From Chloroflexota bacterium (GTDB lineage Bacteria > Chloroflexota > Anaerolineae > Anaerolineales > UBA11858), in the NCBI GenBank assembly GCA_018648225.1, contig JABGRQ010000061.1:1-60767 (forward strand): a stretch of 60,767 nucleotides of DNA, written 5' to 3'. Both the position numbers and the translations under genes were made by a program. This document shows, piece after piece, positions 1 to 60,767 of the stretch (its first letter is position 1; every line of letters starts with the position of its first letter). The notes under the pieces are model-generated. The model did no database searches. It was not told the origin of the DNA and saw only the letters and a list, made by a program, of their open reading frames with translations.

Positions 1-888
1 GGGGTTGACCGCTCCAATAGTAGACTCCGGCACCCCAACTTTTCCGGCGATGTTTTCTAACGTATCCCCCTCCTGAACGATGTATTGCGCTAAATCCTGA
101 CGGGAAGCATTCACATCGTACACAGTCACGTAGTGAACTGCCGATTCGCCCATTTCGCCCTGGCTGTTATAAGCGCGGGCGATCAGGGCATAGCTGCCCG
201 TCTCGACGGCTACCAAGGGATAGTTCAAGGTAAAGGGTGTCATCCCGCCCTCATCGGGGCTGGCCTGGGAGAGCAGCAATAGATCATCGGTCCACAAGTC
301 AATGCGCGTCACGCCATCTTTATCGTGGCTGCTGACAAAGACCATAAACGAATCGCCCTTGACGATCTGGGTTCCTGGAACAGGTTCCTGGATGATGACC
401 GTTGGGCCTGATGGTACCGCGCCCTGGGCCAACCCAAACGGCCAATTCCCCGAGAGATAAACGTAGCTCAACGCAGCCAGAACACCCAACACCAATATAC
501 CCAACACTGCGGCTCCAGCCAAACCCACCGAGAGCGGGAATTTGCGCTTGCGAGAAAGATGTTTTCCCCCCGGCGCTCCCGCTTGCATACCCAGCACAAC
601 ATCGGGTCCCAGCCTCAATTGGCTGCCTGCCGCCAAGATCGTCGGCGCGCTGATGCGCTGCCCGTTGATGTAGGTGCCATTGCTTGAACCCAAATCTTCG
701 ATCACCCATTTGTCACCCTGCCAGGTCAGGCGGGCATGATAGCGGGAGACTTCAGCGTCGTCGATAACAATATCATTATCTTCCGCCCGCCCCAGGGTGA
801 GCAGGTTCTTTTTCAGCGAGAATGCCTGCTGGGGTCGCGGCCCCTGGTGCATAACCAGGTAAGGTGTTTTTGTGGGTTGATTAGCCAT
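1..888 (-). CDS. FHA-TM-LysM surface protein, 3' end cut by window edge
   Basis: The reading frame opens at an ATG at 888 behind a GGAGG ribosome-binding site and runs off the left edge without a stop, so only about 296 residues are visible. The first 90 residues form a forkhead-associated (phosphothreonine-binding) domain with the GR, SRYHA and SSNGTYING motifs. A basic stretch and one transmembrane helix follow near residues 125-150. Then come an Ig-like segment and the start of a LysM motif (YIVQEGDTLENIAG) at the window edge. There is no signal peptide, so the FHA domain should be cytoplasmic and LysM outside. It is a clear paralogue of the protein at 2353-6138. Family assignment is firm; the specific role is unknown. 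Confidence 0.9.
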   Translation of the reverse strand, partial: MANQPTKTPYLVMHQGPRPQQAFSLKKNLLTLGRAEDNDIVIDDAEVSRYHARLTWQGDKWVIEDLGSSNGTYINGQRISAPTILAAGSQLRLGPDVVLGMQAGAPGGKHLSRKRKFPLSVGLAGAAVLGILVLGVLAALSYVYLSGNWPFGLAQGAVPSGPTVIIQEPVPGTQIVKGDSFMVFVSSHDKDGVTRIDLWTDDLLLLSQASPDEGGMTPFTLNYPLVAVETGSYALIARAYNSQGEMGESAVHYVTVYDVNASRQDLAQYIVQEGDTLENIAGKVGVPESTIGAVNP

Positions 889-977
889 GCTTTGCCCTCC
901 GGAGCTTTCAAAATGAGGTAGGCCAGGTGAGATGCGTTTACAAAGTGCATCCCACCTGATTGCATTTAGTTTACTCG

Positions 978-2138
978 TTATCCATCGCAGCCTGTATAAC
1001 TATAGGATGAAGTGCCCGACTGGCGTTGGTTGCCCAGGCTATCGCTGGCAACGATATAGTATTCAACCGTACCCATTGGCGTGCTCATGCCATCGTCTAC
1101 CGAGACACCGATTTCAGACTGCCAATACTCCGTTGAGAGTTCGCTCATCCAGACAGAGTTCCAGCCTTCGCCATTTCTATTATAGTAGAACTGTGCCCAA
1201 CTTACACCAGATTCATCGCTGATACCGGCCTCTCCGTAGAACTGGCAGCTCTCCCAGACCAGATTTTTCCAGTTGATGCTTGGCCCGGTTGTGTCAGATG
1301 GGGGCGCTTCATAGACATCTACGCTTGTCCAATGGTCGGTGGTGGAGTTGTCCATTTCGATCACTTGCAGGTGGTAGGTATAGCTCGCCGAGGGGCATTC
1401 TGAATCGCTGCCACTGGCGTTCACCGAATTGCCTTCAAGATAGATCGCCTGGAAATCCCCGTAGACGTTCCAGTTCAATGTGGTGCATTCGCCAGCGTTG
1501 ATATAGGGCGGCGCGGCCCAGAATTCGGCTGAAGATTCGCTATAAGCTGTCGGGGTGGGCGATTTATACGCAGTTGGAGTTGGCGTGGGGGATTTGTATG
1601 CGGTTGGGGTGGGTGTTTTCGATGCCGCGGGTGTTGGCGTCCAGGTGGGTTCATCGGGGGCCAGGGTGATAACGGGCAGCGTAGCCGTTGGTGTATTTGT
1701 CGGCTCCATCTGTTCAGCTGCCTCGACCTCCGGTGTATTGCAGGTTACAACACAGAAGCGCAGGGATGTCGGTGTGCCGCCCGCAGATGCTGTAATTAGA
1801 TACTCGCCCTCGCCAGGCGGCAGCCAAAGCAGGTCGGCGCGCACCAGGGTGGAGTCATTCACCAGGGGCGTAAGTTCACCCACGGGGATAGCCTCCCCAC
1901 CCACGGTTACAATCATGCTTCCCACTCCATCGGGGCTGGCAGCATACACCGTAACGGGGATGCTCCCCATCGTGAAGATGGCTCCCTCCGCGGGGTATTC
2001 AATCCAGGTATTGGGGCCGCTGGCGAGATCGGCCAGGGCATCCGGTGATTGGGTTTCCAATTCGCAGGCGCTGAGTGTCAAAGCACACAAGCACATCAGC
2101 AGGGTAACAACCAGGGCATTTATGTTTCCAGATTTCAT
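978..2138 (-). CDS. Secreted lipoprotein with Thr/Pro-rich linker
   Basis: A 386-residue lipoprotein. I start at the ATG at 2138, which has an AAGGAAG ribosome-binding site; the in-frame ATG six codons upstream would sit before that site. The N-terminus has a hydrophobic signal ending in a lipobox (LTLSAC). A folded segment of about 100 residues precedes a linker of repeated TPTPTAYKS-like units near residues 150-200. The C-terminal part has several Cys and Trp residues and looks like one or two beta-sandwich domains. No enzyme motif is visible. It lies between the two FHA-LysM genes on the same strand, which suggests a shared envelope role. Function unknown. Confidence 0.8.
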   Translation of the reverse strand: MKSGNINALVVTLLMCLCALTLSACELETQSPDALADLASGPNTWIEYPAEGAIFTMGSIPVTVYAASPDGVGSMIVTVGGEAIPVGELTPLVNDSTLVRADLLWLPPGEGEYLITASAGGTPTSLRFCVVTCNTPEVEAAEQMEPTNTPTATLPVITLAPDEPTWTPTPAASKTPTPTAYKSPTPTPTAYKSPTPTAYSESSAEFWAAPPYINAGECTTLNWNVYGDFQAIYLEGNSVNASGSDSECPSASYTYHLQVIEMDNSTTDHWTSVDVYEAPPSDTTGPSINWKNLVWESCQFYGEAGISDESGVSWAQFYYNRNGEGWNSVWMSELSTEYWQSEIGVSVDDGMSTPMGTVEYYIVASDSLGNQRQSGTSSYSYTGCDG

Positions 2139-2175
2139 TGCATACTTCCTTATCATGGCTTTTTATAAACTATCG

Positions 2176-2352
2176 TTCAATACACTGTAAACAAAGAAAA
2201 TTCCATTTTTAGGCTCAGGCCTCCGAAGTCTTCGCGCAGCATTTCGAACGAAGTGAAGAAGCAGGAAGGCTCTTCGCGATCTGAACAGGCTCGCTGGAGA
2301 CTTCGGAGGTCTTTTGTGAAAATTCAAATCACTTTGTTTACGATGTATTCAA
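2176..2352. repeat. 177-bp nested imperfect inverted repeat between genes
   Basis: The outer arms (2176-2196 and 2332-2352) match in 18 of 21 positions and share an exact 10-bp core, GTAAACAAAG. An inner 11-bp pair (2220-2230 and 2299-2309, CCTCCGAAGTC) is exact. The right arm ends directly at the stop codon of the FHA gene. The inner motif recurs as a compact hairpin at 25972-26004. It could be a MITE-like element or a long terminator-type hairpin. No clear target duplication is visible. Confidence 0.6.
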
Positions 2353-5300
2353 TCAAGGCACCTGAGGATTAAAGCTGGTTTTTCGATATCCATATTTGTC
2401 GGTTGTAACATCCACATAAAGCGACATACTTTGGAACACATTGGTATTGAAGTTATAGAAGACTCTCGAAAATTTTGCCTTGTTACCGTTCGGGATGAGG
2501 TCAAACGAAGCTACGCCGGTTGCAGGATTGAGAGAAACAAGCTTATACGTACCTGACGTTACCTTTGCGGCTACATCGGCTTCAAAATAGTCAAAAGTGC
2601 CATTGCTATAGAAGATGATACGGTCATTGCAGATGACGGTTGGACACATTACATCTCCCTGACCTTTATTATAGAAAAGCCACATGAGTTTGAACTCATT
2701 CGCTGGCTGCCCAGCGGTCAATAATTTTCGCAGGAGCGCTTCATTGGCATTTGGGGGCGGAGCTTTGGGGTCAAAAATATGGATGGCTTGCGAAGTGCCC
2801 GCAAACACGGGCGAAACGGGGCCATTCCCTGATATCGTTGGTTTTGCCTGCCCCTGTGCCCAGGTGCCATAAAAAGCCTGATAGGTGTAATTTTCATCAT
2901 AAAACTCGCTGACTTGTAAGGAGCCATTGGCCGGGATCACCATCGCTGATTGGCTGATGGGGTTCTCCACCACATTATTGCTCTTGCGGGTGAAGTTTAG
3001 CCCAACAATCGTGTAGGGGGTCTTGTTATAGACTGTAATTGAGCAGCCCGTATCCCCGCAGCCTGGCCCATATTTTGCCTGTTGCGGCGGTTGACCCTGC
3101 TGCCCTCCTCCGCTGCCGACTTGCACTGTGACTTTGCAGCCGCCATCCGCGGATTGGACAATATAATCCTGGTTTACGCCTGCCCAAGAGCCACCGGCGG
3201 GCGCTTTAATCAGTAAATCAGTACTTTTACAGGTTCCGCCGATATAGAACCCAAGTTGCAACGCGTCGCCGGTTTTGACTTGCAGGGTGATGGGTGTGTT
3301 GCCCGGTTGCACGCCTGCCTGAGGACTGAAATCAATCTGGCCGAGATTATGCTTGCCAGAGAATAGATGCACCTCACTGGCAGATGTATGGAAGAAGTAA
3401 TTGGCCCAAAGGTCAATCGTGGCGTTGCGGGGCTGCGGCATATTTTGGCCGCTAATTTCAATATCCTTGAAAGTGACGGTTACTTTTTCGTCCCAATTGT
3501 AGGTGAGACAATCTTCGGGGTTTTTTATTGGCACCCGTTGCGATTCGCCGCCCTGCCCAAAAGCGCTGACGGAATGCGAACAGGCACAGCCTTGCGGCAG
3601 TTTCTGGGGGTCGAAGGCCATGCCTCCGGCCCGCTTCACCACGACATGCGGCCACTCGATGGTTGTTTTGTGTCCGGGGCAATAATACTGGCTATACACG
3701 TGAAAACCGCTGACATATTGATTCCGGGCATTATTATCCGGATAATCCCAAAATAGATCGTGAAAATCTTTATTCACTGACACGCGCACGTTTGTGGGCG
3801 CAGGGATCACGGCGCTGGGCGGCGCTTGCGGCGCATTCCAAAGATAGGGTTCCAGCCAAAGCTTATATTGGAACGTAAAACCTTGGCCTTTCCCTTGATA
3901 GATCTGGTCTGTATTCCCACTGGTGAGGTCAGCGTACGCGTGCGTTGCTGCGAAAAACCCCAATTTATCAGGCGGCTTGTTGGCTTGCGCGCCGCTGGCC
4001 GCTACTTTGATGATAAGGTTCTGCCCCACCTGGGTTTCGGGTAACCAGGTCTCTAGCCGGTATTTGTCGGAACCAAAATTGCCCAGTGGGATGCTGCTAC
4101 CCTGCCCGCGCGGCAAGCGGAAGACAGCATACGGGGCTATGATCGGTTCAATAAATCCTTCGGCGTAGCCCGGAGCGTTGAAGGCTACCGGCTGGAAAAT
4201 CAGGCGCATTAGTGTAGGCAAAGGCTGGCAGGCCGGAGTAGACGGAACATCTACAATCACCGGGCGGCTGGTCGCATAATCGACAATTTTGCCCCCCTGA
4301 GACTGCCGCGCCACGACTTCGTATTCGTACTTGCCAGACCCAGGCAGCTTGTCTACGTATTCGGTTATATTAGCTGCCAAAACGTCAACATTCAAACCAA
4401 ACGCGGCGCCTGGTGCGCGTCGTTGTATATCGTAATGGGTTTCGATGGTGGTGTTATCTTTCCAGGTAATTTTGACCTGACAATCACCCGCCACCGTAAC
4501 CTGCACCGGATCGGGCGCGGCCATGCGCGGGTTGGGGTTGCCAACCGCCCCGGGCGCAGGATTCACTACCACGCCGGGTAAGCCATTTTGCCCTGGACCC
4601 CTGAGATTTCCGAGATCGGGGAAAGCCGCCGGGACAAAACCTGGCAGGTTAATACCGCCTGCTTGCGGCGGACAGTATGTTACCGCAGCCGTATAGATCG
4701 GGCTGTAGCTGAGTTTGTTATTTTTGTCGTAAGCCTCAACCCTCAATTCCAGCTTGCCGCCAGCCTGGGCGAGATGAGCCTCAGCCTCTTTGCCGACGTT
4801 CACATCGGCCTTGTACTCGCCCCCGGTCAACTTCATCTCAAGCTCAATATCCTGGGTTCTGACTCCGGCGCTGTCGATATAGGCATAGGCCAGAATCACT
4901 TTGGAGATATCCGCCAGCGGCTCGACTTTGGCAGTCGCCCGCAATACGGTGGCAAATGTAGTGCAGTGCTGCCCGTAATAAACCGGGCTGGGATTCACAG
5001 TGGCGCTTTTGACAGACACCGATGTGGATGGGTTGGCTGGAGCAGCTCCGTTACGTTGTTGGACGCCCTGCTGACCTCCGGCTTGGCCGCCAGCCTGACC
5101 GCCAGCCTGACCGCTGACGGGTTGAGGCTGCGGCGCGGCGCCCATCGGGGGGGCTTTGGGCAATGGGATCAGAATTACCTGACCGGGCGTGATCTGCCCG
5201 TTTACAATGCCGGGGTTGACCGCCAGAATCGCATCCACAGTTGTACCGGCTCTGCGGGCAATGCTCTCCAGCGTATCGCCCGCCTGGACGACATACTGGC

Positions 5301-6138
5301 CCAGTTTTTGGGTCGAAGCCGTAGACTCACCAGCGATTACGTTGACGCTATGCGCCAGCGATTCACCCATGAGACCTTGTTTGTTGTAGGCGCGTGCCAC
5401 CAGGGTATAAGTACCCTCCGCGGTTGCTACCAGTGGGTAATTCAGACTGAGGGGCGTAATGCCGTTCGCATCCGGGCTGGATTGGGATAAAACCATTTGG
5501 TCGTCCACCCATAAATCAATCCGGATCACGCCGCTATCGTCCACAGCAGTGGCCGAAAAGAGCAGCGAGTCGCCTGTATTAATTTGCGTGTAAGGCTGCG
5601 GCTGCTGAATAACCACCCCCGGGCCATTCGAAAAAATATTTTCTTCCGTTGTTTGGGATAGCCCAAAGGGCAAACGCGCCGTAGGGGAGAAGTAAAAATA
5701 TCCCGCCACAGCCAGCACGCCCAAGAGGATCAGGCCTGCCAGCCCCAAACCGAGTACGCCTCCCACGACGGGCAACTTCGACTTTTTCCGGGGCGCTTTC
5801 TGCCGCGGGCGAGCCGCCGCCGGGGTTCCACGTTGCACGCCCAACAAAACATCGGGCCCCAGGCCGATCTGGCTGTCTGCGGCCAGATACGTTGGTACGC
5901 GGATGCGTTGGCCGTTGATGAATGTGCCGTTGCTGGAGCCTAAATCCTCGAGAATCCACTTGCCTTCCGAGCGAGTCAGCCGGGCATGGTAGCGCGATAC
6001 GCCTGGATCGTCGATGACAATATCATTATCATCCATGCGGCCAATGGTAAGGATATGCTTGTTCAGTGGAAACGTATGGTTGGGCCAGGGGCCTTGTGCC
6101 ATAACCAAAACAGGCGGTGTTTGTGGTGGATTTGTCAT
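2353..6138 (-). CDS. Large FHA-TM-Ig-LysM-Fn3 envelope protein
   Basis: A 1261-residue protein. Residues about 20-95 are an FHA domain with GRMDDNDIVIDD, SRYHARL and SSNGTFING. A Lys/Arg-rich stretch is followed by a transmembrane helix at about 125-150. Outside come an Ig-like domain (about 170-275), one LysM motif (about 283-327), a Gly/Gln-rich linker, and at least two fibronectin-III-like segments (about 550-640 and 775-860). The long C-terminus is not recognisable. Known biology: FHA binds phosphothreonine and LysM binds peptidoglycan. Inference: the protein links Ser/Thr phospho-signalling inside the cell to the wall. Its start overlaps the upstream lipoprotein stop (ATGA), so the two are translationally coupled. 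Confidence 0.9.
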   Translation of the reverse strand: MTNPPQTPPVLVMAQGPWPNHTFPLNKHILTIGRMDDNDIVIDDPGVSRYHARLTRSEGKWILEDLGSSNGTFINGQRIRVPTYLAADSQIGLGPDVLLGVQRGTPAAARPRQKAPRKKSKLPVVGGVLGLGLAGLILLGVLAVAGYFYFSPTARLPFGLSQTTEENIFSNGPGVVIQQPQPYTQINTGDSLLFSATAVDDSGVIRIDLWVDDQMVLSQSSPDANGITPLSLNYPLVATAEGTYTLVARAYNKQGLMGESLAHSVNVIAGESTASTQKLGQYVVQAGDTLESIARRAGTTVDAILAVNPGIVNGQITPGQVILIPLPKAPPMGAAPQPQPVSGQAGGQAGGQAGGQQGVQQRNGAAPANPSTSVSVKSATVNPSPVYYGQHCTTFATVLRATAKVEPLADISKVILAYAYIDSAGVRTQDIELEMKLTGGEYKADVNVGKEAEAHLAQAGGKLELRVEAYDKNNKLSYSPIYTAAVTYCPPQAGGINLPGFVPAAFPDLGNLRGPGQNGLPGVVVNPAPGAVGNPNPRMAAPDPVQVTVAGDCQVKITWKDNTTIETHYDIQRRAPGAAFGLNVDVLAANITEYVDKLPGSGKYEYEVVARQSQGGKIVDYATSRPVIVDVPSTPACQPLPTLMRLIFQPVAFNAPGYAEGFIEPIIAPYAVFRLPRGQGSSIPLGNFGSDKYRLETWLPETQVGQNLIIKVAASGAQANKPPDKLGFFAATHAYADLTSGNTDQIYQGKGQGFTFQYKLWLEPYLWNAPQAPPSAVIPAPTNVRVSVNKDFHDLFWDYPDNNARNQYVSGFHVYSQYYCPGHKTTIEWPHVVVKRAGGMAFDPQKLPQGCACSHSVSAFGQGGESQRVPIKNPEDCLTYNWDEKVTVTFKDIEISGQNMPQPRNATIDLWANYFFHTSASEVHLFSGKHNLGQIDFSPQAGVQPGNTPITLQVKTGDALQLGFYIGGTCKSTDLLIKAPAGGSWAGVNQDYIVQSADGGCKVTVQVGSGGGQQGQPPQQAKYGPGCGDTGCSITVYNKTPYTIVGLNFTRKSNNVVENPISQSAMVIPANGSLQVSEFYDENYTYQAFYGTWAQGQAKPTISGNGPVSPVFAGTSQAIHIFDPKAPPPNANEALLRKLLTAGQPANEFKLMWLFYNKGQGDVMCPTVICNDRIIFYSNGTFDYFEADVAAKVTSGTYKLVSLNPATGVASFDLIPNGNKAKFSRVFYNFNTNVFQSMSLYVDVTTDKYGYRKTSFNPQVP

Positions 6139-7301
6139 GGTGTGTACTCAACTTTCAGGCTGGGTGTGGTGATCTGGATATAATCATCATCGGCGTTGGA
6201 ATCGGTGCCGAATTGGAAAAGTGCAATGATCTGATAATAGGGCGGTCCAAGATTGGCTTGCAAGGAGGCTGTCACATCCAGCGGCGTATCCGGGCAACTC
6301 AGCAGTCTACCCAAATATTGCGAGAGATCGTAGTTTCCCTGCGAAAGCACCGCCGGGTCGAAATTTCCATAATACGAATAAAACACGCCCACTTCACCCA
6401 GTTCGTTGAATGGATCGCCTGCCACCAAAATACAAGGCAACGTCAGCGTGGCGGAATGGATCGTGGCTGTAGGGGGAATATCGACGATGGAGAAATCCAT
6501 AAAAGTGACCCAGGCCAGATCGGTGGCGTCGTCACCGGGAATATAACCGGTGTTGCCCAGCCCATTGGAGTCAACACTACCCCCATTGGATGTTGGCAAC
6601 AACGTGACATTCTTTTTGGTATTCGCGGGTGGCTGCTGGGCAGCGACCTCAACCTTGATTTTGACCCAAAAAGCGGCGTTGGCTTTATCTCCCCAGCCGA
6701 ACAACACACCCGATGAATTGCGCAGCTTCCAATAGCCCTGGTAGGTGCCAGCTTGGGCAGGCGCCGTCAGATTCACTGAGACATCAATCGTCTGGCCGGG
6801 AGCCACTGTGCCTGTGGTTAACGGCACATCTTGCGGCCCGCCCAGGGCGTCGCCGTGATCGAAAACCAGCTTATAGCCAGCATTCCAGGTGCAACTGCCA
6901 TCGTTCCTCAAACGCCAGGTTTTTGTAAAGGCGCTCCCGGAGTTTAGCTTGGTATTGTCTGGGATGGTGACATCTTTGACAAAGCTGACCTTATCGCAAG
7001 GGATCGGCGTTGCCGTTGGCGGTGCGGCGGCTGGCCCCTGAGCATTGGATGCCGTTGGGGGTGTATTCGGCGTGGGGGGCTGGTTCCCAGCCGCGGCAGT
7101 GGCTGCCACCAGGGTAGCCTGAGCATCTGCCGGGGAGAGGGGTTGCAACCCGCCGGGGGCAGCTTGCGTTGCTCCGGCCTGGAGCGTTAGCGCCGTTGCC
7201 GGATTCGCCCCATCCCCATTAACCGCCTGGCAGGCCAAAATTGCAAATAGTGGCATCAAACTCCAAAGGAGTAGCCGATTACGAAAATGAATATTTTTCA
7301 C
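6135..7301 (-). CDS. Lipoprotein with NBR1-like Ig domain
   Basis: I place the start at a GTG at 7301 because an AGGAGG ribosome-binding site lies 9 nt upstream; the open frame extends further but without such a site. This gives 388 residues with a basic N-terminus, a hydrophobic segment and a lipobox (FAILAC, Cys24). After a Pro/Thr-rich linker, a domain of about 105 residues has the pattern of the NBR1-type Ig fold: FVKDVTIPD, then TWRLRNDGSCTW, then a closing YWKLRNSSG strand. The C-terminal 130 residues look like a second beta domain. It is coupled to the FHA-LysM gene by an ATGA overlap. A surface-binding role is inferred; no ligand can be named. Confidence 0.8.
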   Translation of the reverse strand: MKNIHFRNRLLLWSLMPLFAILACQAVNGDGANPATALTLQAGATQAAPGGLQPLSPADAQATLVAATAAAGNQPPTPNTPPTASNAQGPAAAPPTATPIPCDKVSFVKDVTIPDNTKLNSGSAFTKTWRLRNDGSCTWNAGYKLVFDHGDALGGPQDVPLTTGTVAPGQTIDVSVNLTAPAQAGTYQGYWKLRNSSGVLFGWGDKANAAFWVKIKVEVAAQQPPANTKKNVTLLPTSNGGSVDSNGLGNTGYIPGDDATDLAWVTFMDFSIVDIPPTATIHSATLTLPCILVAGDPFNELGEVGVFYSYYGNFDPAVLSQGNYDLSQYLGRLLSCPDTPLDVTASLQANLGPPYYQIIALFQFGTDSNADDDYIQITTPSLKVEYTP

Positions 7302-7329
7302 GAAGATTTTCCTCCTGAGATGATCTGCT

Positions 7330-8124
7330 CTACGGTAGCCAGGTGGTGAAACTGACGCCGAGCACCCAGGGCTGCAATTCGCTGCCCCCGGTGCCAATTT
7401 GTTCTAACCGATCCACTCGCAAATAACCATAGTTGTTTTGGTCGGTGATATAGCAATAATAATGCCCCTTTGAAATGTGGAGGCCGGGATACCAACTCAT
7501 AATCGCAGTGCAGCTTTGATAAGTGGGAGATGTTGTTCCCACATCAGCCCAAACGGTGCCCCTGCCGCCGAGTTGCCCGAGGGCATGGCCGGGGTTTGGA
7601 TCGCTGGAGTTGTATTCCATGTAGGCCATCTCCTCCAGGCCGCCGCCATTATCGAGATCAACGCCTTGTTTGGAATCATAATAATCGTAGAGTTCCACAT
7701 AGGAGGATGTAGCCGACGACGGTTGGGCGGCCCCCTGCGCGGGCGGCGGCGCTGTCGTAGGCGGCGCTGATGTAGGCTGAACATTGCCCGATGACGATGT
7801 CGGCGATGCCGCCGGTGACTGCGCATAATTCTGGGTTGTAGCTGTGGGCATAGGGGCAGCTTGTCCATTCTCGGCGGGCGCAGAAATGGGTGGATTGGCG
7901 GCAGCGATGCTGGTTGCCGTCAACGCGGCGGGGTCTATGGGCTGCAAACCGCCCGTTGAATTTGTATCTCCGGGTGCGGCTGCCTGCACGGTTTGCTGAA
8001 CGGCAGTCGCGGCCGCGTTCGTATCAATCGTAGCCCCGGGAACCTCACAGGCCAGCGTTGCCAGAATTAAAACTAGCAAAACTGAGATGATCGCCTCAAT
8101 TTTTTTGGGGTTTGTCGGTTTCAT
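7330..8124 (-). CDS. Secreted lipoprotein, unknown function
   Basis: A 264-residue lipoprotein starting at an ATG with an AGGAG ribosome-binding site. The signal ends in the lipobox LATLAC (Cys26). A linker rich in Ala, Pro, Thr and Ser covers roughly residues 40-135. The compact C-terminal domain (about 138-264) is rich in Tyr, Gly and Asp, has two Cys residues (QSCTAI and HYYCYI) and ends in Trp-rich strands. I do not recognise the domain. The gene lies 28 bp before the NBR1-Ig lipoprotein on the same strand and probably shares its transcript. Confidence 0.75.
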   Translation of the reverse strand: MKPTNPKKIEAIISVLLVLILATLACEVPGATIDTNAAATAVQQTVQAAAPGDTNSTGGLQPIDPAALTATSIAAANPPISAPAENGQAAPMPTATTQNYAQSPAASPTSSSGNVQPTSAPPTTAPPPAQGAAQPSSATSSYVELYDYYDSKQGVDLDNGGGLEEMAYMEYNSSDPNPGHALGQLGGRGTVWADVGTTSPTYQSCTAIMSWYPGLHISKGHYYCYITDQNNYGYLRVDRLEQIGTGGSELQPWVLGVSFTTWLP

Positions 8125-8197
8125 ATCAATAATCTCCTGAGTAGCCCTGCCATATGTATCATGCCAGGTGCCATTAACGCGTCGTTGCTTTATAAAA

Positions 8198-8416
8198 TTA
8201 TCTTAGCCCGCCGCGTTCTTTGGCAAGAGCGGCTGCTTGTTCATCGAGTTGACTGCGCAAATAATCAAGCAACTCCTCCAGGTCGCGAATAACAGCCGTC
8301 TGCCCACTGCGGACGTTCTGCACCTCCCCCCGCCAGACTGAAGAAACCGTTTCTTCAGCCCACAAGCGGAGGACGAAGGTTTCGCGGGAAAGTTGTCTTT
8401 TGCTAGGCAAGGTCAT
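8198..8416 (-). CDS. Small hypothetical protein (72 aa)
   Basis: A short charged protein with no signal peptide or membrane segment. The first half has a beta-like pattern (FVLRLWAEE followed by WRGEVQNV), and the second half is predicted helical with many Glu, Leu and Arg residues. It begins 5 bp after the stop of the upstream lipoprotein gene, so it is probably translated from the same message. Function unknown. The main support is operon context and a sensible composition. Confidence 0.55.
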   Translation of the reverse strand: MTLPSKRQLSRETFVLRLWAEETVSSVWRGEVQNVRSGQTAVIRDLEELLDYLRSQLDEQAAALAKERGGLR

Positions 8417-8421
8417 CTTTT

Positions 8422-8826
8422 TTACTGAACCTCAAACTCGAGTGTGCGATCTAGTTCGCCATTCAGATAGAGTTCTACTTTGTATTTGCCCGTCGGCCAT
8501 AGATTATCGTTGCTCAACTCGAAGTGCAGCGAGTTGCTGCCAGAAGTGATTTCCGTTTCGTCAATCAGAAAATTGGGATCGACGCCATCGGCCTGGACGG
8601 CAATCCAAACGGCTTTCACAGTCGTATCATCCGGGGCGTTTGCCAAATCGACAACACAATAAAATGTTTCGTCTTGAGCGAAGGCAGTTGATGGTTGTGT
8701 TCCATCGTAATCTCTTGCCATAAACGCTTCTGCGATATTGGCAGTGGTAGCGCTGAAATCACAGGCCAGGATGGACAGGATCAGCAGGGAGATGGCCAAA
8801 ATGAGTTTATAGGGGCGGTATTTCAT
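8422..8826 (-). CDS. Small secreted lipoprotein (134 aa)
   Basis: The start ATG has an AAGGAG ribosome-binding site. The signal sequence ends with lipobox LSILAC (Cys22). The mature part of about 110 residues has the alternating pattern of a single beta-sandwich domain and resembles the cell-adhesion Ig-like modules seen in other lipoproteins of this cluster (VKAVWIAVQ, KYKVELYLNGE). It is the first gene of the minus-strand envelope cluster running to the window start. No catalytic motif is present. Confidence 0.75.
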   Translation of the reverse strand: MKYRPYKLILAISLLILSILACDFSATTANIAEAFMARDYDGTQPSTAFAQDETFYCVVDLANAPDDTTVKAVWIAVQADGVDPNFLIDETEITSGSNSLHFELSNDNLWPTGKYKVELYLNGELDRTLEFEVQ

Positions 8827-9028
8827 GTGATTTTTCTCCTTATCACTTAAAGAGCAAAAACTGATGCGTATGATTGTGCATCAGTATAAATGTCTGCTAT
8901 CTCGAAAATGTCTTCGCTGTGATTTTTATTCGTTAAACTTTGGGGACATTTTTTTTTTGTGTGAAGGCGAAAGACGGAACGCGAATGCCTCTCTCTGCGA
9001 AGGCGTTAGCCTGAGCAGTTACTATTGG

Positions 9029-12000
9029 CTATGCCCCGCGTGTGGCGACAATATGCCCAGAATCTCTCAATGCTGCCAGATCGCGTTTGATCGTGCGGTC
9101 ACTAACCCCCAGAGCCTTTGCTAAATGGCCTACTGTTGGCGCCGCGGCTTGTTCTTGGGCTTCTTGCACCAGGCGCAGTAATTGATGCTGACGGCGTTCA
9201 GTTTTCCCTTCGAATTTCTCATCTTCGGGTGTGTTCGCTGTCCAGGTGATTTCAACCCACTCGCTCGCCAGGAGCGGACGTCCAAGGGGAGCGTCGGCAC
9301 AGGGGAGCAGCACCTTGCTCTGGCCGAGGATATATTTATGGTAATCATTCCAAATCGGTCGCCCCGGGTCAATATCATGCAGGTAGGCGCGGCGGCGTTC
9401 AGGATCGGCGATGTTTTCGGCGAATTGCATCAACAAATTGTAGGCAGCTTGCAATGCAACTAATCCACGATCGCTTTCTCCAGCCGCCAGCAAGGCACGA
9501 TAAACACCCACATAAGCCAGCAAGGGATCGCCAATGCCATCAGTTCCGTTTTCTTCGATCCAATCGAGAACCTGTTCGGCATAGCTAACGGCCGTGGCAT
9601 GATTCCCCTCCGCAGTTGCACATCTCGCCAGTCCGGCGAGGGGATCGTTAGCCATGGCGTTCAACCCGACCTCTCGGCGGAGTTCCAAGCCCTGGGAATA
9701 AGCATCCCGCGCATTGTCCAGTTCCCCCAACTGTTCCAGTACCAGCCCGAGGAATACCCAGCCATACCCTTCCAGGCGGCGGTCGCCAACTGCCTGGCTG
9801 AGATCGCAAACTTCAACCAGCTTTTCGCGCGCCGAATGTAGATCGCCGCTATCACTATAAGTGATAGCAAGATTGTAGAGACTGGATATTTCAAAGCGGC
9901 GATCGCCGATGGCGCGTCTCAGGTTGAGCGAGCGTTGATGGTGGTCAATCCCTGCCTGAAAATCTGCCAGAAAATGAAATACACCGCCCAGGGCGTTGTG
10001 AACTTCTGCCAGCAATGCCTGATCGCCGGTGGGTTGGCCGACCTCCAGGGCGCGCCGAGAGTAGTCGAGGGCGGCATCATAATTGCCACAATTGAAAAAC
10101 ACTACGCCAAGCGCATTTAGGCTGATGGCCTGGGCTAAGGGGTCCCGATTTTCCAAACTGAGTTGATAGGCAATTTCCAGATGTTGGCGCGCCTGGGGAT
10201 AATCGCCATGCTGCCGGAGCATTTGCCCCCATTTTACATGAGCCTGGTGTTGAGATTCTTTGTCACCGGCTAATTTTGCCTGCTCTACGGCATGGCGCAC
10301 GGCGCGGATGGCGGCGGGATAATCGCTGATCGCTTCCCAATAATCGACCCAGCGTAAAGCGATTTTCGAGCGTCGCTCTGGAGTGGTCACTTTGAGATTT
10401 TCTAGCAACGCGGTGAGGGCATCCAAATCGGTTTTTTGGTTTTCTCGCTCACCCAGGAGCGCATACACTGCTTCTCTGGCGGCGCGCAACTCGAATTGGT
10501 GGACTGGATCAATATCACCGGGGAATTTTTCGAAAGCCTCCAATGCGCGCGCATAATACAACGCCGCAGTGCGATTCGCATACATCGATTTTGCCCGATC
10601 TCCGGCCCGCCGGTTATGGGTAGCTGCCTGATCCCAGAGATGGCCTTCGGTGAAATGGTGTGCCAGGGTTTCGATCTGGTCGGGTTGCAGGATGAGTAAA
10701 TTTTCTCCCGCCCGTTTGTGTAATTCTCGCCGCGCCTCGGGCGGGATGGCCTGATAGGCAACCTGACGAATTTTGTCGTGGGTAAAACGATATGCCGTTG
10801 GTAATTCTTCTAGGAAGCGTCGGCGGACCAAGGCGTTGGCGATGGTGAGAACCTGGCTGAGTTCCATCCCAGTGGTGTTGCTCAACAATGAAAAATTGAA
10901 TTCGCGGCCCAGCACGGCTGCTGCGCTTAGGACAATGAGCTCGTTACTCGATAAACGCGCCAGACGAGTGGCAATTGTATTTTCTACAGCCTGCGGCAGG
11001 GGAAGTTCTCGATAATCGGATGTCGTCGTATCCCAGGGCGTATGCCATTCGCCACCCTCATCTTGTTCCAATAGCCCTTCGTCATGCAGGGCACGCAAGG
11101 TTTCCAGGATGAAGAGTGGATTGCCCAGCGTTTCTTGATAGAGGCGCATTTCAAAGAGCGGAGCAGCTTTCGAAATGCCTAGACTACGACGGATTAATTC
11201 GCTCGCTACAGTAGAGGATAGCCGCTCTAAAATAATGTGCTGCCGTATTCCAGATTGGTTTAAGCCGCCAATTTTTTGCCATAATGTGCCGCGCACCTGG
11301 GCATCTTCGCCGCGAAATGTGCCAATCATCAATACACGGCTGGTGTGCAAAAGGGGGGTGAGCGCAATGAGCAAATCAATATCGGTTTCATTCGACCAGT
11401 GCAAATCATCCAATACCAATAGAACCGGGGTGATCTGCCCCCATGCCGAAAGCACATTGGCGAAGGCCTGCACCAGGCGCTCATGTTCATGTTTTGGGGG
11501 CAGGGTTGGCGCGGGTACAAGCCCAGGTAATTCCTGGTACAGTTGAGGCACGAGGGGGGCTAAAACCCGGAACCAGATTTCTTCCACGAATTGCGCTAGC
11601 TGATTAATTCGCAATGCGGTCAAGCCGCCCGCTAAAGCTTCGATGATCGCAGAATAGGGAGATGAGACATCTCCTTCGAGATTGCGCCCCCACAGCGATT
11701 GCACGCCGCGCCACTCGGCATCGCGAATGACCTCGTTCATCAAGCGCGTTTTGCCGATTCCTGCTTCACCTTCAATTAAAACGGTACCACCAAAGCCTCG
11801 AATGGCTTCCTCCATGAAGCAGGTGAGCGCTTCTCGTTCGTTCTCGCGCCCTAAAAGCGGAAGCTGCGCGGGACGCGATTCATCGAACAACCAGGGCGTT
11901 ACCGGCGATGGAGTTTTGGGCAAATATGGCGCTTGCACATTGGGTACGCGCAAGGCAATTTCTTGAGCCAGGGCGCGCGTTTGTCGATCAGGCTGAAGCC

Positions 12001-12691
12001 CTAACTCGTCTTCCAGAATAGTGAAGCATGTTTCGTATTGAGATAGGGCTGCTTCTGGGCGGTCGAGCGCGTAATACAGGCGCATAACTTCGCGGTGAGC
12101 GGCCTCACGGTAGGGGTCTGCCTGCGCCAGCCTAAGGGCGACATCTAAAGCCGCTGTGTACGCCCCGTTTTTCTTCTCAATTTCAATCAGGTACTCCAGA
12201 GTGCGCAGATACATTTCCCGCAAACGCTCGCGCGCAACCAGAACCCAGTCGTCATAGAACCCTTCCAGTAAAACACCCTTATAGAGTTCTACTGCTTCAT
12301 GCAAAGCTTGGGCGCCATTTTTTTTATCATCAGGAGACGCGGCCTCAAATTGCCAGGATGCTTCTGCTTTTTTTTCAAAAACGCTCACATCGATGAGCAG
12401 CCCCTCATTTTCGGGGATGCGTATCTGTTGCGCATCGACTTCGAGAATATCAGGCACAAATTTGCGGATGCGCCATAGCGCCTGGGTGAGCGCTTTGCGA
12501 GCGCGGGCTTCATCCATATCCGCCCAGAAAATCCCTGCAATTTTATTTCGAGATTGGAATTGCCCGCGATGCAGTAGTAAATAAGCCAATAAAGCGCGTG
12601 CCGAGGCTGATCTTGGAAGATCGAGTTGTTCCTCGCACTGCCAGAGCGCAAAAGTTCCGAAGAGATTTGCACGAACTTGCTGTGAGGCCAT
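9029..12691 (-). CDS. BTAD/AAA/TPR transcriptional regulator with C-terminal HTH
   Basis: I start at the ATG at 12691, directly downstream of a -10/-35 pair; the frame stays open 36 codons further upstream. The 1220-residue protein opens with an OmpR-like winged helix and a bacterial transcriptional activator (BTAD) helical domain to about residue 250. An AAA/STAND-type ATPase follows, with Walker A GEAGIGKTR near 310 and Walker B LLVLDDLHW near 410. A long TPR array covers about 640-1090. The last 55 residues form a DeoR-like helix-turn-helix (VSDRTIKRDLAALR). These large regulators usually sense a ligand and activate nearby genes; the target is unknown. DNA-binding domains at both ends are unusual. 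Confidence 0.9.
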   Translation of the reverse strand: MASQQVRANLFGTFALWQCEEQLDLPRSASARALLAYLLLHRGQFQSRNKIAGIFWADMDEARARKALTQALWRIRKFVPDILEVDAQQIRIPENEGLLIDVSVFEKKAEASWQFEAASPDDKKNGAQALHEAVELYKGVLLEGFYDDWVLVARERLREMYLRTLEYLIEIEKKNGAYTAALDVALRLAQADPYREAAHREVMRLYYALDRPEAALSQYETCFTILEDELGLQPDRQTRALAQEIALRVPNVQAPYLPKTPSPVTPWLFDESRPAQLPLLGRENEREALTCFMEEAIRGFGGTVLIEGEAGIGKTRLMNEVIRDAEWRGVQSLWGRNLEGDVSSPYSAIIEALAGGLTALRINQLAQFVEEIWFRVLAPLVPQLYQELPGLVPAPTLPPKHEHERLVQAFANVLSAWGQITPVLLVLDDLHWSNETDIDLLIALTPLLHTSRVLMIGTFRGEDAQVRGTLWQKIGGLNQSGIRQHIILERLSSTVASELIRRSLGISKAAPLFEMRLYQETLGNPLFILETLRALHDEGLLEQDEGGEWHTPWDTTTSDYRELPLPQAVENTIATRLARLSSNELIVLSAAAVLGREFNFSLLSNTTGMELSQVLTIANALVRRRFLEELPTAYRFTHDKIRQVAYQAIPPEARRELHKRAGENLLILQPDQIETLAHHFTEGHLWDQAATHNRRAGDRAKSMYANRTAALYYARALEAFEKFPGDIDPVHQFELRAAREAVYALLGERENQKTDLDALTALLENLKVTTPERRSKIALRWVDYWEAISDYPAAIRAVRHAVEQAKLAGDKESQHQAHVKWGQMLRQHGDYPQARQHLEIAYQLSLENRDPLAQAISLNALGVVFFNCGNYDAALDYSRRALEVGQPTGDQALLAEVHNALGGVFHFLADFQAGIDHHQRSLNLRRAIGDRRFEISSLYNLAITYSDSGDLHSAREKLVEVCDLSQAVGDRRLEGYGWVFLGLVLEQLGELDNARDAYSQGLELRREVGLNAMANDPLAGLARCATAEGNHATAVSYAEQVLDWIEENGTDGIGDPLLAYVGVYRALLAAGESDRGLVALQAAYNLLMQFAENIADPERRRAYLHDIDPGRPIWNDYHKYILGQSKVLLPCADAPLGRPLLASEWVEITWTANTPEDEKFEGKTERRQHQLLRLVQEAQEQAAAPTVGHLAKALGVSDRTIKRDLAALRDSGHIVATRGA

Positions 12692-12698
12692 GTATCTG

Positions 12699-12726
12699 AT
12701 TATAGGTGAAGAATAGATAATCGCAA
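12699..12726 (-). promoter_or_regulatory. Probable promoter giving a leaderless mRNA for the BTAD regulator
   Basis: On the minus strand, TTGCGA (12726-12721) and TATAAT (12704-12699) are separated by 16 nt. Only 7 nt separate the -10 box from the ATG at 12691, so transcription would begin at or next to the start codon. No Shine-Dalgarno sequence precedes this ATG. This is a motif match only. Confidence 0.55.
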
Positions 12727-12862
12727 TAGGAAAGGAGTTACCTGCATATGTAAGGTTTTCACTGTTGCAGAGTTGTGCTGCAAAAAGCATAGATGACAAT
12801 ATACTTGGAATATGAAAGCGCTCTGCCTACATGAATTTGAACAGGCCTTCAATGCTGGAAAC

Positions 12863-14293
12863 TTATGCGTTCATAAAAGTCAGTATGACCAATGTCCCTT
12901 TGCCTACCTGGCTTTGCAGCGAGATTTTTCCACCCTGGGCTTCAACTAACTCTTTTGCAATGGATAATCCTAAACCATTATTGTGCGAATCATCAACCCC
13001 TGGATTGTTGATTTGGTAAAAGCGTTCAAAAATATGGGGTAGATGCTCCGGGGAAATGCCAATCCCTTGATCGCTGACCAGGATTTGACACTCTTTATCA
13101 TGCTGGCGTGTGGCGAGTTGGATACTCCCCTGAGAAGGTGTAAAACGCAGCGCATTATCCAAAAGGATTAGTAACACCTGACGCAAACGAATCGGGTCTG
13201 CCCAAATTGCTCCGGTGGTGTCCATGACTTTCAAGGTAACCTGTTTTGCAGCAGCCAGCATTGAGAATTGCCCCTCGATTTCGGAGAGCAGTGCGGGGAG
13301 TTTTACTACTTCGCGCGTGAGTTGCAATCGACTGGAATCCAGGCGAGAGAGCAGCAACAAATCATCCACCAGATTGTTCATATAATCGCATTCCTGGAGG
13401 ATTGTTTGCAGATGATCGGCTTGATCGGCCTGATTTTTCTGACGCAAGGCATAATCCGCAGTTGCCCGGATCAGGGTCAATGGAGTGCGTAGTTCGTGGC
13501 TGGCATTGGAAACGAAGGCCTGTTGGTGATTCCAGGCCTGCTGGGCAGGGCTTAATGATCGGCCAGAGAGCCACCAACTTCCCAGACCCAACGCCAAAGA
13601 ACTGATTCCGGCCAGAATCAGCAATCCCACCAGATATTGACTCAAGACTCGGTCCTGGTCGCGCAGCAGCCTGCCAACCTGAAGCAATTCCGGGCCACCG
13701 GGTACCATCACCCGGTAGGTCAGCAAACGGGCGCGGCTGCCATCCTCCAGCCGGATCGTGCGCAGGTCGGAACCCGTCAAAAGTGCTGCTGCGGCTGCGG
13801 CCTTATCTTGGGTAATGGGTGCTACGGGCAGGTTTGTGGCGGTGATCAATTCGCTATTGGCATTCAACGGCAGCACAAAAACCGGAGCTAACTCCTCGTC
13901 ATAGGGACCTTCTTCAGAATGTTCTTCTGAATATGCGCTGGGCTGAGAATATTCATCGTCACCTTCGTCATCTTCGTCACTTTCTTCCCCTTCTTCTCTT
14001 TCTTCATCTTCTGACTCATGCGCAATCACAGGGACAGGCGTCGGCGTCGGCAGCGACTGCCCTTTATTTTCAAGCCAGTCTTGTTCGGCATCGGCCAACT
14101 CATCGGGCAACGACAATCCATATTGATTCATCAGCAGGGCCATCTTCACTTGCATGGCCTGATCAGTAGCATTGTAGAGGTAGTAGTGCAGCAGGCTATA
14201 AGACCCACCTCCACCCAGGAGAATAATGGCAAGAGCCGCTAGAAAATAGAATAAGGTTAGCTGCGTGCGCAGTTTTCTAAGCATCATCGACAT
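12863..14293 (-). CDS. Sensor histidine kinase with acidic extracellular domain
   Basis: A 476-residue membrane kinase. The first helix is at about residues 12-35 and the second at about 220-245. The loop between them contains an unusually acidic run (about 95-120, with EDEEREEGEESDEDD). The HisKA box is HELRTPLTLIRAT near residue 270, and the ATPase domain has the N, G1 and G2 boxes (DNALRF, DQGIGI, GLGLSIAKEL). Its start overlaps the stop of the response regulator gene, so they form one two-component pair. By analogy with acidic-loop sensors such as PmrB, metal cations are plausible ligands; this is inference. Confidence 0.93.
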   Translation of the reverse strand: MSMMLRKLRTQLTLFYFLAALAIILLGGGGSYSLLHYYLYNATDQAMQVKMALLMNQYGLSLPDELADAEQDWLENKGQSLPTPTPVPVIAHESEDEEREEGEESDEDDEGDDEYSQPSAYSEEHSEEGPYDEELAPVFVLPLNANSELITATNLPVAPITQDKAAAAAALLTGSDLRTIRLEDGSRARLLTYRVMVPGGPELLQVGRLLRDQDRVLSQYLVGLLILAGISSLALGLGSWWLSGRSLSPAQQAWNHQQAFVSNASHELRTPLTLIRATADYALRQKNQADQADHLQTILQECDYMNNLVDDLLLLSRLDSSRLQLTREVVKLPALLSEIEGQFSMLAAAKQVTLKVMDTTGAIWADPIRLRQVLLILLDNALRFTPSQGSIQLATRQHDKECQILVSDQGIGISPEHLPHIFERFYQINNPGVDDSHNNGLGLSIAKELVEAQGGKISLQSQVGKGTLVILTFMNA

Positions 14294-14960
14294 TGAGTCT
14301 ATATCCGATCCCGCGTTCTGTCTGGATGGGGTCTTTCATACCGGGCACAGTAAGCTTTGTGCGCAGGTATGAAATATATACATCGACCATTGTGGTTTGA
14401 ACGCTGCTGTCATATGCCCAAACATAATCGAGGATATTCTGACGGGACAAAACCTGTTTGGGATGGCGCATCAGGTATTCGAGCAAAGTCCACTCGGTTT
14501 TGGTTAATTCCAGAGGGTGTTCGCCCCGGCGGGCGGTATGGGCGCGCAAATCCATCACAAGTTGACCGGCTCGAAGTTCCCACTGATCGGCGGGATTATC
14601 CTGAAACCTTCTCGACAGGGCGTGCAGGCGGGCAATTAACTCGTCGATAGAGAAAGGCTTCACCAGATAATCATCTGCGCCGCTGTAAAGCCCGGCGACC
14701 CGGTCTTCAACCTGGGTGCGAGCGGTCAGCATGAGCAACGCCATCGGCAGGCGCGCCGAGCGCACTGCCCGACAAATGGAGGGGCCATCCCGACCGGGGA
14801 GCATCCAATCGACGATGGCGATATCATGGGTACCTCGTAGCGCCATCTCCAAACCGAGGTTGCCATCATGCGCCAGATCCACCCCAAAATGTTCTTCTTC
14901 CAGCACAGTACGTATCAAATCTGCCAGACGGCGGTCGTCTTCGATGATTAAAACGCGCAT
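14277..14960 (-). CDS. OmpR/PhoB-family response regulator
   Basis: I choose the ATG at 14960, with an AAGGAAG ribosome-binding site 6 nt upstream; earlier in-frame codons lack one and encode no conserved sequence. The 227-residue protein has a receiver domain with the acidic pocket (IIEDDRR), phospho-acceptor Asp in VDWMLPG and conserved Lys in YLVKPF. The C-terminal winged helix (about 130-225) has the LTKTEWTLLEYL and DVYISYLRTK motifs. It overlaps the kinase gene and is transcribed away from the PepSY/ApbE operon, which it probably controls through phased repeats at 15007-15061. Confidence 0.95.
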   Translation of the reverse strand: MRVLIIEDDRRLADLIRTVLEEEHFGVDLAHDGNLGLEMALRGTHDIAIVDWMLPGRDGPSICRAVRSARLPMALLMLTARTQVEDRVAGLYSGADDYLVKPFSIDELIARLHALSRRFQDNPADQWELRAGQLVMDLRAHTARRGEHPLELTKTEWTLLEYLMRHPKQVLSRQNILDYVWAYDSSVQTTMVDVYISYLRTKLTVPGMKDPIQTERGIGYRLNVDDA

Positions 14961-15006
14961 CTTTACTTCCTTCTTTTTGTGATTTTCTAAGTGTACTTCA
15001 AGAAGA

Positions 15007-15061
15007 TTGGAAATTGATTGGAAAACTCGATCTTCTTTCCAAGAAAGTTCCAATTCTTTCC
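15007..15061. promoter_or_regulatory. Candidate OmpR-type operator with 11-bp phased repeats
   Basis: TTGGAAA occurs at 15007 and again at 15018, and TTTCCAA at 15036 is followed by GTTCCAA at 15047 and a weaker TTTCC near 15057. Each pair is spaced 11 bp, one helical turn, and the two pairs face each other. OmpR/PhoB regulators typically bind tandem half-sites with this spacing. The block sits in the divergent gap between the response regulator and the PepSY-protein gene. Confidence 0.5.
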
Positions 15062-15144
15062 CGGTATCCTTGAGTTCATATTCAGGGCAATTTCGAAGAT
15101 TCCCTTCATGGATGACAATTGCCAGAACTTACAAGGAGAAAATC

Positions 15145-15750
15145 ATGAACAAGCCAGCCGTTATTTTTTCAGCTTTTTTGAGTGCCATTATACTTACAAT
15201 CATCGGGGGCGTAGTTTATACCGTGCGCGGTACAGAACCCACCCCAGTTCTCCAAGCCGTATCAACGGGCCCCATTCCCATAGAACAATCCGTGGAACAA
15301 ATCGCGGAAAAACCAGTGGAACAATCCATAGCAAGCGATCCAACGCTCGAGCAAGAACTCCTTGCGCGCGAGGTCGCGTATCAGGAAATGATTGCCGAAG
15401 CCAATGCCCGGCTTGCCGAGCAACAAGCGGCTGAAGCAACCCAGGTCAGCACACCTGCCCCGGTATTGCTGCAGATCACTGCCCAGGAAGCTTCTGTATT
15501 TGCATCCAATCACCTCGGCCAGAGTCAGGTTTATAGTGTCGAAGTCGTCAATTACAACACGAAGGTGGTTTATAAAGTCACCTTTAGTTCTGGTGATGTC
15601 GCCTTTGTCACTCGTTATGGGGATGTGATCTCGGTAGAACGGGCAGTAAAACAGCCTGACTCACGGCAAAGTGTGGCAAGTAACTCTGGTGGCGGGCAGA
15701 GCGGGGAACAAGAACACGACGATGACGATGACCACGACGATGACGATTGA
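15145..15750 (+). CDS. Membrane-anchored PepSY-like protein with Asp/His tail
   Basis: I start at the ATG at 15145 behind an AAGGAG site; the frame is open further upstream, but through the candidate operator. The 201-residue product has one N-terminal membrane helix (about 7-28), a Glu/Gln-rich predicted helical region (about 45-105) and a PepSY-like domain (about 115-175, pattern VYSVEVVNY, VYKVTFSSGD, YGDVISVERAV). It ends in a Gly/Ser stretch and a run of nine Asp with one His. The tail should bind cations. It is the first gene of an operon with ApbE and a ferric-reductase-like protein, which suggests extracytoplasmic metal or electron handling. Confidence 0.75.
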   Translation: MNKPAVIFSAFLSAIILTIIGGVVYTVRGTEPTPVLQAVSTGPIPIEQSVEQIAEKPVEQSIASDPTLEQELLAREVAYQEMIAEANARLAEQQAAEATQVSTPAPVLLQITAQEASVFASNHLGQSQVYSVEVVNYNTKVVYKVTFSSGDVAFVTRYGDVISVERAVKQPDSRQSVASNSGGGQSGEQEHDDDDDHDDDD

Positions 15751-15842
15751 GATTTAGCCGAGCGGTGAACTTTAGAACAACTTCAAGATTTCGTCCACCT
15801 TTATTAGCTCATCAAACTTGTTACTGAAATCAGGAAATACTT

Positions 15843-16268
15843 ATGAACAATGCTAAAAAACGTCCCAAAAAACGAAGATCGTTGATGGGCGCTATCAAAA
15901 CGCTGATTGTCTCCCTTTCGTTGGCAAGCATACTGGGCTTCTGGAGCTTATTCAGCCAACAGAATGATCTCGGCGTTCTGGCGTCTACCACGAGCAACAT
16001 TTCGCTTGTGCAGCCCAGCGCCGAACCTGCACTGGCATTGGACTTGCCGCCTATGCCCACGCTGATCCCGCCGCTGGATCCCAGCACAATTGTACAACAG
16101 CCCGCTGCGGCCCCAGTAGTGTCCCAGCCCGAGCTTCGGCCAGGCTCTACAGTGGTGCTCGGCGGGTCGAAACCGTCTTCAGGTGGTGGTGGCGGTGGTG
16201 GCGGTGGAGCGAGCGCAGGTTCGAGTGCCGGCGCAGGCGCTGTTACTGTAACCCAATCATCCCAATAA
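15843..16268 (+). CDS. Small membrane-anchored Pro/Gly-rich protein
   Basis: A 141-residue protein starting behind an AGGAA site. A strongly basic N-terminus (KKRPKKRR) is followed by one hydrophobic helix at about 17-38. The rest is low-complexity: Pro/Leu-rich in the middle, then a run of nine glycines and an Ala/Gly/Ser tail. It ends 2 bp before apbE and is probably co-translated with it. No flavin-attachment motif of the D-G-x-T/S-G-A-T/S type can be seen, so I cannot say whether it is the ApbE substrate. Function unknown. Confidence 0.6.
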   Translation: MNNAKKRPKKRRSLMGAIKTLIVSLSLASILGFWSLFSQQNDLGVLASTTSNISLVQPSAEPALALDLPPMPTLIPPLDPSTIVQQPAAAPVVSQPELRPGSTVVLGGSKPSSGGGGGGGGGASAGSSAGAGAVTVTQSSQ

Positions 16269-16270
16269 AT

Positions 16271-17191
16271 ATGCAAAAAATATCGTTCAGAGCTATGGGC
16301 TGCCAGATGATGGCAGCCCTCGATAATCCTTCTGCGCGGGCGCAAAACCGCCTGGATCGGGTTCCCGAATGGTTTGATGTTTGGGAGCAAAGTTTGAGCC
16401 GCTTCCGGCAGGATAGTGAACTTTCAAAGTTGAATCAATCCATGGGGATGATGCAGACGGTCAGCCCGGTTTTGTGGGATGTTTTCCTACTCTCTCTGGA
16501 AGTTGCCGGACGCAGCTCGGGGTTGATCAACCCCCTCGTGCTGGATGCCTTGCTCCAGGCCGGATACAGCCAAAGCTTCGAGAAAATGAAGCCTTCGGGC
16601 AACGGGAACCACTCCACCCCCCGCTCGCCGATTCCCACGGTGGATGGCCTGCACTGGGACGCCTCATCCCGCGCCATCCAGCTTGCTCCCAATACACATC
16701 TGGATTTCGGCGGCATTGCCAAAGGCTGGGCGGCGCAGACGGCTATGAACAAGTTGAAAATCTACGCCCCATCCCTGGTGGATGCGGGCGGCGACATCGC
16801 CATCAGCGGTTGGCGCGCAGACGGCAAGCCCTGGCTGATTGCCATCGCCGACCCCCGCCAGCCGGGCGAACAACTGGGGATGCTCCAGGTGGGGCGCTGC
16901 GGGATCGCGACTTCGGGAACCGATTACCGGCGCTGGAAAACCGGCTCGGACTGGCAGCATCATATCATCGACCCGCGCAGCGGCAAACCCGCAGAAACCG
17001 ATGTGCTCAGCGTCACTGCTGTTGCGCCAACCGTCATTGAGGCTGAAATGGCTGCCAAAGTTGTCTTGATCTCAGGCAGCCAGCATGGCCTGGAATGGTT
17101 GGACAAGCAACCCCTTATCGAAGGGCTGGTAGTACTCGAAGATGGCTCGATTTTAGAGAGTCAAAAATTTAAGCAATATCGTTTGGAGTAA
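16271..17191 (+). CDS. apbE: FAD:protein FMN transferase (ApbE family)
   Basis: A 306-residue member of the ApbE family, which covalently attaches FMN from FAD to a Thr or Ser of extracytoplasmic target proteins. Recognisable motifs are MGCQM near the start, LDFGGIAKGWA (about 140), DAGGDIAISG (about 173), ATSGTDYR (about 217) and HHIIDPRSGKPA (about 235). No clear signal peptide or lipobox is present, although most bacterial homologues are exported. It follows the previous gene by 2 bp without its own Shine-Dalgarno site, indicating translational coupling, and precedes the ferric-reductase-like gene by 5 bp. Confidence 0.92.
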   Translation: MQKISFRAMGCQMMAALDNPSARAQNRLDRVPEWFDVWEQSLSRFRQDSELSKLNQSMGMMQTVSPVLWDVFLLSLEVAGRSSGLINPLVLDALLQAGYSQSFEKMKPSGNGNHSTPRSPIPTVDGLHWDASSRAIQLAPNTHLDFGGIAKGWAAQTAMNKLKIYAPSLVDAGGDIAISGWRADGKPWLIAIADPRQPGEQLGMLQVGRCGIATSGTDYRRWKTGSDWQHHIIDPRSGKPAETDVLSVTAVAPTVIEAEMAAKVVLISGSQHGLEWLDKQPLIEGLVVLEDGSILESQKFKQYRLE

Positions 17192-17196
17192 TTCGA

Positions 17197-17904
17197 ATGT
17201 CGAATATTGAGAAAGTAAACCCTGTTTTAGACACAGAAGTGGAAAAATCAACCGGAATTATTCTTTTAGCTGTGGCGGCGGGCATGTTACTAAGCATATA
17301 CCTGCTGCCTGAAATACTGCCGTCTTTATCGTATTCCATCGTTGGCAGTGATCCAAAAGTGTTTTGGTATCTCTCGCGCGGCAGTGCGTTTGTGGCCTAC
17401 TGGCTATTATGGCTATCGATGGCCCTGGGTTTAGGGCTGACCGGAAAAATGGCAAAAGTCTGGCCGGGGTTATTGCAAGCCGTGGACCTGCATGAATTCA
17501 CCAGTTTGTTGGGGTTAAGCGCGGCGCTGTTTCATGGCCTGATCCTGACCGGCGATAGTTATATCCAATTTTCACGCCTGCAAGTGTTGATTCCCTTTGC
17601 CAGTCAGGGTTATAAACCCATTTGGGTCGGGATTGGGCAAGTGGCCTTCTATGTCTGGGGATTTATCACGCTGAGTTTTTACGTGCGCAAACAAATCGGC
17701 GCCAAAACCTGGCGATTGATTCACCTGACCAGTTTTCTGGCCTTTGCGATAGCATTGGCGCATGGTATCGCCAGTGGTACGGATAGCAGCACCCTTTGGG
17801 CCGGGCTGATGTATTGGGGCAGCGCGGGCAGCCTGCTCTTTCTGCTGGCCTATCGAGTGTTGGTCAGTTTGCCAGTATTCGCGCCGAAACAAGGTAAAAA
17901 GTAG
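17197..17904 (+). CDS. Ferric-reductase-like transmembrane protein
   Basis: A 235-residue membrane protein with about six helices and a GGAG ribosome-binding site overlapping the end of apbE. Pairs of His within helices (VDLHEFTSLLGLSAALFHGL, then LIHLTSFLAFAIALAHG) match the haem ligands of the ferric reductase/MsrQ-like membrane domain, which carries electrons across the membrane on b-type haem. No cytoplasmic FAD/NAD module is fused. With ApbE and the PepSY-like protein it probably forms a flavin- and haem-dependent transmembrane electron-transfer unit. Whether the acceptor is iron, another metal or a repair protein cannot be read from the sequence. Confidence 0.8.
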   Translation: MSNIEKVNPVLDTEVEKSTGIILLAVAAGMLLSIYLLPEILPSLSYSIVGSDPKVFWYLSRGSAFVAYWLLWLSMALGLGLTGKMAKVWPGLLQAVDLHEFTSLLGLSAALFHGLILTGDSYIQFSRLQVLIPFASQGYKPIWVGIGQVAFYVWGFITLSFYVRKQIGAKTWRLIHLTSFLAFAIALAHGIASGTDSSTLWAGLMYWGSAGSLLFLLAYRVLVSLPVFAPKQGKK

Positions 17905-18025
17905 GGTTTCTCACGGCAGTTCCTTAAGAGTCCATAATTTTTCATTTTCATAATCCAATAGATGCGGTATAGTTTGCGGAGAAATCTGTTGTGCCAAATT
18001 GGTCAGACCCCGTGGAGAAAACGCT

Positions 18026-18379
18026 ATGTCCGTCAAACATATCCGTGAACTTGAACTCAAACCCGTACAGGCCGGGAGCGGCACCAGCATGCAAGTGCTT
18101 ATCTCGGCAGAAGATGGCCCCAATTTTGCAATGCGCCGTTTTATCATGCAGCCCGGCGGGGGCATGCCGCGGCACACCAATCTGGTGGAACATGAACAAT
18201 TTGTGCTTAGCGGTCATGCCCGCATCGGCATTGGCGATGAAGTCTACGAAGTAAGCACGGGGAATGTGGTCTTCATCCCGGCAGAAGTGCCGCATTGGTA
18301 TAACAATATCGGCGCGGAACCTTTCGAGTTCTTATGCCTGGTGCCCAATCAACTCGACGAGATCAAAATTCTGGAATAG
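18026..18379 (+). CDS. Cupin-domain protein
   Basis: A single cupin of 117 residues, starting at the ATG at 18026 behind a GGAG site. The metal-binding motif 1 has GGGMPRHTNLVEHEQFVLSG, with two His and one Glu, and motif 2 has PAEVPHWYNN with the last His. Cupins are small beta-barrels that bind a metal and act as isomerases, dioxygenases or sensors; the substrate cannot be told. The next gene, an FAD oxidoreductase, begins 7 bp later, so the pair is an operon and may act on the same small molecule. Confidence 0.85.
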   Translation: MSVKHIRELELKPVQAGSGTSMQVLISAEDGPNFAMRRFIMQPGGGMPRHTNLVEHEQFVLSGHARIGIGDEVYEVSTGNVVFIPAEVPHWYNNIGAEPFEFLCLVPNQLDEIKILE

Positions 18380-18386
18380 GCCAAAC

Positions 18387-19565
18387 ATGAAAGCCACAAC
18401 CTACGATGTCATTATGGCGGGCGGCGGGCTGATGAGTTGTGCCACCGCTTATTATTTGCTCAAAGCTGATCCCGCGCTCAAGGTCGCCATCATCGAGATG
18501 GACACCACCTACGCCAAAAACTCCACCGTGCTCTCCGACGGCAACACGCGCCTGCAATTCAATCTGAAAGAAAATATCCGAATTTCGCTCTACGCCCTCG
18601 AAATGCTGAAAACCTTCGCCAACGATATGGCTGTAGATGATGTCAAACCGGCGGTCAATTTTCGACAGCAGGGCAATCTCTTCCTCACCGACGAAGCCAA
18701 TCTCGAAAACGCCCGCGCCGGGCAGGCGATGCAGCAAAGCCTGGGCTGCGATGTCGAGTGGTGGAGTCCCGAAGAAGTTGTAGCGCATTTTCCGCTTATC
18801 AGCACCAACGGCATCGCCGGGGGCGCCTTTGGGCGGCTGGATGGCACGATGGACCCCCATGCCGTGTTGATGGCGTTTAAGAACAAAGCCATCGCATTAG
18901 GCGCCGATTTCATTGAGGCCGAAGTCAGCGCAATCACCCGGACGGGCGCACGCGTCTCCGGGGTGGTGCTTGCTTCCGGTGAAATGCTAAACTCGAAGTT
19001 TGTTCTCAACGGCGCGGGGGCCTGGGCTACCGGGCTGGCGCGCACCGCCGACCTGGAACTGCCCATTAGCCCGGTGATGCGTCAGGTTTTCATCCTTGAA
19101 ACAGAAGCTAATCCCGAAGAAATATACCCGCTCACCGTTTTCCCCTCCGGCATGTATCTGGTACACGAGCATGAAAATTGTTGGATGTGCGGGCAGTCTT
19201 TCGACGATGATCCCATCGGTTTCGATTTCAGTACCAACCGCAATACGTTTATGGATAAAATGTGGCCCGATCTGGTGGAATACGCCCCGGCGTTTGACCG
19301 TCTTAAAATCACCGGCGCCTGGGCCGGGTTGTATGCGGTCAACACATTTGACGGTAACGCTATTTTGGGCGAATGGCCTGAACTTCAAGGCTTTATGCTG
19401 GCAAACGGATTTTCCGGACATGGCTTCCAGCAGTGCCACGCAGTGGGGCGCTACCTGGCCGAATTGATTTTGGGACAAACGCCGAAGCTTGATCTTTCAA
19501 TATTTTCCCCCAAACGCATTTTAGAAAACAAGCCCGTCTTTGAGGGGCATGGAAAATTAGTGTAA
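18387..19565 (+). CDS. FAD-dependent oxidoreductase, DAO family
   Basis: A 392-residue protein of the D-amino-acid oxidase/sarcosine oxidase family. The N-terminal Rossmann motif is slightly changed (VIMAGGGLMSCATAYYL instead of GxGxxG). Other family signs are the acidic end of the second strand (IIEMD), NGAGAWATGLA near 210, and the C-terminal FAD segment with LANGFSGHGFQQCHAVGRYLAELI. Such enzymes oxidise secondary or primary amines, often as part of larger complexes. The substrate is unknown. It is coupled with the cupin gene upstream and ends at a strong bidirectional terminator. Confidence 0.85.
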   Translation: MKATTYDVIMAGGGLMSCATAYYLLKADPALKVAIIEMDTTYAKNSTVLSDGNTRLQFNLKENIRISLYALEMLKTFANDMAVDDVKPAVNFRQQGNLFLTDEANLENARAGQAMQQSLGCDVEWWSPEEVVAHFPLISTNGIAGGAFGRLDGTMDPHAVLMAFKNKAIALGADFIEAEVSAITRTGARVSGVVLASGEMLNSKFVLNGAGAWATGLARTADLELPISPVMRQVFILETEANPEEIYPLTVFPSGMYLVHEHENCWMCGQSFDDDPIGFDFSTNRNTFMDKMWPDLVEYAPAFDRLKITGAWAGLYAVNTFDGNAILGEWPELQGFMLANGFSGHGFQQCHAVGRYLAELILGQTPKLDLSIFSPKRILENKPVFEGHGKLV

Positions 19566-19567
19566 CT

Positions 19568-19613
19568 AAAAACAAGGCTGTGGACGGCAAAAGCCGTCCA
19601 CAGCCTTGTTTTT
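19568..19613. terminator. Bidirectional intrinsic terminator
   Basis: A perfect 21-bp stem (19568-19588 with 19593-19613) with a 4-nt AAAA loop and A/T tracts on both sides. It separates the convergent FAD-oxidoreductase gene (plus) and the UGA-containing thioredoxin-like gene (minus), and serves both. Confidence 0.9.
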
Positions 19614-20085
19614 AGGGAATCGACTGGCGCACTTTTTCGGCATCCAAACTGCCAACAACGCGCCAGAGTTCTTCGCCTTGTGCATCGAAGAGTACAAACG
19701 TTGGGGTAAAAGTGCCATACTCACGGGCCAGTTCACGCCCAAAGGCCGATTGAACATCCACGCGTACAACTTTCAACTGTGTTGGAAATTCTACTTCTAA
19801 CCCATCCACGATGGGTTTCGCCGCGGCGCAGGCAAATCAGAAGGGGGATTGCATTTCGAGTAAAACTGCACGCCCCTGCCCAAACTCGGCCTGAAGTTGT
19901 GCCACCTTCTCGGCAGAAGCCTGCTGAGGGCGCAGAATCAGCCACCCGCCAAGCAACGCAGCCGCCACCCCAATTAGAATCGCACCATCCCTGGGGGAAT
20001 AACCATCCCGCAGCAGAAAGTATGCTGTCAATCCCAATATGAAAAGCGCGCTTATTATCATTGAATAGTGGTTGATAATTTCCAT
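19612..20085 (-). CDS. Membrane-anchored thioredoxin-like selenoprotein (in-frame TGA)
   Basis: One continuous frame of 158 codons starts at an ATG at 20085 (GGAGAGG site upstream) and ends with TAA at 19612, interrupted only by a TGA at 19839-19837, codon 83. Two helices cover about 8-27 and 33-52. The domain after them is thioredoxin-like: VLLEMQSPF, then the TGA, then FAC (Cys86), AAAKPIVDGLEVEF, KVVRVDV, and TFTPTFVLFDAQGEE with the conserved cis-Pro region. The TGA sits exactly where the first Cys of CxxC belongs, giving UFAC. A hairpin at 19801-19815 fits the bacterial SECIS model. I read this as one selenoprotein facing the outside, not two hypotheticals or a pseudogene. Confidence 0.8.
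19801..19815 (-). promoter_or_regulatory. Candidate bacterial SECIS hairpin (thioredoxin-like gene)
   Basis: On the minus strand, CCCATC and GATGGG form a perfect 6-bp stem with a GTG loop. The loop starts 27 nt after the TGA and its first base is G, which fits the published bacterial SECIS rules (G in the first two loop positions, 16-37 nt from UGA to loop). Confidence 0.65.
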
Positions 20086-20111
20086 TTAGCCTCTCCGCTC
20101 TTTTTTTGTCC

Positions 20112-20139
20112 TTGACCACTTTGAATTCTGAGATAAAAT
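20112..20139 (+). promoter_or_regulatory. Probable promoter of tRNA-Leu
   Basis: TTGACC at 20112-20117 and TAAAAT at 20134-20139 are 16 nt apart, placing the start of transcription a few bases before the tRNA at 20150. Confidence 0.55.
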
Positions 20140-20149
20140 AACTGCACTT

Positions 20150-20231
20150 GCCAAAGTGGCGGAACTGGCAGACGCGCACGACTCAAACTCGTGTTCCTCC
20201 GGGAGTGTGGGTTCGATTCCCACCTTTGGCA
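20150..20231 (+). tRNA. tRNA-Leu (CAA)
   Basis: The 82-nt sequence folds into a cloverleaf: acceptor GCCAAAG/CTTTGGC, anticodon stem CACGA/TCGTG with loop CTCAAAC, a long variable arm typical of leucine tRNAs, and T arm GTGGG-TTCGATT-CCCAC. The anticodon CAA reads UUG. The discriminator is A and CCA is not encoded. Confidence 0.95.
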
Positions 20232-20240
20232 CTGAAATTA

Positions 20241-20270
20241 TAACAGCCCCGAAAGGGGCTGTTATGTTTT
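20241..20270 (+). terminator. Intrinsic terminator after tRNA-Leu
   Basis: TAACAGCCCC and GGGGCTGTTA form a perfect 10-bp stem with a GAAA tetraloop, followed by TGTTTT. It lies 9 bp after the tRNA. Confidence 0.85.
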
Positions 20271-20440
20271 AACATTTGGGTCTCTGGGAATCCCCCGCCT
20301 GTGGCGGGAAAAAGTCAGGAACAGGTCTAATCAAAACTCGCGCAGTTTGCTAAAAAGCAGCCGAAAATATGGGTGGAGGTTGAAATAACGCTTATAATAT
20401 AAAAAATCTATCTTCTATTCACAAACCGGGGAGGTTCGCT

Positions 20441-21703
20441 ATGACATCACGGAAACAAATCCTTGGGGTTATCATGGGCGGTGGGCGCGGCTCGCGGCTG
20501 CATCCATTAACCCAGGAACGCGCCAAACCGGCGGTGCCCATCGCCGGTAAATACCGCCTGATCGATATTCCCCTCAGTAATTGCATTAATTCCGGCATCA
20601 ACCGCGTGGCGTTGCTCACGCAATTCAACTCCGTTTCACTGCACCGCCATATCACATCGACATATACTTTTGATCCCTTCCACCACGGCTGGGTTCAAAT
20701 TTGGGCCGCCGAACAAACCGTGGCCTCACAAAAATGGTATCAGGGCACAGCCGATGCTGTGCGCCAGCAACTGCTCGAAATTCGCTCCACCGGGGCCGAT
20801 TATGTGCTTATTCTGGCCGGGGATCATCTCTACCGCATGGATTACGCCGAAATGGCGCGCTTCCATTGGGAGCAAGAAGCCGATATCACCGTGGCTGTGC
20901 AACCGGTTTCACCGGAACAAGCCTCGCGCTTTGGGCTGCTAAAACGCACTGCCGATTATTCGATTTCCGATTTTGTGGAAAAGCCCAAAGACCCTGCCGT
21001 GCAGAAAAATTTCGCCAGCCGGGACGACCCCGAAAGGCCCTATCTTGGCTCGATGGGAATTTACCTGTTCAACACAGATATTCTGGTCGAAATGCTGGAA
21101 AGCAGCAACGATGACGACTTTGGTGGGGAGGTGATCCCCAAGGCGATTCACACCCATAAGGTTTTCGGCTACGATTTCGATGACTATTGGGAAGATATCG
21201 GAACGATCCGTTCGTTCTATGATGTCAATCTCTCGCTGGCGCAGCCCAACCCACCCTTCGATTTCAACGACCGCGACAGCCTCATCTACACCCGCCCGCG
21301 CTTCTTGCCGAACTCGGTGATGCATGGTGCCTGCCTCAACAACGTCATGATTGCCGATGGCTGCACAATTGGCAGCGCCGACATCACCAATGCCGTGATT
21401 GGCCTGCGCAGCCGCATCGCAGACGATGTACTTATCCGCGATACTTATTTAATTGGCGCTGACTATTTTGATGAAACACGCCGCGTGCGCAAGGGTGTTC
21501 CCATGGGCATTGGCCGCGGCAGCCGCATTGCGGGCGCGCTAATCGACAAAAACGCCTGCATCGGTGAAAATGTCATTATCGAAGCCTTCCCGCTCGGCAC
21601 TGATATGGATGGCGAAAATTATTATGTCCGCGATGGCATTGTCGTCATCCCCAAAAATACTGTTTTGCAACCGGGAACGGTGATTAGCCCCAAAAATCTA
21701 TGA
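20441..21703 (+). CDS. glgC: Glucose-1-phosphate adenylyltransferase
   Basis: A 420-residue ADP-glucose pyrophosphorylase, which makes ADP-glucose from ATP and glucose-1-phosphate for glycogen synthesis. The N-terminus has the nucleotide motif GGGRGSRLHPLT and the effector-site segment RAKPAVPIAGKYRLIDIPLSN. The catalytic core includes LAGDHLYRMDY and VEKPKDP, and the C-terminal part is a left-handed beta-helix with hexapeptide repeats. Length and motifs match the bacterial enzyme. A TATAAT box lies at 20393-20398. No other glycogen gene is nearby; its stop overlaps the adenosine deaminase start. Confidence 0.95.
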   Translation: MTSRKQILGVIMGGGRGSRLHPLTQERAKPAVPIAGKYRLIDIPLSNCINSGINRVALLTQFNSVSLHRHITSTYTFDPFHHGWVQIWAAEQTVASQKWYQGTADAVRQQLLEIRSTGADYVLILAGDHLYRMDYAEMARFHWEQEADITVAVQPVSPEQASRFGLLKRTADYSISDFVEKPKDPAVQKNFASRDDPERPYLGSMGIYLFNTDILVEMLESSNDDDFGGEVIPKAIHTHKVFGYDFDDYWEDIGTIRSFYDVNLSLAQPNPPFDFNDRDSLIYTRPRFLPNSVMHGACLNNVMIADGCTIGSADITNAVIGLRSRIADDVLIRDTYLIGADYFDETRRVRKGVPMGIGRGSRIAGALIDKNACIGENVIIEAFPLGTDMDGENYYVRDGIVVIPKNTVLQPGTVISPKNL

Positions 21704-22692
21704 ACTGGTTTGAATCTATCCCCAAAGTAGAGTTGCACCTGCATATTGAGGGCGCAATTCCACTGCCTGCGTTATGGACTCTGGTCGAAAAGTATGGCGG
21801 CGATGAATCCGTACCGACAATAGATGCGCTTTACAAAAAATTCACCTTTCGGGATTTTCCTCATTTCATCGAAACCTGGATATGGAAAAATAATTTTCTG
21901 CTCGAATACGAAGATTTTACCTTCATCGCCGAAGCTGTGGCGCGTGATCTGGCGCAACAGAATATTCGGTACGTAGAGGCGTATTGCTCTCCACCCGATT
22001 TCAAACGTTACGGGCTGCAAACACAAGCATTAATTACCGCCCTGCGAGAAGGGTTGGACTGCGTACCCGAAATTGAAGTTGCCCTGATTCCCGATATGTC
22101 ACGCGGATATCCGCCCGAGGATGGCATGACCACCCTCTATGAAGTTAATGAAGTCAAAGAATTGGGTGTACTGGGGATTGGATTAGGTGGCCCCGAACAA
22201 GACTTTCCCCCAGAATTATTTAGCGATGTTTTCGCAACAGCACGTCAATTGGGTTTGCATACCTGTGCCCACGCCGGGGAAGCCGCTGGCGCAGAGAGCA
22301 TCTGGGGGGCGTTGCACAGCTTGCAAGCCGAGCGCATTGGGCATGGCACACGCGCTTTTGAAGACCCCGAATTGCTCGATTATCTGGTTGAAAATCAAAT
22401 TCCCGTTGAGATGAATCCGATCTCGAATGTATGCACCGGCGTTGTGGAATCTTACGAAGCGCACCCCATTGGTGATTATTACAAACGCGGAATGATGATT
22501 TCGGTCAATACCGATGACCCTAAAATGTTCGGCAACTCGCTGGCCGAGGAATACAACCTGCTCGTTAAAAAACATGGCTTCTCACAAGATGATGTGCGCA
22601 CCGTGATTCTCAACGGCATCCACTCATCCTGGCTGCCCAAAGAACGTAAAAATACGCTGATCGAAGCCTTCACATCCGATCCTGCGTGGTAG
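21700..22692 (+). CDS. add: Adenosine deaminase family protein
   Basis: A 330-residue metal-dependent amidohydrolase. The N-terminal zinc ligands are in KVELHLHIEGA; a third His is in HTCAHAGEA (about residue 189), with the catalytic Glu next to it; the SerGluArgIleGlyHis-like segment is present as QAERIGHGTR; and NTDDPKMF carries the final Asp. These match adenosine deaminases, which convert adenosine to inosine and ammonia. Related members act on adenine or cytokinins, so the exact substrate is less sure. It overlaps glgC by 4 bp. Confidence 0.88.
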   Translation: MNWFESIPKVELHLHIEGAIPLPALWTLVEKYGGDESVPTIDALYKKFTFRDFPHFIETWIWKNNFLLEYEDFTFIAEAVARDLAQQNIRYVEAYCSPPDFKRYGLQTQALITALREGLDCVPEIEVALIPDMSRGYPPEDGMTTLYEVNEVKELGVLGIGLGGPEQDFPPELFSDVFATARQLGLHTCAHAGEAAGAESIWGALHSLQAERIGHGTRAFEDPELLDYLVENQIPVEMNPISNVCTGVVESYEAHPIGDYYKRGMMISVNTDDPKMFGNSLAEEYNLLVKKHGFSQDDVRTVILNGIHSSWLPKERKNTLIEAFTSDPAW

Positions 22693-22699
22693 AAAGTTA

Positions 22700-22753
22700 G
22701 CGTAAAAAAAAGAGCGCCGTAGCAAATTCACTGCGGCGCTCTTTTTTTTACGC
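22700..22753. terminator. Bidirectional intrinsic terminator
   Basis: A perfect 20-bp stem (22700-22719 with 22734-22753) contains GAGCGCCG/CGGCGCTC flanked by eight A and eight T residues. It serves the convergent add and OsmC genes. Confidence 0.92.
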
Positions 22754-23160
22754 TATGCCATTTCAACCTGTTTGGTGTGAATATCAAACGAAGGGGGCAT
22801 TTCAAAGTGCTTTTTCACCGCGCATTGATCGGCAGCGCGCACCAACGCGTCGTGATATTTTTCGGGGAAATCCGGGGGAACCTGAATTTCAAGTTCAATC
22901 TTGCCGATCATGCCATAATTACTCGGATCGTTATACATGCGCTGCACGATGCGAATTCCCTCCGTAGAGAGCCCGCGCTGGCGGCAGAAGCCTAACACAT
23001 AAATACCCGCGCAGGTGCCTAACGAAGAAAGAAATACTGCAAAGGGGGTTGGTGCAGAGCCTGTGCCGCCGCCCATCGGGGGTTGATCGGTTGGGATCGT
23101 ATACGGGCCAAAATGCGCATCGACACGCGCGCCTTCGGGAAAGTCGATAATCATTTCCAT
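22753..23160 (-). CDS. OsmC family protein
   Basis: A 135-residue OsmC-like protein starting at the ATG at 23160 with a GGAGG site; the upstream open frame has no such site. Family features are SAPTPFAVFLSSLGTCAGIYVLGFCRQRG, which places the two Cys 9 residues apart in the first helix region, and a C-terminal AADQCAVKKHF. Many members reduce organic hydroperoxides using two Cys; here the second conserved Cys is in QCAVKKH. It is the last gene of the minus-strand run from the aldehyde oxidoreductase and is close to the aminotransferase. Confidence 0.85.
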   Translation of the reverse strand: MEMIIDFPEGARVDAHFGPYTIPTDQPPMGGGTGSAPTPFAVFLSSLGTCAGIYVLGFCRQRGLSTEGIRIVQRMYNDPSNYGMIGKIELEIQVPPDFPEKYHDALVRAADQCAVKKHFEMPPSFDIHTKQVEMA

Positions 23161-23271
23161 AAGAGAATACCTCCAATAATTTTTTGCTTTCCCCCGGTTA
23201 GATGCAGTTTTCACAAAAAGGTTTCAGTTGATCGTAGGCTGACAGCGCGCCGAATATTCAGCTTGACGGCG

Positions 23272-24630
23272 CTAACCCGATGCAGGCATCTGATTATGAA
23301 CGGCGGCAATGGAATCTTGCATAGTCTCGAGGCTTGTCTCGATCTGGCTTTCTGTAATCGTAAATGGCGGGGCAAACATCAAATGATCGCCAGTGAGGCC
23401 ATCGATACAACCACTGCCGGGATAGAGGCTAAGGCCGCGTTCAAAGGCTTCGTCGGCGACTCGCTGCGAGAAATGGAATGCTGGCTCAAAGGGTTGTTTG
23501 GTGTCTTTGTCTTGTGCGAACTCGATTCCCCACATCATGCCCATGCCGCGAATATCGCCCACGTAAGCCAGATTCCCCAATTGTTCGTTTAGCTTTGTTT
23601 GGATAAATTTCCCCAGAGTGGCGGATCGCTCTACCAGTTGGTTGGCGCGTAAATACTCGAGGGTTGCCAGGCCCGCGGCCGCGCCCACGGCATGATGTGA
23701 GTACGTGCCGCCGTGATTAAAGTCGCCGCTACCACGTGCGATTATATCCACATGCTCGCCTTTGACGGCCACAATGCTGAGGGGGAAATATCCGCTGGCC
23801 GCGCCCTTGCCGATGGTGAGAATGTCGGCGGTCAGGCTCCAGTGTTCGACAGCAAACCATTTTCCCGTGCGGCCCATGCCGGTCATAATTTCATCGGCGA
23901 TGAGTAGAACGCCATACTGGTTGCAAATCTCGCGAATACGCGTCCAGTAGCCCTCCGGCGGCACGACCGCACCCAATGTAGCCCCGCTAACCGGTTCAGC
24001 CAGAAACGCGCTGACGTTTTCTGCACCCTGTTTTTGGATCTCGTCCTCGAGGGAGTTGGCGCACGCCAGATTGCAGCCCGGGTGCGTCAAACCGAAGGGG
24101 CAGCGATAACAATACGGCGGCGGGATATGCGGCATATCCTGGAACATGGGTTGGTAGGCAGCGCGCATTTTCTCCTTGCCAGTGACGGCTAAAGCCCCCA
24201 TCGAAAGGCCGTGATACGACATCCAGCGCGAGATGGTGAGATGGCGCGTGGTTTCGCCGCGCTCCAAATGGATTTGCCGCGCCAGTTTGATGGCGGCCTC
24301 AACCGCCTCGGAGCCGCTGGTCAGGAAGTAGAATTTGGCATCAGGCAGTGGAATAATCTCTCCCAGGGCTTGCGCGTAGTTTTCGAGGATTTCACTGGTA
24401 AAAGAGCGGGCATGAATATAGGCCACTTTCCCGGCCTGTTTTGCAATAGCATCGGCAATGCTCTGCACGCCATGCCCGGTGTTGACCACGATTGCCCCAC
24501 CGGAGCCATCGATATAACGCTTGCCCTCAGCATCAAACAAATACACGCCTTCGCCGCGCACAATCTGCGGATGCGTTTTATGCATATTACGATAAAAAAT
24601 ATTCCCGCGGGGGTGTTTGTAGGGTTTCAT
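23272..24630 (-). CDS. Class III PLP-dependent aminotransferase
   Basis: A 452-residue aspartate-aminotransferase-family protein of class III, the group that includes GABA, ornithine and omega-amino-acid transaminases. Visible features are the N-terminal YIDGSGG, the GSEAVEAAIKLAR helix, the PLP-phosphate region, LLIADEIMTGMGRTG with the cofactor-binding Asp, and TIGKGAASGY with the Schiff-base Lys near residue 276. A Cys-rich stretch PPYCYRCPFGLTHPGCNLAC near 180-200 is typical of a subgroup. The amine substrate cannot be told. No Shine-Dalgarno site is visible before this ATG; a GTG 6 codons upstream is an alternative start. Confidence 0.88.
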   Translation of the reverse strand: MKPYKHPRGNIFYRNMHKTHPQIVRGEGVYLFDAEGKRYIDGSGGAIVVNTGHGVQSIADAIAKQAGKVAYIHARSFTSEILENYAQALGEIIPLPDAKFYFLTSGSEAVEAAIKLARQIHLERGETTRHLTISRWMSYHGLSMGALAVTGKEKMRAAYQPMFQDMPHIPPPYCYRCPFGLTHPGCNLACANSLEDEIQKQGAENVSAFLAEPVSGATLGAVVPPEGYWTRIREICNQYGVLLIADEIMTGMGRTGKWFAVEHWSLTADILTIGKGAASGYFPLSIVAVKGEHVDIIARGSGDFNHGGTYSHHAVGAAAGLATLEYLRANQLVERSATLGKFIQTKLNEQLGNLAYVGDIRGMGMMWGIEFAQDKDTKQPFEPAFHFSQRVADEAFERGLSLYPGSGCIDGLTGDHLMFAPPFTITESQIETSLETMQDSIAAVHNQMPASG

Positions 24631-24642
24631 AGTGATGTTTTT

Positions 24643-24721
24643 AACCACAAAGGCACAAAGGGCACGAAGAAGTCCTTTGTGTTCATAAAGAAGAACTCTG
24701 TGTTCTTTGTGTCTTTGTGGT
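24643..24721. repeat. Intergenic inverted repeat, ACCACAAAG family
   Basis: AACCACAAAGGCACAAAG (24643-24660) pairs with CTTTGTGTCTTTGTGGT (24705-24721), and inner segments partly pair as well. Related, non-identical copies lie at 48291, 50337 and, more distantly, 26794, 27811 and 58774. Confidence 0.75.
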
Positions 24722-24771
24722 GCAGTGATCGGGAGAAATTTTTGGGCGTTCCCTTTGGCGGTTCATATCCT

Positions 24772-25956
24772 TTATCTTTCAACAACGATGCTCAACCCCA
24801 GACCGCCGCTGATGCACAGCGTTGCCAGCCCTAACTCGGCAGCGCGTTTCTGCATGGCGTGCAGCAGCGTAACCATCATGCGCGCCCCGGTGCAGCCGGT
24901 TGGATGTCCCAGCGCGACCGCACCGCCGTTGATATTACGAAGCGCAGGGTCCCAGTTGAGTTCGCGTTCCACCATCAGCACTTGCGCGGCAAAGGCTTCG
25001 TTGAGTTCAATCAGACCAAAGTCGTTCAGGGTTGTGCCGGTTTGCGCCATAACTTTGTGTGTGGCAGGGATGGGGCTGAGGCCCATACGCGTCGGCTCCA
25101 CGCCCGCGCTGGCAAAGCCGCGGATGACGGCCATCGGCTGGATGCCTTCGGACTTGGCGAGGTCGGCGGTCATCAAAATGACCGCCGCGCCCGCGTCAGT
25201 GATGCCGCTGGCGTTGGCGGCGGTGATCGTGCCGCCTTCTTCGGCAGGGCGGAAAACAGTCGTCATTGTTGCCAGTTTCTCCACCGTCGAATCAGCGCGC
25301 GGGCGCTCGTCGCGCTCAAACCATATTGTGCCCTTGCGCCCCGGCACTTCCACGGGGACGACTTCGGCAGTGAAATCGCCGTTTTCCCAGGCAGCGGAGG
25401 CGCGGCGGTGACTTTCCACGGTGAAGGCATCCTGTTCGGCGCGCGAGATACCGAGTTCTTCGGCCAGCCGATCTACAGTTTCACCCATGAGCATATCGGA
25501 CATGGGGCAGAAATAGCCGTCCTGGACATTGGAATCGACCAGGGTATCGTTGCCCAGGCGGTAGCCCCAGCGCGCTTTCATCAACAGGTAAGGGATTTGT
25601 GACATCTGCTCGATGCCGCCCGCCAGCACAATTTGATTTTCACCCAGCATGATCGATTGCGCCCCCAGCAGAATGGCCTTCAAACCGGAACCGCAGGCCA
25701 TATTAACGGTGAAGGCCAGTTTTTCAACCGGAATCTGGCTGCGATAGGCAATCTGGCGCGCCATGTTGGGGCCGTTCCCGGCGTGGCGCGCGCTACCGAA
25801 GATGGTCTCGTCGATACGGTCGGGAGTCAGACCAGCCCGAAGGATGGCGGCGCGGGCGGCGATTTCGCCGAGTTCTACGGCGGAAATATCTTTCAGCGCG
25901 CCGCCGAAATTGCCTATCGGCGTGCGGGCGGCGGAGATAATGGCGACTGTTGTCAT
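24772..25956 (-). CDS. Acetyl-CoA acetyltransferase (thiolase)
   Basis: A 394-residue thiolase with all three active-site blocks: the nucleophilic Cys in NMACGSGLKA (about residue 90), the His in NGGAVALGHPTGCTGA (about 350) and the second Cys in LCISGGLG (about 380). It joins two acetyl-CoA to acetoacetyl-CoA or cleaves 3-oxoacyl-CoA. It lies between the aminotransferase and CoA-transferase genes on the same strand, consistent with a route that cleaves a 3-oxoacyl-CoA product. The start is set by conserved N-terminal residues; no ribosome-binding site is evident. Confidence 0.95.
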   Translation of the reverse strand: MTTVAIISAARTPIGNFGGALKDISAVELGEIAARAAILRAGLTPDRIDETIFGSARHAGNGPNMARQIAYRSQIPVEKLAFTVNMACGSGLKAILLGAQSIMLGENQIVLAGGIEQMSQIPYLLMKARWGYRLGNDTLVDSNVQDGYFCPMSDMLMGETVDRLAEELGISRAEQDAFTVESHRRASAAWENGDFTAEVVPVEVPGRKGTIWFERDERPRADSTVEKLATMTTVFRPAEEGGTITAANASGITDAGAAVILMTADLAKSEGIQPMAVIRGFASAGVEPTRMGLSPIPATHKVMAQTGTTLNDFGLIELNEAFAAQVLMVERELNWDPALRNINGGAVALGHPTGCTGARMMVTLLHAMQKRAAELGLATLCISGGLGLSIVVER

Positions 25957-25971
25957 GAGTTTGGGCCTTTT

Positions 25972-26004
25972 AGACCTCCGAAGTCTAAGGGACTTCGGAG
26001 GTCT
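25972..26004. repeat. Perfect hairpin with the CCTCCGAAGTC motif
   Basis: AGACCTCCGAAGTC (25972-25985) and its exact complement (25991-26004) flank a 5-nt loop. The same 11-bp core forms the inner arms of the element at 2176-2352. It fills the gap between thiolase and the CoA-transferase subunit. Confidence 0.8.
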
Positions 26005-26009
26005 GGCAG

Positions 26010-26768
26010 TTAAGAAGTATACATTCCATCGGGGTCAAGTTCTTCGCGGATGATGCGTAATTCTTCGTCCGTGGGAGGTGGGGTTTCGCTAACATCGTCG
26101 GCGATTTTGAGTGGCCAGCCCACTTCGGCTTGAATCTCTTCGAGGGTGAATCCCGGATAGATTTGCGCCAGGGTCATTTCGCCTGCTCGAAAGTCGAATA
26201 CGGCTTTGTTGGTGATAACCAACTGCGGGCCGAGTCCGGGCATCCCTGCTTTGGCGCGCGCATCCTCTGAGCCAGAGAGATGTCCGGGTGAAGTCATAAA
26301 ATCCAACTTTTCAACAAATGCGCGTTTACTCAACGGCATAATGATATACACTTTCTGGGCGTGGATGGCGATTTCGCAAGCCCCGCCGCTGCCGGGCAGG
26401 CGCACTTTGGGGGCGGTATACGCGCCGATGACGGTTGAGTTCAGGTTGCCATAGCGATCAATTTGGGCCGCGCCCAAAAATGCGGATTCGATCCTGCCGC
26501 CTTGCAGGTAGTTCATGAACAGGTCGCTCATGCCGACCACGGAGGTGGCCCCGCTGACGAGGGTTGGATCGCCAATCGAGAGGGGCAAGCGCGCCGGATT
26601 TGCCCCGAAAACACCCGATTCGTAAACCAGTTCGAGATTTGGGGCCATAGTGCGCTTTGCCAAATTGCAGGCGATATTGGGCATACCAACGCCTACAAAC
26701 ACCACGCGCTCACCGGTCAGGGCGCGGGCGGCGGTGGTAATCATCATTTCGGAGGGGGTGTAGTTCAT
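26010..26768 (-). CDS. CoA-transferase subunit B
   Basis: A 252-residue beta-type subunit of a family I CoA-transferase; I start at the ATG at 26768, where homology to the family begins. The catalytic Glu lies in LVYESGVFG near residue 48, and the family motifs GVGMPN and GSGGACEIA are present. Such enzymes move CoA between acids, for example glutaconate, 3-oxoacids or acetate. Partners are subunit A upstream and the thiolase downstream. The same fold also includes IpdAB-type ring-opening hydrolases, so the substrate is open. Confidence 0.88.
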   Translation of the reverse strand: MNYTPSEMMITTAARALTGERVVFVGVGMPNIACNLAKRTMAPNLELVYESGVFGANPARLPLSIGDPTLVSGATSVVGMSDLFMNYLQGGRIESAFLGAAQIDRYGNLNSTVIGAYTAPKVRLPGSGGACEIAIHAQKVYIIMPLSKRAFVEKLDFMTSPGHLSGSEDARAKAGMPGLGPQLVITNKAVFDFRAGEMTLAQIYPGFTLEEIQAEVGWPLKIADDVSETPPPTDEELRIIREELDPDGMYTS

Positions 26769-26793
26769 TGGGGGTTCCTGAAGAGCCAGTAAA

Positions 26794-26869
26794 TTTACCA
26801 CCAAGACACCAAGACACGAAGAATGGAAAATTGTTTTTCTTCGTGTCTTGGTGTCTTCATGGTGAAATT
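26794..26869. repeat. Intergenic inverted repeat between CoA-transferase subunits
   Basis: The left part (AATTTACCACCAAGACACC and onward) pairs with the right part ending GGTGAAATT; the inner arms AAGACACGAAGAA and TTCTTCGTGTCTT are exact. It occupies nearly the whole gap between the two subunit genes. Confidence 0.75.
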
Positions 26870-26874
26870 CATAA

Positions 26875-27795
26875 TCATCCGTAGATACCGTAATTAACCG
26901 GCTGCGAGGAGGCGCTGCCCGGTGCGAGCCGCTGCCAAATGGCGGGTTCTTCGGCTTGAAGTTTGGCGAGGTAGGCTTCGTGCGAGTCCACGCCGTAGAC
27001 CCACTCGTCGAGCCAGGCTTCGGTGGCAGCTTGATCGCGCGAGATTTGCTCCCATGCCAGATAGCGTTGATTATCCCGGTCGTAATAGCCCTGCACGTAG
27101 GAGGGGTGCGCGCCATAGGGCTGATGCACGACGGCGTCCACGATGATGTGCGGGATCAGCGTGCGGTTGGGGTCGCTGCGGATAACGTCTGCGGGGACAA
27201 TTTCTTCGGCAACGATGATGACGCGTTTGGCGGCGAAGGCGGCTTCTTTCTGCATCCCGATCAGGCCCCAGATTTGGGTGTTGCCCTGCTCGTCACAGCG
27301 CTGGGCGTGGATGATGGCGACATCGGGGTTGAGGGCGGGAACCACGGCGATTTGATCTGTGCCATAGGGGTTTTCCACAAAGCGGATCTCGGGGTTGGCT
27401 GCCGCTAAATCGGCGCCGAAATAACTCTTGAGGGGGAAGAAGGGCAGCCTGGACGCGCCTGCCATGTAGCGTCCCACCATGCCAAAATGTGAGTATTCTT
27501 CGATTTCAAGTTTGTGGGGGATGCCCTTCTCAATCGCCCGGCGGATGCAGTGCAGCGAGCCGACGCCGGGATTGCCCAGGTAGCTGAAGACCAGTTTGCG
27601 GGCGCATCCGGCGGCGATCATCTGGTCATAGATCAGATCGGGCGTCATGCGGCAGAGAGTCAGGTTTTTGCGCTTCTGGCGGATGATTTCATGCGCGGCG
27701 GCAAAGCCAATGAAGGCCGTGAAGCCCTCAATGGCTACAGCGTCGTCGTCGTGGACATGCGCGGCAATCGCGTTGTGAAGAGTGGTGAGTTTCAT
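26875..27795 (-). CDS. CoA-transferase subunit A
   Basis: A 306-residue alpha subunit of a family I CoA-transferase. It has the expected alternating strand-helix pattern, with DAVAIEGFTAFIGFAAAHEI near residue 20, a YLGNPGVGSLH segment near 72 and NPDVAIIHAQRCDEQGNTQIWG near 158. It pairs with subunit B, which carries the catalytic Glu. The order AOR, subunit A, subunit B, thiolase is consistent with oxidation of an aldehyde to an acid, activation to its CoA ester and thiolytic cleavage; this is inference from order only. Confidence 0.88.
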   Translation of the reverse strand: MKLTTLHNAIAAHVHDDDAVAIEGFTAFIGFAAAHEIIRQKRKNLTLCRMTPDLIYDQMIAAGCARKLVFSYLGNPGVGSLHCIRRAIEKGIPHKLEIEEYSHFGMVGRYMAGASRLPFFPLKSYFGADLAAANPEIRFVENPYGTDQIAVVPALNPDVAIIHAQRCDEQGNTQIWGLIGMQKEAAFAAKRVIIVAEEIVPADVIRSDPNRTLIPHIIVDAVVHQPYGAHPSYVQGYYDRDNQRYLAWEQISRDQAATEAWLDEWVYGVDSHEAYLAKLQAEEPAIWQRLAPGSASSQPVNYGIYG

Positions 27796-27810
27796 ACAGA
27801 TTATGTTAAA

Positions 27811-27899
27811 AATATCACCACGGAGGCACAGAGTTCACAGAGTTTTCTCCGTGATACCATAGAGATTCTCTGCGTTCTCTGTGTCTCTGTGGTGAAATT
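27811..27899. repeat. Intergenic inverted repeat after the AOR gene
   Basis: AATATCACCACGGAGGCACAG at the left pairs with CTGTGTCTCTGTGGTGAAATT at the right; CACAGAG and CTCTGTG recur inside. It lies between aor and subunit A, directly downstream of the aor stop. Confidence 0.75.
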
Positions 27900-29741
27900 C
27901 TAATTGACGATTTCGCTCAAGCCAAGTTCGGCTAGTTTTTCTGGCGTGGGGATGCCGTTCTCGTCCCAACCTTGCACGCGGTAAAACTCCGGCAGCATAT
28001 CGTCCAGCCGCACAACATGGCCTTTGGCTGGGCCAGAAGGGAGCGGTTCATTTAGCATGCGCGGGGGCAGGGTATCATCTTTTCCGGTGAAACCAGCCCG
28101 GATTAAGAACATACGCTCCAGGTTGAAGACGCGCTCCCCGGCTTGCAGCACACTTTCGGGGGTGTAATCCGCGCCGGTGGTCAGATTCATCAAACGGGTC
28201 AGGCGCGTCGGCCACAGGTTGATATCGGGGTCGAAAACATAGCGCATCGCCAGGAAAACGCACAGGCCAGTGGCATCAATATTCACAAAGGCATCGCCGA
28301 AACGTTTAATCAGGGCGGGCTTGCCATCGGTTGCCAGCGGATCAATTTTCTCCGGCACGCCGAAGACCTCGGCATAGGCCAGGTCTCCGGCCATGTGCGA
28401 AGCGCCCACGCTGGCGGTGGCATACAACAAACCCATGCCCTGCGCGCCGCGCGGATCGTAGCCGGGGAATTCCATTTTGCGAGCGGTCACTGCCAATTCG
28501 GGGTGCCCGTATTTTTCGGCCAGCCGGAAACTGCCCTCGGCCAGCGCATCGCCAAAACCTTCGCGGGTTGCCATCTTTTTGAGCATGGTAATCAGCGCGT
28601 CGCCATCGCCAAAGCGCAGCGGTTGGCCAATGTCGCTTTCGGGGATATAGCCGCTCTCGTACAAATCCATCGCCGCGGCCACCGTCATCCCGGCGGTGAT
28701 TGTATCCATACCCAGTTCGTTGCAAATATAGTTGGCTTTGGTCACGGCGGCCAGATCGTCAATGCCGCAGCCACTGCCCAGCGATGAAATGCTTTCGTAT
28801 TCCGGACCTTCGCCTTTGCCGTCATATTTTGAGCCTTCGGCCACTTCGGTCAGGCGACCGCAGGCAATCGGGCAGCGATAGCACGGCTTGGGACGGATGA
28901 GATATTTTTCAGTCAGCGTGTACCCATCAATCGTATCCACGCCTTCAAATTGGCCGCTCTGGAAATTGCGCGTCGGCAAAATACCCAGTTCATTGGTCAC
29001 CTGGGGCACGTAGGCGGTGCCATACTCGCGCAGCGATGAACCAGCTTTCATATCGGCGCCAACTTCTTTGGAAATCTCAACACTGAATTTGGTCATCTCG
29101 TCGTGATTGTGCATGGGTGGTTTTTTGCGCCCCTGCACAACGACAGCCTTTAGATTTTTGCTGCCCATCACCGCGCCAACCCCAGAGCGGGCCGCGGCGC
29201 GGTGTTTGTCGTTCATGATGGCGGCCATCAAGGCCAAATTTTCACCCGCCGGGCCGATGCAGGCCACTTTGGCTTTGGGATCGGTCTCTGCCAGCAGCGC
29301 ATCGGTGGTCTGATGCGTATCTTGCCCCCAAAGGTGCGCGGCGGGCCGGATTTCAACCTGGTCCTCGTTAATCCACAGATAAACTGGCTCGGCGGCTTTC
29401 CCGGTAAAGATAAACATATCGTAGCCGGTGCGTTTCATCCAGGTGGGGAAATCGCCGCCCGAATTGGAGTTTGAGATCGCGCCGGTGAGTGGGGATTTGG
29501 TCACCACCATATAACGGTTTCCCGTGGGGGCAGGCGTGCCGGTGAGGGGGCCGGTGGCGAAAATGAGCATATTCTCCGGCGAAAGCGGATCGGCTTTGGG
29601 TTCCATGCCCTCATAAAGATATTTGATGGCCCAGCCACGCCCGCCGAGAAAGTCTTTGGCTACAGCGGGGTCAACTTCTTCGCGTTCAATCGTTTGCTTG
29701 GTAAGATCAATTCTTAATATTTGTCCGTGCCAGCCGTTCAT
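27900..29741 (-). CDS. aor: Aldehyde:ferredoxin oxidoreductase (tungsten)
   Basis: A 613-residue AOR-family enzyme, starting at the ATG at 29741 behind AAAGGA. The N-terminal domain begins MNGWHGQILRIDL and has GGRGWAIKYLY and TGNRYMVVTKSPLTGA. The cofactor-binding segments include SGVGAVMGSKNLKAVVV. The [4Fe-4S] ligands are in CYRCPIACGR (about residue 290), with a distal Cys in the GLCVFLAMRY region. AORs oxidise aldehydes to acids with ferredoxin, or run in reverse to reduce acids. A MoaD-like carrier gene lies upstream. The cofactor would be a tungsten bis-pterin. Confidence 0.95.
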   Translation of the reverse strand: MNGWHGQILRIDLTKQTIEREEVDPAVAKDFLGGRGWAIKYLYEGMEPKADPLSPENMLIFATGPLTGTPAPTGNRYMVVTKSPLTGAISNSNSGGDFPTWMKRTGYDMFIFTGKAAEPVYLWINEDQVEIRPAAHLWGQDTHQTTDALLAETDPKAKVACIGPAGENLALMAAIMNDKHRAAARSGVGAVMGSKNLKAVVVQGRKKPPMHNHDEMTKFSVEISKEVGADMKAGSSLREYGTAYVPQVTNELGILPTRNFQSGQFEGVDTIDGYTLTEKYLIRPKPCYRCPIACGRLTEVAEGSKYDGKGEGPEYESISSLGSGCGIDDLAAVTKANYICNELGMDTITAGMTVAAAMDLYESGYIPESDIGQPLRFGDGDALITMLKKMATREGFGDALAEGSFRLAEKYGHPELAVTARKMEFPGYDPRGAQGMGLLYATASVGASHMAGDLAYAEVFGVPEKIDPLATDGKPALIKRFGDAFVNIDATGLCVFLAMRYVFDPDINLWPTRLTRLMNLTTGADYTPESVLQAGERVFNLERMFLIRAGFTGKDDTLPPRMLNEPLPSGPAKGHVVRLDDMLPEFYRVQGWDENGIPTPEKLAELGLSEIVN

Positions 29742-29995
29742 AAAATATATCCTTTCAAAAATACTACTCCGGTGCGACGTACTTGTCTCCAAACTTTTTT
29801 GAGTGAGAACTGCATGAATAAGTGCGTTACACTTTCGTATATCTGTACAAAATGCGGAACGCGAATATCGCGAATAGGCGAATTTCGCCAATATCTATGT
29901 TTTTTTCATTCGCACAACTCGCGTTGAAATTTGGCAATCATTTCCTAAATGTACGGTAGAAAACTTTCTTTGCGCCTTCGCGTCTTTGCGTGATA

Positions 29996-30235
29996 CTACC
30001 CTCCGGCCACCGCCGAGAAGACACATATCACGTCGCCGTTTTTGAGTTTTTGCTCCGGGTCCGAGACATGCCCGTTGAGCAGAATCACGTTGCTTGCGTC
30101 GTAGGCAATCTCAAAACGCTCAACGATCTGCCGCACAACCGTATCGATAGGCACATTCATCTGGCAGGTGTTGCCTTTTGTGCCCTCCGGTAATTTTTGC
30201 CGATAGTTTGCGATGAGTTTGACGGATATTTGCAT
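29996..30235 (-). CDS. MoaD/ThiS-like sulfur carrier
   Basis: A ubiquitin-fold protein of 79 residues ending in the diagnostic Gly-Gly (FSAVAGG), the site that is adenylated and thiocarboxylated. I use the ATG at 30235, which gives the usual length; an ATG 9 codons upstream is possible. The body shows ISVKLIANYRQKLPEG, then VILLNGHVSDPEQKLKNGDVICVFSAVAGG. Placed just upstream of aor, it probably supplies sulfur for the pterin cofactor of that enzyme. The 254 bp between the two genes contains no other gene that I can support. Confidence 0.85.
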   Translation of the reverse strand: MQISVKLIANYRQKLPEGTKGNTCQMNVPIDTVVRQIVERFEIAYDASNVILLNGHVSDPEQKLKNGDVICVFSAVAGG

Positions 30236-30600
30236 CTGTTTCTTGGCTGCCAGATTATTCATAACGAAATATATGCTTCGGCGCAAACCGGCCAATATAA
30301 CCTTGATTGAGTGATTCAACGAGTTAGCACATGGCTGATTCATTCTATTGCAGATCAGATGGCGCGTCAATGAATTTGGTCGACGCAAATTGGCCGGTTC
30401 AACTTTCGAGTTTTTCTAATGAAAAAACTGCAACTACCAAATGTGCATACTTCAGATATATCTGCTCATTTCTGAGTTTTCCCAATGCCCCGCCGCTGTG
30501 CGGTTCGAGATGACATTATTAACCCAAAAACCAGGTGCTTGAGACTCTTCTTGTCCCAAGCACCCGGTTTTGTTTTTCTGGATTAGTTTCTAGCTTTTGT
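30236..30600. other. Gene-free gap before the ABC exporter genes
   Basis: I see no supportable coding region here. It contains the promoter side of the MoaD-like gene and the terminator at 30527-30571. The sequence is AT-rich around 30340-30480, and no tRNA, riboswitch or repeat family member was recognised. Confidence 0.6.
30527..30571 (-). terminator. Intrinsic terminator of the ABC exporter operon
   Basis: AAACCAGGTGCTTG (plus strand) pairs with CAAGCACCCGGTTT with one mismatch. On the minus strand the hairpin is followed by a short T run. It lies 30 bp after the stop codon at 30601. Confidence 0.8.
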
Positions 30601-32490
30601 TTAGCTTACTTCAGCATACTCAAACTGGCTATTATAAAGCTCGGCATAGAAACCCTTGCGTTGCAGCAACTCTTCGTGCTGGCCTTGCTCGACGATATCG
30701 CCTTCGTTCATCACCAAAATCCAGTCGGCGTTGCGGATGGTGGACAGGCGGTGCGCAATGATAAAGCTGGTGCGGCCTTCCATCAGGTTGTCCATCGCCT
30801 TCTGGATCAAAACCTCGGTGCGCGTATCCACTGAACTGGTGGCTTCATCCAGAATCAACATGGTTGGGTCAATCAAAATCGCCCGCGCAATCGTCAGGAG
30901 TTGTTTTTGGCCTTGAGAGATATTGGTGGCTTCTTCATTGAGTACCAGATCGTAGCCATCGGGCAGGGTGCGCACAAAGTGATCTACGTGGGCGGCCTGG
31001 GCGGCGGCTATCACAGTTTCATCGCTGGCGCCGGGTTGCCCATAACGGATATTTTCCATAATCGTGTCGTTGTACAGCCAGGTATCCTGCAGCACCATCC
31101 CCAGCATACAGCGCAGATCGCCGCGGCTGAAATCCTTGATATTGTAGCCATCGATCAGGATTGAACCCTTGTCTACATCGTAAAAGCGCATCAGCAGCTT
31201 GACGATGGTGGTCTTCCCCGCGCCAGTTGGGCCAACAATGGCGATCTTCTGCCCCGGCTGAACATCGGCGGAGAAATTGTGGATGATGGCTTTCTCCGGA
31301 TCGTACCCGAATTGAACATTCTGGAAGATTACGTGTCCTTCAATTGCTTCCGGGTAGACCGGGTCAGCCACATCAGGGATTTCCTCCGCTTCGGCCAGGA
31401 ACTCGAAGACGCGTTCCGCCGCCGCCGCGGTTTGTTGGAGAATATTGGAGATATTGGCGATCTGGGTCAGGGGCTGGGTGAACGAACTCATATACTGGAT
31501 GAAGGCCTGAATATCGCCCACGGTGATGGCATTTTGGGTTGCCAGATAGCCGCCCAAAATCGCGATTCCCACATAGCCCAGATTGCCCACAAAGCGCATC
31601 ACCGGCATCATTAAGCTGGAAAGGAATTGAGATTTCCAGGCAGAGCTATACAGGGTGTCATTTAGCCCATCAAAGCGCTCCACACTCTCGGCTTCGCCGT
31701 TGAAGGCTTTCATCACCAGATGTCCGCCAAACATTTCTTCGACATGCCCGTTGACATGGCCGAGGTAATCTTGCTGCTGTTTGAAGAATTTCTGCGACTG
31801 ACGTACGATCAGCGAAATCACAACCATCGAGAGCGGCACAACCAGCAGCGCCACCAGGGTCATTTGCCAGCTAATCGTGAACATCATAATCAGCACGCCG
31901 ACCACCGAGACCACGGATGTAATAATCTGCGAAAGACTCTGATTTAAGGTTTGGCTGACCGTATCCACATCGTTAGTGATGCGCGAAAGCACTTCACCCT
32001 GACTGGTGTTATCGAAGTATCTGAATGGCAGTCGATTGATTTTTTCGGCAATATCTTTGCGGAAACGATAGGTTATATCCATCGAAATGCCGGACATGAT
32101 CCAGCCCTGGATATAGCCAAACAGTGTGGAACCGAGATACAAACCCAGCGCGATGAGGATAATGCGGCCGATATAGGCGAAATCAATCCCGGAGCCGGTT
32201 CCGGCAATCTGGGCGATGACGCCCTCAAAAAGTTTGGTGGTAGCCTTGCCCAATATTTTAGGGCCGATGATACTGAAGATGGTCGAAGCGACCGCGAAGA
32301 GCATCACAACTAGAATCGTAAATTTATAAGCGCCCAGATACTCGCCCAACTGGCGCATGGTGCCCTTGAAATCGCGGGCTTTGTCGCCTTTCATCATCGC
32401 CATCGGGCCATGTCCCATTGGGCCGCGCCTGCGCATGGGGGGGGCAGCCGGTTTTTGCTCGGATGATTTTGTGTCACTGTGCATACTCAT
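30601..32490 (-). CDS. ABC exporter half-transporter, consensus ATPase site
   Basis: A 629-residue fused membrane and ATPase protein. A basic, Pro/Met/His-rich N-terminal tail of about 45 residues precedes six membrane helices (about 55-345). The ATPase has Walker A GPTGAGKTT, Q-loop, signature ISQGQKQ, Walker B MLILDEATSSVD with catalytic Glu, and switch His in AHRLST. It starts inside the stop of the upstream gene (ATGA), so the two half-transporters are made together and form a heterodimer. Family members export drugs, lipids or peptides. The MarR regulator upstream suggests induction by a small molecule. Confidence 0.92.
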   Translation of the reverse strand: MSMHSDTKSSEQKPAAPPMRRRGPMGHGPMAMMKGDKARDFKGTMRQLGEYLGAYKFTILVVMLFAVASTIFSIIGPKILGKATTKLFEGVIAQIAGTGSGIDFAYIGRIILIALGLYLGSTLFGYIQGWIMSGISMDITYRFRKDIAEKINRLPFRYFDNTSQGEVLSRITNDVDTVSQTLNQSLSQIITSVVSVVGVLIMMFTISWQMTLVALLVVPLSMVVISLIVRQSQKFFKQQQDYLGHVNGHVEEMFGGHLVMKAFNGEAESVERFDGLNDTLYSSAWKSQFLSSLMMPVMRFVGNLGYVGIAILGGYLATQNAITVGDIQAFIQYMSSFTQPLTQIANISNILQQTAAAAERVFEFLAEAEEIPDVADPVYPEAIEGHVIFQNVQFGYDPEKAIIHNFSADVQPGQKIAIVGPTGAGKTTIVKLLMRFYDVDKGSILIDGYNIKDFSRGDLRCMLGMVLQDTWLYNDTIMENIRYGQPGASDETVIAAAQAAHVDHFVRTLPDGYDLVLNEEATNISQGQKQLLTIARAILIDPTMLILDEATSSVDTRTEVLIQKAMDNLMEGRTSFIIAHRLSTIRNADWILVMNEGDIVEQGQHEELLQRKGFYAELYNSQFEYAEVS

Positions 32491-34721
32491 GCCAGCTCCT
32501 CCTTGCTTAACTGCGAGGTAGCAATTTCTTGATACGTTTCGCAGTTTTTCATTAACTCGTTATGTGTACCTTTTCCAACTACCCGCCCCTCATCGAGGAC
32601 AATAATCTGGTTGGCATTTTTGACGGTTGCCACGCGCTGGGTGACCAGCAGTACTGTACTAGCGCCCGTTTTTTGCTTCAATGCCTTGCGCAAGGCGGAG
32701 TCGGTCTTGAAATCCAGCGCCGAAAAACTGTCGTCGAAAATATAAATTGGCGGCTTCTTGACCAGGGCGCGTGCAATTGCTAGGCGCTGCCGCTGCCCGC
32801 CAGATACGTTCGTGCCGCCCTGGGAAATCTCAGATTCGAGACCTTCCGCTTTGGCCGCGATGAACTCGGTGGCCTGGGCGATTTCGGTAGCTTCGTCTAA
32901 AACTTCATCGCTGGCGTTTTGGTCCGCATAGCGCAGGTTGCTCTCAATCGTCCCGGAGAACAACATGCCCTGTTGTGGCACATAGCCAATCTTGTCGCGC
33001 AGATCGCTCTGCCGCACTTCACGAATATCCAGGCCATCGAGATAGATGGCGCCTTCGGTCACATCGTAAAAGCGCGGAATCAAATTTACAACGGTAGATT
33101 TTCCGCAGCCAGTGGAGCCAATAAACGCGGTTGTCTCACCGGGGCGGGCCGAAAAGCTGATATTACGCAGCACATCATCCAGCGCGCCGGGATACCGGAA
33201 AGAAACATCGCGGAATTCAATCTCGCCCTTGAATGGTTCGGTAAATTGCCGGGGTTCTTGCGGGTCGGTGATGCTTGTCTCCGTTTCGAGTACATCGGCG
33301 ATGCGCGCCCCCGATACGGCTGCTCGAGGCAAAAAAATGAACATCATCGACATCATCAGGAAGGAAAAAACAATCTGCATGGCATATTGCAGGAAAGCCA
33401 TCATGTCGCCCACTTGCATATTCGCCTCAGCGACTTGATGCGCACCCACCCAGATAATGCTTACGGAGAGAACATTCATCAACAGCATCATCAATGGCAT
33501 CATCGTGACCATTACCCGTGCAATGAACAGGCTGACATCGGTTAGATCGCGGTTCGCTTTGTCAAAACGCACAGCTTCGTCTGCTTGTTTGTTGAAAGCC
33601 CGGATCACCATCATGCCGGAAAGATTTTCGCGCGTCACCAGATTTAGGCGGTCAATTAAATTTTGGACGACTTTGAATTTCGGCAGGGCAATCGCGAAGA
33701 TCGTCAGGATGATGGTGATCAGCGCCAGTACAGCAATGCCAATTAACCACCACATGCCAGCCCCCTTATCAATCGCCCGAATGATGCCGCCAATACCTAT
33801 AATGGGGGCGAAGAAGACCATACGCTGGATCATGAAGATCACATGCTGTACCTGAGTGACATCGTTGGTCGAACGCGTAATCAGGGATGCCGTGGAAAAT
33901 TTGTCGAACTCGGTGTTCGAGAAACTTTCTACTTTTTTGAAAGCATCTTTGCGAATATCGCGCGCGGCCCCCGCTGCAGTGCGGGCAGCCAGGAAGCCAA
34001 CCGCAATTGTACAGGCTCCGCCAAGCAGCGAGATCAACAGCATAGTGCCGCCGATGCGTAAAATATAGCTGGTTTGCAATTTGGCCGTATTCATGCCAAT
34101 CGCTTCATACTCAGCCCGGACTGCGCTAACCGCCATCTGGTTGATCATGCTATCGCCGAGGGCGGCAAATTGTTCGTTAATCTGGGCACTGATTTGTGAA
34201 AGTTGCGCGGCGGGCATCTGTGTCAGCAGGCTGAAAACATCCATCCCGGCGGGAATTTTGGCGGGATCGAAGCCAAGCCCCATGTCGGGCGCGCTTTCTG
34301 GATTGGCGATCATCTGCTCGATGCCGGAGACGACCAGCAGGGGTTTGCCCATCACAGGGATGAGTGCGTCAACCTCGGCCTGATCCAGCTCCCGGAGCAG
34401 GTAAAGCGGCTCCTGCGCCAGGGCAGGATACGCCTCGAGATGCAATTCTGCCTCGGGGGACTGCGCGTCCACCAGCGTATAATCCGCCAGCACCCGCGTT
34501 TGATCGTCAGCGCTCATGAAAATGAGTAACTTATCCATCTGGCTCTGGCGAATGGCCTCGGGGACGGCGCTCTCTACGCCGCTTTGCTGAATGCCGACAT
34601 TGATAATCCGGGAGAGATAATCTGGCAGCGCCAGATCGGCATTGGCCTGCACAAACAGCAGGACAATGGTGATGAGAATAAAATATGTATAGGGTTTTAA
34701 ATATTTGGTCAATCGTAGCAT
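32487..34721 (-). CDS. ABC exporter half-transporter, degenerate ATPase site
   Basis: A 744-residue partner half-transporter. After the first helix (about 12-30) there is an insertion of about 185 residues, predicted extracytoplasmic and rich in Ala, Glu and Gln, before helix 2 near 228. The ATPase domain has Walker A GSTGCGKST and signature VSGGQRQR, but Walker B reads IYIFDDSFSALD, with Asp in place of the catalytic Glu; the switch position reads TQRVAT with Gln instead of His. This degeneracy is the rule for one half of heterodimeric exporters such as BmrCD. It begins 14 bp after the MarR gene. Confidence 0.92.
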   Translation of the reverse strand: MLRLTKYLKPYTYFILITIVLLFVQANADLALPDYLSRIINVGIQQSGVESAVPEAIRQSQMDKLLIFMSADDQTRVLADYTLVDAQSPEAELHLEAYPALAQEPLYLLRELDQAEVDALIPVMGKPLLVVSGIEQMIANPESAPDMGLGFDPAKIPAGMDVFSLLTQMPAAQLSQISAQINEQFAALGDSMINQMAVSAVRAEYEAIGMNTAKLQTSYILRIGGTMLLISLLGGACTIAVGFLAARTAAGAARDIRKDAFKKVESFSNTEFDKFSTASLITRSTNDVTQVQHVIFMIQRMVFFAPIIGIGGIIRAIDKGAGMWWLIGIAVLALITIILTIFAIALPKFKVVQNLIDRLNLVTRENLSGMMVIRAFNKQADEAVRFDKANRDLTDVSLFIARVMVTMMPLMMLLMNVLSVSIIWVGAHQVAEANMQVGDMMAFLQYAMQIVFSFLMMSMMFIFLPRAAVSGARIADVLETETSITDPQEPRQFTEPFKGEIEFRDVSFRYPGALDDVLRNISFSARPGETTAFIGSTGCGKSTVVNLIPRFYDVTEGAIYLDGLDIREVRQSDLRDKIGYVPQQGMLFSGTIESNLRYADQNASDEVLDEATEIAQATEFIAAKAEGLESEISQGGTNVSGGQRQRLAIARALVKKPPIYIFDDSFSALDFKTDSALRKALKQKTGASTVLLVTQRVATVKNANQIIVLDEGRVVGKGTHNELMKNCETYQEIATSQLSKEELA

Positions 34722-34735
34722 GTTGAAAATGCTCC

Positions 34736-35197
34736 TTAGTGTGGGATTTCAGTGGTCTGGCCGAGCGACTCCCCCTTGTCGATCAGGATATTCAGCGCGG
34801 CGGTAATTTGCTCTTTTTCGGCGGGCGAGAGCGCGACAGCCAGATCATCGAGCCAGCCCTGGCGGGCGCGGATACTCTCTTCGAGTATCTGGCAACCTTT
34901 ATCGGTGAGGACGATTTGCTTGACACGCCGGTCGTTTGGGTCTTCTGTACGCGAAATGAGTGCCTGTTGCACCAGGCGTTCCAGCATCTGGCTGACGGCC
35001 GCGCTGGTCACGCCCAAATGATCGCCCAGGTCGGTGACGCCGCTGCTGCCCATGCGGTGAATATGGAACAAAGCGCCAAGCTGCGACATGGAAAGCCCGC
35101 TTTCTCGAACGTAGCCGAGAAAATTGCGCATCGAGCGGCGCATGAATATTTTGATCCATTGATGCAGCGTATTTACAAATATATCGGCAGATGACAT
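34736..35197 (-). CDS. MarR-family transcriptional regulator
   Basis: A 153-residue winged-helix regulator, starting at the ATG at 35197 with AAGGA at good spacing. The recognition region reads GVTDLGDHLGVTSAAVSQMLERLVQQALISR, and the wing carries the MarR signature DPNDRRVKQIVLTDKG. MarR proteins bind palindromes as dimers and release DNA on ligand binding. It is the first gene of the exporter operon and is likely its own repressor through the AT-rich site at 35311-35345. Confidence 0.93.
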   Translation of the reverse strand: MSSADIFVNTLHQWIKIFMRRSMRNFLGYVRESGLSMSQLGALFHIHRMGSSGVTDLGDHLGVTSAAVSQMLERLVQQALISRTEDPNDRRVKQIVLTDKGCQILEESIRARQGWLDDLAVALSPAEKEQITAALNILIDKGESLGQTTEIPH

Positions 35198-35310
35198 ACT
35201 TCGTATCCTTGTGAGCTTTCGCCGCGCCGCAAATGGCTGCAAAAAAATATGGCGTGGCATAGCCATTCCTTATTTTTTTTGGATTCCACAGTTCACTTTG
35301 GCGAAAATTT

Positions 35311-35345
35311 CACTTATATAGTTAAGTAAACTGAAATATATAGTT
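35311..35345 (-). promoter_or_regulatory. Candidate MarR operator/promoter
   Basis: An AT-rich stretch with a partial palindrome, AGTTAAGTAAACT (35320-35332), set between two copies of TATATAGTT. It lies upstream of the MarR gene in an otherwise more GC-balanced region. The assignment rests on position and symmetry only. Confidence 0.35.
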
Positions 35346-35420
35346 GTCTTAGGAATTTGTCAAGGGGAAAAATGCACGCCCCCGCGCATCTGGCGGAGGC
35401 GTTTGGATGTTGTGCTGTGA

Positions 35421-35897
35421 TTATTTTGCTTCTGGCAGGATGTATTCACCCTCGGTGACGAGTTGGGCTTTGCCACCGTCTTGCTCTTCGTAGATGAAGT
35501 ATTTCAGGGCGATGGGCATAACCTGAGCCAACATGCCCTGCGCCGGGCAGTAGCGCACGGCAGAAAGCTCCATGGCGCGCAGAACGGCTTTTTCGGCGAT
35601 GCCCTTGCCAGTGACATGATATTCAATTGTGGCGGCAGTGAAAACTTTGGGGTGCTGATCGGCGCGCTCGGTGCTGACGCGTACATCGTAGGCGGTGATT
35701 TCCTGGCGTTTTTTCGCTAAAATTGAAATTACATCCATCGCCGTGCAGCCCGCAAGGCTGAGGGCCATCAACTCCATGGGGCGAAAACCATCGTTATCGC
35801 CGCCCACGCCGGGGTCTGTGCCCAGGGGGACTTCAAAGCCGGAATCGGATGTTCCGGTGAAGCTCATACGACCGTGCCAGGTTACTTTTGCATCCAT
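35421..35897 (-). CDS. OsmC family protein
   Basis: A 158-residue OsmC/YhfA-like protein. The segment FRPMELMALSLAGCTAMDVISILAKKRQ carries the first conserved Cys in the family position, and SAVRYCPAQGMLAQ carries the second. The N-terminal half is a beta sheet (VTWHGRMSFTG). Members reduce peroxides or act in sulfur-stress responses. Unlike the OsmC at 22753-23160 it has the full-length N-terminal strand. It stands alone between the MarR/ABC operon and the TlpA genes. Confidence 0.88.
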   Translation of the reverse strand: MDAKVTWHGRMSFTGTSDSGFEVPLGTDPGVGGDNDGFRPMELMALSLAGCTAMDVISILAKKRQEITAYDVRVSTERADQHPKVFTAATIEYHVTGKGIAEKAVLRAMELSAVRYCPAQGMLAQVMPIALKYFIYEEQDGGKAQLVTEGEYILPEAK

Positions 35898-36063
35898 GTT
35901 TTCTCTCCATAAAAATATAAATCACGAGGCTCTTGTGTAAAAAATGTGCAAATCAAATAATGTCATGCTGAGGCGCAGCCGAAGCATCCAGCGAAGCGCC
36001 TGCGCTGTGCTAGACCCTTCGCTATCGAAACAATATTTCTGCACACTTTCGCCAGATGAGCCA

Positions 36064-36150
36064 ATCACGAATGTGTACGAATTGCTCGAATGACACGAAT
36101 ATTGTGAGCATTTTCAGGAGGTAATTCGTGTGATTTGTGCCATTCGTGAT
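36064..36150. repeat. Intergenic inverted repeat, CACGAAT family
   Basis: ATCACGAATG at 36064 pairs with CATTCGTGAT ending at 36150, and GACACGAAT pairs with ATTCGTGTG inside. It lies just downstream of the TlpA-like gene ending at 36166. A fragment of the GTCATGCTGAGG-type repeat lies near 35960-36000. Confidence 0.65.
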
Positions 36151-36165
36151 AAAAATTTGTAAATA

Positions 36166-36753
36166 TTATTCACTCAACAAAGGCGTGACGTGCTTTTCCA
36201 GCATTTCCAGGCTGATGGCGCCCGTCCAGGCCAGGCGCACGGTTCCGGTGGAATCGATGACGTAGGAGCTGGGCAGGCTGTTGTTTTTGAAAGCGCGCAG
36301 GGCTGCGCCGTCGGCGTCCAGCCACATGGGGAAGGTGATGCCGTTCTGGGCGATAAATTCTTCTACCTGGCTGGCTGTATCGCCCGCGCTAATGCCGATC
36401 AGGGTGAAGTTTTCATCGCGGTGGGTTTCAAAGAAAGCTTCTAATTCGGGCATTTCGGCGCGGCAGGGCGGGCACCAGGTAGCCCAGTTGTTGACCAGCA
36501 CGATACCGCCGCGATAATCCTCCAGCGCGACAGGCACCCCGTTGACGTCTGCCAGAATCAACTCCGGGGCCGGATAGTTGACCGCCGCCGGGATGGACGA
36601 GGCGCCGCTGCTTCCCGCAGATGAATCCGCGGCGCTACTGGTCAGCTTGGGGCGCAAAAAAGCGCCCGCAATCGCCAGAAGAATTAATCCCGTGCCGACA
36701 ATTATCAACGGCAGGGCATTGCTTGATTTGCTTTTGCGTCTTCGGTTTGCCAT
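36166..36753 (-). CDS. TlpA-like membrane-anchored thioredoxin
   Basis: A 195-residue thiol-disulfide oxidoreductase. A basic N-terminus is followed by one membrane helix (about 14-33) and a Ser/Ala linker. The thioredoxin domain has active-site WATWCPPCRAEM near residue 93 and the cis-Pro in LPSSYVIDSTG. It faces outside and probably reduces or matures extracytoplasmic proteins such as c-type cytochromes. It starts 4 bp after a close paralogue. Confidence 0.92.
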   Translation of the reverse strand: MANRRRKSKSSNALPLIIVGTGLILLAIAGAFLRPKLTSSAADSSAGSSGASSIPAAVNYPAPELILADVNGVPVALEDYRGGIVLVNNWATWCPPCRAEMPELEAFFETHRDENFTLIGISAGDTASQVEEFIAQNGITFPMWLDADGAALRAFKNNSLPSSYVIDSTGTVRLAWTGAISLEMLEKHVTPLLSE

Positions 36754-36757
36754 AGGT

Positions 36758-37396
36758 TTACTCTTGCAGGAGAGGGGTTACAAATTCTTCCAATATTTCA
36801 AGGCTGATAGGGCCGTACCAGGCCAGCCGTATAGTGCCGGTGCGATCCACAACATACGAACTTGGCAAATGATTATTGTTGAAAGCATTGTAGATATGTT
36901 TTTTCGCATCCCGCCAGAGGGGAAAACTCAGCCCCATTTTTTGGCGGAAGGCCTCCATATCGTCGGCAGAATCTTCGGCGTTCAGGCCGATCACCAGCAG
37001 GCCATCGGCTTGCCTGGCCTGGTAGTAGGCTTCCAGTTCGGGCATTTCGGCCACGCAGCCGGGGCACCAGGTAGCCCACATATTCAGCAGCAGCACCTGG
37101 CCGCGATAATCATCCAGCGAGGCCGCGGCGCCAGTTTGATCGACGAGTTCCAGCGCCGGAGCGGGGAATTCAACTACTTGCGGGATCACCGATGGGACGC
37201 GCCGCGAGCCGTATTCGATATAAGCGGGCGTCGGGGTCGGACCTGAGGGGCTGGGTGCCAGCCATTGGGGGATCAGATTCAACCCAATGAACAGGACTAC
37301 CGCCACAACCGCCGCACCGATCAGCGCTTTTTGCAGGGTCCAGAAGCGTTTGGGCTTCCAGCGTTCTTCATAAGGGTAGTCGGATGGATTCGTCAT
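36758..37396 (-). CDS. TlpA-like membrane-anchored thioredoxin
   Basis: A 212-residue paralogue of the next gene, from the ATG at 37396; the frame is open 24 codons upstream without similarity. One membrane helix lies at about 25-45, then a Pro-rich linker. The active site is WATWCPGCVAEM and the cis-Pro region is LPSSYVVDRTG. The tandem pair with different active-site dipeptides (PG and PP) suggests different redox potentials or partners. It follows the NifX-like gene by about 114 bp on the same strand. Confidence 0.92.
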   Translation of the reverse strand: MTNPSDYPYEERWKPKRFWTLQKALIGAAVVAVVLFIGLNLIPQWLAPSPSGPTPTPAYIEYGSRRVPSVIPQVVEFPAPALELVDQTGAAASLDDYRGQVLLLNMWATWCPGCVAEMPELEAYYQARQADGLLVIGLNAEDSADDMEAFRQKMGLSFPLWRDAKKHIYNAFNNNHLPSSYVVDRTGTIRLAWYGPISLEILEEFVTPLLQE

Positions 37397-37510
37397 GGGG
37401 GCAGCCTTACTACTGTTGGGTTGGTTGCTGCTATTGTAGCAGAGTGCTGCCTCGCGTAGCGCCCTCACCCTGATTTGATCGGAGCGAGAATCAGGGTGAG
37501 GGATTCAGCA

Positions 37511-37885
37511 TTAGTGTGTGTGAACGCGGCGCGGGTCGCTGATCAACTCGCCGCGCAAGTATTGCTGTAAGGCCGTTTCGATCTCACCGCCGCTGAGGTA
37601 GACCTCTAATCCGGCATTTTGGGCTTTGTCCAACGCGGGTTGACCCATGCCGCCGCAAATCAATACCTGGCAATCGGTGAACGTCTGGAACATCTGTGCG
37701 CCTTTGCCATGATGATGGTGGTTGGCATCGTGATGATGGTCGCCCGTGAAATGTGCCTTTTGGCGTTCTTCTTCTGCCAATACCTGACCATTTTCAACGG
37801 TATAGATTTTGACTAAAGGGGCGCGCCCAAAATGGCTGCTGATGCGGGTACCGTTCTCGGTAATAATCGCGATTTTTTTGATCAT
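37511..37885 (-). CDS. NifX/NafY-like iron-molybdenum cofactor-binding domain protein
   Basis: A 124-residue protein of the dinitrogenase iron-molybdenum-cofactor biosynthesis family. It has the N-terminal IAIITENGTRISSHFGRAP and the core FTDCQVLICGGMGQPALDKAQNAGLEVYLSGG. A His-rich loop (GDHHHDANHHHHGKG, about 47-61) should bind metal. No nitrogenase genes are present, so it is probably one of the stand-alone homologues of uncertain role in metal or iron-sulfur handling. It shares one base with the glutaredoxin stop (TAATG), giving tight coupling to a thiol-redox operon. Confidence 0.88.
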   Translation of the reverse strand: MIKKIAIITENGTRISSHFGRAPLVKIYTVENGQVLAEEERQKAHFTGDHHHDANHHHHGKGAQMFQTFTDCQVLICGGMGQPALDKAQNAGLEVYLSGGEIETALQQYLRGELISDPRRVHTH

Positions 37886-38148
37886 TACAGGTCCAGCAAC
37901 TTGTCGATTTTTGGGCGGTCAAAGCCAACGATGATTTTGTTGCCGATTAAGATTTGGGGCACGCCCTGCTGACCGCTGCGGCGCAGCATATCGCGGGCGG
38001 CGGTTTGGTCGCGTGAAACATCCACATTTTTGAAGCGCACGCCTTTTTGGCGGAAATATTGTTTAGCCGTTTTGCAGTAGGAGCAAGTGGGTGTACTGAA
38101 CATAATGACGCGGGGTTGTTTTTTCTTGGTTTCGGTTTTTGTTGTCAT
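37885..38148 (-). CDS. Glutaredoxin-like protein
   Basis: An 87-residue single thioredoxin fold starting at the ATG at 38148 with a GGAG site. The active site is FSTPTCSYCKTAK, and the cis-Pro is in GVPQILIGNKIIVGFD. This is the NrdH/YruB type of small glutaredoxin. It lies 50 bp after the UGA-containing disulfide oxidoreductase and overlaps the NifX-like gene, so all three are probably one transcript. Its active site keeps both Cys, in contrast to its upstream neighbour. Confidence 0.9.
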   Translation of the reverse strand: MTTKTETKKKQPRVIMFSTPTCSYCKTAKQYFRQKGVRFKNVDVSRDQTAARDMLRRSGQQGVPQILIGNKIIVGFDRPKIDKLLDL

Positions 38149-38198
38149 TTCTTTCTCCGTAGTGAGATGGATTTCATAGGGTGTGTATGCCCTGTTCC

Positions 38199-38864
38199 TC
38201 ATCCGGCCAGAACACGCTGCAATTCTTTTATAAGTTTTCCTTCGGGTACAGAACCAATTACACGTCCCGCGCCGTCGTTAATGGTGGTCTGCGGCACGCC
38301 GCTTACATAGTGTTTTGCGGCTAATTCCTGAAATTCGGTGGCTTCGATGGCTTCAGCCTGAACCAGTTCACTTTCCATTGCAAATTGATGTGCGAGCATC
38401 ACGGCTCGTGGACAGTGCGGTCAGGTAGGGGTTACAAAAACCTGTAAGAGTACAGGTTCTTTTAAGTCTTTGAGGTAGGCGCGCGTCTTGGTATCTAACC
38501 CAGAGTCACCGGAGGAAATCCGTAGTAGATCGTTGATTAGGGAACTGAACTCATGACCTGAGGGGATGCCCGCGTAGCGCACGCCATAGTCAATGAAATC
38601 ATCGCCGTCTTTGCCAGCCAGCACCATGCCAGGAGTCTTATCTACATTGAATTTGACAGCCAGATCGGCGTTGGCGTTCAGGTTATAAACACTCATTTCA
38701 AGTTGATCGGAAAGGGAAACGACTTCTTCGAGTAGTTGCTGGGTGTCGTCGCAGTAGGTGCAGTTTTCTTCCTCGCCGAAGAAGAGTATGTGAACAGGGT
38801 TTTTCATCTCGGCAAAGGCATCGCGCACCTGCCCTTTGATTTGATCATTGAGTAAATCGGCCAT
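38199..38864 (-). CDS. Protein disulfide oxidoreductase selenoprotein (in-frame TGA)
   Basis: One frame of 222 codons runs from the ATG at 38864 to TGA at 38199, with an internal TGA at 38423-38421, codon 148. The product has two thioredoxin folds, as in the PDO family (about 215-225 residues). The first site is ENCTYC (Cys35, Cys38). The second reads LLQVFVTPT, TGA, PHC, PRAVMLAHQ, where homologues have CPYC or CPHC, followed by the cis-Pro YVSGVPQTTIND. The TGA therefore replaces the first Cys, giving UPHC. A hairpin at 38393-38408 fits the bacterial SECIS model. Splitting at the TGA would give two partial proteins; I read it as one selenoprotein. Confidence 0.85.
38393..38408 (-). promoter_or_regulatory. 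Candidate bacterial SECIS hairpin (PDO gene)
   Basis: On the minus strand, CGAGC and GCTCG form a 5-bp stem around the loop CGTGAT. The loop begins 17 nt after the TGA and has G in its second position. An outer TGT/ACA pairing is possible across an internal loop. This fits the bacterial SECIS rules. Confidence 0.65.
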
Positions 38865-39068
38865 TGAAAGTATGAACTCCTTTATGCCCGGAAGGGCAGC
38901 GTACGAATTTTCTCGACACAACGAGTTTTTTTAGAAAATCGTTGTGTCGAATTTTTAGATGCGCGGGAAGGAGAAAGGTTACAATAGACCTGTTCCTGAA
39001 TAAAACTGATTGCGAAGGCGGGGGATGCCGAGATGGTAGTTATTTGGGAACAGCTCTATTTTTGAAAT

Positions 39069-39106
39069 ACAAAGAGCTTCTGTGATTTTTTACAGAAGCT
39101 CTTTGT
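39069..39106. terminator. Hairpin between anti-sigma and PDO genes
   Basis: ACAAAGAGCTTCTGT and ACAGAAGCTCTTTGT form a perfect 15-bp stem around an 8-nt T-rich loop. It lies 20 bp after the anti-sigma gene stop on the minus strand and probably ends that operon. Confidence 0.75.
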
Positions 39107-39125
39107 AATGGAATAGTTGTGTGCG

Positions 39126-39428
39126 CTATTCTTGCGCTTCTCCCACTGAATTTTCCAGAAAATCTTCCAGGTTCAGGCGGCGGAAAAGGCGCAGGCGCAC
39201 ATCCGAAGGGATTTCGGGTTCTGCGGTAGTTTCGTGGTAAAGATAGACCGTCTTTTTGTAGGTATCTACAACAATGCGGCAGTCTTCGCAATCGGCGATG
39301 TGGCGCTCAATTTCGTTACATAGTTCTAGCCTCAGTTCGCCGTCCACATAGTCGGAGAGCGAATCGAGGAGATGGAAGCAATCTTGATGATTGTGATAAT
39401 CGTGTTGTATCATAGCTTTCTCTGGCAT
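39126..39428 (-). CDS. Anti-sigma factor with zinc-finger (zf-HC2-like) domain
   Basis: A 100-residue protein starting 2 bp after the sigma-factor stop. The pattern DYVDGELRLELCNEIERHIADCEDCR contains the H-x3-C-x2-C zinc ligands of ZAS anti-sigma domains, which bind and hold ECF sigma factors. There is no membrane segment, so the sensor is cytoplasmic; in related cases disulfide formation by the zinc ligands releases sigma. That would suit the thiol-redox genes next to it. An ATG 5 codons further in is an alternative start. Confidence 0.88.
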   Translation of the reverse strand: MPEKAMIQHDYHNHQDCFHLLDSLSDYVDGELRLELCNEIERHIADCEDCRIVVDTYKKTVYLYHETTAEPEIPSDVRLRLFRRLNLEDFLENSVGEAQE

Positions 39429-39429
39429 T

Positions 39430-40038
39430 TTATACGCTTTCTGGAACCTGGCCCTGATAATAGGCGGTCAGGCTTTCGCGTAAATTCATGCGGGCACGGT
39501 GCAGGCGAGTTTTTACAGCGGTTTCGCTAATTTCCAGGACTTCGGCGGTTTCGCGGGTTGAAAGCCCTTCAATATCGCGTAAGACAAACGCTAGCTTGAG
39601 ACTTTCTGGTAACTGGGTGATGCTACGATCCAGTTGTTTGCGGGCTTCGTCGCTGACTAACTCATCTTCAGGCAGGCAGCACCAATCGACGATTTGCAAT
39701 GGCCTGGCAGTTTCATCATTGTTATTTTGTTGCGGCGATTCCACAGAAACAGGATCAGGCCGTTTCTTGCGCAAAAACATCAGGGCTTCATTGGTTGCAA
39801 TGCGATACAACCAGGTTGATACTTTCGACTGTCCCTGAAATTTTGGCAACGCATGAAAGGCTTTGATAAACGTATCTTGAAGCACATCTTCAGCGTCTTG
39901 TGGATTGTGCAGCATTTTCAATGCCAGGCGATAGATATACCCAGAATAGGCTTCTACCACGCGGGCAAACTCAGCCTGATCGCCGTTTTGAAGTGCTTCC
40001 AAAGAAAATTCTGCTTCTGTTCGATCCTGTTGATTCAT
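39430..40038 (-). CDS. ECF-family RNA polymerase sigma factor
   Basis: A 202-residue sigma factor. Region 2 reads YIYRLALKMLHNPQDAEDVLQDTFIKAFHALPKF and then STWLYRIATNEALMFLRKK; region 4 reads LPESLKLAFVLRDIEGLSTRETAEVLEISETAVKTRLHRARMNLR. A 40-residue linker contains a Cys pair (WCCLPED). The anti-sigma gene follows directly. The regulon is not shown, but the redox operon just downstream is an obvious candidate. Confidence 0.94.
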   Translation of the reverse strand: MNQQDRTEAEFSLEALQNGDQAEFARVVEAYSGYIYRLALKMLHNPQDAEDVLQDTFIKAFHALPKFQGQSKVSTWLYRIATNEALMFLRKKRPDPVSVESPQQNNNDETARPLQIVDWCCLPEDELVSDEARKQLDRSITQLPESLKLAFVLRDIEGLSTRETAEVLEISETAVKTRLHRARMNLRESLTAYYQGQVPESV

Positions 40039-40153
40039 TAAGATGCTTCCTGGCGTAAAAGGTTACAAAGCGCCGTCATCATTTGATCCCTGTATGCGAT
40101 ATGCGATATGCGATTGTATCATACAGGGTTTACGCAAAACGATGAAAAATATA

Positions 40154-40206
40154 CCGGAAATAGAGGTGTGTGGGGCGCTTCGTACCCCCCACACCTCTAT
40201 TTCCGG
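40154..40206. repeat. Long hairpin upstream of the sigma-factor gene
   Basis: Arms 40154-40175 and 40185-40206 pair over 22 bp with one mismatch around a 9-nt loop (CGCTTCGTA). Its design resembles the perfect hairpin at 58170-58220: GC-rich closing bases around a short loop and an AT-rich outer stem. Confidence 0.75.
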
Positions 40207-40451
40207 GCTTTCTCTTGCGAAAGTGCGTAAGTCCTGCCATAGTTGATATGAGATGTTTCTCATGTCCCAAAGAAGGTGTTTTTAAGCCTGGTTGAGCAAA
40301 ATACTTGTCTTTTGATAGTTGTCGCCAATCATTTATGACAATTATCCTGATGATTTGTGATAGTACATACTGACGTTATCCAGCAGGCGATTTTATACTA
40401 AGTTCGCAGTTTTTGTTGCTTGTAAATTTGAAAATTATATTAAATCCTTCT

Positions 40452-40671
40452 TTGAGTTGTTTATCTCAAGGGCCATAACTCAACATGCTTAGACCCAATC
40501 GGCGAGTAGGAAGTTGTCAACGCAAGACACTCAATGTGCGGTGCTGCTCAAAAACATCGCAGCATCGCTTAGATTGTTCGTGCTTGCGCGCCGGGCGTTC
40601 TCCGGGGTATCGTCAATTTGTTCTTTATTTGGCAGTAAAAGCCAGCGACTAAACACAGTCGCTGGCTTTTT
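40452..40671 (+). ncRNA. Candidate structured RNA with intrinsic terminator
   Basis: TTGAGTT (40452-40458) pairs with AACTCAA (40477-40483). CGCAAG (40521-40526) pairs with CTTGCG (40583-40588), enclosing an 11/14-nt internal bubble and a 10-bp hairpin (40538-40568, GCGGTGCTGC with GCAGCATCGC). A perfect 14-bp stem at 40637-40670 followed by T residues ends it. The stem-bubble-stem plan recalls 6S RNA, but no conserved 6S sequence was recognised. It could equally be a leader with an attenuator. Confidence 0.3.
40637..40671 (+). terminator. Intrinsic terminator before the CODH cluster
   Basis: AAAAGCCAGCGACT and AGTCGCTGGCTTTT form a perfect 14-bp stem around a 6-nt loop with a T run. It lies 82 bp before the first gene of the cluster. 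Confidence 0.88.
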
Positions 40672-40752
40672 GTGTAATATATCAGAAATATACCGTAGTT
40701 TATAAACACAGTCACGCATTATTCACTAATTCAGTAAGGAGGATAGCCCCCT

Positions 40753-41145
40753 ATGACTGTACTAACACTTGAACTCCCCGCCATGTATGGGGATCACCAT
40801 GTCGTTGAAGTCAGGCGAATTTTGCTTGAACTCAAGGGTGTGGAAGATGTCTATGCCAGCAGCGGCTTCCGCGCTGCCGAGATCACCTATAACGCCAAAA
40901 AGGTTACCAAGCAAGATATTATTGCAAAGCTTGAAGAGGTTGGCTATATCGGTGAATTGTCGATTCCGGAAGAGACCGATGTGCCAGCCAATGAAAGTGA
41001 AGTAAAAGACCTGTTCTTCCGGCACACGGAAGCTTATGCTCAAACCAACCGAGTGGTCAGCTTTGAGCAAAATGTTGGTCATGCAGGCCGCGCTTTATGG
41101 CCGTGCCCTGGCATGGCACCAATTACTAGTATGGAAGAGGAATAA
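40753..41145 (+). CDS. HMA-fold protein without CxxC, upstream of cooS
   Basis: A 130-residue protein with an AAGGAGG ribosome-binding site. Residues 1-70 have the heavy-metal-associated (HMA) ferredoxin-like pattern (VVEVRRILLELKGVEDVYASSGFRAAEITYNAKKVTKQDIIAKLEEVGY), but the metal-binding CxxC is replaced by GDHH. The C-terminal 60 residues are not recognised and hold a single Cys (WPCPGM). It ends 4 bp before cooS, so it is translated with CO dehydrogenase. A role in nickel delivery or in binding the enzyme is inferred. Confidence 0.75.
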   Translation: MTVLTLELPAMYGDHHVVEVRRILLELKGVEDVYASSGFRAAEITYNAKKVTKQDIIAKLEEVGYIGELSIPEETDVPANESEVKDLFFRHTEAYAQTNRVVSFEQNVGHAGRALWPCPGMAPITSMEEE

Positions 41146-41149
41146 AAAA

Positions 41150-43171
41150 ATGGCGAAGAAAAAACGAACCCCCCAGGAATTCAGCACTGATCCGGCTGCA
41201 CAGGAGATGCTCATTCGAGCGGAAGAGTTAGGTATTGGTACGGCATTTACTCGCGCCGATGATATGGCCCCTTGTAATATCGGTAGTGCGGGGATGTGCT
41301 GTAAAATTTGCGGCATGGGGCCTTGTCGTCTGACCAAAGATGGCTCCACGGGCATCTGCGGGGCAACCATTGATACTATCCAGGCCCGCAACCTGATCCG
41401 CGCCATCGCTGCCGGAGCCGCGGCACACTCGGATCATGGCCGCGACATGGCCTTTACGCTCAAAGCAGCCGCCAATGGCGAAGCCGAAGGTTACTATATC
41501 CGTGACGTTGCCAAGCTGCGCACCGTTGCAGGTTACTACGATATTGAAGTTGACGGCCGCTCGCCCGAAGAGGTTGCCAACGAGTTGGCCGATCTGTATA
41601 TTGCGCAATTCGGTCAGCAAAAAGGTGTTATCGCTCCGATTCGCCGTGCACCCGAAAAACGCCAAAAAATTTGGGAAGAACAGGGTGTTCTGCCGCGCGG
41701 CGTTGATCGTGAAACCGTTGAAGCGCTGCATCGCACGCATATCGGCGACGACCAGGACCCTGAGCATATTCTGCAGCACGCCATCAAAACCGCGCTTGCC
41801 GATGGCTGGGGTGGAAGCCTGATTGCCACGGATGTCTCCGATATTCTCTTCGGAACCCCCGCTCCCATTTTGGGACAGGCTAATCTCGGTGTACTGAAAG
41901 CAGATATGGTCAACGTCGTTGTCCACGGGCACGAGCCTACTCTCAGCGAGATGATTGTGGCCGCTTCGCAGACCCCTGAGATTATCGAATATGCCAAAGC
42001 CGCCGGCGCCAAAGGCGTGCAGCTTTCCGGTATCTGCTGTACAGCCAATGAGATTCTCATGCGCCAGGGCATCCCGGCGGCAGGTAACTTCCTGCAGCAG
42101 GAACTCTCCATTATGACCGGCGCGGTCGAGGCGATGGTTGTGGATGTGCAGTGCATTATGCAAGCTCTGGTCGGCCTGGCCGAAAATTTCCACACCAAGA
42201 TCATTACTACTTCACCCAAAGTTAAACTCAAAGGCGCAACGCATATTCAATTCGACGAGCATCATGCGCTGACGATTGCCAAGAATATCCTAAAGGAAGC
42301 CATTGATAACTTCAAAAACCGTGGCTCCATTCAAATCCCCGATGTACGCGAAGACCTGATTCCTGGTTTCTCGCATGAATATATCAACTATATGTTGGGC
42401 GGCTCCTACCGCTCATCATTCCGCCCGTTGAATGATGCCATCATGTCTGGCCGTATCCGCGGCGTGGCCGCTATTGTGGGCTGCAACAACCCGCGCAGCC
42501 AGCATGATTACCTGCACACCTACGTCACCAAAGAAATGCTCAAACAAGACGTATTGGTTGTCGAAACTGGCTGCGGCGCGATTGCCAGCGCCAAATTGGG
42601 TTTGCTGCTTGGTGAAGCTGGTCTTGACCAGGTTGGCCCCGGATTGAAAGAAGTTTGCGAAGCCATCGGTATTCCGCCGGTGTTGCATATGGGATCGTGC
42701 GTGGATAACACCCGCATCCTCACCGTACTAACCCAGATTGTGGAAGAAGGTGGCCTGGGCGACGATATTGACCAGGTCCCAGCGGTGGGCTTGGCCCCTG
42801 AGTGGATGAGCGAAAAAGCGCTCTCGATTGGTACCTACTGCGTGGCCTCGGGTGCGTATGTCATCTTCGGCGGATCATCCCCAGTGGGCGGTATGCCCGA
42901 TAAAGTCTCGGACAGCAGTCTTGTTTCCGGCTTGATTAGTGAAGGCTGGGAGAAACTTTACGGCGGCAAGCTGGAATTCATCCCCGATCCCGATGAAATG
43001 ATCAAAGCCACCCTCGAGCATATCGACAAGAAACGCGCCGCCCTGGGGCTGCCCGAATATGATCCCAAGCGCTTTGGCGAGAGCGGTGATGCCCGCATGT
43101 TGGAACTGGAAGGCTTGCCGCTTTCTGAGCGCAAAGCAGCTATCTATGGTTTACCCGTTGCTGGAGACTAA
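41150..43171 (+). CDS. cooS: Carbon monoxide dehydrogenase catalytic subunit
   Basis: A 673-residue nickel CO dehydrogenase, starting at the ATG at 41150 behind GAGG. The N-terminal D- and B-cluster ligands are in APCNIGSAGMCCKICGMGPC and TGICGA. C-cluster ligands appear in CCTANEILMRQG, GCNNPRSQHDYLH, VETGCGAIASAKLG and LHMGSCVDNTR. It interconverts CO2 and CO with ferredoxin-level electrons. Directly upstream of an acetyl-CoA synthase, it is the AcsA-type partner that feeds CO to the A-cluster. Confidence 0.96.
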   Translation: MAKKKRTPQEFSTDPAAQEMLIRAEELGIGTAFTRADDMAPCNIGSAGMCCKICGMGPCRLTKDGSTGICGATIDTIQARNLIRAIAAGAAAHSDHGRDMAFTLKAAANGEAEGYYIRDVAKLRTVAGYYDIEVDGRSPEEVANELADLYIAQFGQQKGVIAPIRRAPEKRQKIWEEQGVLPRGVDRETVEALHRTHIGDDQDPEHILQHAIKTALADGWGGSLIATDVSDILFGTPAPILGQANLGVLKADMVNVVVHGHEPTLSEMIVAASQTPEIIEYAKAAGAKGVQLSGICCTANEILMRQGIPAAGNFLQQELSIMTGAVEAMVVDVQCIMQALVGLAENFHTKIITTSPKVKLKGATHIQFDEHHALTIAKNILKEAIDNFKNRGSIQIPDVREDLIPGFSHEYINYMLGGSYRSSFRPLNDAIMSGRIRGVAAIVGCNNPRSQHDYLHTYVTKEMLKQDVLVVETGCGAIASAKLGLLLGEAGLDQVGPGLKEVCEAIGIPPVLHMGSCVDNTRILTVLTQIVEEGGLGDDIDQVPAVGLAPEWMSEKALSIGTYCVASGAYVIFGGSSPVGGMPDKVSDSSLVSGLISEGWEKLYGGKLEFIPDPDEMIKATLEHIDKKRAALGLPEYDPKRFGESGDARMLELEGLPLSERKAAIYGLPVAGD

Positions 43172-43172
43172 T

Positions 43173-43203
43173 GACGTTTAAACGTTCCAACGTTTGAACG
43201 TTC
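43173..43203. repeat. AACGTT-rich palindromic stretch
   Basis: The short gap between cooS and acsB is made of repeated AACGTT units (ACGTTTAAACGT followed by two further AACGTT copies) that can pair in several registers. The acsB ribosome-binding site (GGAGG) follows at once. Confidence 0.6.
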
Positions 43204-43213
43204 GGAGGCACAC

Positions 43214-46200
43214 ATGTCAAAATATATTGCAACCCGCGCCATCCGCGGCGCAAATTCCCTGGTGATCGAAGCCGAATTAATGCTTAAGCGCGCCATTGAA
43301 GAAAAAGGCGTAGATACACTGGTTGAATTCCCCAATACAGCCTATTTCTTGCCAACTATCTATGGGATGACCGGAATTCAGGTCAGCACGTTGGGACAGT
43401 TGGTAGAAGTTCTTTCGCACGCTCGTTCGCTATTACACCCGGTGCCATCTCAGCGGCACTGGACTCCCTACCTCGGCGAGACTCTCGATGGCGGCATGGC
43501 TACCTTGTTGGCTGCCGAAATTATCGAGGCGATTCGCTTTGTGTATGGGATGCAGCCTGAACCTTTCCCCGGCATCGAACTGGCAGGCGGAACAGCCTAC
43601 CCCGAGCTGGATAACGGCGGGGGGCCAGCAGGCCACCTCAACGGTCCGATTGACGACATCCAGCTTCGTTCGTGGGGTATCCAGCTTGTCGATGGGCGTA
43701 TGCCCGGGTTCGCCGCTATCGTCGGCGCGGCAAAATCCAACGAAGTCGCTGTAAAATTGGTGCGCGAACTTCAACGTCGCAATATCCTGATTTTCCTCTC
43801 TGGGAATGTTAACGGGCGCAGCATCATCCACCAGTTGCAAGAAGAAGGTGTGGATTTGGGCTACGACACCTATACAATCCCCTTTGGAACGGATACGCTT
43901 AGCGCCATCTACGCCCTGGGATTTGCCACCCGCTCTGCGCTGACTTTTGGCGGCATTGACGCCGGACAGGCGCGCGACATTTTGATGTATAACAAAAAAC
44001 GCGTGTTCGCCTTTGTGCTGGCTCTCGGCGAAGTCGATGATCTTAAATATGCCGCGGCTGCCGGAGCGATCAACTTTGGCTTCCCGGTGATCGCCGATAC
44101 CGTCATCCCCGAAATTCTACCCACCGGCGTGACCGATTATGAGCACGTGGTCTCAATGCCTTTTGACAAGATCGAGGGCGCCGACGACCTGGAGCGCGCC
44201 GAGCGCATGGTGCAAAAATGCATCGAAATCCGCGGCGTCAAGATCAAAATGACCGAAGTGCCCGTGCCGATCCCCTACGGTTCGGCCTTTGAGGGTGAAG
44301 TCGTCCGCAAAGCCGATATGCGCGTCGAGATGGGCGGTAAGTACTCGCGCTGTTTCGAATTTTTGCGCATGATGGATATGGACGATGTTACCGATGGCGT
44401 TGTGCAAATTATCGGCCCGAATATCGACTCGGTGGAAGACCAGGGTTCGATGGATATGGGCATCGTCGTCGATGTGGCTGGCCGCAAAATGCAAGAAGAT
44501 TTTGAGCCGGTACTCGAACGTCAGATTCACTACTTTGTGAATGGCGGCTCTGGTTTGCAGCATATCGGCCAGCGCGATATTACCTGGATCCGAATTTCCA
44601 GGGAAGCGGTCGAAAAAGGTTTTGATTTGGAGAGCATCGGCAAAATTTTGCATGCTCGCCTGCACGCCGAATTTGGCGCTATCATTGACAAAGTGCGCGT
44701 CACCATTTACACCGACCCCGATTTAGTCACTGAATGGCTGGAAAAAGCCCGCGAGGCCTACGACTATCGCAACAAGCGCCTCGCCGATCTGACCGACAGC
44801 GCAGTAGACGAATTCTACTCCTGTACGCTGTGCCAGTCCTTTGCCCCCACCCACGTTTGCGTGGTCAGCCCCGAACGCCTGGGCCTGTGTGGGGCCTACA
44901 ACTGGCTCGATTGCAAGGCCTCCTACAGTATTAACCCCACCGGCCCCAACCAGCCCATTGGTTTGGGCAAGCTAATTGACCCCAACCTGGGTTACTGGGA
45001 AGGCACCCTCGATTACGCCAAAGTCGGTTCGCATGGCGTGATTCAAGATGTCTCTATGTACTCGATCATGGAAAACCCGATGACGGCCTGCGGCTGTTTC
45101 GAGTGTATTGTCATGTACATTCCCGAAGTCGAAGGCGTGTTCATCGTCAGCCGTGAAGATGTGGGCATGACCCCCATGGGTATGAAATTCAGCACCCTGG
45201 CGGGCATGGCTGGCGGCGGTGTACAAACCCCCGGCGTGATGGGCGTCGGTAAGTTCTATCTCATCAGCCCCAAATTCATCTCTGCCGATGGTGGTTTCAA
45301 GCGCGTGGTCTGGATGAGCAAGAACCTCAAAGACAGTATGTCCGCCGAATTCCAGGTAGTTGCCGAGCGCGAAGGCATCCCCGATCTGATTGATCGCATC
45401 GCCGACAGCGAGAGTGTCACTACCGTTGAAGAATTGGTTGAATGGGTCAAAGACAAAGATCACCCCGTGTTGGATATGGGCCCCATGGTGGCCGAATCCG
45501 CCCGTGTTGAAGAAGATGTCATCGCACAGGCCGAAGCTGTGGTTGAAGCGGCAGCAGCGAAAGCGGAAAAAACTACCTCGAAGGTGGACGTTCCCGCGCC
45601 GCCCGAAGCTGCTCCTGCCCCCAAAGTGGAGGCTCCACCCGCAGCCCCGGCCGCACCCGCACCCGCTGGTTCGATTGAAGCACGCGTTGACCGTCTCGAA
45701 CGTTCTGTTAAGACCCTTATCGGTTCTCTGGTCGGTGCGCTGGCCGAACTTGGCGATGTGGATATGTCACAGGTGGCAATCCCCGCCCCGGCCGCGGTAG
45801 CTGCACCCACCCCCCAGGCCGCGCCTGCAGCCCCTGCCGCAGCCCCGAAAATCGAACTTCCCCCCGATAAAGAATGGCTGCCCGAAGGCACATCCACAGC
45901 CATCACCAAAGAAAAATGGTCAGGCTCAGTGCGTCAAGTTGTGCTTGGCGCCACCGCAGCCGATGGCGGCACGCGTACTAAAACCGTCACGATTGGTGGC
46001 GAAACTGCCATGCCCTTCATGGATTTTGAAGGCGCGATGCCTTACAAGCCGGTCGTAGCGATTGAAATTAAAGATCGCCGCCCTGATGACTGGTCGGAAT
46101 TGCTCAACAAGCAATGGGGCGATGCCATGAATGACCCCGGCGACTGGGCCAAAGCTGCCGAAGCCGCTGGCGCCGATATGCTCATGCTCACCCTCTCCCT

Positions 46201-46858
46201 GACCGATGCGGAGGGGAATCCGAACACCCCAGAGAAAGCCGTTGCAGCCGTCAAGAAAGTGTTGGCTGCCACCGGTTTGCCGCTGGCCGTCTTTGGCCCA
46301 GGACAGGCTGAAATCGATAACACCCTGATGGTGCCAATCTCAGACGCCACCAAAGGCGAACGTTTGCTGCTGGGCCTGTGCGAAGACAAGAACTATCGCA
46401 CGATCGTGGCCTCGGCGATGGCGAATGGTCACGTAGTCAACGCCCGCACGGCCATGGATGTCAACCTGGCGAAGCAGCTCAATATCTTGATTAACGATAT
46501 GGGCCTGCCGCTAGACCGCATTGTCATGGATCCGACCACCGGCGCGTTGGGCTACGGCTTTGAGTACGGCTACTCCGTGATGGAGCGCCTGCGCCTGGCA
46601 GCCCTGCAAGGGGATAGCATGACCCAAATGCCCATGTTGGTCACCCCCGGCGAAGAATGCTGGAAGACCAAAGAATCCAAAGTGGGTGATGATGTACCCG
46701 CCGAGTGGGGCGACTGGCTGGAACGCGGCATCACCTGGGAAACGCTGACCTCCGTTATGCTTATCGAGTCGGGCGCAGATGTAGTAGTACTGCGCCACCC
46801 CGAAAGTGTGCGGCGAACGCATCAGGCGATCAAAGACCTAATGAATGTTGAAGGATAA
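43214..46858 (+). CDS. acsB: Acetyl-CoA synthase fused to corrinoid protein small subunit (AcsB-AcsD)
   Basis: A single 1214-residue frame with two complete enzymes. Residues 1 to about 760 are AcsB: the A-cluster cysteines are Cys537, 540, 549 and 559 (CTLCQSF..HVC..GLCGAYNW) and Cys626/628 (CGCFEC), with the same spacing as in the Moorella protein (offset 31). A Pro/Ala/Glu linker with a short coiled segment (about 760-900) follows. From about 900 to the end is the AcsD/CdhD TIM barrel (KPVVAIEIKDRRPDDW, MDPTTGALGYGFEY, VVVLRHPESVRR). AcsB builds acetyl-CoA from CO, CoA and the methyl group brought by the corrinoid protein. I see no stop or frameshift between the parts. Confidence 0.93.
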   Translation: MSKYIATRAIRGANSLVIEAELMLKRAIEEKGVDTLVEFPNTAYFLPTIYGMTGIQVSTLGQLVEVLSHARSLLHPVPSQRHWTPYLGETLDGGMATLLAAEIIEAIRFVYGMQPEPFPGIELAGGTAYPELDNGGGPAGHLNGPIDDIQLRSWGIQLVDGRMPGFAAIVGAAKSNEVAVKLVRELQRRNILIFLSGNVNGRSIIHQLQEEGVDLGYDTYTIPFGTDTLSAIYALGFATRSALTFGGIDAGQARDILMYNKKRVFAFVLALGEVDDLKYAAAAGAINFGFPVIADTVIPEILPTGVTDYEHVVSMPFDKIEGADDLERAERMVQKCIEIRGVKIKMTEVPVPIPYGSAFEGEVVRKADMRVEMGGKYSRCFEFLRMMDMDDVTDGVVQIIGPNIDSVEDQGSMDMGIVVDVAGRKMQEDFEPVLERQIHYFVNGGSGLQHIGQRDITWIRISREAVEKGFDLESIGKILHARLHAEFGAIIDKVRVTIYTDPDLVTEWLEKAREAYDYRNKRLADLTDSAVDEFYSCTLCQSFAPTHVCVVSPERLGLCGAYNWLDCKASYSINPTGPNQPIGLGKLIDPNLGYWEGTLDYAKVGSHGVIQDVSMYSIMENPMTACGCFECIVMYIPEVEGVFIVSREDVGMTPMGMKFSTLAGMAGGGVQTPGVMGVGKFYLISPKFISADGGFKRVVWMSKNLKDSMSAEFQVVAEREGIPDLIDRIADSESVTTVEELVEWVKDKDHPVLDMGPMVAESARVEEDVIAQAEAVVEAAAAKAEKTTSKVDVPAPPEAAPAPKVEAPPAAPAAPAPAGSIEARVDRLERSVKTLIGSLVGALAELGDVDMSQVAIPAPAAVAAPTPQAAPAAPAAAPKIELPPDKEWLPEGTSTAITKEKWSGSVRQVVLGATAADGGTRTKTVTIGGETAMPFMDFEGAMPYKPVVAIEIKDRRPDDWSELLNKQWGDAMNDPGDWAKAAEAAGADMLMLTLSLTDAEGNPNTPEKAVAAVKKVLAATGLPLAVFGPGQAEIDNTLMVPISDATKGERLLLGLCEDKNYRTIVASAMANGHVVNARTAMDVNLAKQLNILINDMGLPLDRIVMDPTTGALGYGFEYGYSVMERLRLAALQGDSMTQMPMLVTPGEECWKTKESKVGDDVPAEWGDWLERGITWETLTSVMLIESGADVVVLRHPESVRRTHQAIKDLMNVEG

Positions 46859-46873
46859 GGGTTATAAGTTATA

Positions 46874-46925
46874 GGTTGAAGGTTGCGCGTTTAATTTTCA
46901 ACCTGCTAACCTTCAACTTTCAACC
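46874..46925. repeat. GGTTGAAGGTT inverted repeat
   Basis: GGTTGAAGGTT (46874-46884) pairs with AACCTTCAAC and a second, overlapping TTTCAACC copy (46908-46925). It fills the gap between the AcsB-AcsD gene and acsC. Confidence 0.65.
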
Positions 46926-46940
46926 GTCTGGAGAAATATT

Positions 46941-48272
46941 ATGGCTCTATCAGGAATCCAAATTTATAAATTACTTCCGCAAACCAACTGCAAGGATTGC
47001 GAGTTCCCCACTTGCCTCGCCTTTGCAATGAAATTGGCCGCCAAACAAGTTGAGCTTTCGCTGTGCCCGCATGTCAGTGAAGAAGCCGAGGCCCAGCTTT
47101 CGGAAGCCTCCGCGCCGCCCGTGCGCCCCTTTGCGCTCAAATCGAATGGCTACGAAGTCAAAGCTGGCAACGAAGTTGTGCTCTTCCGCCACGAAAAAAC
47201 CTTCTACAGCCATCCGGGGTTGTTCTTGCGAGTGTACGATAGCCAATCGGCTGATGATATTCAGGCCAAAATAAAACCGGCAGATGCTTATAAGGTGGAT
47301 TATGTTGGCATCAATCTGGAAATGAGCGGCCTGGCCGTTCAGGCGGCTGGCGGCGATTTTGCTGCCGCGGTGAAGGTTGTGCGTGAAGCCAGCCATCGCC
47401 CGTTGATCCTCATCGGCGAGCCGGACGCGCTCAAAGCGGGTTTGGCGGTTCTCGATGGGAGCGAAAAGGTGATGCTCTGCCACGCCACCAGCGAAAATTG
47501 GGAAGCGATGGCTGCCCTGGCGAAAGAAGCCGATGCCGCCCTCTCCATCGCCGCCGACAATCTGGACGAGATGATTGAACTTTCGAAGAAAATTGTCGAT
47601 GCAGGCGTGAAAAATATTGTACTTTCGCCTACGCAGCGCGGTTTCCGCGGCACGCTGGTTGCCAATACCACGGCGCGGCGCATGGCGATTAAATCAAGCT
47701 TCCGCCCGTTGGGATTCCCGATCATCAACTTCCCCGGTGATGCAGGCGACGCCGCAACAGAGGTTGTTTTGGCTGGACAAGCCATCGGAAAATATGCTGG
47801 CTTCATTGTGTTGGATCACTTCACCCCGGAGGCCGTTTACCCCTTGCTGGTGCTGCGCGAAAATCTCTACACCGATCCGCAAAAACCCATCCAGGTGCAG
47901 CCTGGCGTCTACGAAATTAACAACCCCGGCCCCGATACGCCGGTGCTGGTGACCACCAATTTCAGCATCACCTACTTTAGCGTTGCCAACGAAGTCGAGA
48001 GCGCCGGAGTTCCGGCCTGGCTGCTGGTAACTGAAGCCGAAGGCATGAGCGTGCTGACGGCCTGGGCCGCCGGAAAATTCGACGCCGAAGTGATTGCGAA
48101 AGACGTCAAACGCTTCAACGTGGCCGACAAAGTAAGCACCAAAAAGATCGTGTTGCCCGGCCATACGGCTGTGCTTTCCGGTGAACTTGAAGAAGAACTC
48201 CCCGATTGGGAAGTCAAAGTTGGCCCGCGTGAGGCCGTAGACCTGCCTGCGTATATGAAACAGGCTGTTTAA
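46941..48272 (+). CDS. acsC: Corrinoid iron-sulfur protein large subunit
   Basis: A 443-residue AcsC/CdhE protein with a GGAG site. The N-terminal [4Fe-4S] motif has four Cys in QTNCKDCEFPTC and LSLCPHV. The central TIM barrel and the C-terminal cobalamin domain (about 330-443, with TNFSITYF and GHTAVLSGELEEELPDWEVKVGPREA) complete the family length. With the AcsD domain of the upstream fusion it carries methyl-cobalamin from AcsE to AcsB. Confidence 0.95.
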   Translation: MALSGIQIYKLLPQTNCKDCEFPTCLAFAMKLAAKQVELSLCPHVSEEAEAQLSEASAPPVRPFALKSNGYEVKAGNEVVLFRHEKTFYSHPGLFLRVYDSQSADDIQAKIKPADAYKVDYVGINLEMSGLAVQAAGGDFAAAVKVVREASHRPLILIGEPDALKAGLAVLDGSEKVMLCHATSENWEAMAALAKEADAALSIAADNLDEMIELSKKIVDAGVKNIVLSPTQRGFRGTLVANTTARRMAIKSSFRPLGFPIINFPGDAGDAATEVVLAGQAIGKYAGFIVLDHFTPEAVYPLLVLRENLYTDPQKPIQVQPGVYEINNPGPDTPVLVTTNFSITYFSVANEVESAGVPAWLLVTEAEGMSVLTAWAAGKFDAEVIAKDVKRFNVADKVSTKKIVLPGHTAVLSGELEEELPDWEVKVGPREAVDLPAYMKQAV

Positions 48273-48290
48273 AAAATATTATTCACTAGA

Positions 48291-48345
48291 AGACACGAAG
48301 GCACAAAGAAAAACATAGATTAGCCTTTCTTTGTGTCTTTGTCGT
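48291..48345. repeat. Intergenic inverted repeat, CACAAAG family
   Basis: GACACGAAGGCACAAAGAAA pairs with TTTCTTTGTGTCTTTGTCG around a short AT-rich loop. It lies between acsC and the activator gene. Confidence 0.7.
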
Positions 48346-48395
48346 AGATTTACACAGTAGTTCAGAAAGAATTTTTACTTGTAAAGCACTAAACT

Positions 48396-50318
48396 ATGGC
48401 TGAACACAAAATAACCTTCGACATTGCCAAAGAACCAGTCATCGCCCCCACCGGGATGCTTATTTCTGAAGCCGCGGCGCAGGCAGGCGTTGAAATCAAC
48501 CAACCCTGCGGTGGGCAAGGCCGCTGTGGACGCTGCGCGGTGCGTGTGGAAACAGGCGCAGTTCGCCGACGCAGTTCGCTGCGGCTCTCTGCCGAAGATG
48601 TCGAAAATGGGTATGCCCTGGCCTGCCAGACAGTTGTCGAGGGCGATGTTAGCATTGAGGTGCCGCCGCAAGAGAAAATTGAACGGCGGCTGACCACCGA
48701 TCGCACCGTAGGCGATGTGGCTGTGCCTGATGGTTATGATCCCCTTAAGGCGCAAACTATTCGCCGTCTGAATCTCACCCTCACGCCCCCCAGCATGGAC
48801 GACCAGTCTGATGACTGGAGCAGGCTGCAAACCGCCGCCCGCAAGCAATACGGTATTGCGCCTTTGCATGTTTCTTTACATACATTGCGCAATATGGGTA
48901 CAGTGCTGCGTGAAGGTGATTGGGAAGTCACCGCGGTGGTGAACACCGTTACCTGGGATGATACCGAAACCCCCAACAAATTATTAAGTTTGCGCCCCGG
49001 CCACACCCCCGAAGATACCCCACTTTGGGGCGCGGCAGTGGATATTGGCACCACCACCGTTTCGGTTTGGCTGGTGGATTTGCTCACGGGGAAAGTGCGT
49101 GCTCAGGTCGCCGAATATAACCAGCAAATTTCGCGCGGCGAAGATGTAATTTCACGCATCATTGTCGCCGGAAAAGAAGGCGGCGGTGAAAAGATGCGTG
49201 ATCTGGTGGTGGGCACCATCAATGATCTAATTGAACGCGCCTGTAAACGCGTCAAGACCGAACCCCGAGAGATTATGAAAGCCACCATTGCCGGGAATAG
49301 CACCATGATTCACCTGTTGCTGGGTATTCCGGCGGTCAGTATTCGCCTGTCGCCCTTTGTCACAGGGGTTAATCACATCCCCGCGTTGAAAGCCGCGGAT
49401 GTGGGGATCAACACGCACCCGCGCGCCGTCGTCGATTGCCTGCCCGGTGTAGCCAGCTACGTCGGCGCCGACATCAGCGCTGGTGTGCTTTCCTCGGGGA
49501 TGGACGATGCCGAAGAAGTGTTGCTCTTTTTGGATGTTGGCACCAATGGAGAAACGGTATTCGGCTCCAAAGATTGGCTGGTCACTTGCGCTTGCTCGGC
49601 GGGGCCTGCCTTTGAGGGGGCTGGCGTACTCCACGGGATGCGCGCCACCAAAGGTGCTATCGAAGAAATTTGGGTAAATGGCGATACGTATGATCCATCT
49701 TTCCGCGTGATTGGCGGGGTAAAACCCACCGGTCTGTGTGGCAGTGGCCTGATCGCCCTGTTGGCCGAGATGTTCCTCACCGGTGTCGTCGACAAAGGTG
49801 GCAGTATCAACACCAAATTGGATTCGCCACGCGTGCGCAAAGGCGATCATGGCAGCGAATATGTGATTGCCTGGGCCAGCGAAAGCGCCATTGATGAAGA
49901 CATCGTCATCACTAATGTGGATATCGACAATCTCTTGCGCGCCAAAGCCGCCATCTACGCCGGGTTTAGTGTGCTGGCCGATAGCGTCGGCATCCCCTTG
50001 GATATGGCCGCAAAAGTTCTCATCGGTGGTTCATTTGGCAAATATATTAACGTGGAAAAAGCCGTCGAAATTGGGCTGCTCCCCGATGTCCCCTGGGATC
50101 GTTTTGACTTTTTAGGCAATACCTCAGTGCGCGGCGCTTATCTGGCGCTGATTGACCATACAATGCGCCGCCGCATCACCGATATAGCAGCCCGCATGAC
50201 CTATATCGAACTTTCTGCCGACAACTCGTTCTACGATGCCTTTATGTCGGCCCTATTCCTGCCGCATACCGATATGAGTCTGTTCCCAACGATTGCGAAG
50301 GCGATGGAACGCTCTTAA
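48396..50318 (+). CDS. acsV: Corrinoid protein reductive activator (RACo-like)
   Basis: A 640-residue protein. Residues 1-85 are a [2Fe-2S] ferredoxin domain with CGGQGRCGRC and a fourth Cys in LACQTV. A middle segment leads to an ASKHA-type ATPase domain (about 205-620) with DIGTTTVSVWLVD, IAGNSTMIHLLLG, LDVGTNGE and GGSFGKYIN. RACo reduces inactive Co(II) in the corrinoid protein to Co(I) using ATP. Its position between acsC and acsE supports this. No strong ribosome-binding site precedes the ATG. Confidence 0.9.
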   Translation: MAEHKITFDIAKEPVIAPTGMLISEAAAQAGVEINQPCGGQGRCGRCAVRVETGAVRRRSSLRLSAEDVENGYALACQTVVEGDVSIEVPPQEKIERRLTTDRTVGDVAVPDGYDPLKAQTIRRLNLTLTPPSMDDQSDDWSRLQTAARKQYGIAPLHVSLHTLRNMGTVLREGDWEVTAVVNTVTWDDTETPNKLLSLRPGHTPEDTPLWGAAVDIGTTTVSVWLVDLLTGKVRAQVAEYNQQISRGEDVISRIIVAGKEGGGEKMRDLVVGTINDLIERACKRVKTEPREIMKATIAGNSTMIHLLLGIPAVSIRLSPFVTGVNHIPALKAADVGINTHPRAVVDCLPGVASYVGADISAGVLSSGMDDAEEVLLFLDVGTNGETVFGSKDWLVTCACSAGPAFEGAGVLHGMRATKGAIEEIWVNGDTYDPSFRVIGGVKPTGLCGSGLIALLAEMFLTGVVDKGGSINTKLDSPRVRKGDHGSEYVIAWASESAIDEDIVITNVDIDNLLRAKAAIYAGFSVLADSVGIPLDMAAKVLIGGSFGKYINVEKAVEIGLLPDVPWDRFDFLGNTSVRGAYLALIDHTMRRRITDIAARMTYIELSADNSFYDAFMSALFLPHTDMSLFPTIAKAMERS

Positions 50319-50336
50319 TCTATATTTACATATTTA

Positions 50337-50415
50337 CACCACAAAGGCACAAAGAGCAAAAAGCTTTTCTTTGTGGCTACAAAGCCGACCTTTGTGTTCT
50401 TCGTGTCTCGTGGTG
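50337..50415. repeat. Intergenic inverted repeat, CACCACAAAG family
   Basis: CACCACAAAGGCACAAAG (50337-50354) pairs with CTTTGTGTTC..CGTGGTG ending at 50415. Inner segments (AGCTTTTCTTTGTGGCTACAAAG) allow an alternative fold. It lies between the activator gene and acsE. Confidence 0.75.
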
Positions 50416-50469
50416 ACTACCAACCTGTAACCTTAAATTTGCAACTTTCAACCCAAAAGGAAGGTTTTT

Positions 50470-51393
50470 ATGTACATAATCGGCGAAAATATCCACATCA
50501 TTTCCCCAGCGGTCAAAGAGGCGCTGAAGAACCGCGATCGCGAATATTTCAAGGAAGCGGCGCTGAAGCAAGTGGAGGCTGGCGCCCAGTGTGTGGACCT
50601 CAACCTAGGGCCGCGCAAAAAAGATTGGGAAGAAGTTTTCCCCTGGATGGTTGAAACCGTGGAAACTGTGGTGGATGTGCCCCTGTGCATTGATACCACC
50701 AATGTCAACGGCATGGAAGCCGCCCTTAAGAAAATTACCAAAGCCCAGCCGATTCTAAACTCCACCTCCGCAGAGCCGGAACGTCTCGAAAAAGTGCCCG
50801 CATTGGCGAAGAAATACAATGCTCAAATGATCGCCCTGACGATGCTAAAAAGCGGCATCCCCGTGGGCGCTGATGAGCGCGTAACCATTGCCCTCGAGCA
50901 TCTCATCCCGCGCTGCCTGGAACTGGATTTCCCAATTGGCGATTTGATTATTGATCCATTGGTGCTGACGGTCTCCGGCTGCCAGGAATACTGCCCGGAG
51001 CTGATCGAAGCTGTGCGCACGATTCAGTTTGCTTGGGACCCTCCCCCAAAGATTTCGGTTGGACTCTCGAATGTCTCCAACGCGGTGCCGCACAAAAACC
51101 GACCGTTAATCAACAGCGTGTACTGTGCCATGGTGATGGGTGCCGGTTTACAGATGATGATCGCCAACCCACTGGAGAAAGAGTTGATGGATGTCATCCG
51201 CATTGTGGAGACTCGCGATGAGAGCACCCCATTGGCGAAACTATACCTCACCATTAATGATCGGGTTGCCAATATGGAATATCCCACCATTGACGATGTA
51301 GATACGAGTGATCCCGAGCAAATGGCTGTCTGGAAGACAGTACAAATTTTGCTCAATCAGGTTATCTACGCCGATTCGTATCTGGAGCAATAG
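50470..51393 (+). CDS. acsE: Methyltetrahydrofolate:corrinoid protein methyltransferase
   Basis: A 307-residue pterin-binding TIM-barrel enzyme with an AAGGAAGG ribosome-binding site. Family motifs are IGENIHIIS, GAQCVDLNLGPRKKDWEEV, PLCIDTTNVNGMEAAL, ILNSTSAEPERLEK and the pterin site ISVGLSNVSNAVPHKNR. It moves the methyl group from methyl-tetrahydrofolate to Co(I) of the corrinoid protein. The length is somewhat above the 262 residues of the Moorella enzyme because of a C-terminal extension. Confidence 0.93.
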   Translation: MYIIGENIHIISPAVKEALKNRDREYFKEAALKQVEAGAQCVDLNLGPRKKDWEEVFPWMVETVETVVDVPLCIDTTNVNGMEAALKKITKAQPILNSTSAEPERLEKVPALAKKYNAQMIALTMLKSGIPVGADERVTIALEHLIPRCLELDFPIGDLIIDPLVLTVSGCQEYCPELIEAVRTIQFAWDPPPKISVGLSNVSNAVPHKNRPLINSVYCAMVMGAGLQMMIANPLEKELMDVIRIVETRDESTPLAKLYLTINDRVANMEYPTIDDVDTSDPEQMAVWKTVQILLNQVIYADSYLEQ

Positions 51394-51701
51394 GCCATCA
51401 GGCTTCGCGGTTAAATTTCTTCTGTTCATTTGTAAAGAAACCACAGATGAACGCAGATACCCTAAAGGGCACGCGTAAATGCTGATTATTTGCTTTTTGT
51501 ACCGCGTGAATCTGTGTTTATCTGTGGTTTAGTTTTCTCTTTTTGGTGGCACCCACCCCCGAGCGAGTCCTGAAAACCATAATCGTGGATATTGTCGTCA
51601 TCTTTGGTGTAGTCCATCACTTAGCGGGCGAGACATGCTCTTATACGATTCTATTTGTCTGAAAATTGCGCTAAAATCTGGCCGTAGAACAGGAGTATCC
51701 C
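51394..51701. other. Gene-free gap with inverted repeat
   Basis: No gene is supported. It holds the repeat at 51438-51530, then AT-rich sequence and the AGGAG ribosome-binding site of the transporter gene at 51702. Confidence 0.6.
51438..51530. repeat. Intergenic inverted repeat, AACCACAGATGAACGCAGA type
   Basis: AAACCACAGATGAACGCAGA (51438-51457) pairs with TCTGTGTTTATCTGTGGTTT (51511-51530). The inner part contains CTAAAGGGCAC, which also occurs at about 60463-60473 in a similar setting. Confidence 0.7.
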
Positions 51702-52541
51702 ATGAATGAGTTGCGAATCGATGCGTTATTGCCGACCGAGATCGCCAGGCGGGCAGAGTATATTGGTGTTCGCAAGACCGAAATCAGCACCATGCGAATA
51801 TTTGCATTGGCGTTATTGGCGGGGGCTTTTATTGCTATGGGCGCGGTCTTTCAGACAACCGTGGCAACCGGTACAGAGGGACAATTTCCCTATGGTGTGA
51901 CAAAATTATTGGTGGGTTTGGTTTTTAGCCTGGGGTTGGTTTTGGTGGTGATTGGTGGCGCAGAGTTGTTTGCAGGCAGCAATCTGATTGTCATGGCCTG
52001 GGCCAGCGGCAAAATCAGCGCCAAAGCGCTGCTGCGCAACTGGCTGATCGTTTATTTAGGAAATTTTGTTGGCGCTGTCAGCACAGCCTTACTGGTTTTT
52101 TTGAGTAAGCAGTATATTTTTAGCGATGGTGGGGTAGGGATTACCGCACTGAACATCGCAAACAGCAAGGTTGAGCTAGAATTTATCCCCGCGCTGGTTT
52201 TAGGCATTTTATGTAACGCTTTGGTATGTTTGGCGGTGTGGCTTACTTTTAGTGCGCGCAGCGTAATTGACAAGATCGCAGCCATTATATTTCCGATCTC
52301 TGCGTTTGTTGCCGCAGGGTTCGAGCATAGTGTAGCTAATATGTATTTTGTACCAATGGGGCTGTTTATCAAGAACCTTGATCCTGCATTTTATTACAGC
52401 ACGGGCCTGGCCCTGCCAAATCTGACCTGGGGCGCATTTTTTATAAAGAATCTATTACCTGTCACGATTGGCAATATCATTGGCGGCTCTCTATTTGTAG
52501 CAGGCATCTATTGGGTAATTTTCTTGCGCGAAATCGAATAA
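51702..52541 (+). CDS. Formate/nitrite transporter family channel
   Basis: A 279-residue membrane protein with six helices and the FNT repeats: LLAGAFIAMGAVFQTTVATG, GAELFAGSNLIVMAWASGKIS and GILCNALVCLAVWLTF, then FVAAGFEHSVANMYFVP. Such pentameric channels pass formate, nitrite or hydrosulfide. Within a Wood-Ljungdahl cluster, formate is the natural substrate because it enters the methyl branch. It has a good AGGAG ribosome-binding site and is followed by the small RAM-domain gene. Confidence 0.92.
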   Translation: MNELRIDALLPTEIARRAEYIGVRKTEISTMRIFALALLAGAFIAMGAVFQTTVATGTEGQFPYGVTKLLVGLVFSLGLVLVVIGGAELFAGSNLIVMAWASGKISAKALLRNWLIVYLGNFVGAVSTALLVFLSKQYIFSDGGVGITALNIANSKVELEFIPALVLGILCNALVCLAVWLTFSARSVIDKIAAIIFPISAFVAAGFEHSVANMYFVPMGLFIKNLDPAFYYSTGLALPNLTWGAFFIKNLLPVTIGNIIGGSLFVAGIYWVIFLREIE

Positions 52542-52565
52542 AATCGAGCTTGAAAGGAGAAAATC

Positions 52566-52799
52566 ATGAAGGCATATGTTTTGATTTCTGTCCGCACAGG
52601 CGATTTGCATGCTGTGGTGCGTCACCTGCGCAGCGTTGACGGGGTTGTGGAAGCCAGCATGACCTTTGGCCCTTATGACGCTGTTGCCACGGTTGAAGCC
52701 GAAAGCGTTGAGAGCATCGGCAAAATTCTCTACTCACAAATTCAACCCATTCCGGGCATTCTCGAAACCCTGACCTGCTTGGCCGTTAATATGGAATAG
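52566..52799 (+). CDS. Stand-alone Lrp/AsnC ligand-binding (RAM) domain protein
   Basis: A 77-residue protein with an AAAGGAGA ribosome-binding site. It consists only of the alpha-beta sandwich of the Lrp/AsnC effector domain (AYVLISVRTGDLHAVVRHLRSVDGVVEASMTFGPYDAVATVEAES), without a DNA-binding part. Such proteins form oligomers and bind amino acids or related ligands. The gene sits 24 bp after the formate channel, which suggests a regulatory or metabolite-sensing function for the pathway. Confidence 0.85.
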   Translation: MKAYVLISVRTGDLHAVVRHLRSVDGVVEASMTFGPYDAVATVEAESVESIGKILYSQIQPIPGILETLTCLAVNME

Positions 52800-52877
52800 C
52801 TATTCGGAGCCGTTGCGCAGGCTGATATAATTTGAAAAACGATGAAGACCCTCAAGGTCTTTGATGGAACTACACCT

Positions 52878-53543
52878 ATGAGCGACAAAAAAGTCTGGTT
52901 ATTGGGGGAACCGCTTCTCGAAGATGCTGCGCCAAACCCGTTAGCAGAGCGGGCGGATGAAATGCGTGCCGAATTGCAGAATATGAACCCGGAGCGGGTT
53001 GCCTTGCGAACGGGCGCCATCTACACCCCCGCGGGAGATACGCGCGGGGCGTTCAAGTTGACTCTGTGGGATAAAGAAGTCTTGTTCGCCTTTCCAGCGT
53101 TTTCAGCCACAGATGCCCACAATGGCGCAGAACTCAACCCTTTCGACCAGACCATGCTGCTGTACTATTTCCATCTTTCCGATGGCACGCCGCAATCGGG
53201 TACCTGGATTGCATTTACCGAGTTGCCAGATGGAAAATTTTACACGCAGGCTTTTCAGGGATACACTGGTCAGGCATTGACACAGGCATTTGGTAACGAC
53301 ACCGATGCGTTTTCGCAAGCTGCGGAGCAATTGAATGGTCGGCGTGAATTTTTTGGCAATCTGGCGTATTCGTTTCAGGTATTGCCGCGCTTGTCGCTAA
53401 TGGTGGCCTGCTGGCTGGGCGATGAAGATTTTCCCGCTTCGTATCGCGTTTTATTTGATGCCTCCGCCGGGCATCATCTCACTACCGATGCTTGCGCGAT
53501 TTTGGGCAGCCAGTTAACGCAAATGCTGATAAAAGCAAGGTGA
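52878..53543 (+). CDS. DUF3786-like protein
   Basis: A soluble protein of 221 residues from the ATG at 52878. The in-frame ATG at 52842 is only about 13 nt from a TATAAT (52824-52829) and has no ribosome-binding site, so I prefer the later one. The sequence matches my recollection of DUF3786, whose members are often found beside corrinoid and CO dehydrogenase genes: NPERVALRTGAIY, FKLTLWDKEVLFAFP, LLYYFHLSDGTPQSGTWIAFTELPDG and an aromatic-rich end. No catalytic residue is known to me. A role in the Wood-Ljungdahl system is inferred from position. Confidence 0.65.
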   Translation: MSDKKVWLLGEPLLEDAAPNPLAERADEMRAELQNMNPERVALRTGAIYTPAGDTRGAFKLTLWDKEVLFAFPAFSATDAHNGAELNPFDQTMLLYYFHLSDGTPQSGTWIAFTELPDGKFYTQAFQGYTGQALTQAFGNDTDAFSQAAEQLNGRREFFGNLAYSFQVLPRLSLMVACWLGDEDFPASYRVLFDASAGHHLTTDACAILGSQLTQMLIKAR

Positions 53544-53567
53544 AGATTTTTAATCGTACATCAATTT

Positions 53568-53654
53568 GAACGCGGATTACGCGTATATGATGGGTTTAAA
53601 CGGATAAACAAAAAATATCCGCAAAAATCTGCCTAATTCGCGTAATCCGCGTTC
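53568..53654. repeat. Intergenic inverted repeat, CGCGGATTACGCG type
   Basis: GAACGCGGATTACGCG (53568-53583) and its exact complement (53639-53654) form a 16-bp stem around a 55-nt AT-rich loop. It lies between the DUF3786 and cooC genes. Confidence 0.85.
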
Positions 53655-53676
53655 TATTCAGGAAGTAGGAGCAACA

Positions 53677-54468
53677 ATGAAATTAGCTATTAGTGGTAAA
53701 GGCGGGGTGGGCAAAACTACGCTCACCGCGCTATTAGCTCAAGCCTATGCCGCTGTCGGCCGCGAAGTTTTAGCTGTAGATGCTGATCCATCCCCATGTC
53801 TGGCGGGAGCATTGGGTTTTCCCGAAGAAAAACTGGCGAAACTAAAGCCCATCGCTGAGATGGATAAACTCATCGAAGAGCGCACGGGTGCAAAACCGGG
53901 CACAACCGGCGGGTTCTTCACCCTTAACCCGCGCGTGGATGATATTCCGGAGCGCTTTAGCGTGCTGCACCGCGGTGTGCGCTTGCTGGAGATGGGTTCA
54001 GTCGATTTGGGTGGTTCGGGATGTATTTGCCCGGAGGCCGCCATGCTCAAGACACTCTTCACACATTTGCTTTTCCGCGACGAAGATGTGTTATTTATGG
54101 ATATGTATGCCGGTGTAGAACATCTCGGGCGTGCCACGGTGGATTTTGTGGATGCGATGATTGTGGTCGTTGAACCGACGCGTCGCAGCATTGGCACCGC
54201 GCGCCAGATTAAGAAACTTGCCAATGATATTGGGCTGCAACGTCTCTGGCTTGTCGGGAACAAGGTCCGCAACCCGGATGAAGAAAATTTCCTTCGAGCA
54301 GAATCACCCGGAATTCCAGTTTTGGGCTTCTTGCCTGCCGATATGGGTGTTCAAGAAGCGGATCGGCTGGGAATCCCGGTTTATGACCACGTACCCACTT
54401 TAAAGGTATCTGCCGAAAAAATGGCACAAATTCTTGCAAAAGAGATCAGCAATAGGAGTAAGGCATGA
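53677..54468 (+). CDS. cooC: CooC-type nickel-insertion ATPase (copy 1)
   Basis: A 263-residue MinD/ParA-family ATPase with the deviant Walker A GKGGVGKTTLT and the DADPSPCLAGALG loop. The CooC hallmark CxC is in GGSGCICPEAAM (about residues 113-115), and the switch II region reads LFMDMYAGVEHLGR. CooC dimers bind nickel at the CxC and mature CO dehydrogenase using ATP. It has an AGGAG ribosome-binding site and overlaps a second cooC by 4 bp. Confidence 0.92.
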   Translation: MKLAISGKGGVGKTTLTALLAQAYAAVGREVLAVDADPSPCLAGALGFPEEKLAKLKPIAEMDKLIEERTGAKPGTTGGFFTLNPRVDDIPERFSVLHRGVRLLEMGSVDLGGSGCICPEAAMLKTLFTHLLFRDEDVLFMDMYAGVEHLGRATVDFVDAMIVVVEPTRRSIGTARQIKKLANDIGLQRLWLVGNKVRNPDEENFLRAESPGIPVLGFLPADMGVQEADRLGIPVYDHVPTLKVSAEKMAQILAKEISNRSKA

Positions 54469-55253
54469 CCATCACAATTGCATTAGCTGGAAAAGGCGGC
54501 GTAGGAAAAACCACGATTGCCGGAATGGTGATTAAGTATCTGGCAGAAAACCAACCCGGCGCGGTTTTGGCTATTGATGCTGATCCCAGCAGTAATTTGA
54601 ATATGGTGTTGGGGCTGGATTTAGACTGGACGGTAGGTGATATTCGTGAAGATATGCTTTCTCAGGTACGCCAATCGCTAACTCAAACGGGTGCGGCAAT
54701 GGGCGCGCTGCCCGGCGGGATTACTAAAGCCGAGCATCTGGATTATGAGATTCGTTCTTCGTTGGCTGAAGGCGATAAATTTGATCTGATTGCGATGGGG
54801 CGCGGCGAAGGGCCGGGCTGCTATTGCGCTGTCAATCATAATATGCGTGAGGTTATCGATGCAATTGGTGGCGGCTACCAGTTTGTGGTCATCGATAATG
54901 AAGCCGGAATGGAACATCTCAGCCGCCGTACTACGCGGGATGTGGATCATTTATTGGTTGTCAGTGATCCAACGCAGCGCGGCATTGTGACCGCCGAACG
55001 CATCGCAGAAATGCGCGCTGAGTTAGATGTGAATGTCACCAACGCCTATTTAATTGTGAATCGCCTGATGGGTGAAGTTCCTGCTCCCTTGCAGGCACGC
55101 ATCGACAAAATGAGTATCCCTCTTCTGGGCACGATTCCTGCCAACGAAGAATTAACAGAATTTGAATTCTCAGGTCGTCCGCTGGTCGAGTTGGGCGGTC
55201 AATCGCCCGTGTATCAGGCGATTGCCGCGATGATGGAACAAATGTTGGCATAA
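54465..55253 (+). CDS. cooC: CooC-type nickel-insertion ATPase (copy 2)
   Basis: A 262-residue paralogue of copy 1. It has Walker A GKGGVGKTTIA, DADPSSNLNMVLGLD, the CxC in GRGEGPGCYCAVNHNM (about residues 118-120) and VVIDNEAGMEHLSRR. Two CooC proteins beside one CODH and one ACS could serve the C-cluster and the A-cluster separately, as proposed for CooC and AcsF in acetogens. Which is which cannot be told from sequence alone. Confidence 0.92.
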   Translation: MTITIALAGKGGVGKTTIAGMVIKYLAENQPGAVLAIDADPSSNLNMVLGLDLDWTVGDIREDMLSQVRQSLTQTGAAMGALPGGITKAEHLDYEIRSSLAEGDKFDLIAMGRGEGPGCYCAVNHNMREVIDAIGGGYQFVVIDNEAGMEHLSRRTTRDVDHLLVVSDPTQRGIVTAERIAEMRAELDVNVTNAYLIVNRLMGEVPAPLQARIDKMSIPLLGTIPANEELTEFEFSGRPLVELGGQSPVYQAIAAMMEQMLA

Positions 55254-55664
55254 ATGTAAGCGTCAAAAAAAGCCTGAACACGCGTCATTCTGAACGGAGC
55301 GCAGCGGAGTGAAGAATTCCTGAACCGGAATGTTGAAAAACGCCTATGCGAGTGATGAATCAAGCCGCTTTGAAGGGCTTCGCTCGCTACGCTCGGAATG
55401 ACCACGATGGTTTCGCTGTTCAAGCTACTATTGACCCATACATAATGTTGGCATACAGCAAGAAAAATGTGCAGGGCAGAGGACTAATTTTATTGCGTGC
55501 ACAAAATTTGAGATGAATTGTGCTGATCTATGGAAGTTTGGGCACAAGCTAAATCTCTGAGGAAACCAGCAAGCCACGAATTTTCTCCTGGCTTCCTTAT
55601 AAGACCAGCATAAGATTTATTGTTCAAGGCAATCTTGACTGCTACAAAATTGGAGATTATTGGT
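55254..55664. other. Gene-free gap with CATTCTGAACGGAGCG-type repeat
   Basis: No gene is supported. An imperfect inverted repeat (55284-55402) starts with TCATTCTGAACGGAGCGCAG and ends with CTACGCTCGGAATGACC. Related sequences lie at about 35960-36000 and 60588-60727. The rest is AT-rich with no recognised signal apart from the msrA ribosome-binding site. Confidence 0.65.
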
Positions 55665-56198
55665 ATGTCGAAAGAACTTGCTACTTTAGGTGGGGGTTGT
55701 TTTTGGTGTCTTGAACCGCTTTTCGCTGAATTGCGCGGCGTAGACGCGGTGACATCTGGCTATTCGGGCGGAGCGGCTAATGCCAGCTACGAAGAAGTTT
55801 GCTCTGGAAGCACGGGTCACGCCGAAGTGGTGCAGATTGCCTTTGATCCGCAGATGATTGGCTTTGATGATTTATTGCGCGTATTTTTCACCGTGCATGA
55901 TCCGACCACGCCCAACCGCCAGGGCGCCGATGTAGGCACGCAATATCGCTCGGCGGTTTTCTATCACAGTGAAGCGCAACGCGAAATTACAGAACAGGTG
56001 ATGGCGGAAATTGAAGCGCAAAAAATTTGGCCTGCTCCACTGGTGACCGAATTAACCCCCTTTGATGAGTTTTTTCCGGCGGAAGCGTACCATCAAGATT
56101 ATTATGCGCGCAATCCTAACCAGGGCTATTGTCGGGTGGTGATTGCCCCCAAGGTGGCGAAATTTCGCAAACTGTATGCAGAACAATTGAAAGTATAA
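55665..56198 (+). CDS. msrA: Peptide methionine sulfoxide reductase A
   Basis: A 177-residue MsrA starting at the ATG at 55665 with GGAG upstream; earlier in-frame codons are not conserved. The active site is LGGGCFWCLEPLF, followed by GYSGG, the GHAEVVQIAFDP strand and the C-terminal FFPAEAYHQDYYARNPNQGYCRVVI with a resolving Cys. It reduces methionine-S-sulfoxide in proteins. A terminator follows. Confidence 0.96.
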   Translation: MSKELATLGGGCFWCLEPLFAELRGVDAVTSGYSGGAANASYEEVCSGSTGHAEVVQIAFDPQMIGFDDLLRVFFTVHDPTTPNRQGADVGTQYRSAVFYHSEAQREITEQVMAEIEAQKIWPAPLVTELTPFDEFFPAEAYHQDYYARNPNQGYCRVVIAPKVAKFRKLYAEQLKV

Positions 56199-56231
56199 AT
56201 TCGTCGTGTTTTACACTTTTTAGGTTCTTTG

Positions 56232-56265
56232 GGAATCGCCGGGCAACCCTGGCGATTCCTTTTTT
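56232..56265 (+). terminator. Intrinsic terminator between msrA and the ParA-like gene
   Basis: GGAATCGCC and GGCGATTCC form a perfect 9-bp stem around a 10-nt loop, followed by six T residues. The stop of the convergent ParA-like gene is 4 bp further on. Confidence 0.88.
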
Positions 56266-56268
56266 ATA

Positions 56269-57093
56269 TCAATCTGGGCGGCGGAGCGCCTGATCGATAG
56301 TTTGGGTTGGGGCAGATGCAAAATAAGGATCGGCACGAATGACAAAACGCACAAAGGCCGTATAATCGGCTGCGCCGTTGCTGCGTGGGGCATACTCAAA
56401 GATGGTTTGCTTCTGCGCTGGGGCTTCGGCCAGTTTGACATTATTGCGAATCGGCGGGGCAATTTTTTCGCCAAACATGCGCTGCAATTTATCAAGAATC
56501 TGGCGGTCTTTACGCAAATGTCCGGTATAAACCGTTGGCAGAATACCCGTCAGTTGAATACTATGATTAGGAATACGGCTGACCGCTTTGAGCGTGCCGA
56601 TAACTTGCTGCGTGCCCAGCACCGAGAAATGACTCATCGTCATGGGGATAATCAACTCGTTAACGTAGAGCAACCCGTTTTCGCTAATCAGTGTGATGGA
56701 GGGGGGAAAGTCGACGATAATGTAGGAGTAGTTATCATCAGCGTTACGCAGTTTATCGGAGAGCACGCGGCGGGCCACGCGCAAATTGCCCAGTTCCCAG
56801 AGTTCGCGCTCAGCTTTGACGAGCGAGCGGTCGCTGGGGATGATGTCGAGGTTGTGGCGTGCCGGGTAGATGCAGGCCGATGGTTCCACCTGCCCGCGTA
56901 GTAACTCAGAGAGGGAAGCGTTATACTTCACGCCAAGATGGACGGCTGTATTTCCCTGGGGGTCCAGGTCAACACATAACACGCGCGCCCCGCGCTGAGC
57001 GAGTCCCGCTGCTAGGTTCACAACGGTGGTTGTCTTTCCGGTTCCGCCCTTGTAATTCAAAATTCCAATCACCCGGTTGATGCGTTCATCCAT
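56269..57093 (-). CDS. ParA/Soj-like ATPase
   Basis: A 274-residue ParA-family ATPase with deviant Walker A NYKGGTGKTTTVVNLAAGL, the LDPQGN box and Walker B-like YIIVDFPPSI. C-terminal features are ILPTVYTGHLRKDRQILDKL and KLAEAPAQKQTIFEYAP. These proteins move chromosomes, plasmids or protein clusters as ATP-dependent dimers. No parB gene or parS-like site was seen beside it, so it may be an orphan that positions some other cargo. Confidence 0.9.
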   Translation of the reverse strand: MDERINRVIGILNYKGGTGKTTTVVNLAAGLAQRGARVLCVDLDPQGNTAVHLGVKYNASLSELLRGQVEPSACIYPARHNLDIIPSDRSLVKAERELWELGNLRVARRVLSDKLRNADDNYSYIIVDFPPSITLISENGLLYVNELIIPMTMSHFSVLGTQQVIGTLKAVSRIPNHSIQLTGILPTVYTGHLRKDRQILDKLQRMFGEKIAPPIRNNVKLAEAPAQKQTIFEYAPRSNGAADYTAFVRFVIRADPYFASAPTQTIDQALRRPD

Positions 57094-57221
57094 ACTCGCC
57101 TCACTTCAATTGCTATTTTTACTCGCCTGCTATTGATTATAATCTATGTAAATTCAGGCATCCGAAATTTACAGCGTGTGATGTAAAATCGCGGATGTTT
57201 CTATTATGAAAAGGACCTTTT

Positions 57222-57533
57222 ATGAACGTCATCATTGATATTGCGATTGTGCCCATCGGGGTTGGGGTTTCGCTCTCGAAATATGTGGCGGCCTGCGAGC
57301 GGGTGCTGCTCGAGGCCGGGCTGCAACCCCAACTGCATGCCAACGGTACCAATGTGGAGGGTGAATGGGAGGTCGTTTTTGCCGCCCTCAGACGCTGCCA
57401 CGAAACCCTGCACAGCATGGGTGCGCCGCGGGTTTCTACCAATCTGCGTCTGGGCACGCGCAACGACCGTTTGCAGCGCATGGCAGAAAAAATCGCCAGC
57501 GTTGAAGAAAAACTCGCCGAAGAAAGGACATAA
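57222..57533 (+). CDS. MTH1187/YqgV-like thiamine-binding family protein
   Basis: A 103-residue ferredoxin-like fold protein with AAGGA upstream. Features are the N-terminal IIDIAIVPIGVGVSLSKYVAACERVL, then the central LQPQLHANGTNVEGEWEVVFAALRRCHE and RVSTNLRLGTRND. Members form tetramers, and some bind thiamine or related compounds. It ends 2 bp before the exonuclease gene and is co-transcribed with it. Confidence 0.88.
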   Translation: MNVIIDIAIVPIGVGVSLSKYVAACERVLLEAGLQPQLHANGTNVEGEWEVVFAALRRCHETLHSMGAPRVSTNLRLGTRNDRLQRMAEKIASVEEKLAEERT

Positions 57534-57535
57534 GC

Positions 57536-58108
57536 ATGAATATGAGCGCACGCGCAGAAGCCATTCGCCGGGCAAAAGAATATCTGGCGCAGCAACCTGT
57601 TTTTCTGGATACCGAAACCACCGGCATTGGCCCGAATGCTGAAATTGTGGAGATCAGCGTTGTGGATTTTGATGGCACTGTATTAGTGGATACGCTGGTC
57701 AAGCCGCGTGGGGCAATCGAATTGGGCGCGCAGCGCGTCCACGGAATTACAGCGGAGATGCTGGACTCGGCTCCGGGGTGGGATGTGGTATGGCCTGAAG
57801 TGAAAATTGCCCTCGCGGAGCGCGCAGTTGGCATCTTCAACGCCGATTTCGACACTCGTATGATGCAGCAATCGCACCAACTCAACCGAATGCAATGGCA
57901 GCAGCCGAAAGGGGAGTATTTTTGCGTCATGCGCCTATATGCGCAGTTCTACGGGCAGTGGAATTCCCGACGGGGGTCGTATCGCTGGCAAAGCCTGGAG
58001 AATGCCCGCGCTCAATGTCGCCTGCAAACCCCCAACAGCCACCGCGCTTTGGATGATACGCGTCTGGCGCGTGAAGTGCTGCTCTATATGGCCGCCGCAC
58101 GGGCCTGA
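57536..58108 (+). CDS. DEDDh 3'-5' exonuclease
   Basis: A 190-residue DnaQ-like exonuclease domain. Exo I is PVFLDTETTGIG, the second block is HGITAEML, Exo II is AVGIFNADFDTRMMQQS, and Exo III is NSHRALDDTRLAREVL with the His and Asp of the DEDDh class. No polymerase or helicase is fused. It could act in DNA repair or RNA processing. Two Met codons stand at the start (MNMSA); either is possible. Confidence 0.9.
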   Translation: MNMSARAEAIRRAKEYLAQQPVFLDTETTGIGPNAEIVEISVVDFDGTVLVDTLVKPRGAIELGAQRVHGITAEMLDSAPGWDVVWPEVKIALAERAVGIFNADFDTRMMQQSHQLNRMQWQQPKGEYFCVMRLYAQFYGQWNSRRGSYRWQSLENARAQCRLQTPNSHRALDDTRLAREVLLYMAAARA

Positions 58109-58169
58109 CCTTGATGATATAATCACCAAAATATCATCATAAGGTTTTCGCCGTCGCGAATGAGAAATT

Positions 58170-58220
58170 CGAAAAATAGGGGGTATAGGGCGCTACGCGC
58201 CCTATACCCCCTATTTTTCG
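58170..58220. repeat. Perfect 24-bp hairpin with 3-nt loop
   Basis: Arms 58170-58193 and 58197-58220 are exact complements around the loop TAC. The inner part is GC-rich (GGTATAGGGCGC) and the outer part is CGAAAAATAGGG. It lies between the exonuclease and cyclophilin genes, and its T-rich end could act as a terminator. It resembles the hairpin at 40154-40206. Confidence 0.85.
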
Positions 58221-58288
58221 GCAGTTATTTAGGGCGTGTTGAAAACACCAGGAAGATAATTCTTTACTACACACGAAAGGATAAACCA

Positions 58289-58765
58289 ATGCAATGGAAA
58301 CAACCCCCGGCAATGGAAATTGACGCCGAAAAAAACTACCAGCTCGCCATGCAAACCAGCCGCGGCCTGATCGAGATTGAATTGTATGCTCAACACGCCC
58401 CGAAGACGGTGAATAACTTTGTCTTCCTTGCCCGCCAGGGATTTTACGATGGCATCAAATTCCATCGCGTGATCAACAATTTTATGATCCAGGGCGGTGA
58501 CCCCACCGGCAGTGGCCGCGGCGGCCCCGGCTACAAATTTGAAGATGAAACCGCGGGCAACCCGCTGAAACATGAAACTGGCGTACTCTCGATGGCCAAT
58601 GCTGGCCCGAATACCAATGGCAGCCAGTTTTTTATCACCCATTCGCCGCAGCCGCATCTGAATGGCAAACACACCGTTTTCGGCAAAGTCACCAGCGGCA
58701 TGGATGTGGTTAACGCCATTCGCCAGGGCGATGTGATGGAAAGCGTCGCTGTCAGCGAAGCGTAG
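58289..58765 (+). CDS. Cyclophilin-type peptidyl-prolyl isomerase
   Basis: A 158-residue cyclophilin starting at the ATG at 58289 with AAAGGA; the frame upstream runs through the 24-bp hairpin and is not coding. Core motifs are [42 protein letters not shown] and [20 protein letters not shown], which hold the active-site Arg, Phe, Met and Gln. It speeds proline isomerisation in protein folding. No signal peptide is present, so it is cytoplasmic. Confidence 0.96.
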
Positions 58766-58773
58766 TAGAAACA

Positions 58774-58821
58774 AGCTAACCACAGAGTACACAGAGATAT
58801 TTCTCTGTGTACTCTGTGGCT
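58774..58821. repeat. Intergenic inverted repeat, AACCACAGAG family
   Basis: AACCACAGAGTACACAGAGA pairs with TCTCTGTGTACTCTGTGG around a 4-6-nt loop. It lies between the cyclophilin and lipid kinase genes. Confidence 0.8.
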
Positions 58822-58842
58822 TATTCTTTGTTCAAACGAAAA

Positions 58843-59763
58843 ATGCCTAAATTAAAAATCATCGTCAATCCAAATTCGGGACGCGGCGAGGGCTTACGCT
58901 CAATCCCGCAAATTGAAGCCTGTTTACAGGCCCACGCGCTGGACTATGATCTGGTGCAAACTGAGCGACCCTGGCACGCAGCGGAACTGGCCCAGCAGGC
59001 TGTCTTGGACGGCTTTGATATTGTTGTGGCCGCAGGCGGCGATGGCACGGCCAACGAAGTGCTCAACGGCCTGATGCAGGCAAAACATGCCGGATCGCAA
59101 GCCGCAATGGGCGTGCTGCCCGTGGGGCAGGGCAACGATTTCGCCTTTGGCATGGGCATCCCGCAGGATTTGGAATCCGCCTGCCAGGTGTTGGCCGATC
59201 AGCAGCGCCGCACCATTGATGTTGGCCGCGTCAGCGGGGCGTTGTATCCGCAGGGGCGCTACTTTGGCAACGGTATTGGCGTGGGTTTTGACGCCGTGGT
59301 TGGTTTTGAAGCTCTCAAACTCACTCGCCTGCACGGTTTTCCGGCCTATCTGGTTGCCGCGCTGAAAACTATTTTTCTGTATTTTCAGGCCCCCAAAGTT
59401 CGGCTTGATCTCGACGGCGAAAGCCTTACCGTTTCGGCGTTGATGGTCTCGGTGATGAATGGCCGTCGTATGGGTGGCGGGTTCATGATGGCCCCGGATG
59501 GCGACCCGGAAGATGGGCTGTTTACCCTGTGCATTGCCCAGGAAGTCAGCAAGTTGGGGATTTTAAAATTGATCCCGCGGTTCTTGGCTGGGACGCAGGC
59601 CGAAGATCCGGCGGTATTATTCAGGGATTCGGCGCGGGTGCAGGTGACCGCCCTCGAGGGGGTACTGCCCACCCACGCGGATGGGGAGACGGTCAGCACT
59701 GAGGGGCGGGAACTGCTGATTGAACTGTTGCCAGCCTCGCTGGAGGTTTTGACTCCCCGATGA
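58843..59763 (+). CDS. Diacylglycerol kinase family lipid kinase
   Basis: A 306-residue YegS/DagK-like kinase from the ATG at 58843; the frame is open 12 codons upstream, inside the repeat. Motifs are IIVNPNSGRGEG, VVAAGGDGTANEVLNGL (nucleotide and Mg binding), GVLPVGQGNDFAFG and, near the end, THADGETVS. Such enzymes phosphorylate diacylglycerol or related lipids. It overlaps the acyltransferase gene by 4 bp, so the two likely work in phospholipid turnover. Confidence 0.93.
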   Translation: MPKLKIIVNPNSGRGEGLRSIPQIEACLQAHALDYDLVQTERPWHAAELAQQAVLDGFDIVVAAGGDGTANEVLNGLMQAKHAGSQAAMGVLPVGQGNDFAFGMGIPQDLESACQVLADQQRRTIDVGRVSGALYPQGRYFGNGIGVGFDAVVGFEALKLTRLHGFPAYLVAALKTIFLYFQAPKVRLDLDGESLTVSALMVSVMNGRRMGGGFMMAPDGDPEDGLFTLCIAQEVSKLGILKLIPRFLAGTQAEDPAVLFRDSARVQVTALEGVLPTHADGETVSTEGRELLIELLPASLEVLTPR

Positions 59764-60449
59764 GCGGGTTTTCCCCTTCGTTGAAATTTAAAGTAGTAAC
59801 GGCTGCCGTCCACGGTTGGACGAATCTGGTCTGCCGGGTGGATGATGCGGAAATGGCGCGAATTCCCGCCGAGGGGCCGCTGATTATCATCAGCAACCAC
59901 ATTAATTTTCTCGAAGCTCCGGTGCTGTATACGCGCTTGCGTCCGCGCCCCACGACTGGTTTTGCCAAAATCGAGAGTTGGGAGAAGTCGCTGTTGGCCT
60001 GGCTGTTCAACACCTGGGGCATTATTCCCATTCGGCGCGGCGAGGCCGATATGAAGGCCCTGCGCCGCGGGGTGGCCGCGTTGAAAGAAGGCTATTTCTT
60101 GGCGGTGGCTCCCGAAGGCACACGCAGTTACGACGGGTGTTTGGGCAAAGCCCACGCCGGTGCGGTAACACTGGCCCTATTGAGCGGCGCGCCGTTGCTG
60201 CCAATTGCGCATTATGGCGCCGAAAATTTTAGCGCCAATATTTCGCGGCTGCGGCGCACCGATTTCAATATTCGGGTGGGGCGCCCCTTTATGCTCGATG
60301 CTGGTGAGGCGCGGGTAAACCGTGAAGTCCGCCAGCAGATGACCGCTGAGATAATGTATCAGTTGGCCGCGTTAATGCCCGCTGAATATCGCGGCGAGTA
60401 TGCCGATATGACGCAGGCAACGCAAGATTATTTGAGATTCAGCATATAA
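59760..60449 (+). CDS. PlsC-like acyltransferase with HX4E motif
   Basis: A 229-residue member of the lysophosphatidic acid acyltransferase family. The catalytic motif, normally HX4D, reads SNHINFLEAPVL, with Glu in place of Asp. Motif II-like GIIPIRRGEADMKALRRG, motif III AVAPEGTRSYDG and motif IV LLPIAHYG are present. It would transfer an acyl chain to lysophosphatidic acid; the changed residue leaves activity open. It is coupled to the lipid kinase gene. Confidence 0.88.
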   Translation: MSGFSPSLKFKVVTAAVHGWTNLVCRVDDAEMARIPAEGPLIIISNHINFLEAPVLYTRLRPRPTTGFAKIESWEKSLLAWLFNTWGIIPIRRGEADMKALRRGVAALKEGYFLAVAPEGTRSYDGCLGKAHAGAVTLALLSGAPLLPIAHYGAENFSANISRLRRTDFNIRVGRPFMLDAGEARVNREVRQQMTAEIMYQLAALMPAEYRGEYADMTQATQDYLRFSI

Positions 60450-60767
60450 TGGAACGCGGATACTCTAAAGGGCACACGCGGCGCGAATTGGGCAAATTTA
60501 TGTGGATCAAAAAAAGATTCCATTGCAAAGAATTCGCGAAAATTGGTCAAATTGTAGTGGTCAGAATGATATAGAACACTTGCTTTTGTCATTCTCCCGA
60601 AGGACATCGGGACGATGTGAGGAGCAAAGCGACGAAGAATCCCTGGCATAGTGTGTCATTTATGTCTGTGCAGGCTTATTGTTACTGATCTCTGCAGGGA
60701 TTCTTCGCTCCGCTCAGAATGACATCCTTGTTCGTTATCCTTTTGATTCGAACAAAAAATCGGTTAA
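60450..60767. other. Gene-free right end with repeats
   Basis: No gene is supported. An element with CTAAAGGGCAC (about 60463-60473) is shared with the repeat at 51438-51530. A larger imperfect inverted repeat runs from TGTCATTCTCCCGAAGG (60588) to CGCTCAGAATGACATCC (60727), with inner arms GACGAAGAATCCCTG and CAGGGATTCTTCG. Confidence 0.65.

Follow-up and report, generated by a model that had tools for sequence, protein, structure and literature searches.

Selenocysteine-containing proteins of the TIGR02187 family have been a listed selenoprotein family since 2006, and the selenium form is not new. Zhang et al. (2006; PMC1794560) listed the family as 'homolog of AhpF, amino-terminal domain', with hosts including Carboxydothermus hydrogenoformans and Symbiobacterium. 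Two later reviews (2022, PMC9312934; 2026, PMC13188914) equate it with TIGR02187, give its motif as UxxC and its example as ABB15282.1, and name it 'Homolog of AhpF N-terminal domain (Grx-like domain protein)', while the current NCBI name of the TIGR02187 model is PDO_seleno_TRX. Searching the literature for selenoprotein together with 'protein disulfide oxidoreductase' (PDO) returned nothing relevant, the family being filed under the AhpF N-terminal homologue, and in a narrow search of open-licence papers Chloroflexota members were not found discussed.

The window analyzed here, a 60,767-nucleotide stretch of contig JABGRQ010000061.1 from a Chloroflexota bacterium, carries on its minus strand a gene, here pdo, that almost certainly encodes a functional selenoprotein: a predicted PDO of two thioredoxin folds in which selenocysteine (Sec) replaces the first, attacking Cys of the C-terminal CPxC motif. 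This reading of the sequence is based on the frame, the placement of the UGA at the catalytic Cys, selection on both sides of it, a hairpin tied to UGA-containing genes, and the presence of Sec machinery. The elements of the gene are as follows.

38199..38864, minus strand: pdo coding sequence, with ATG at 38864, 221 codons when TGA is read as Sec, and a terminal TGA at 38201-38199
38421..38423, minus strand: in-frame TGA, read as selenocysteine (U148) from the alignment of homologues
38751..38762, minus strand: first active site, CTYC at residues 35-38, with its two Cys retained (translation and homologue alignment)
38412..38423, minus strand: second active site U-P-H-C, residues 148-151 (translation and homologue alignment)

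The frame runs from 38864 to 38199, and stops abound when these coordinates are read on the plus strand. In a profile search the product scored 266.4 bits against TIGR02187 (cut-off 185), with residues 7-217 matching profile positions 2-208 of 209, and its AlphaFold model had a mean pLDDT of 95.6. Two thioredoxin folds, each with a CxxC or UxxC motif, are accounted for by CTYC, UPHC and the fold match, and AhpF models scored far under their cut-offs. As judged from these matches the product is a two-thioredoxin-fold PDO, its catalysis being predicted. A preliminary description of this DNA, which gave no strand for the gene, had proposed a PDO with Sec in its second active site, an interpretation now supported by homologues, hairpin and Sec machinery. 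Its placement of the TGA where the second CPxC has its first Cys agrees with the alignment, where that column is otherwise an invariant catalytic Cys (context VTPT-U-PHC-PRAV), and the retention of both Cys in the first site was likewise confirmed at residues 35-38.

The open reading frame list made with translation table 11 splits pdo, yielding a 166-aa ORF that stops at the TGA at 38421. The earlier claim that a standard gene caller misses the active site thus holds for plain table-11 ORF calling, but may fail for annotation with the current NCBI model; the corrected reading, with TGA as Sec, recovers the catalytic site lost in such calls. Elsewhere in the window, three long frames interrupted by TGA were set aside: those at 25600 (plus strand) and 47696 (minus strand), whose translated stretches look non-coding by eye, and that at 37244 (plus strand), which lies antisense to a TlpA gene.

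The truncated 166-aa ORF is also what would speak for a pseudogene, that is, an ordinary Cys-type PDO cut short by a nonsense mutation, and comparison with homologues bears directly on this explanation. Among 61 genomes (the genome itself and 60 relatives), a PDO match was obtained in 21 and covered the second site in 20. In these 20 homologues C35 and C38 are invariant, and the second-site column holds TGA in 8 (L008, L009, L010, L014, L015, L017, L020, L027) and Cys in 12. A wider set of 100 loci, which includes named records, mainly from Anaerolineae/Chloroflexota, and a few cases of the same genome twice (e.g. L009 and L046), gave 19 TGA and 81 Cys, proportions that are not unbiased frequencies since the locus search pattern had Cys in the motif. 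The Cys homologues aligned at U148 that the preliminary description had suggested looking for are present in both sets. It had also named homologues disrupted elsewhere as grounds for suspecting a pseudogene; no internal stop elsewhere in the PDO genes was found in the 100 loci.

Selection points the same way. For the window gene paired with its nearest relative (L008/L009), dN/dS was 0.092 before the TGA and 0.088 after it, and for L008/L010 and L009/L010 it was below 0.1 on either side where computable, indicating that purifying selection, with dN/dS of about 0.09, acts on both sides of the TGA. Together with the homologues, these values bear out the earlier observation that conserved protein sequence flanks the TGA in the same frame. 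A decayed gene is hard to reconcile with a TGA that occupies the same column in many species at 39-93% identity, with the lack of any further stop or frameshift in the gene, with 73 codons downstream of the TGA under purifying selection, or with the hairpin and Sec machinery that accompany the TGA (see below). Because the TGA and the downstream frame are conserved across genera, the pseudogene explanation is refuted in practice, and we regard it as very improbable. A sequencing or assembly error at a TGC or TGT codon is, if anything, even less probable: the window's assembly is a 226-contig draft, but independent assemblies (G004, G005, G007, G010, G012, G021, G055 and named MAGs) have the TGA at the same place.

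In two loci (L109:3001-3642 and L078:3001-3645) we observed PDO homologues apparently without the first CxxC. L109 retains UPYC as its second site, and in this protein one Sec site may be sufficient by itself.

Bacterial SECIS elements, by the criteria used in bSECISearch, are hairpins just after the UGA with an apical loop about 16-37 nt away and a G in the first two loop positions. The window gene contains one candidate, within the range 38300-38430 in which the preliminary description had proposed to look for it.

38392..38409, minus strand: SECIS-like hairpin ACGAGC-CGUGAU-GCUCGC, with 5 pairs, one A.C mismatch at the base and a 6-nt loop

In its loop distance, loop G and 5/6 pairs this hairpin conforms to the bacterial pattern. 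Its loop, which begins at nt 18 past the UGA, carries at position 2 the G that had been noted earlier. The hairpin had also been said to start 17 nt after the TGA, but that figure is how far away the apical loop lies, the stem starting 12-13 nt after the UGA. Taken singly, the hairpin is weak evidence, because its score is reached in 21% of trials when only the window gene is recoded synonymously, and it is the comparison across genes that counts; folded in a 54-nt stretch, it was no more stable than shuffled sequences (z 0.40). Across genes, five or more of the six stem pairs were present in 17/17 distinct Sec genes versus 13/78 Cys genes (means of 5.76 and 3.67 pairs), a difference whose p-value of 2e-10 is too small since it counts related sequences. 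The typical hairpin of the Sec genes is GCGAGC-CGUGNU-GCUCGC, the hairpins of L009 and L010 having a G.G mismatch within the stem. Codon choice in the hairpin region differs as well, with the Arg codon CGA in 13/17 Sec versus 4/78 Cys genes and the Leu codon CTC in 15/17 versus 11/78.

The preliminary description had called for a search of the genome for selA, selB, selC and selD, and all were found by family searches, the tRNA-Sec scoring above its gathering cut-off with the loop CUUCAAA, from which the anticodon is read as UCA, and lying at a contig end of the draft assembly. In each of the eight genomes with a TGA-type PDO at least one of selA and selB scores above cut-off; selA is missing from G010 and selB from G012, two genomes that are about 80% complete. 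Among the 12 Cys genomes, about half have neither selA nor selB (G008, G031, G044, G054, G056 and G029, the last with only a weak 35-bit selA match). The selD gene of the window's genome (L037:1501-2436) itself has an in-frame TGA in the context CSGUASK, and selenophosphate synthetase is, by its sequence, probably a selenoprotein too.

This machinery also bears on the possibility that the UGA is read as another residue (e.g. Trp or Gly) either under a reassigned code or by simple readthrough. A code of that kind would leave the frame open as well, and nothing else was found in favor of this possibility. With selB, selA, selD and a tRNA-Sec (UCA) present, with the TGA aligned to a catalytic Cys rather than to Trp or Gly, and with a TGA also serving as terminal stop of this gene and of L009 and L015, we give this reading hardly any credence and retain decoding as Sec.

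For the decoding, SelB with Sec-tRNA(UCA) would bind the hairpin just 3' of the UGA, which would then be decoded as Sec. In UxxC thioredoxin-fold selenoproteins the Sec generally attacks and the Cys resolves. By analogy, the selenolate of U148 may attack a substrate disulfide to give a mixed selenenyl-sulfide, which Cys151 would resolve, and the N-terminal CTYC site could relay electrons to or from the second site. The protein would then reduce or isomerize protein disulfides, with neighboring glutaredoxin-like, TlpA/ResA-like and OsmC proteins as its possible partners.

The genes around pdo are conserved alike in Sec and Cys loci. Three conserved neighbors lie close by in the window.

37885..38139, minus strand: YruB-family glutaredoxin-like gene (CSYC), downstream of pdo, start codon taken at 38139
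39126..39428, minus strand: zf-HC2/RsrA-like anti-sigma factor, HxxxCxxC (HIADCEDC), upstream of pdo
39430..40038, minus strand: ECF sigma factor, upstream of pdo

In the 100 loci, an ECF sigma factor was found near the PDO gene in 55, a zinc-finger anti-sigma factor in 57, a glutaredoxin-like protein in 29, TlpA/ResA in 44-45 and OsmC in 49, counts that are lower bounds as flank lengths differ, and in which sigma and thioredoxin-like matches may be paralogues. The HIADCEDC of the anti-sigma factor fits the HxxxCxxC motif of RsrA-type zinc anti-sigma factors. An ECF sigma/zinc anti-sigma pair beside pdo suggests redox-stress control and a possible regulon, in which the neighboring sigma factor would control pdo. 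Between the anti-sigma gene and pdo there are two 16-nt inverted repeats (38913-38950 and 39068-39107, arms 94% and 100% complementary), possibly terminators or operator sites; because they separate the two genes, pdo may have its own promoter.

Two further genes in this region were noted. A FeMo-cofactor-domain (NifX/NifB-type) protein is encoded at 37511-37885 (minus strand), and such proteins occur near the PDO gene in at least 22 of the 100 loci. A heavy-metal-associated domain protein at 40753-41145 (plus strand), adjoining the gene for a CO dehydrogenase catalytic subunit, gave a weak match, below cut-off, to NF041115 (UxxU metal-binding (seleno)protein).

A quickly built tree with 96 rows requires 14 changes of the Sec/Cys label, counted without direction. 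At least four of these are forced by well-supported branches, so exchange between the two residues happened on more than one occasion. We consider it reasonably probable that the PDO of Anaerolineae-type Chloroflexota has undergone repeated Sec/Cys switches inside a conserved neighborhood with a sigma/anti-sigma pair, forming a potential series of natural replicates. If so, the series would bear on what a thiol oxidoreductase with two sites gains from Sec. Closely related Sec and Cys forms share a gene neighborhood, which allows the chemistry of the two residues to be compared cleanly.

Compared with known systems, the window protein shares with the Sec-containing TIGR02187 family represented by ABB15282.1, as described, the family model, the UxxC motif and one Sec per protein, and differs in its host, a member of the Chloroflexota rather than one of the hosts listed in 2006. 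The Cys-type PDOs of Pyrococcus furiosus, Pyrococcus horikoshii and Aquifex aeolicus (1a8l, 1j08, 2ayt), the closest solved structures by sequence, likewise consist of two fused thioredoxin folds (TM 0.91-0.92 to the AlphaFold model, 32% identity), but have Cys in the second site where Sec is predicted here. The N-terminal domain of AhpF (5h29, 1zyn) has the two-thioredoxin fold as well, with lower similarity (TM 0.79-0.85), and in contrast to AhpF the window protein has no fused flavin reductase. A known selenoprotein family thereby gains a set of Chloroflexota members, and the additions to it are modest: repeated Sec/Cys switching in Anaerolineae-type Chloroflexota, and a conserved ECF sigma/zinc anti-sigma neighborhood.
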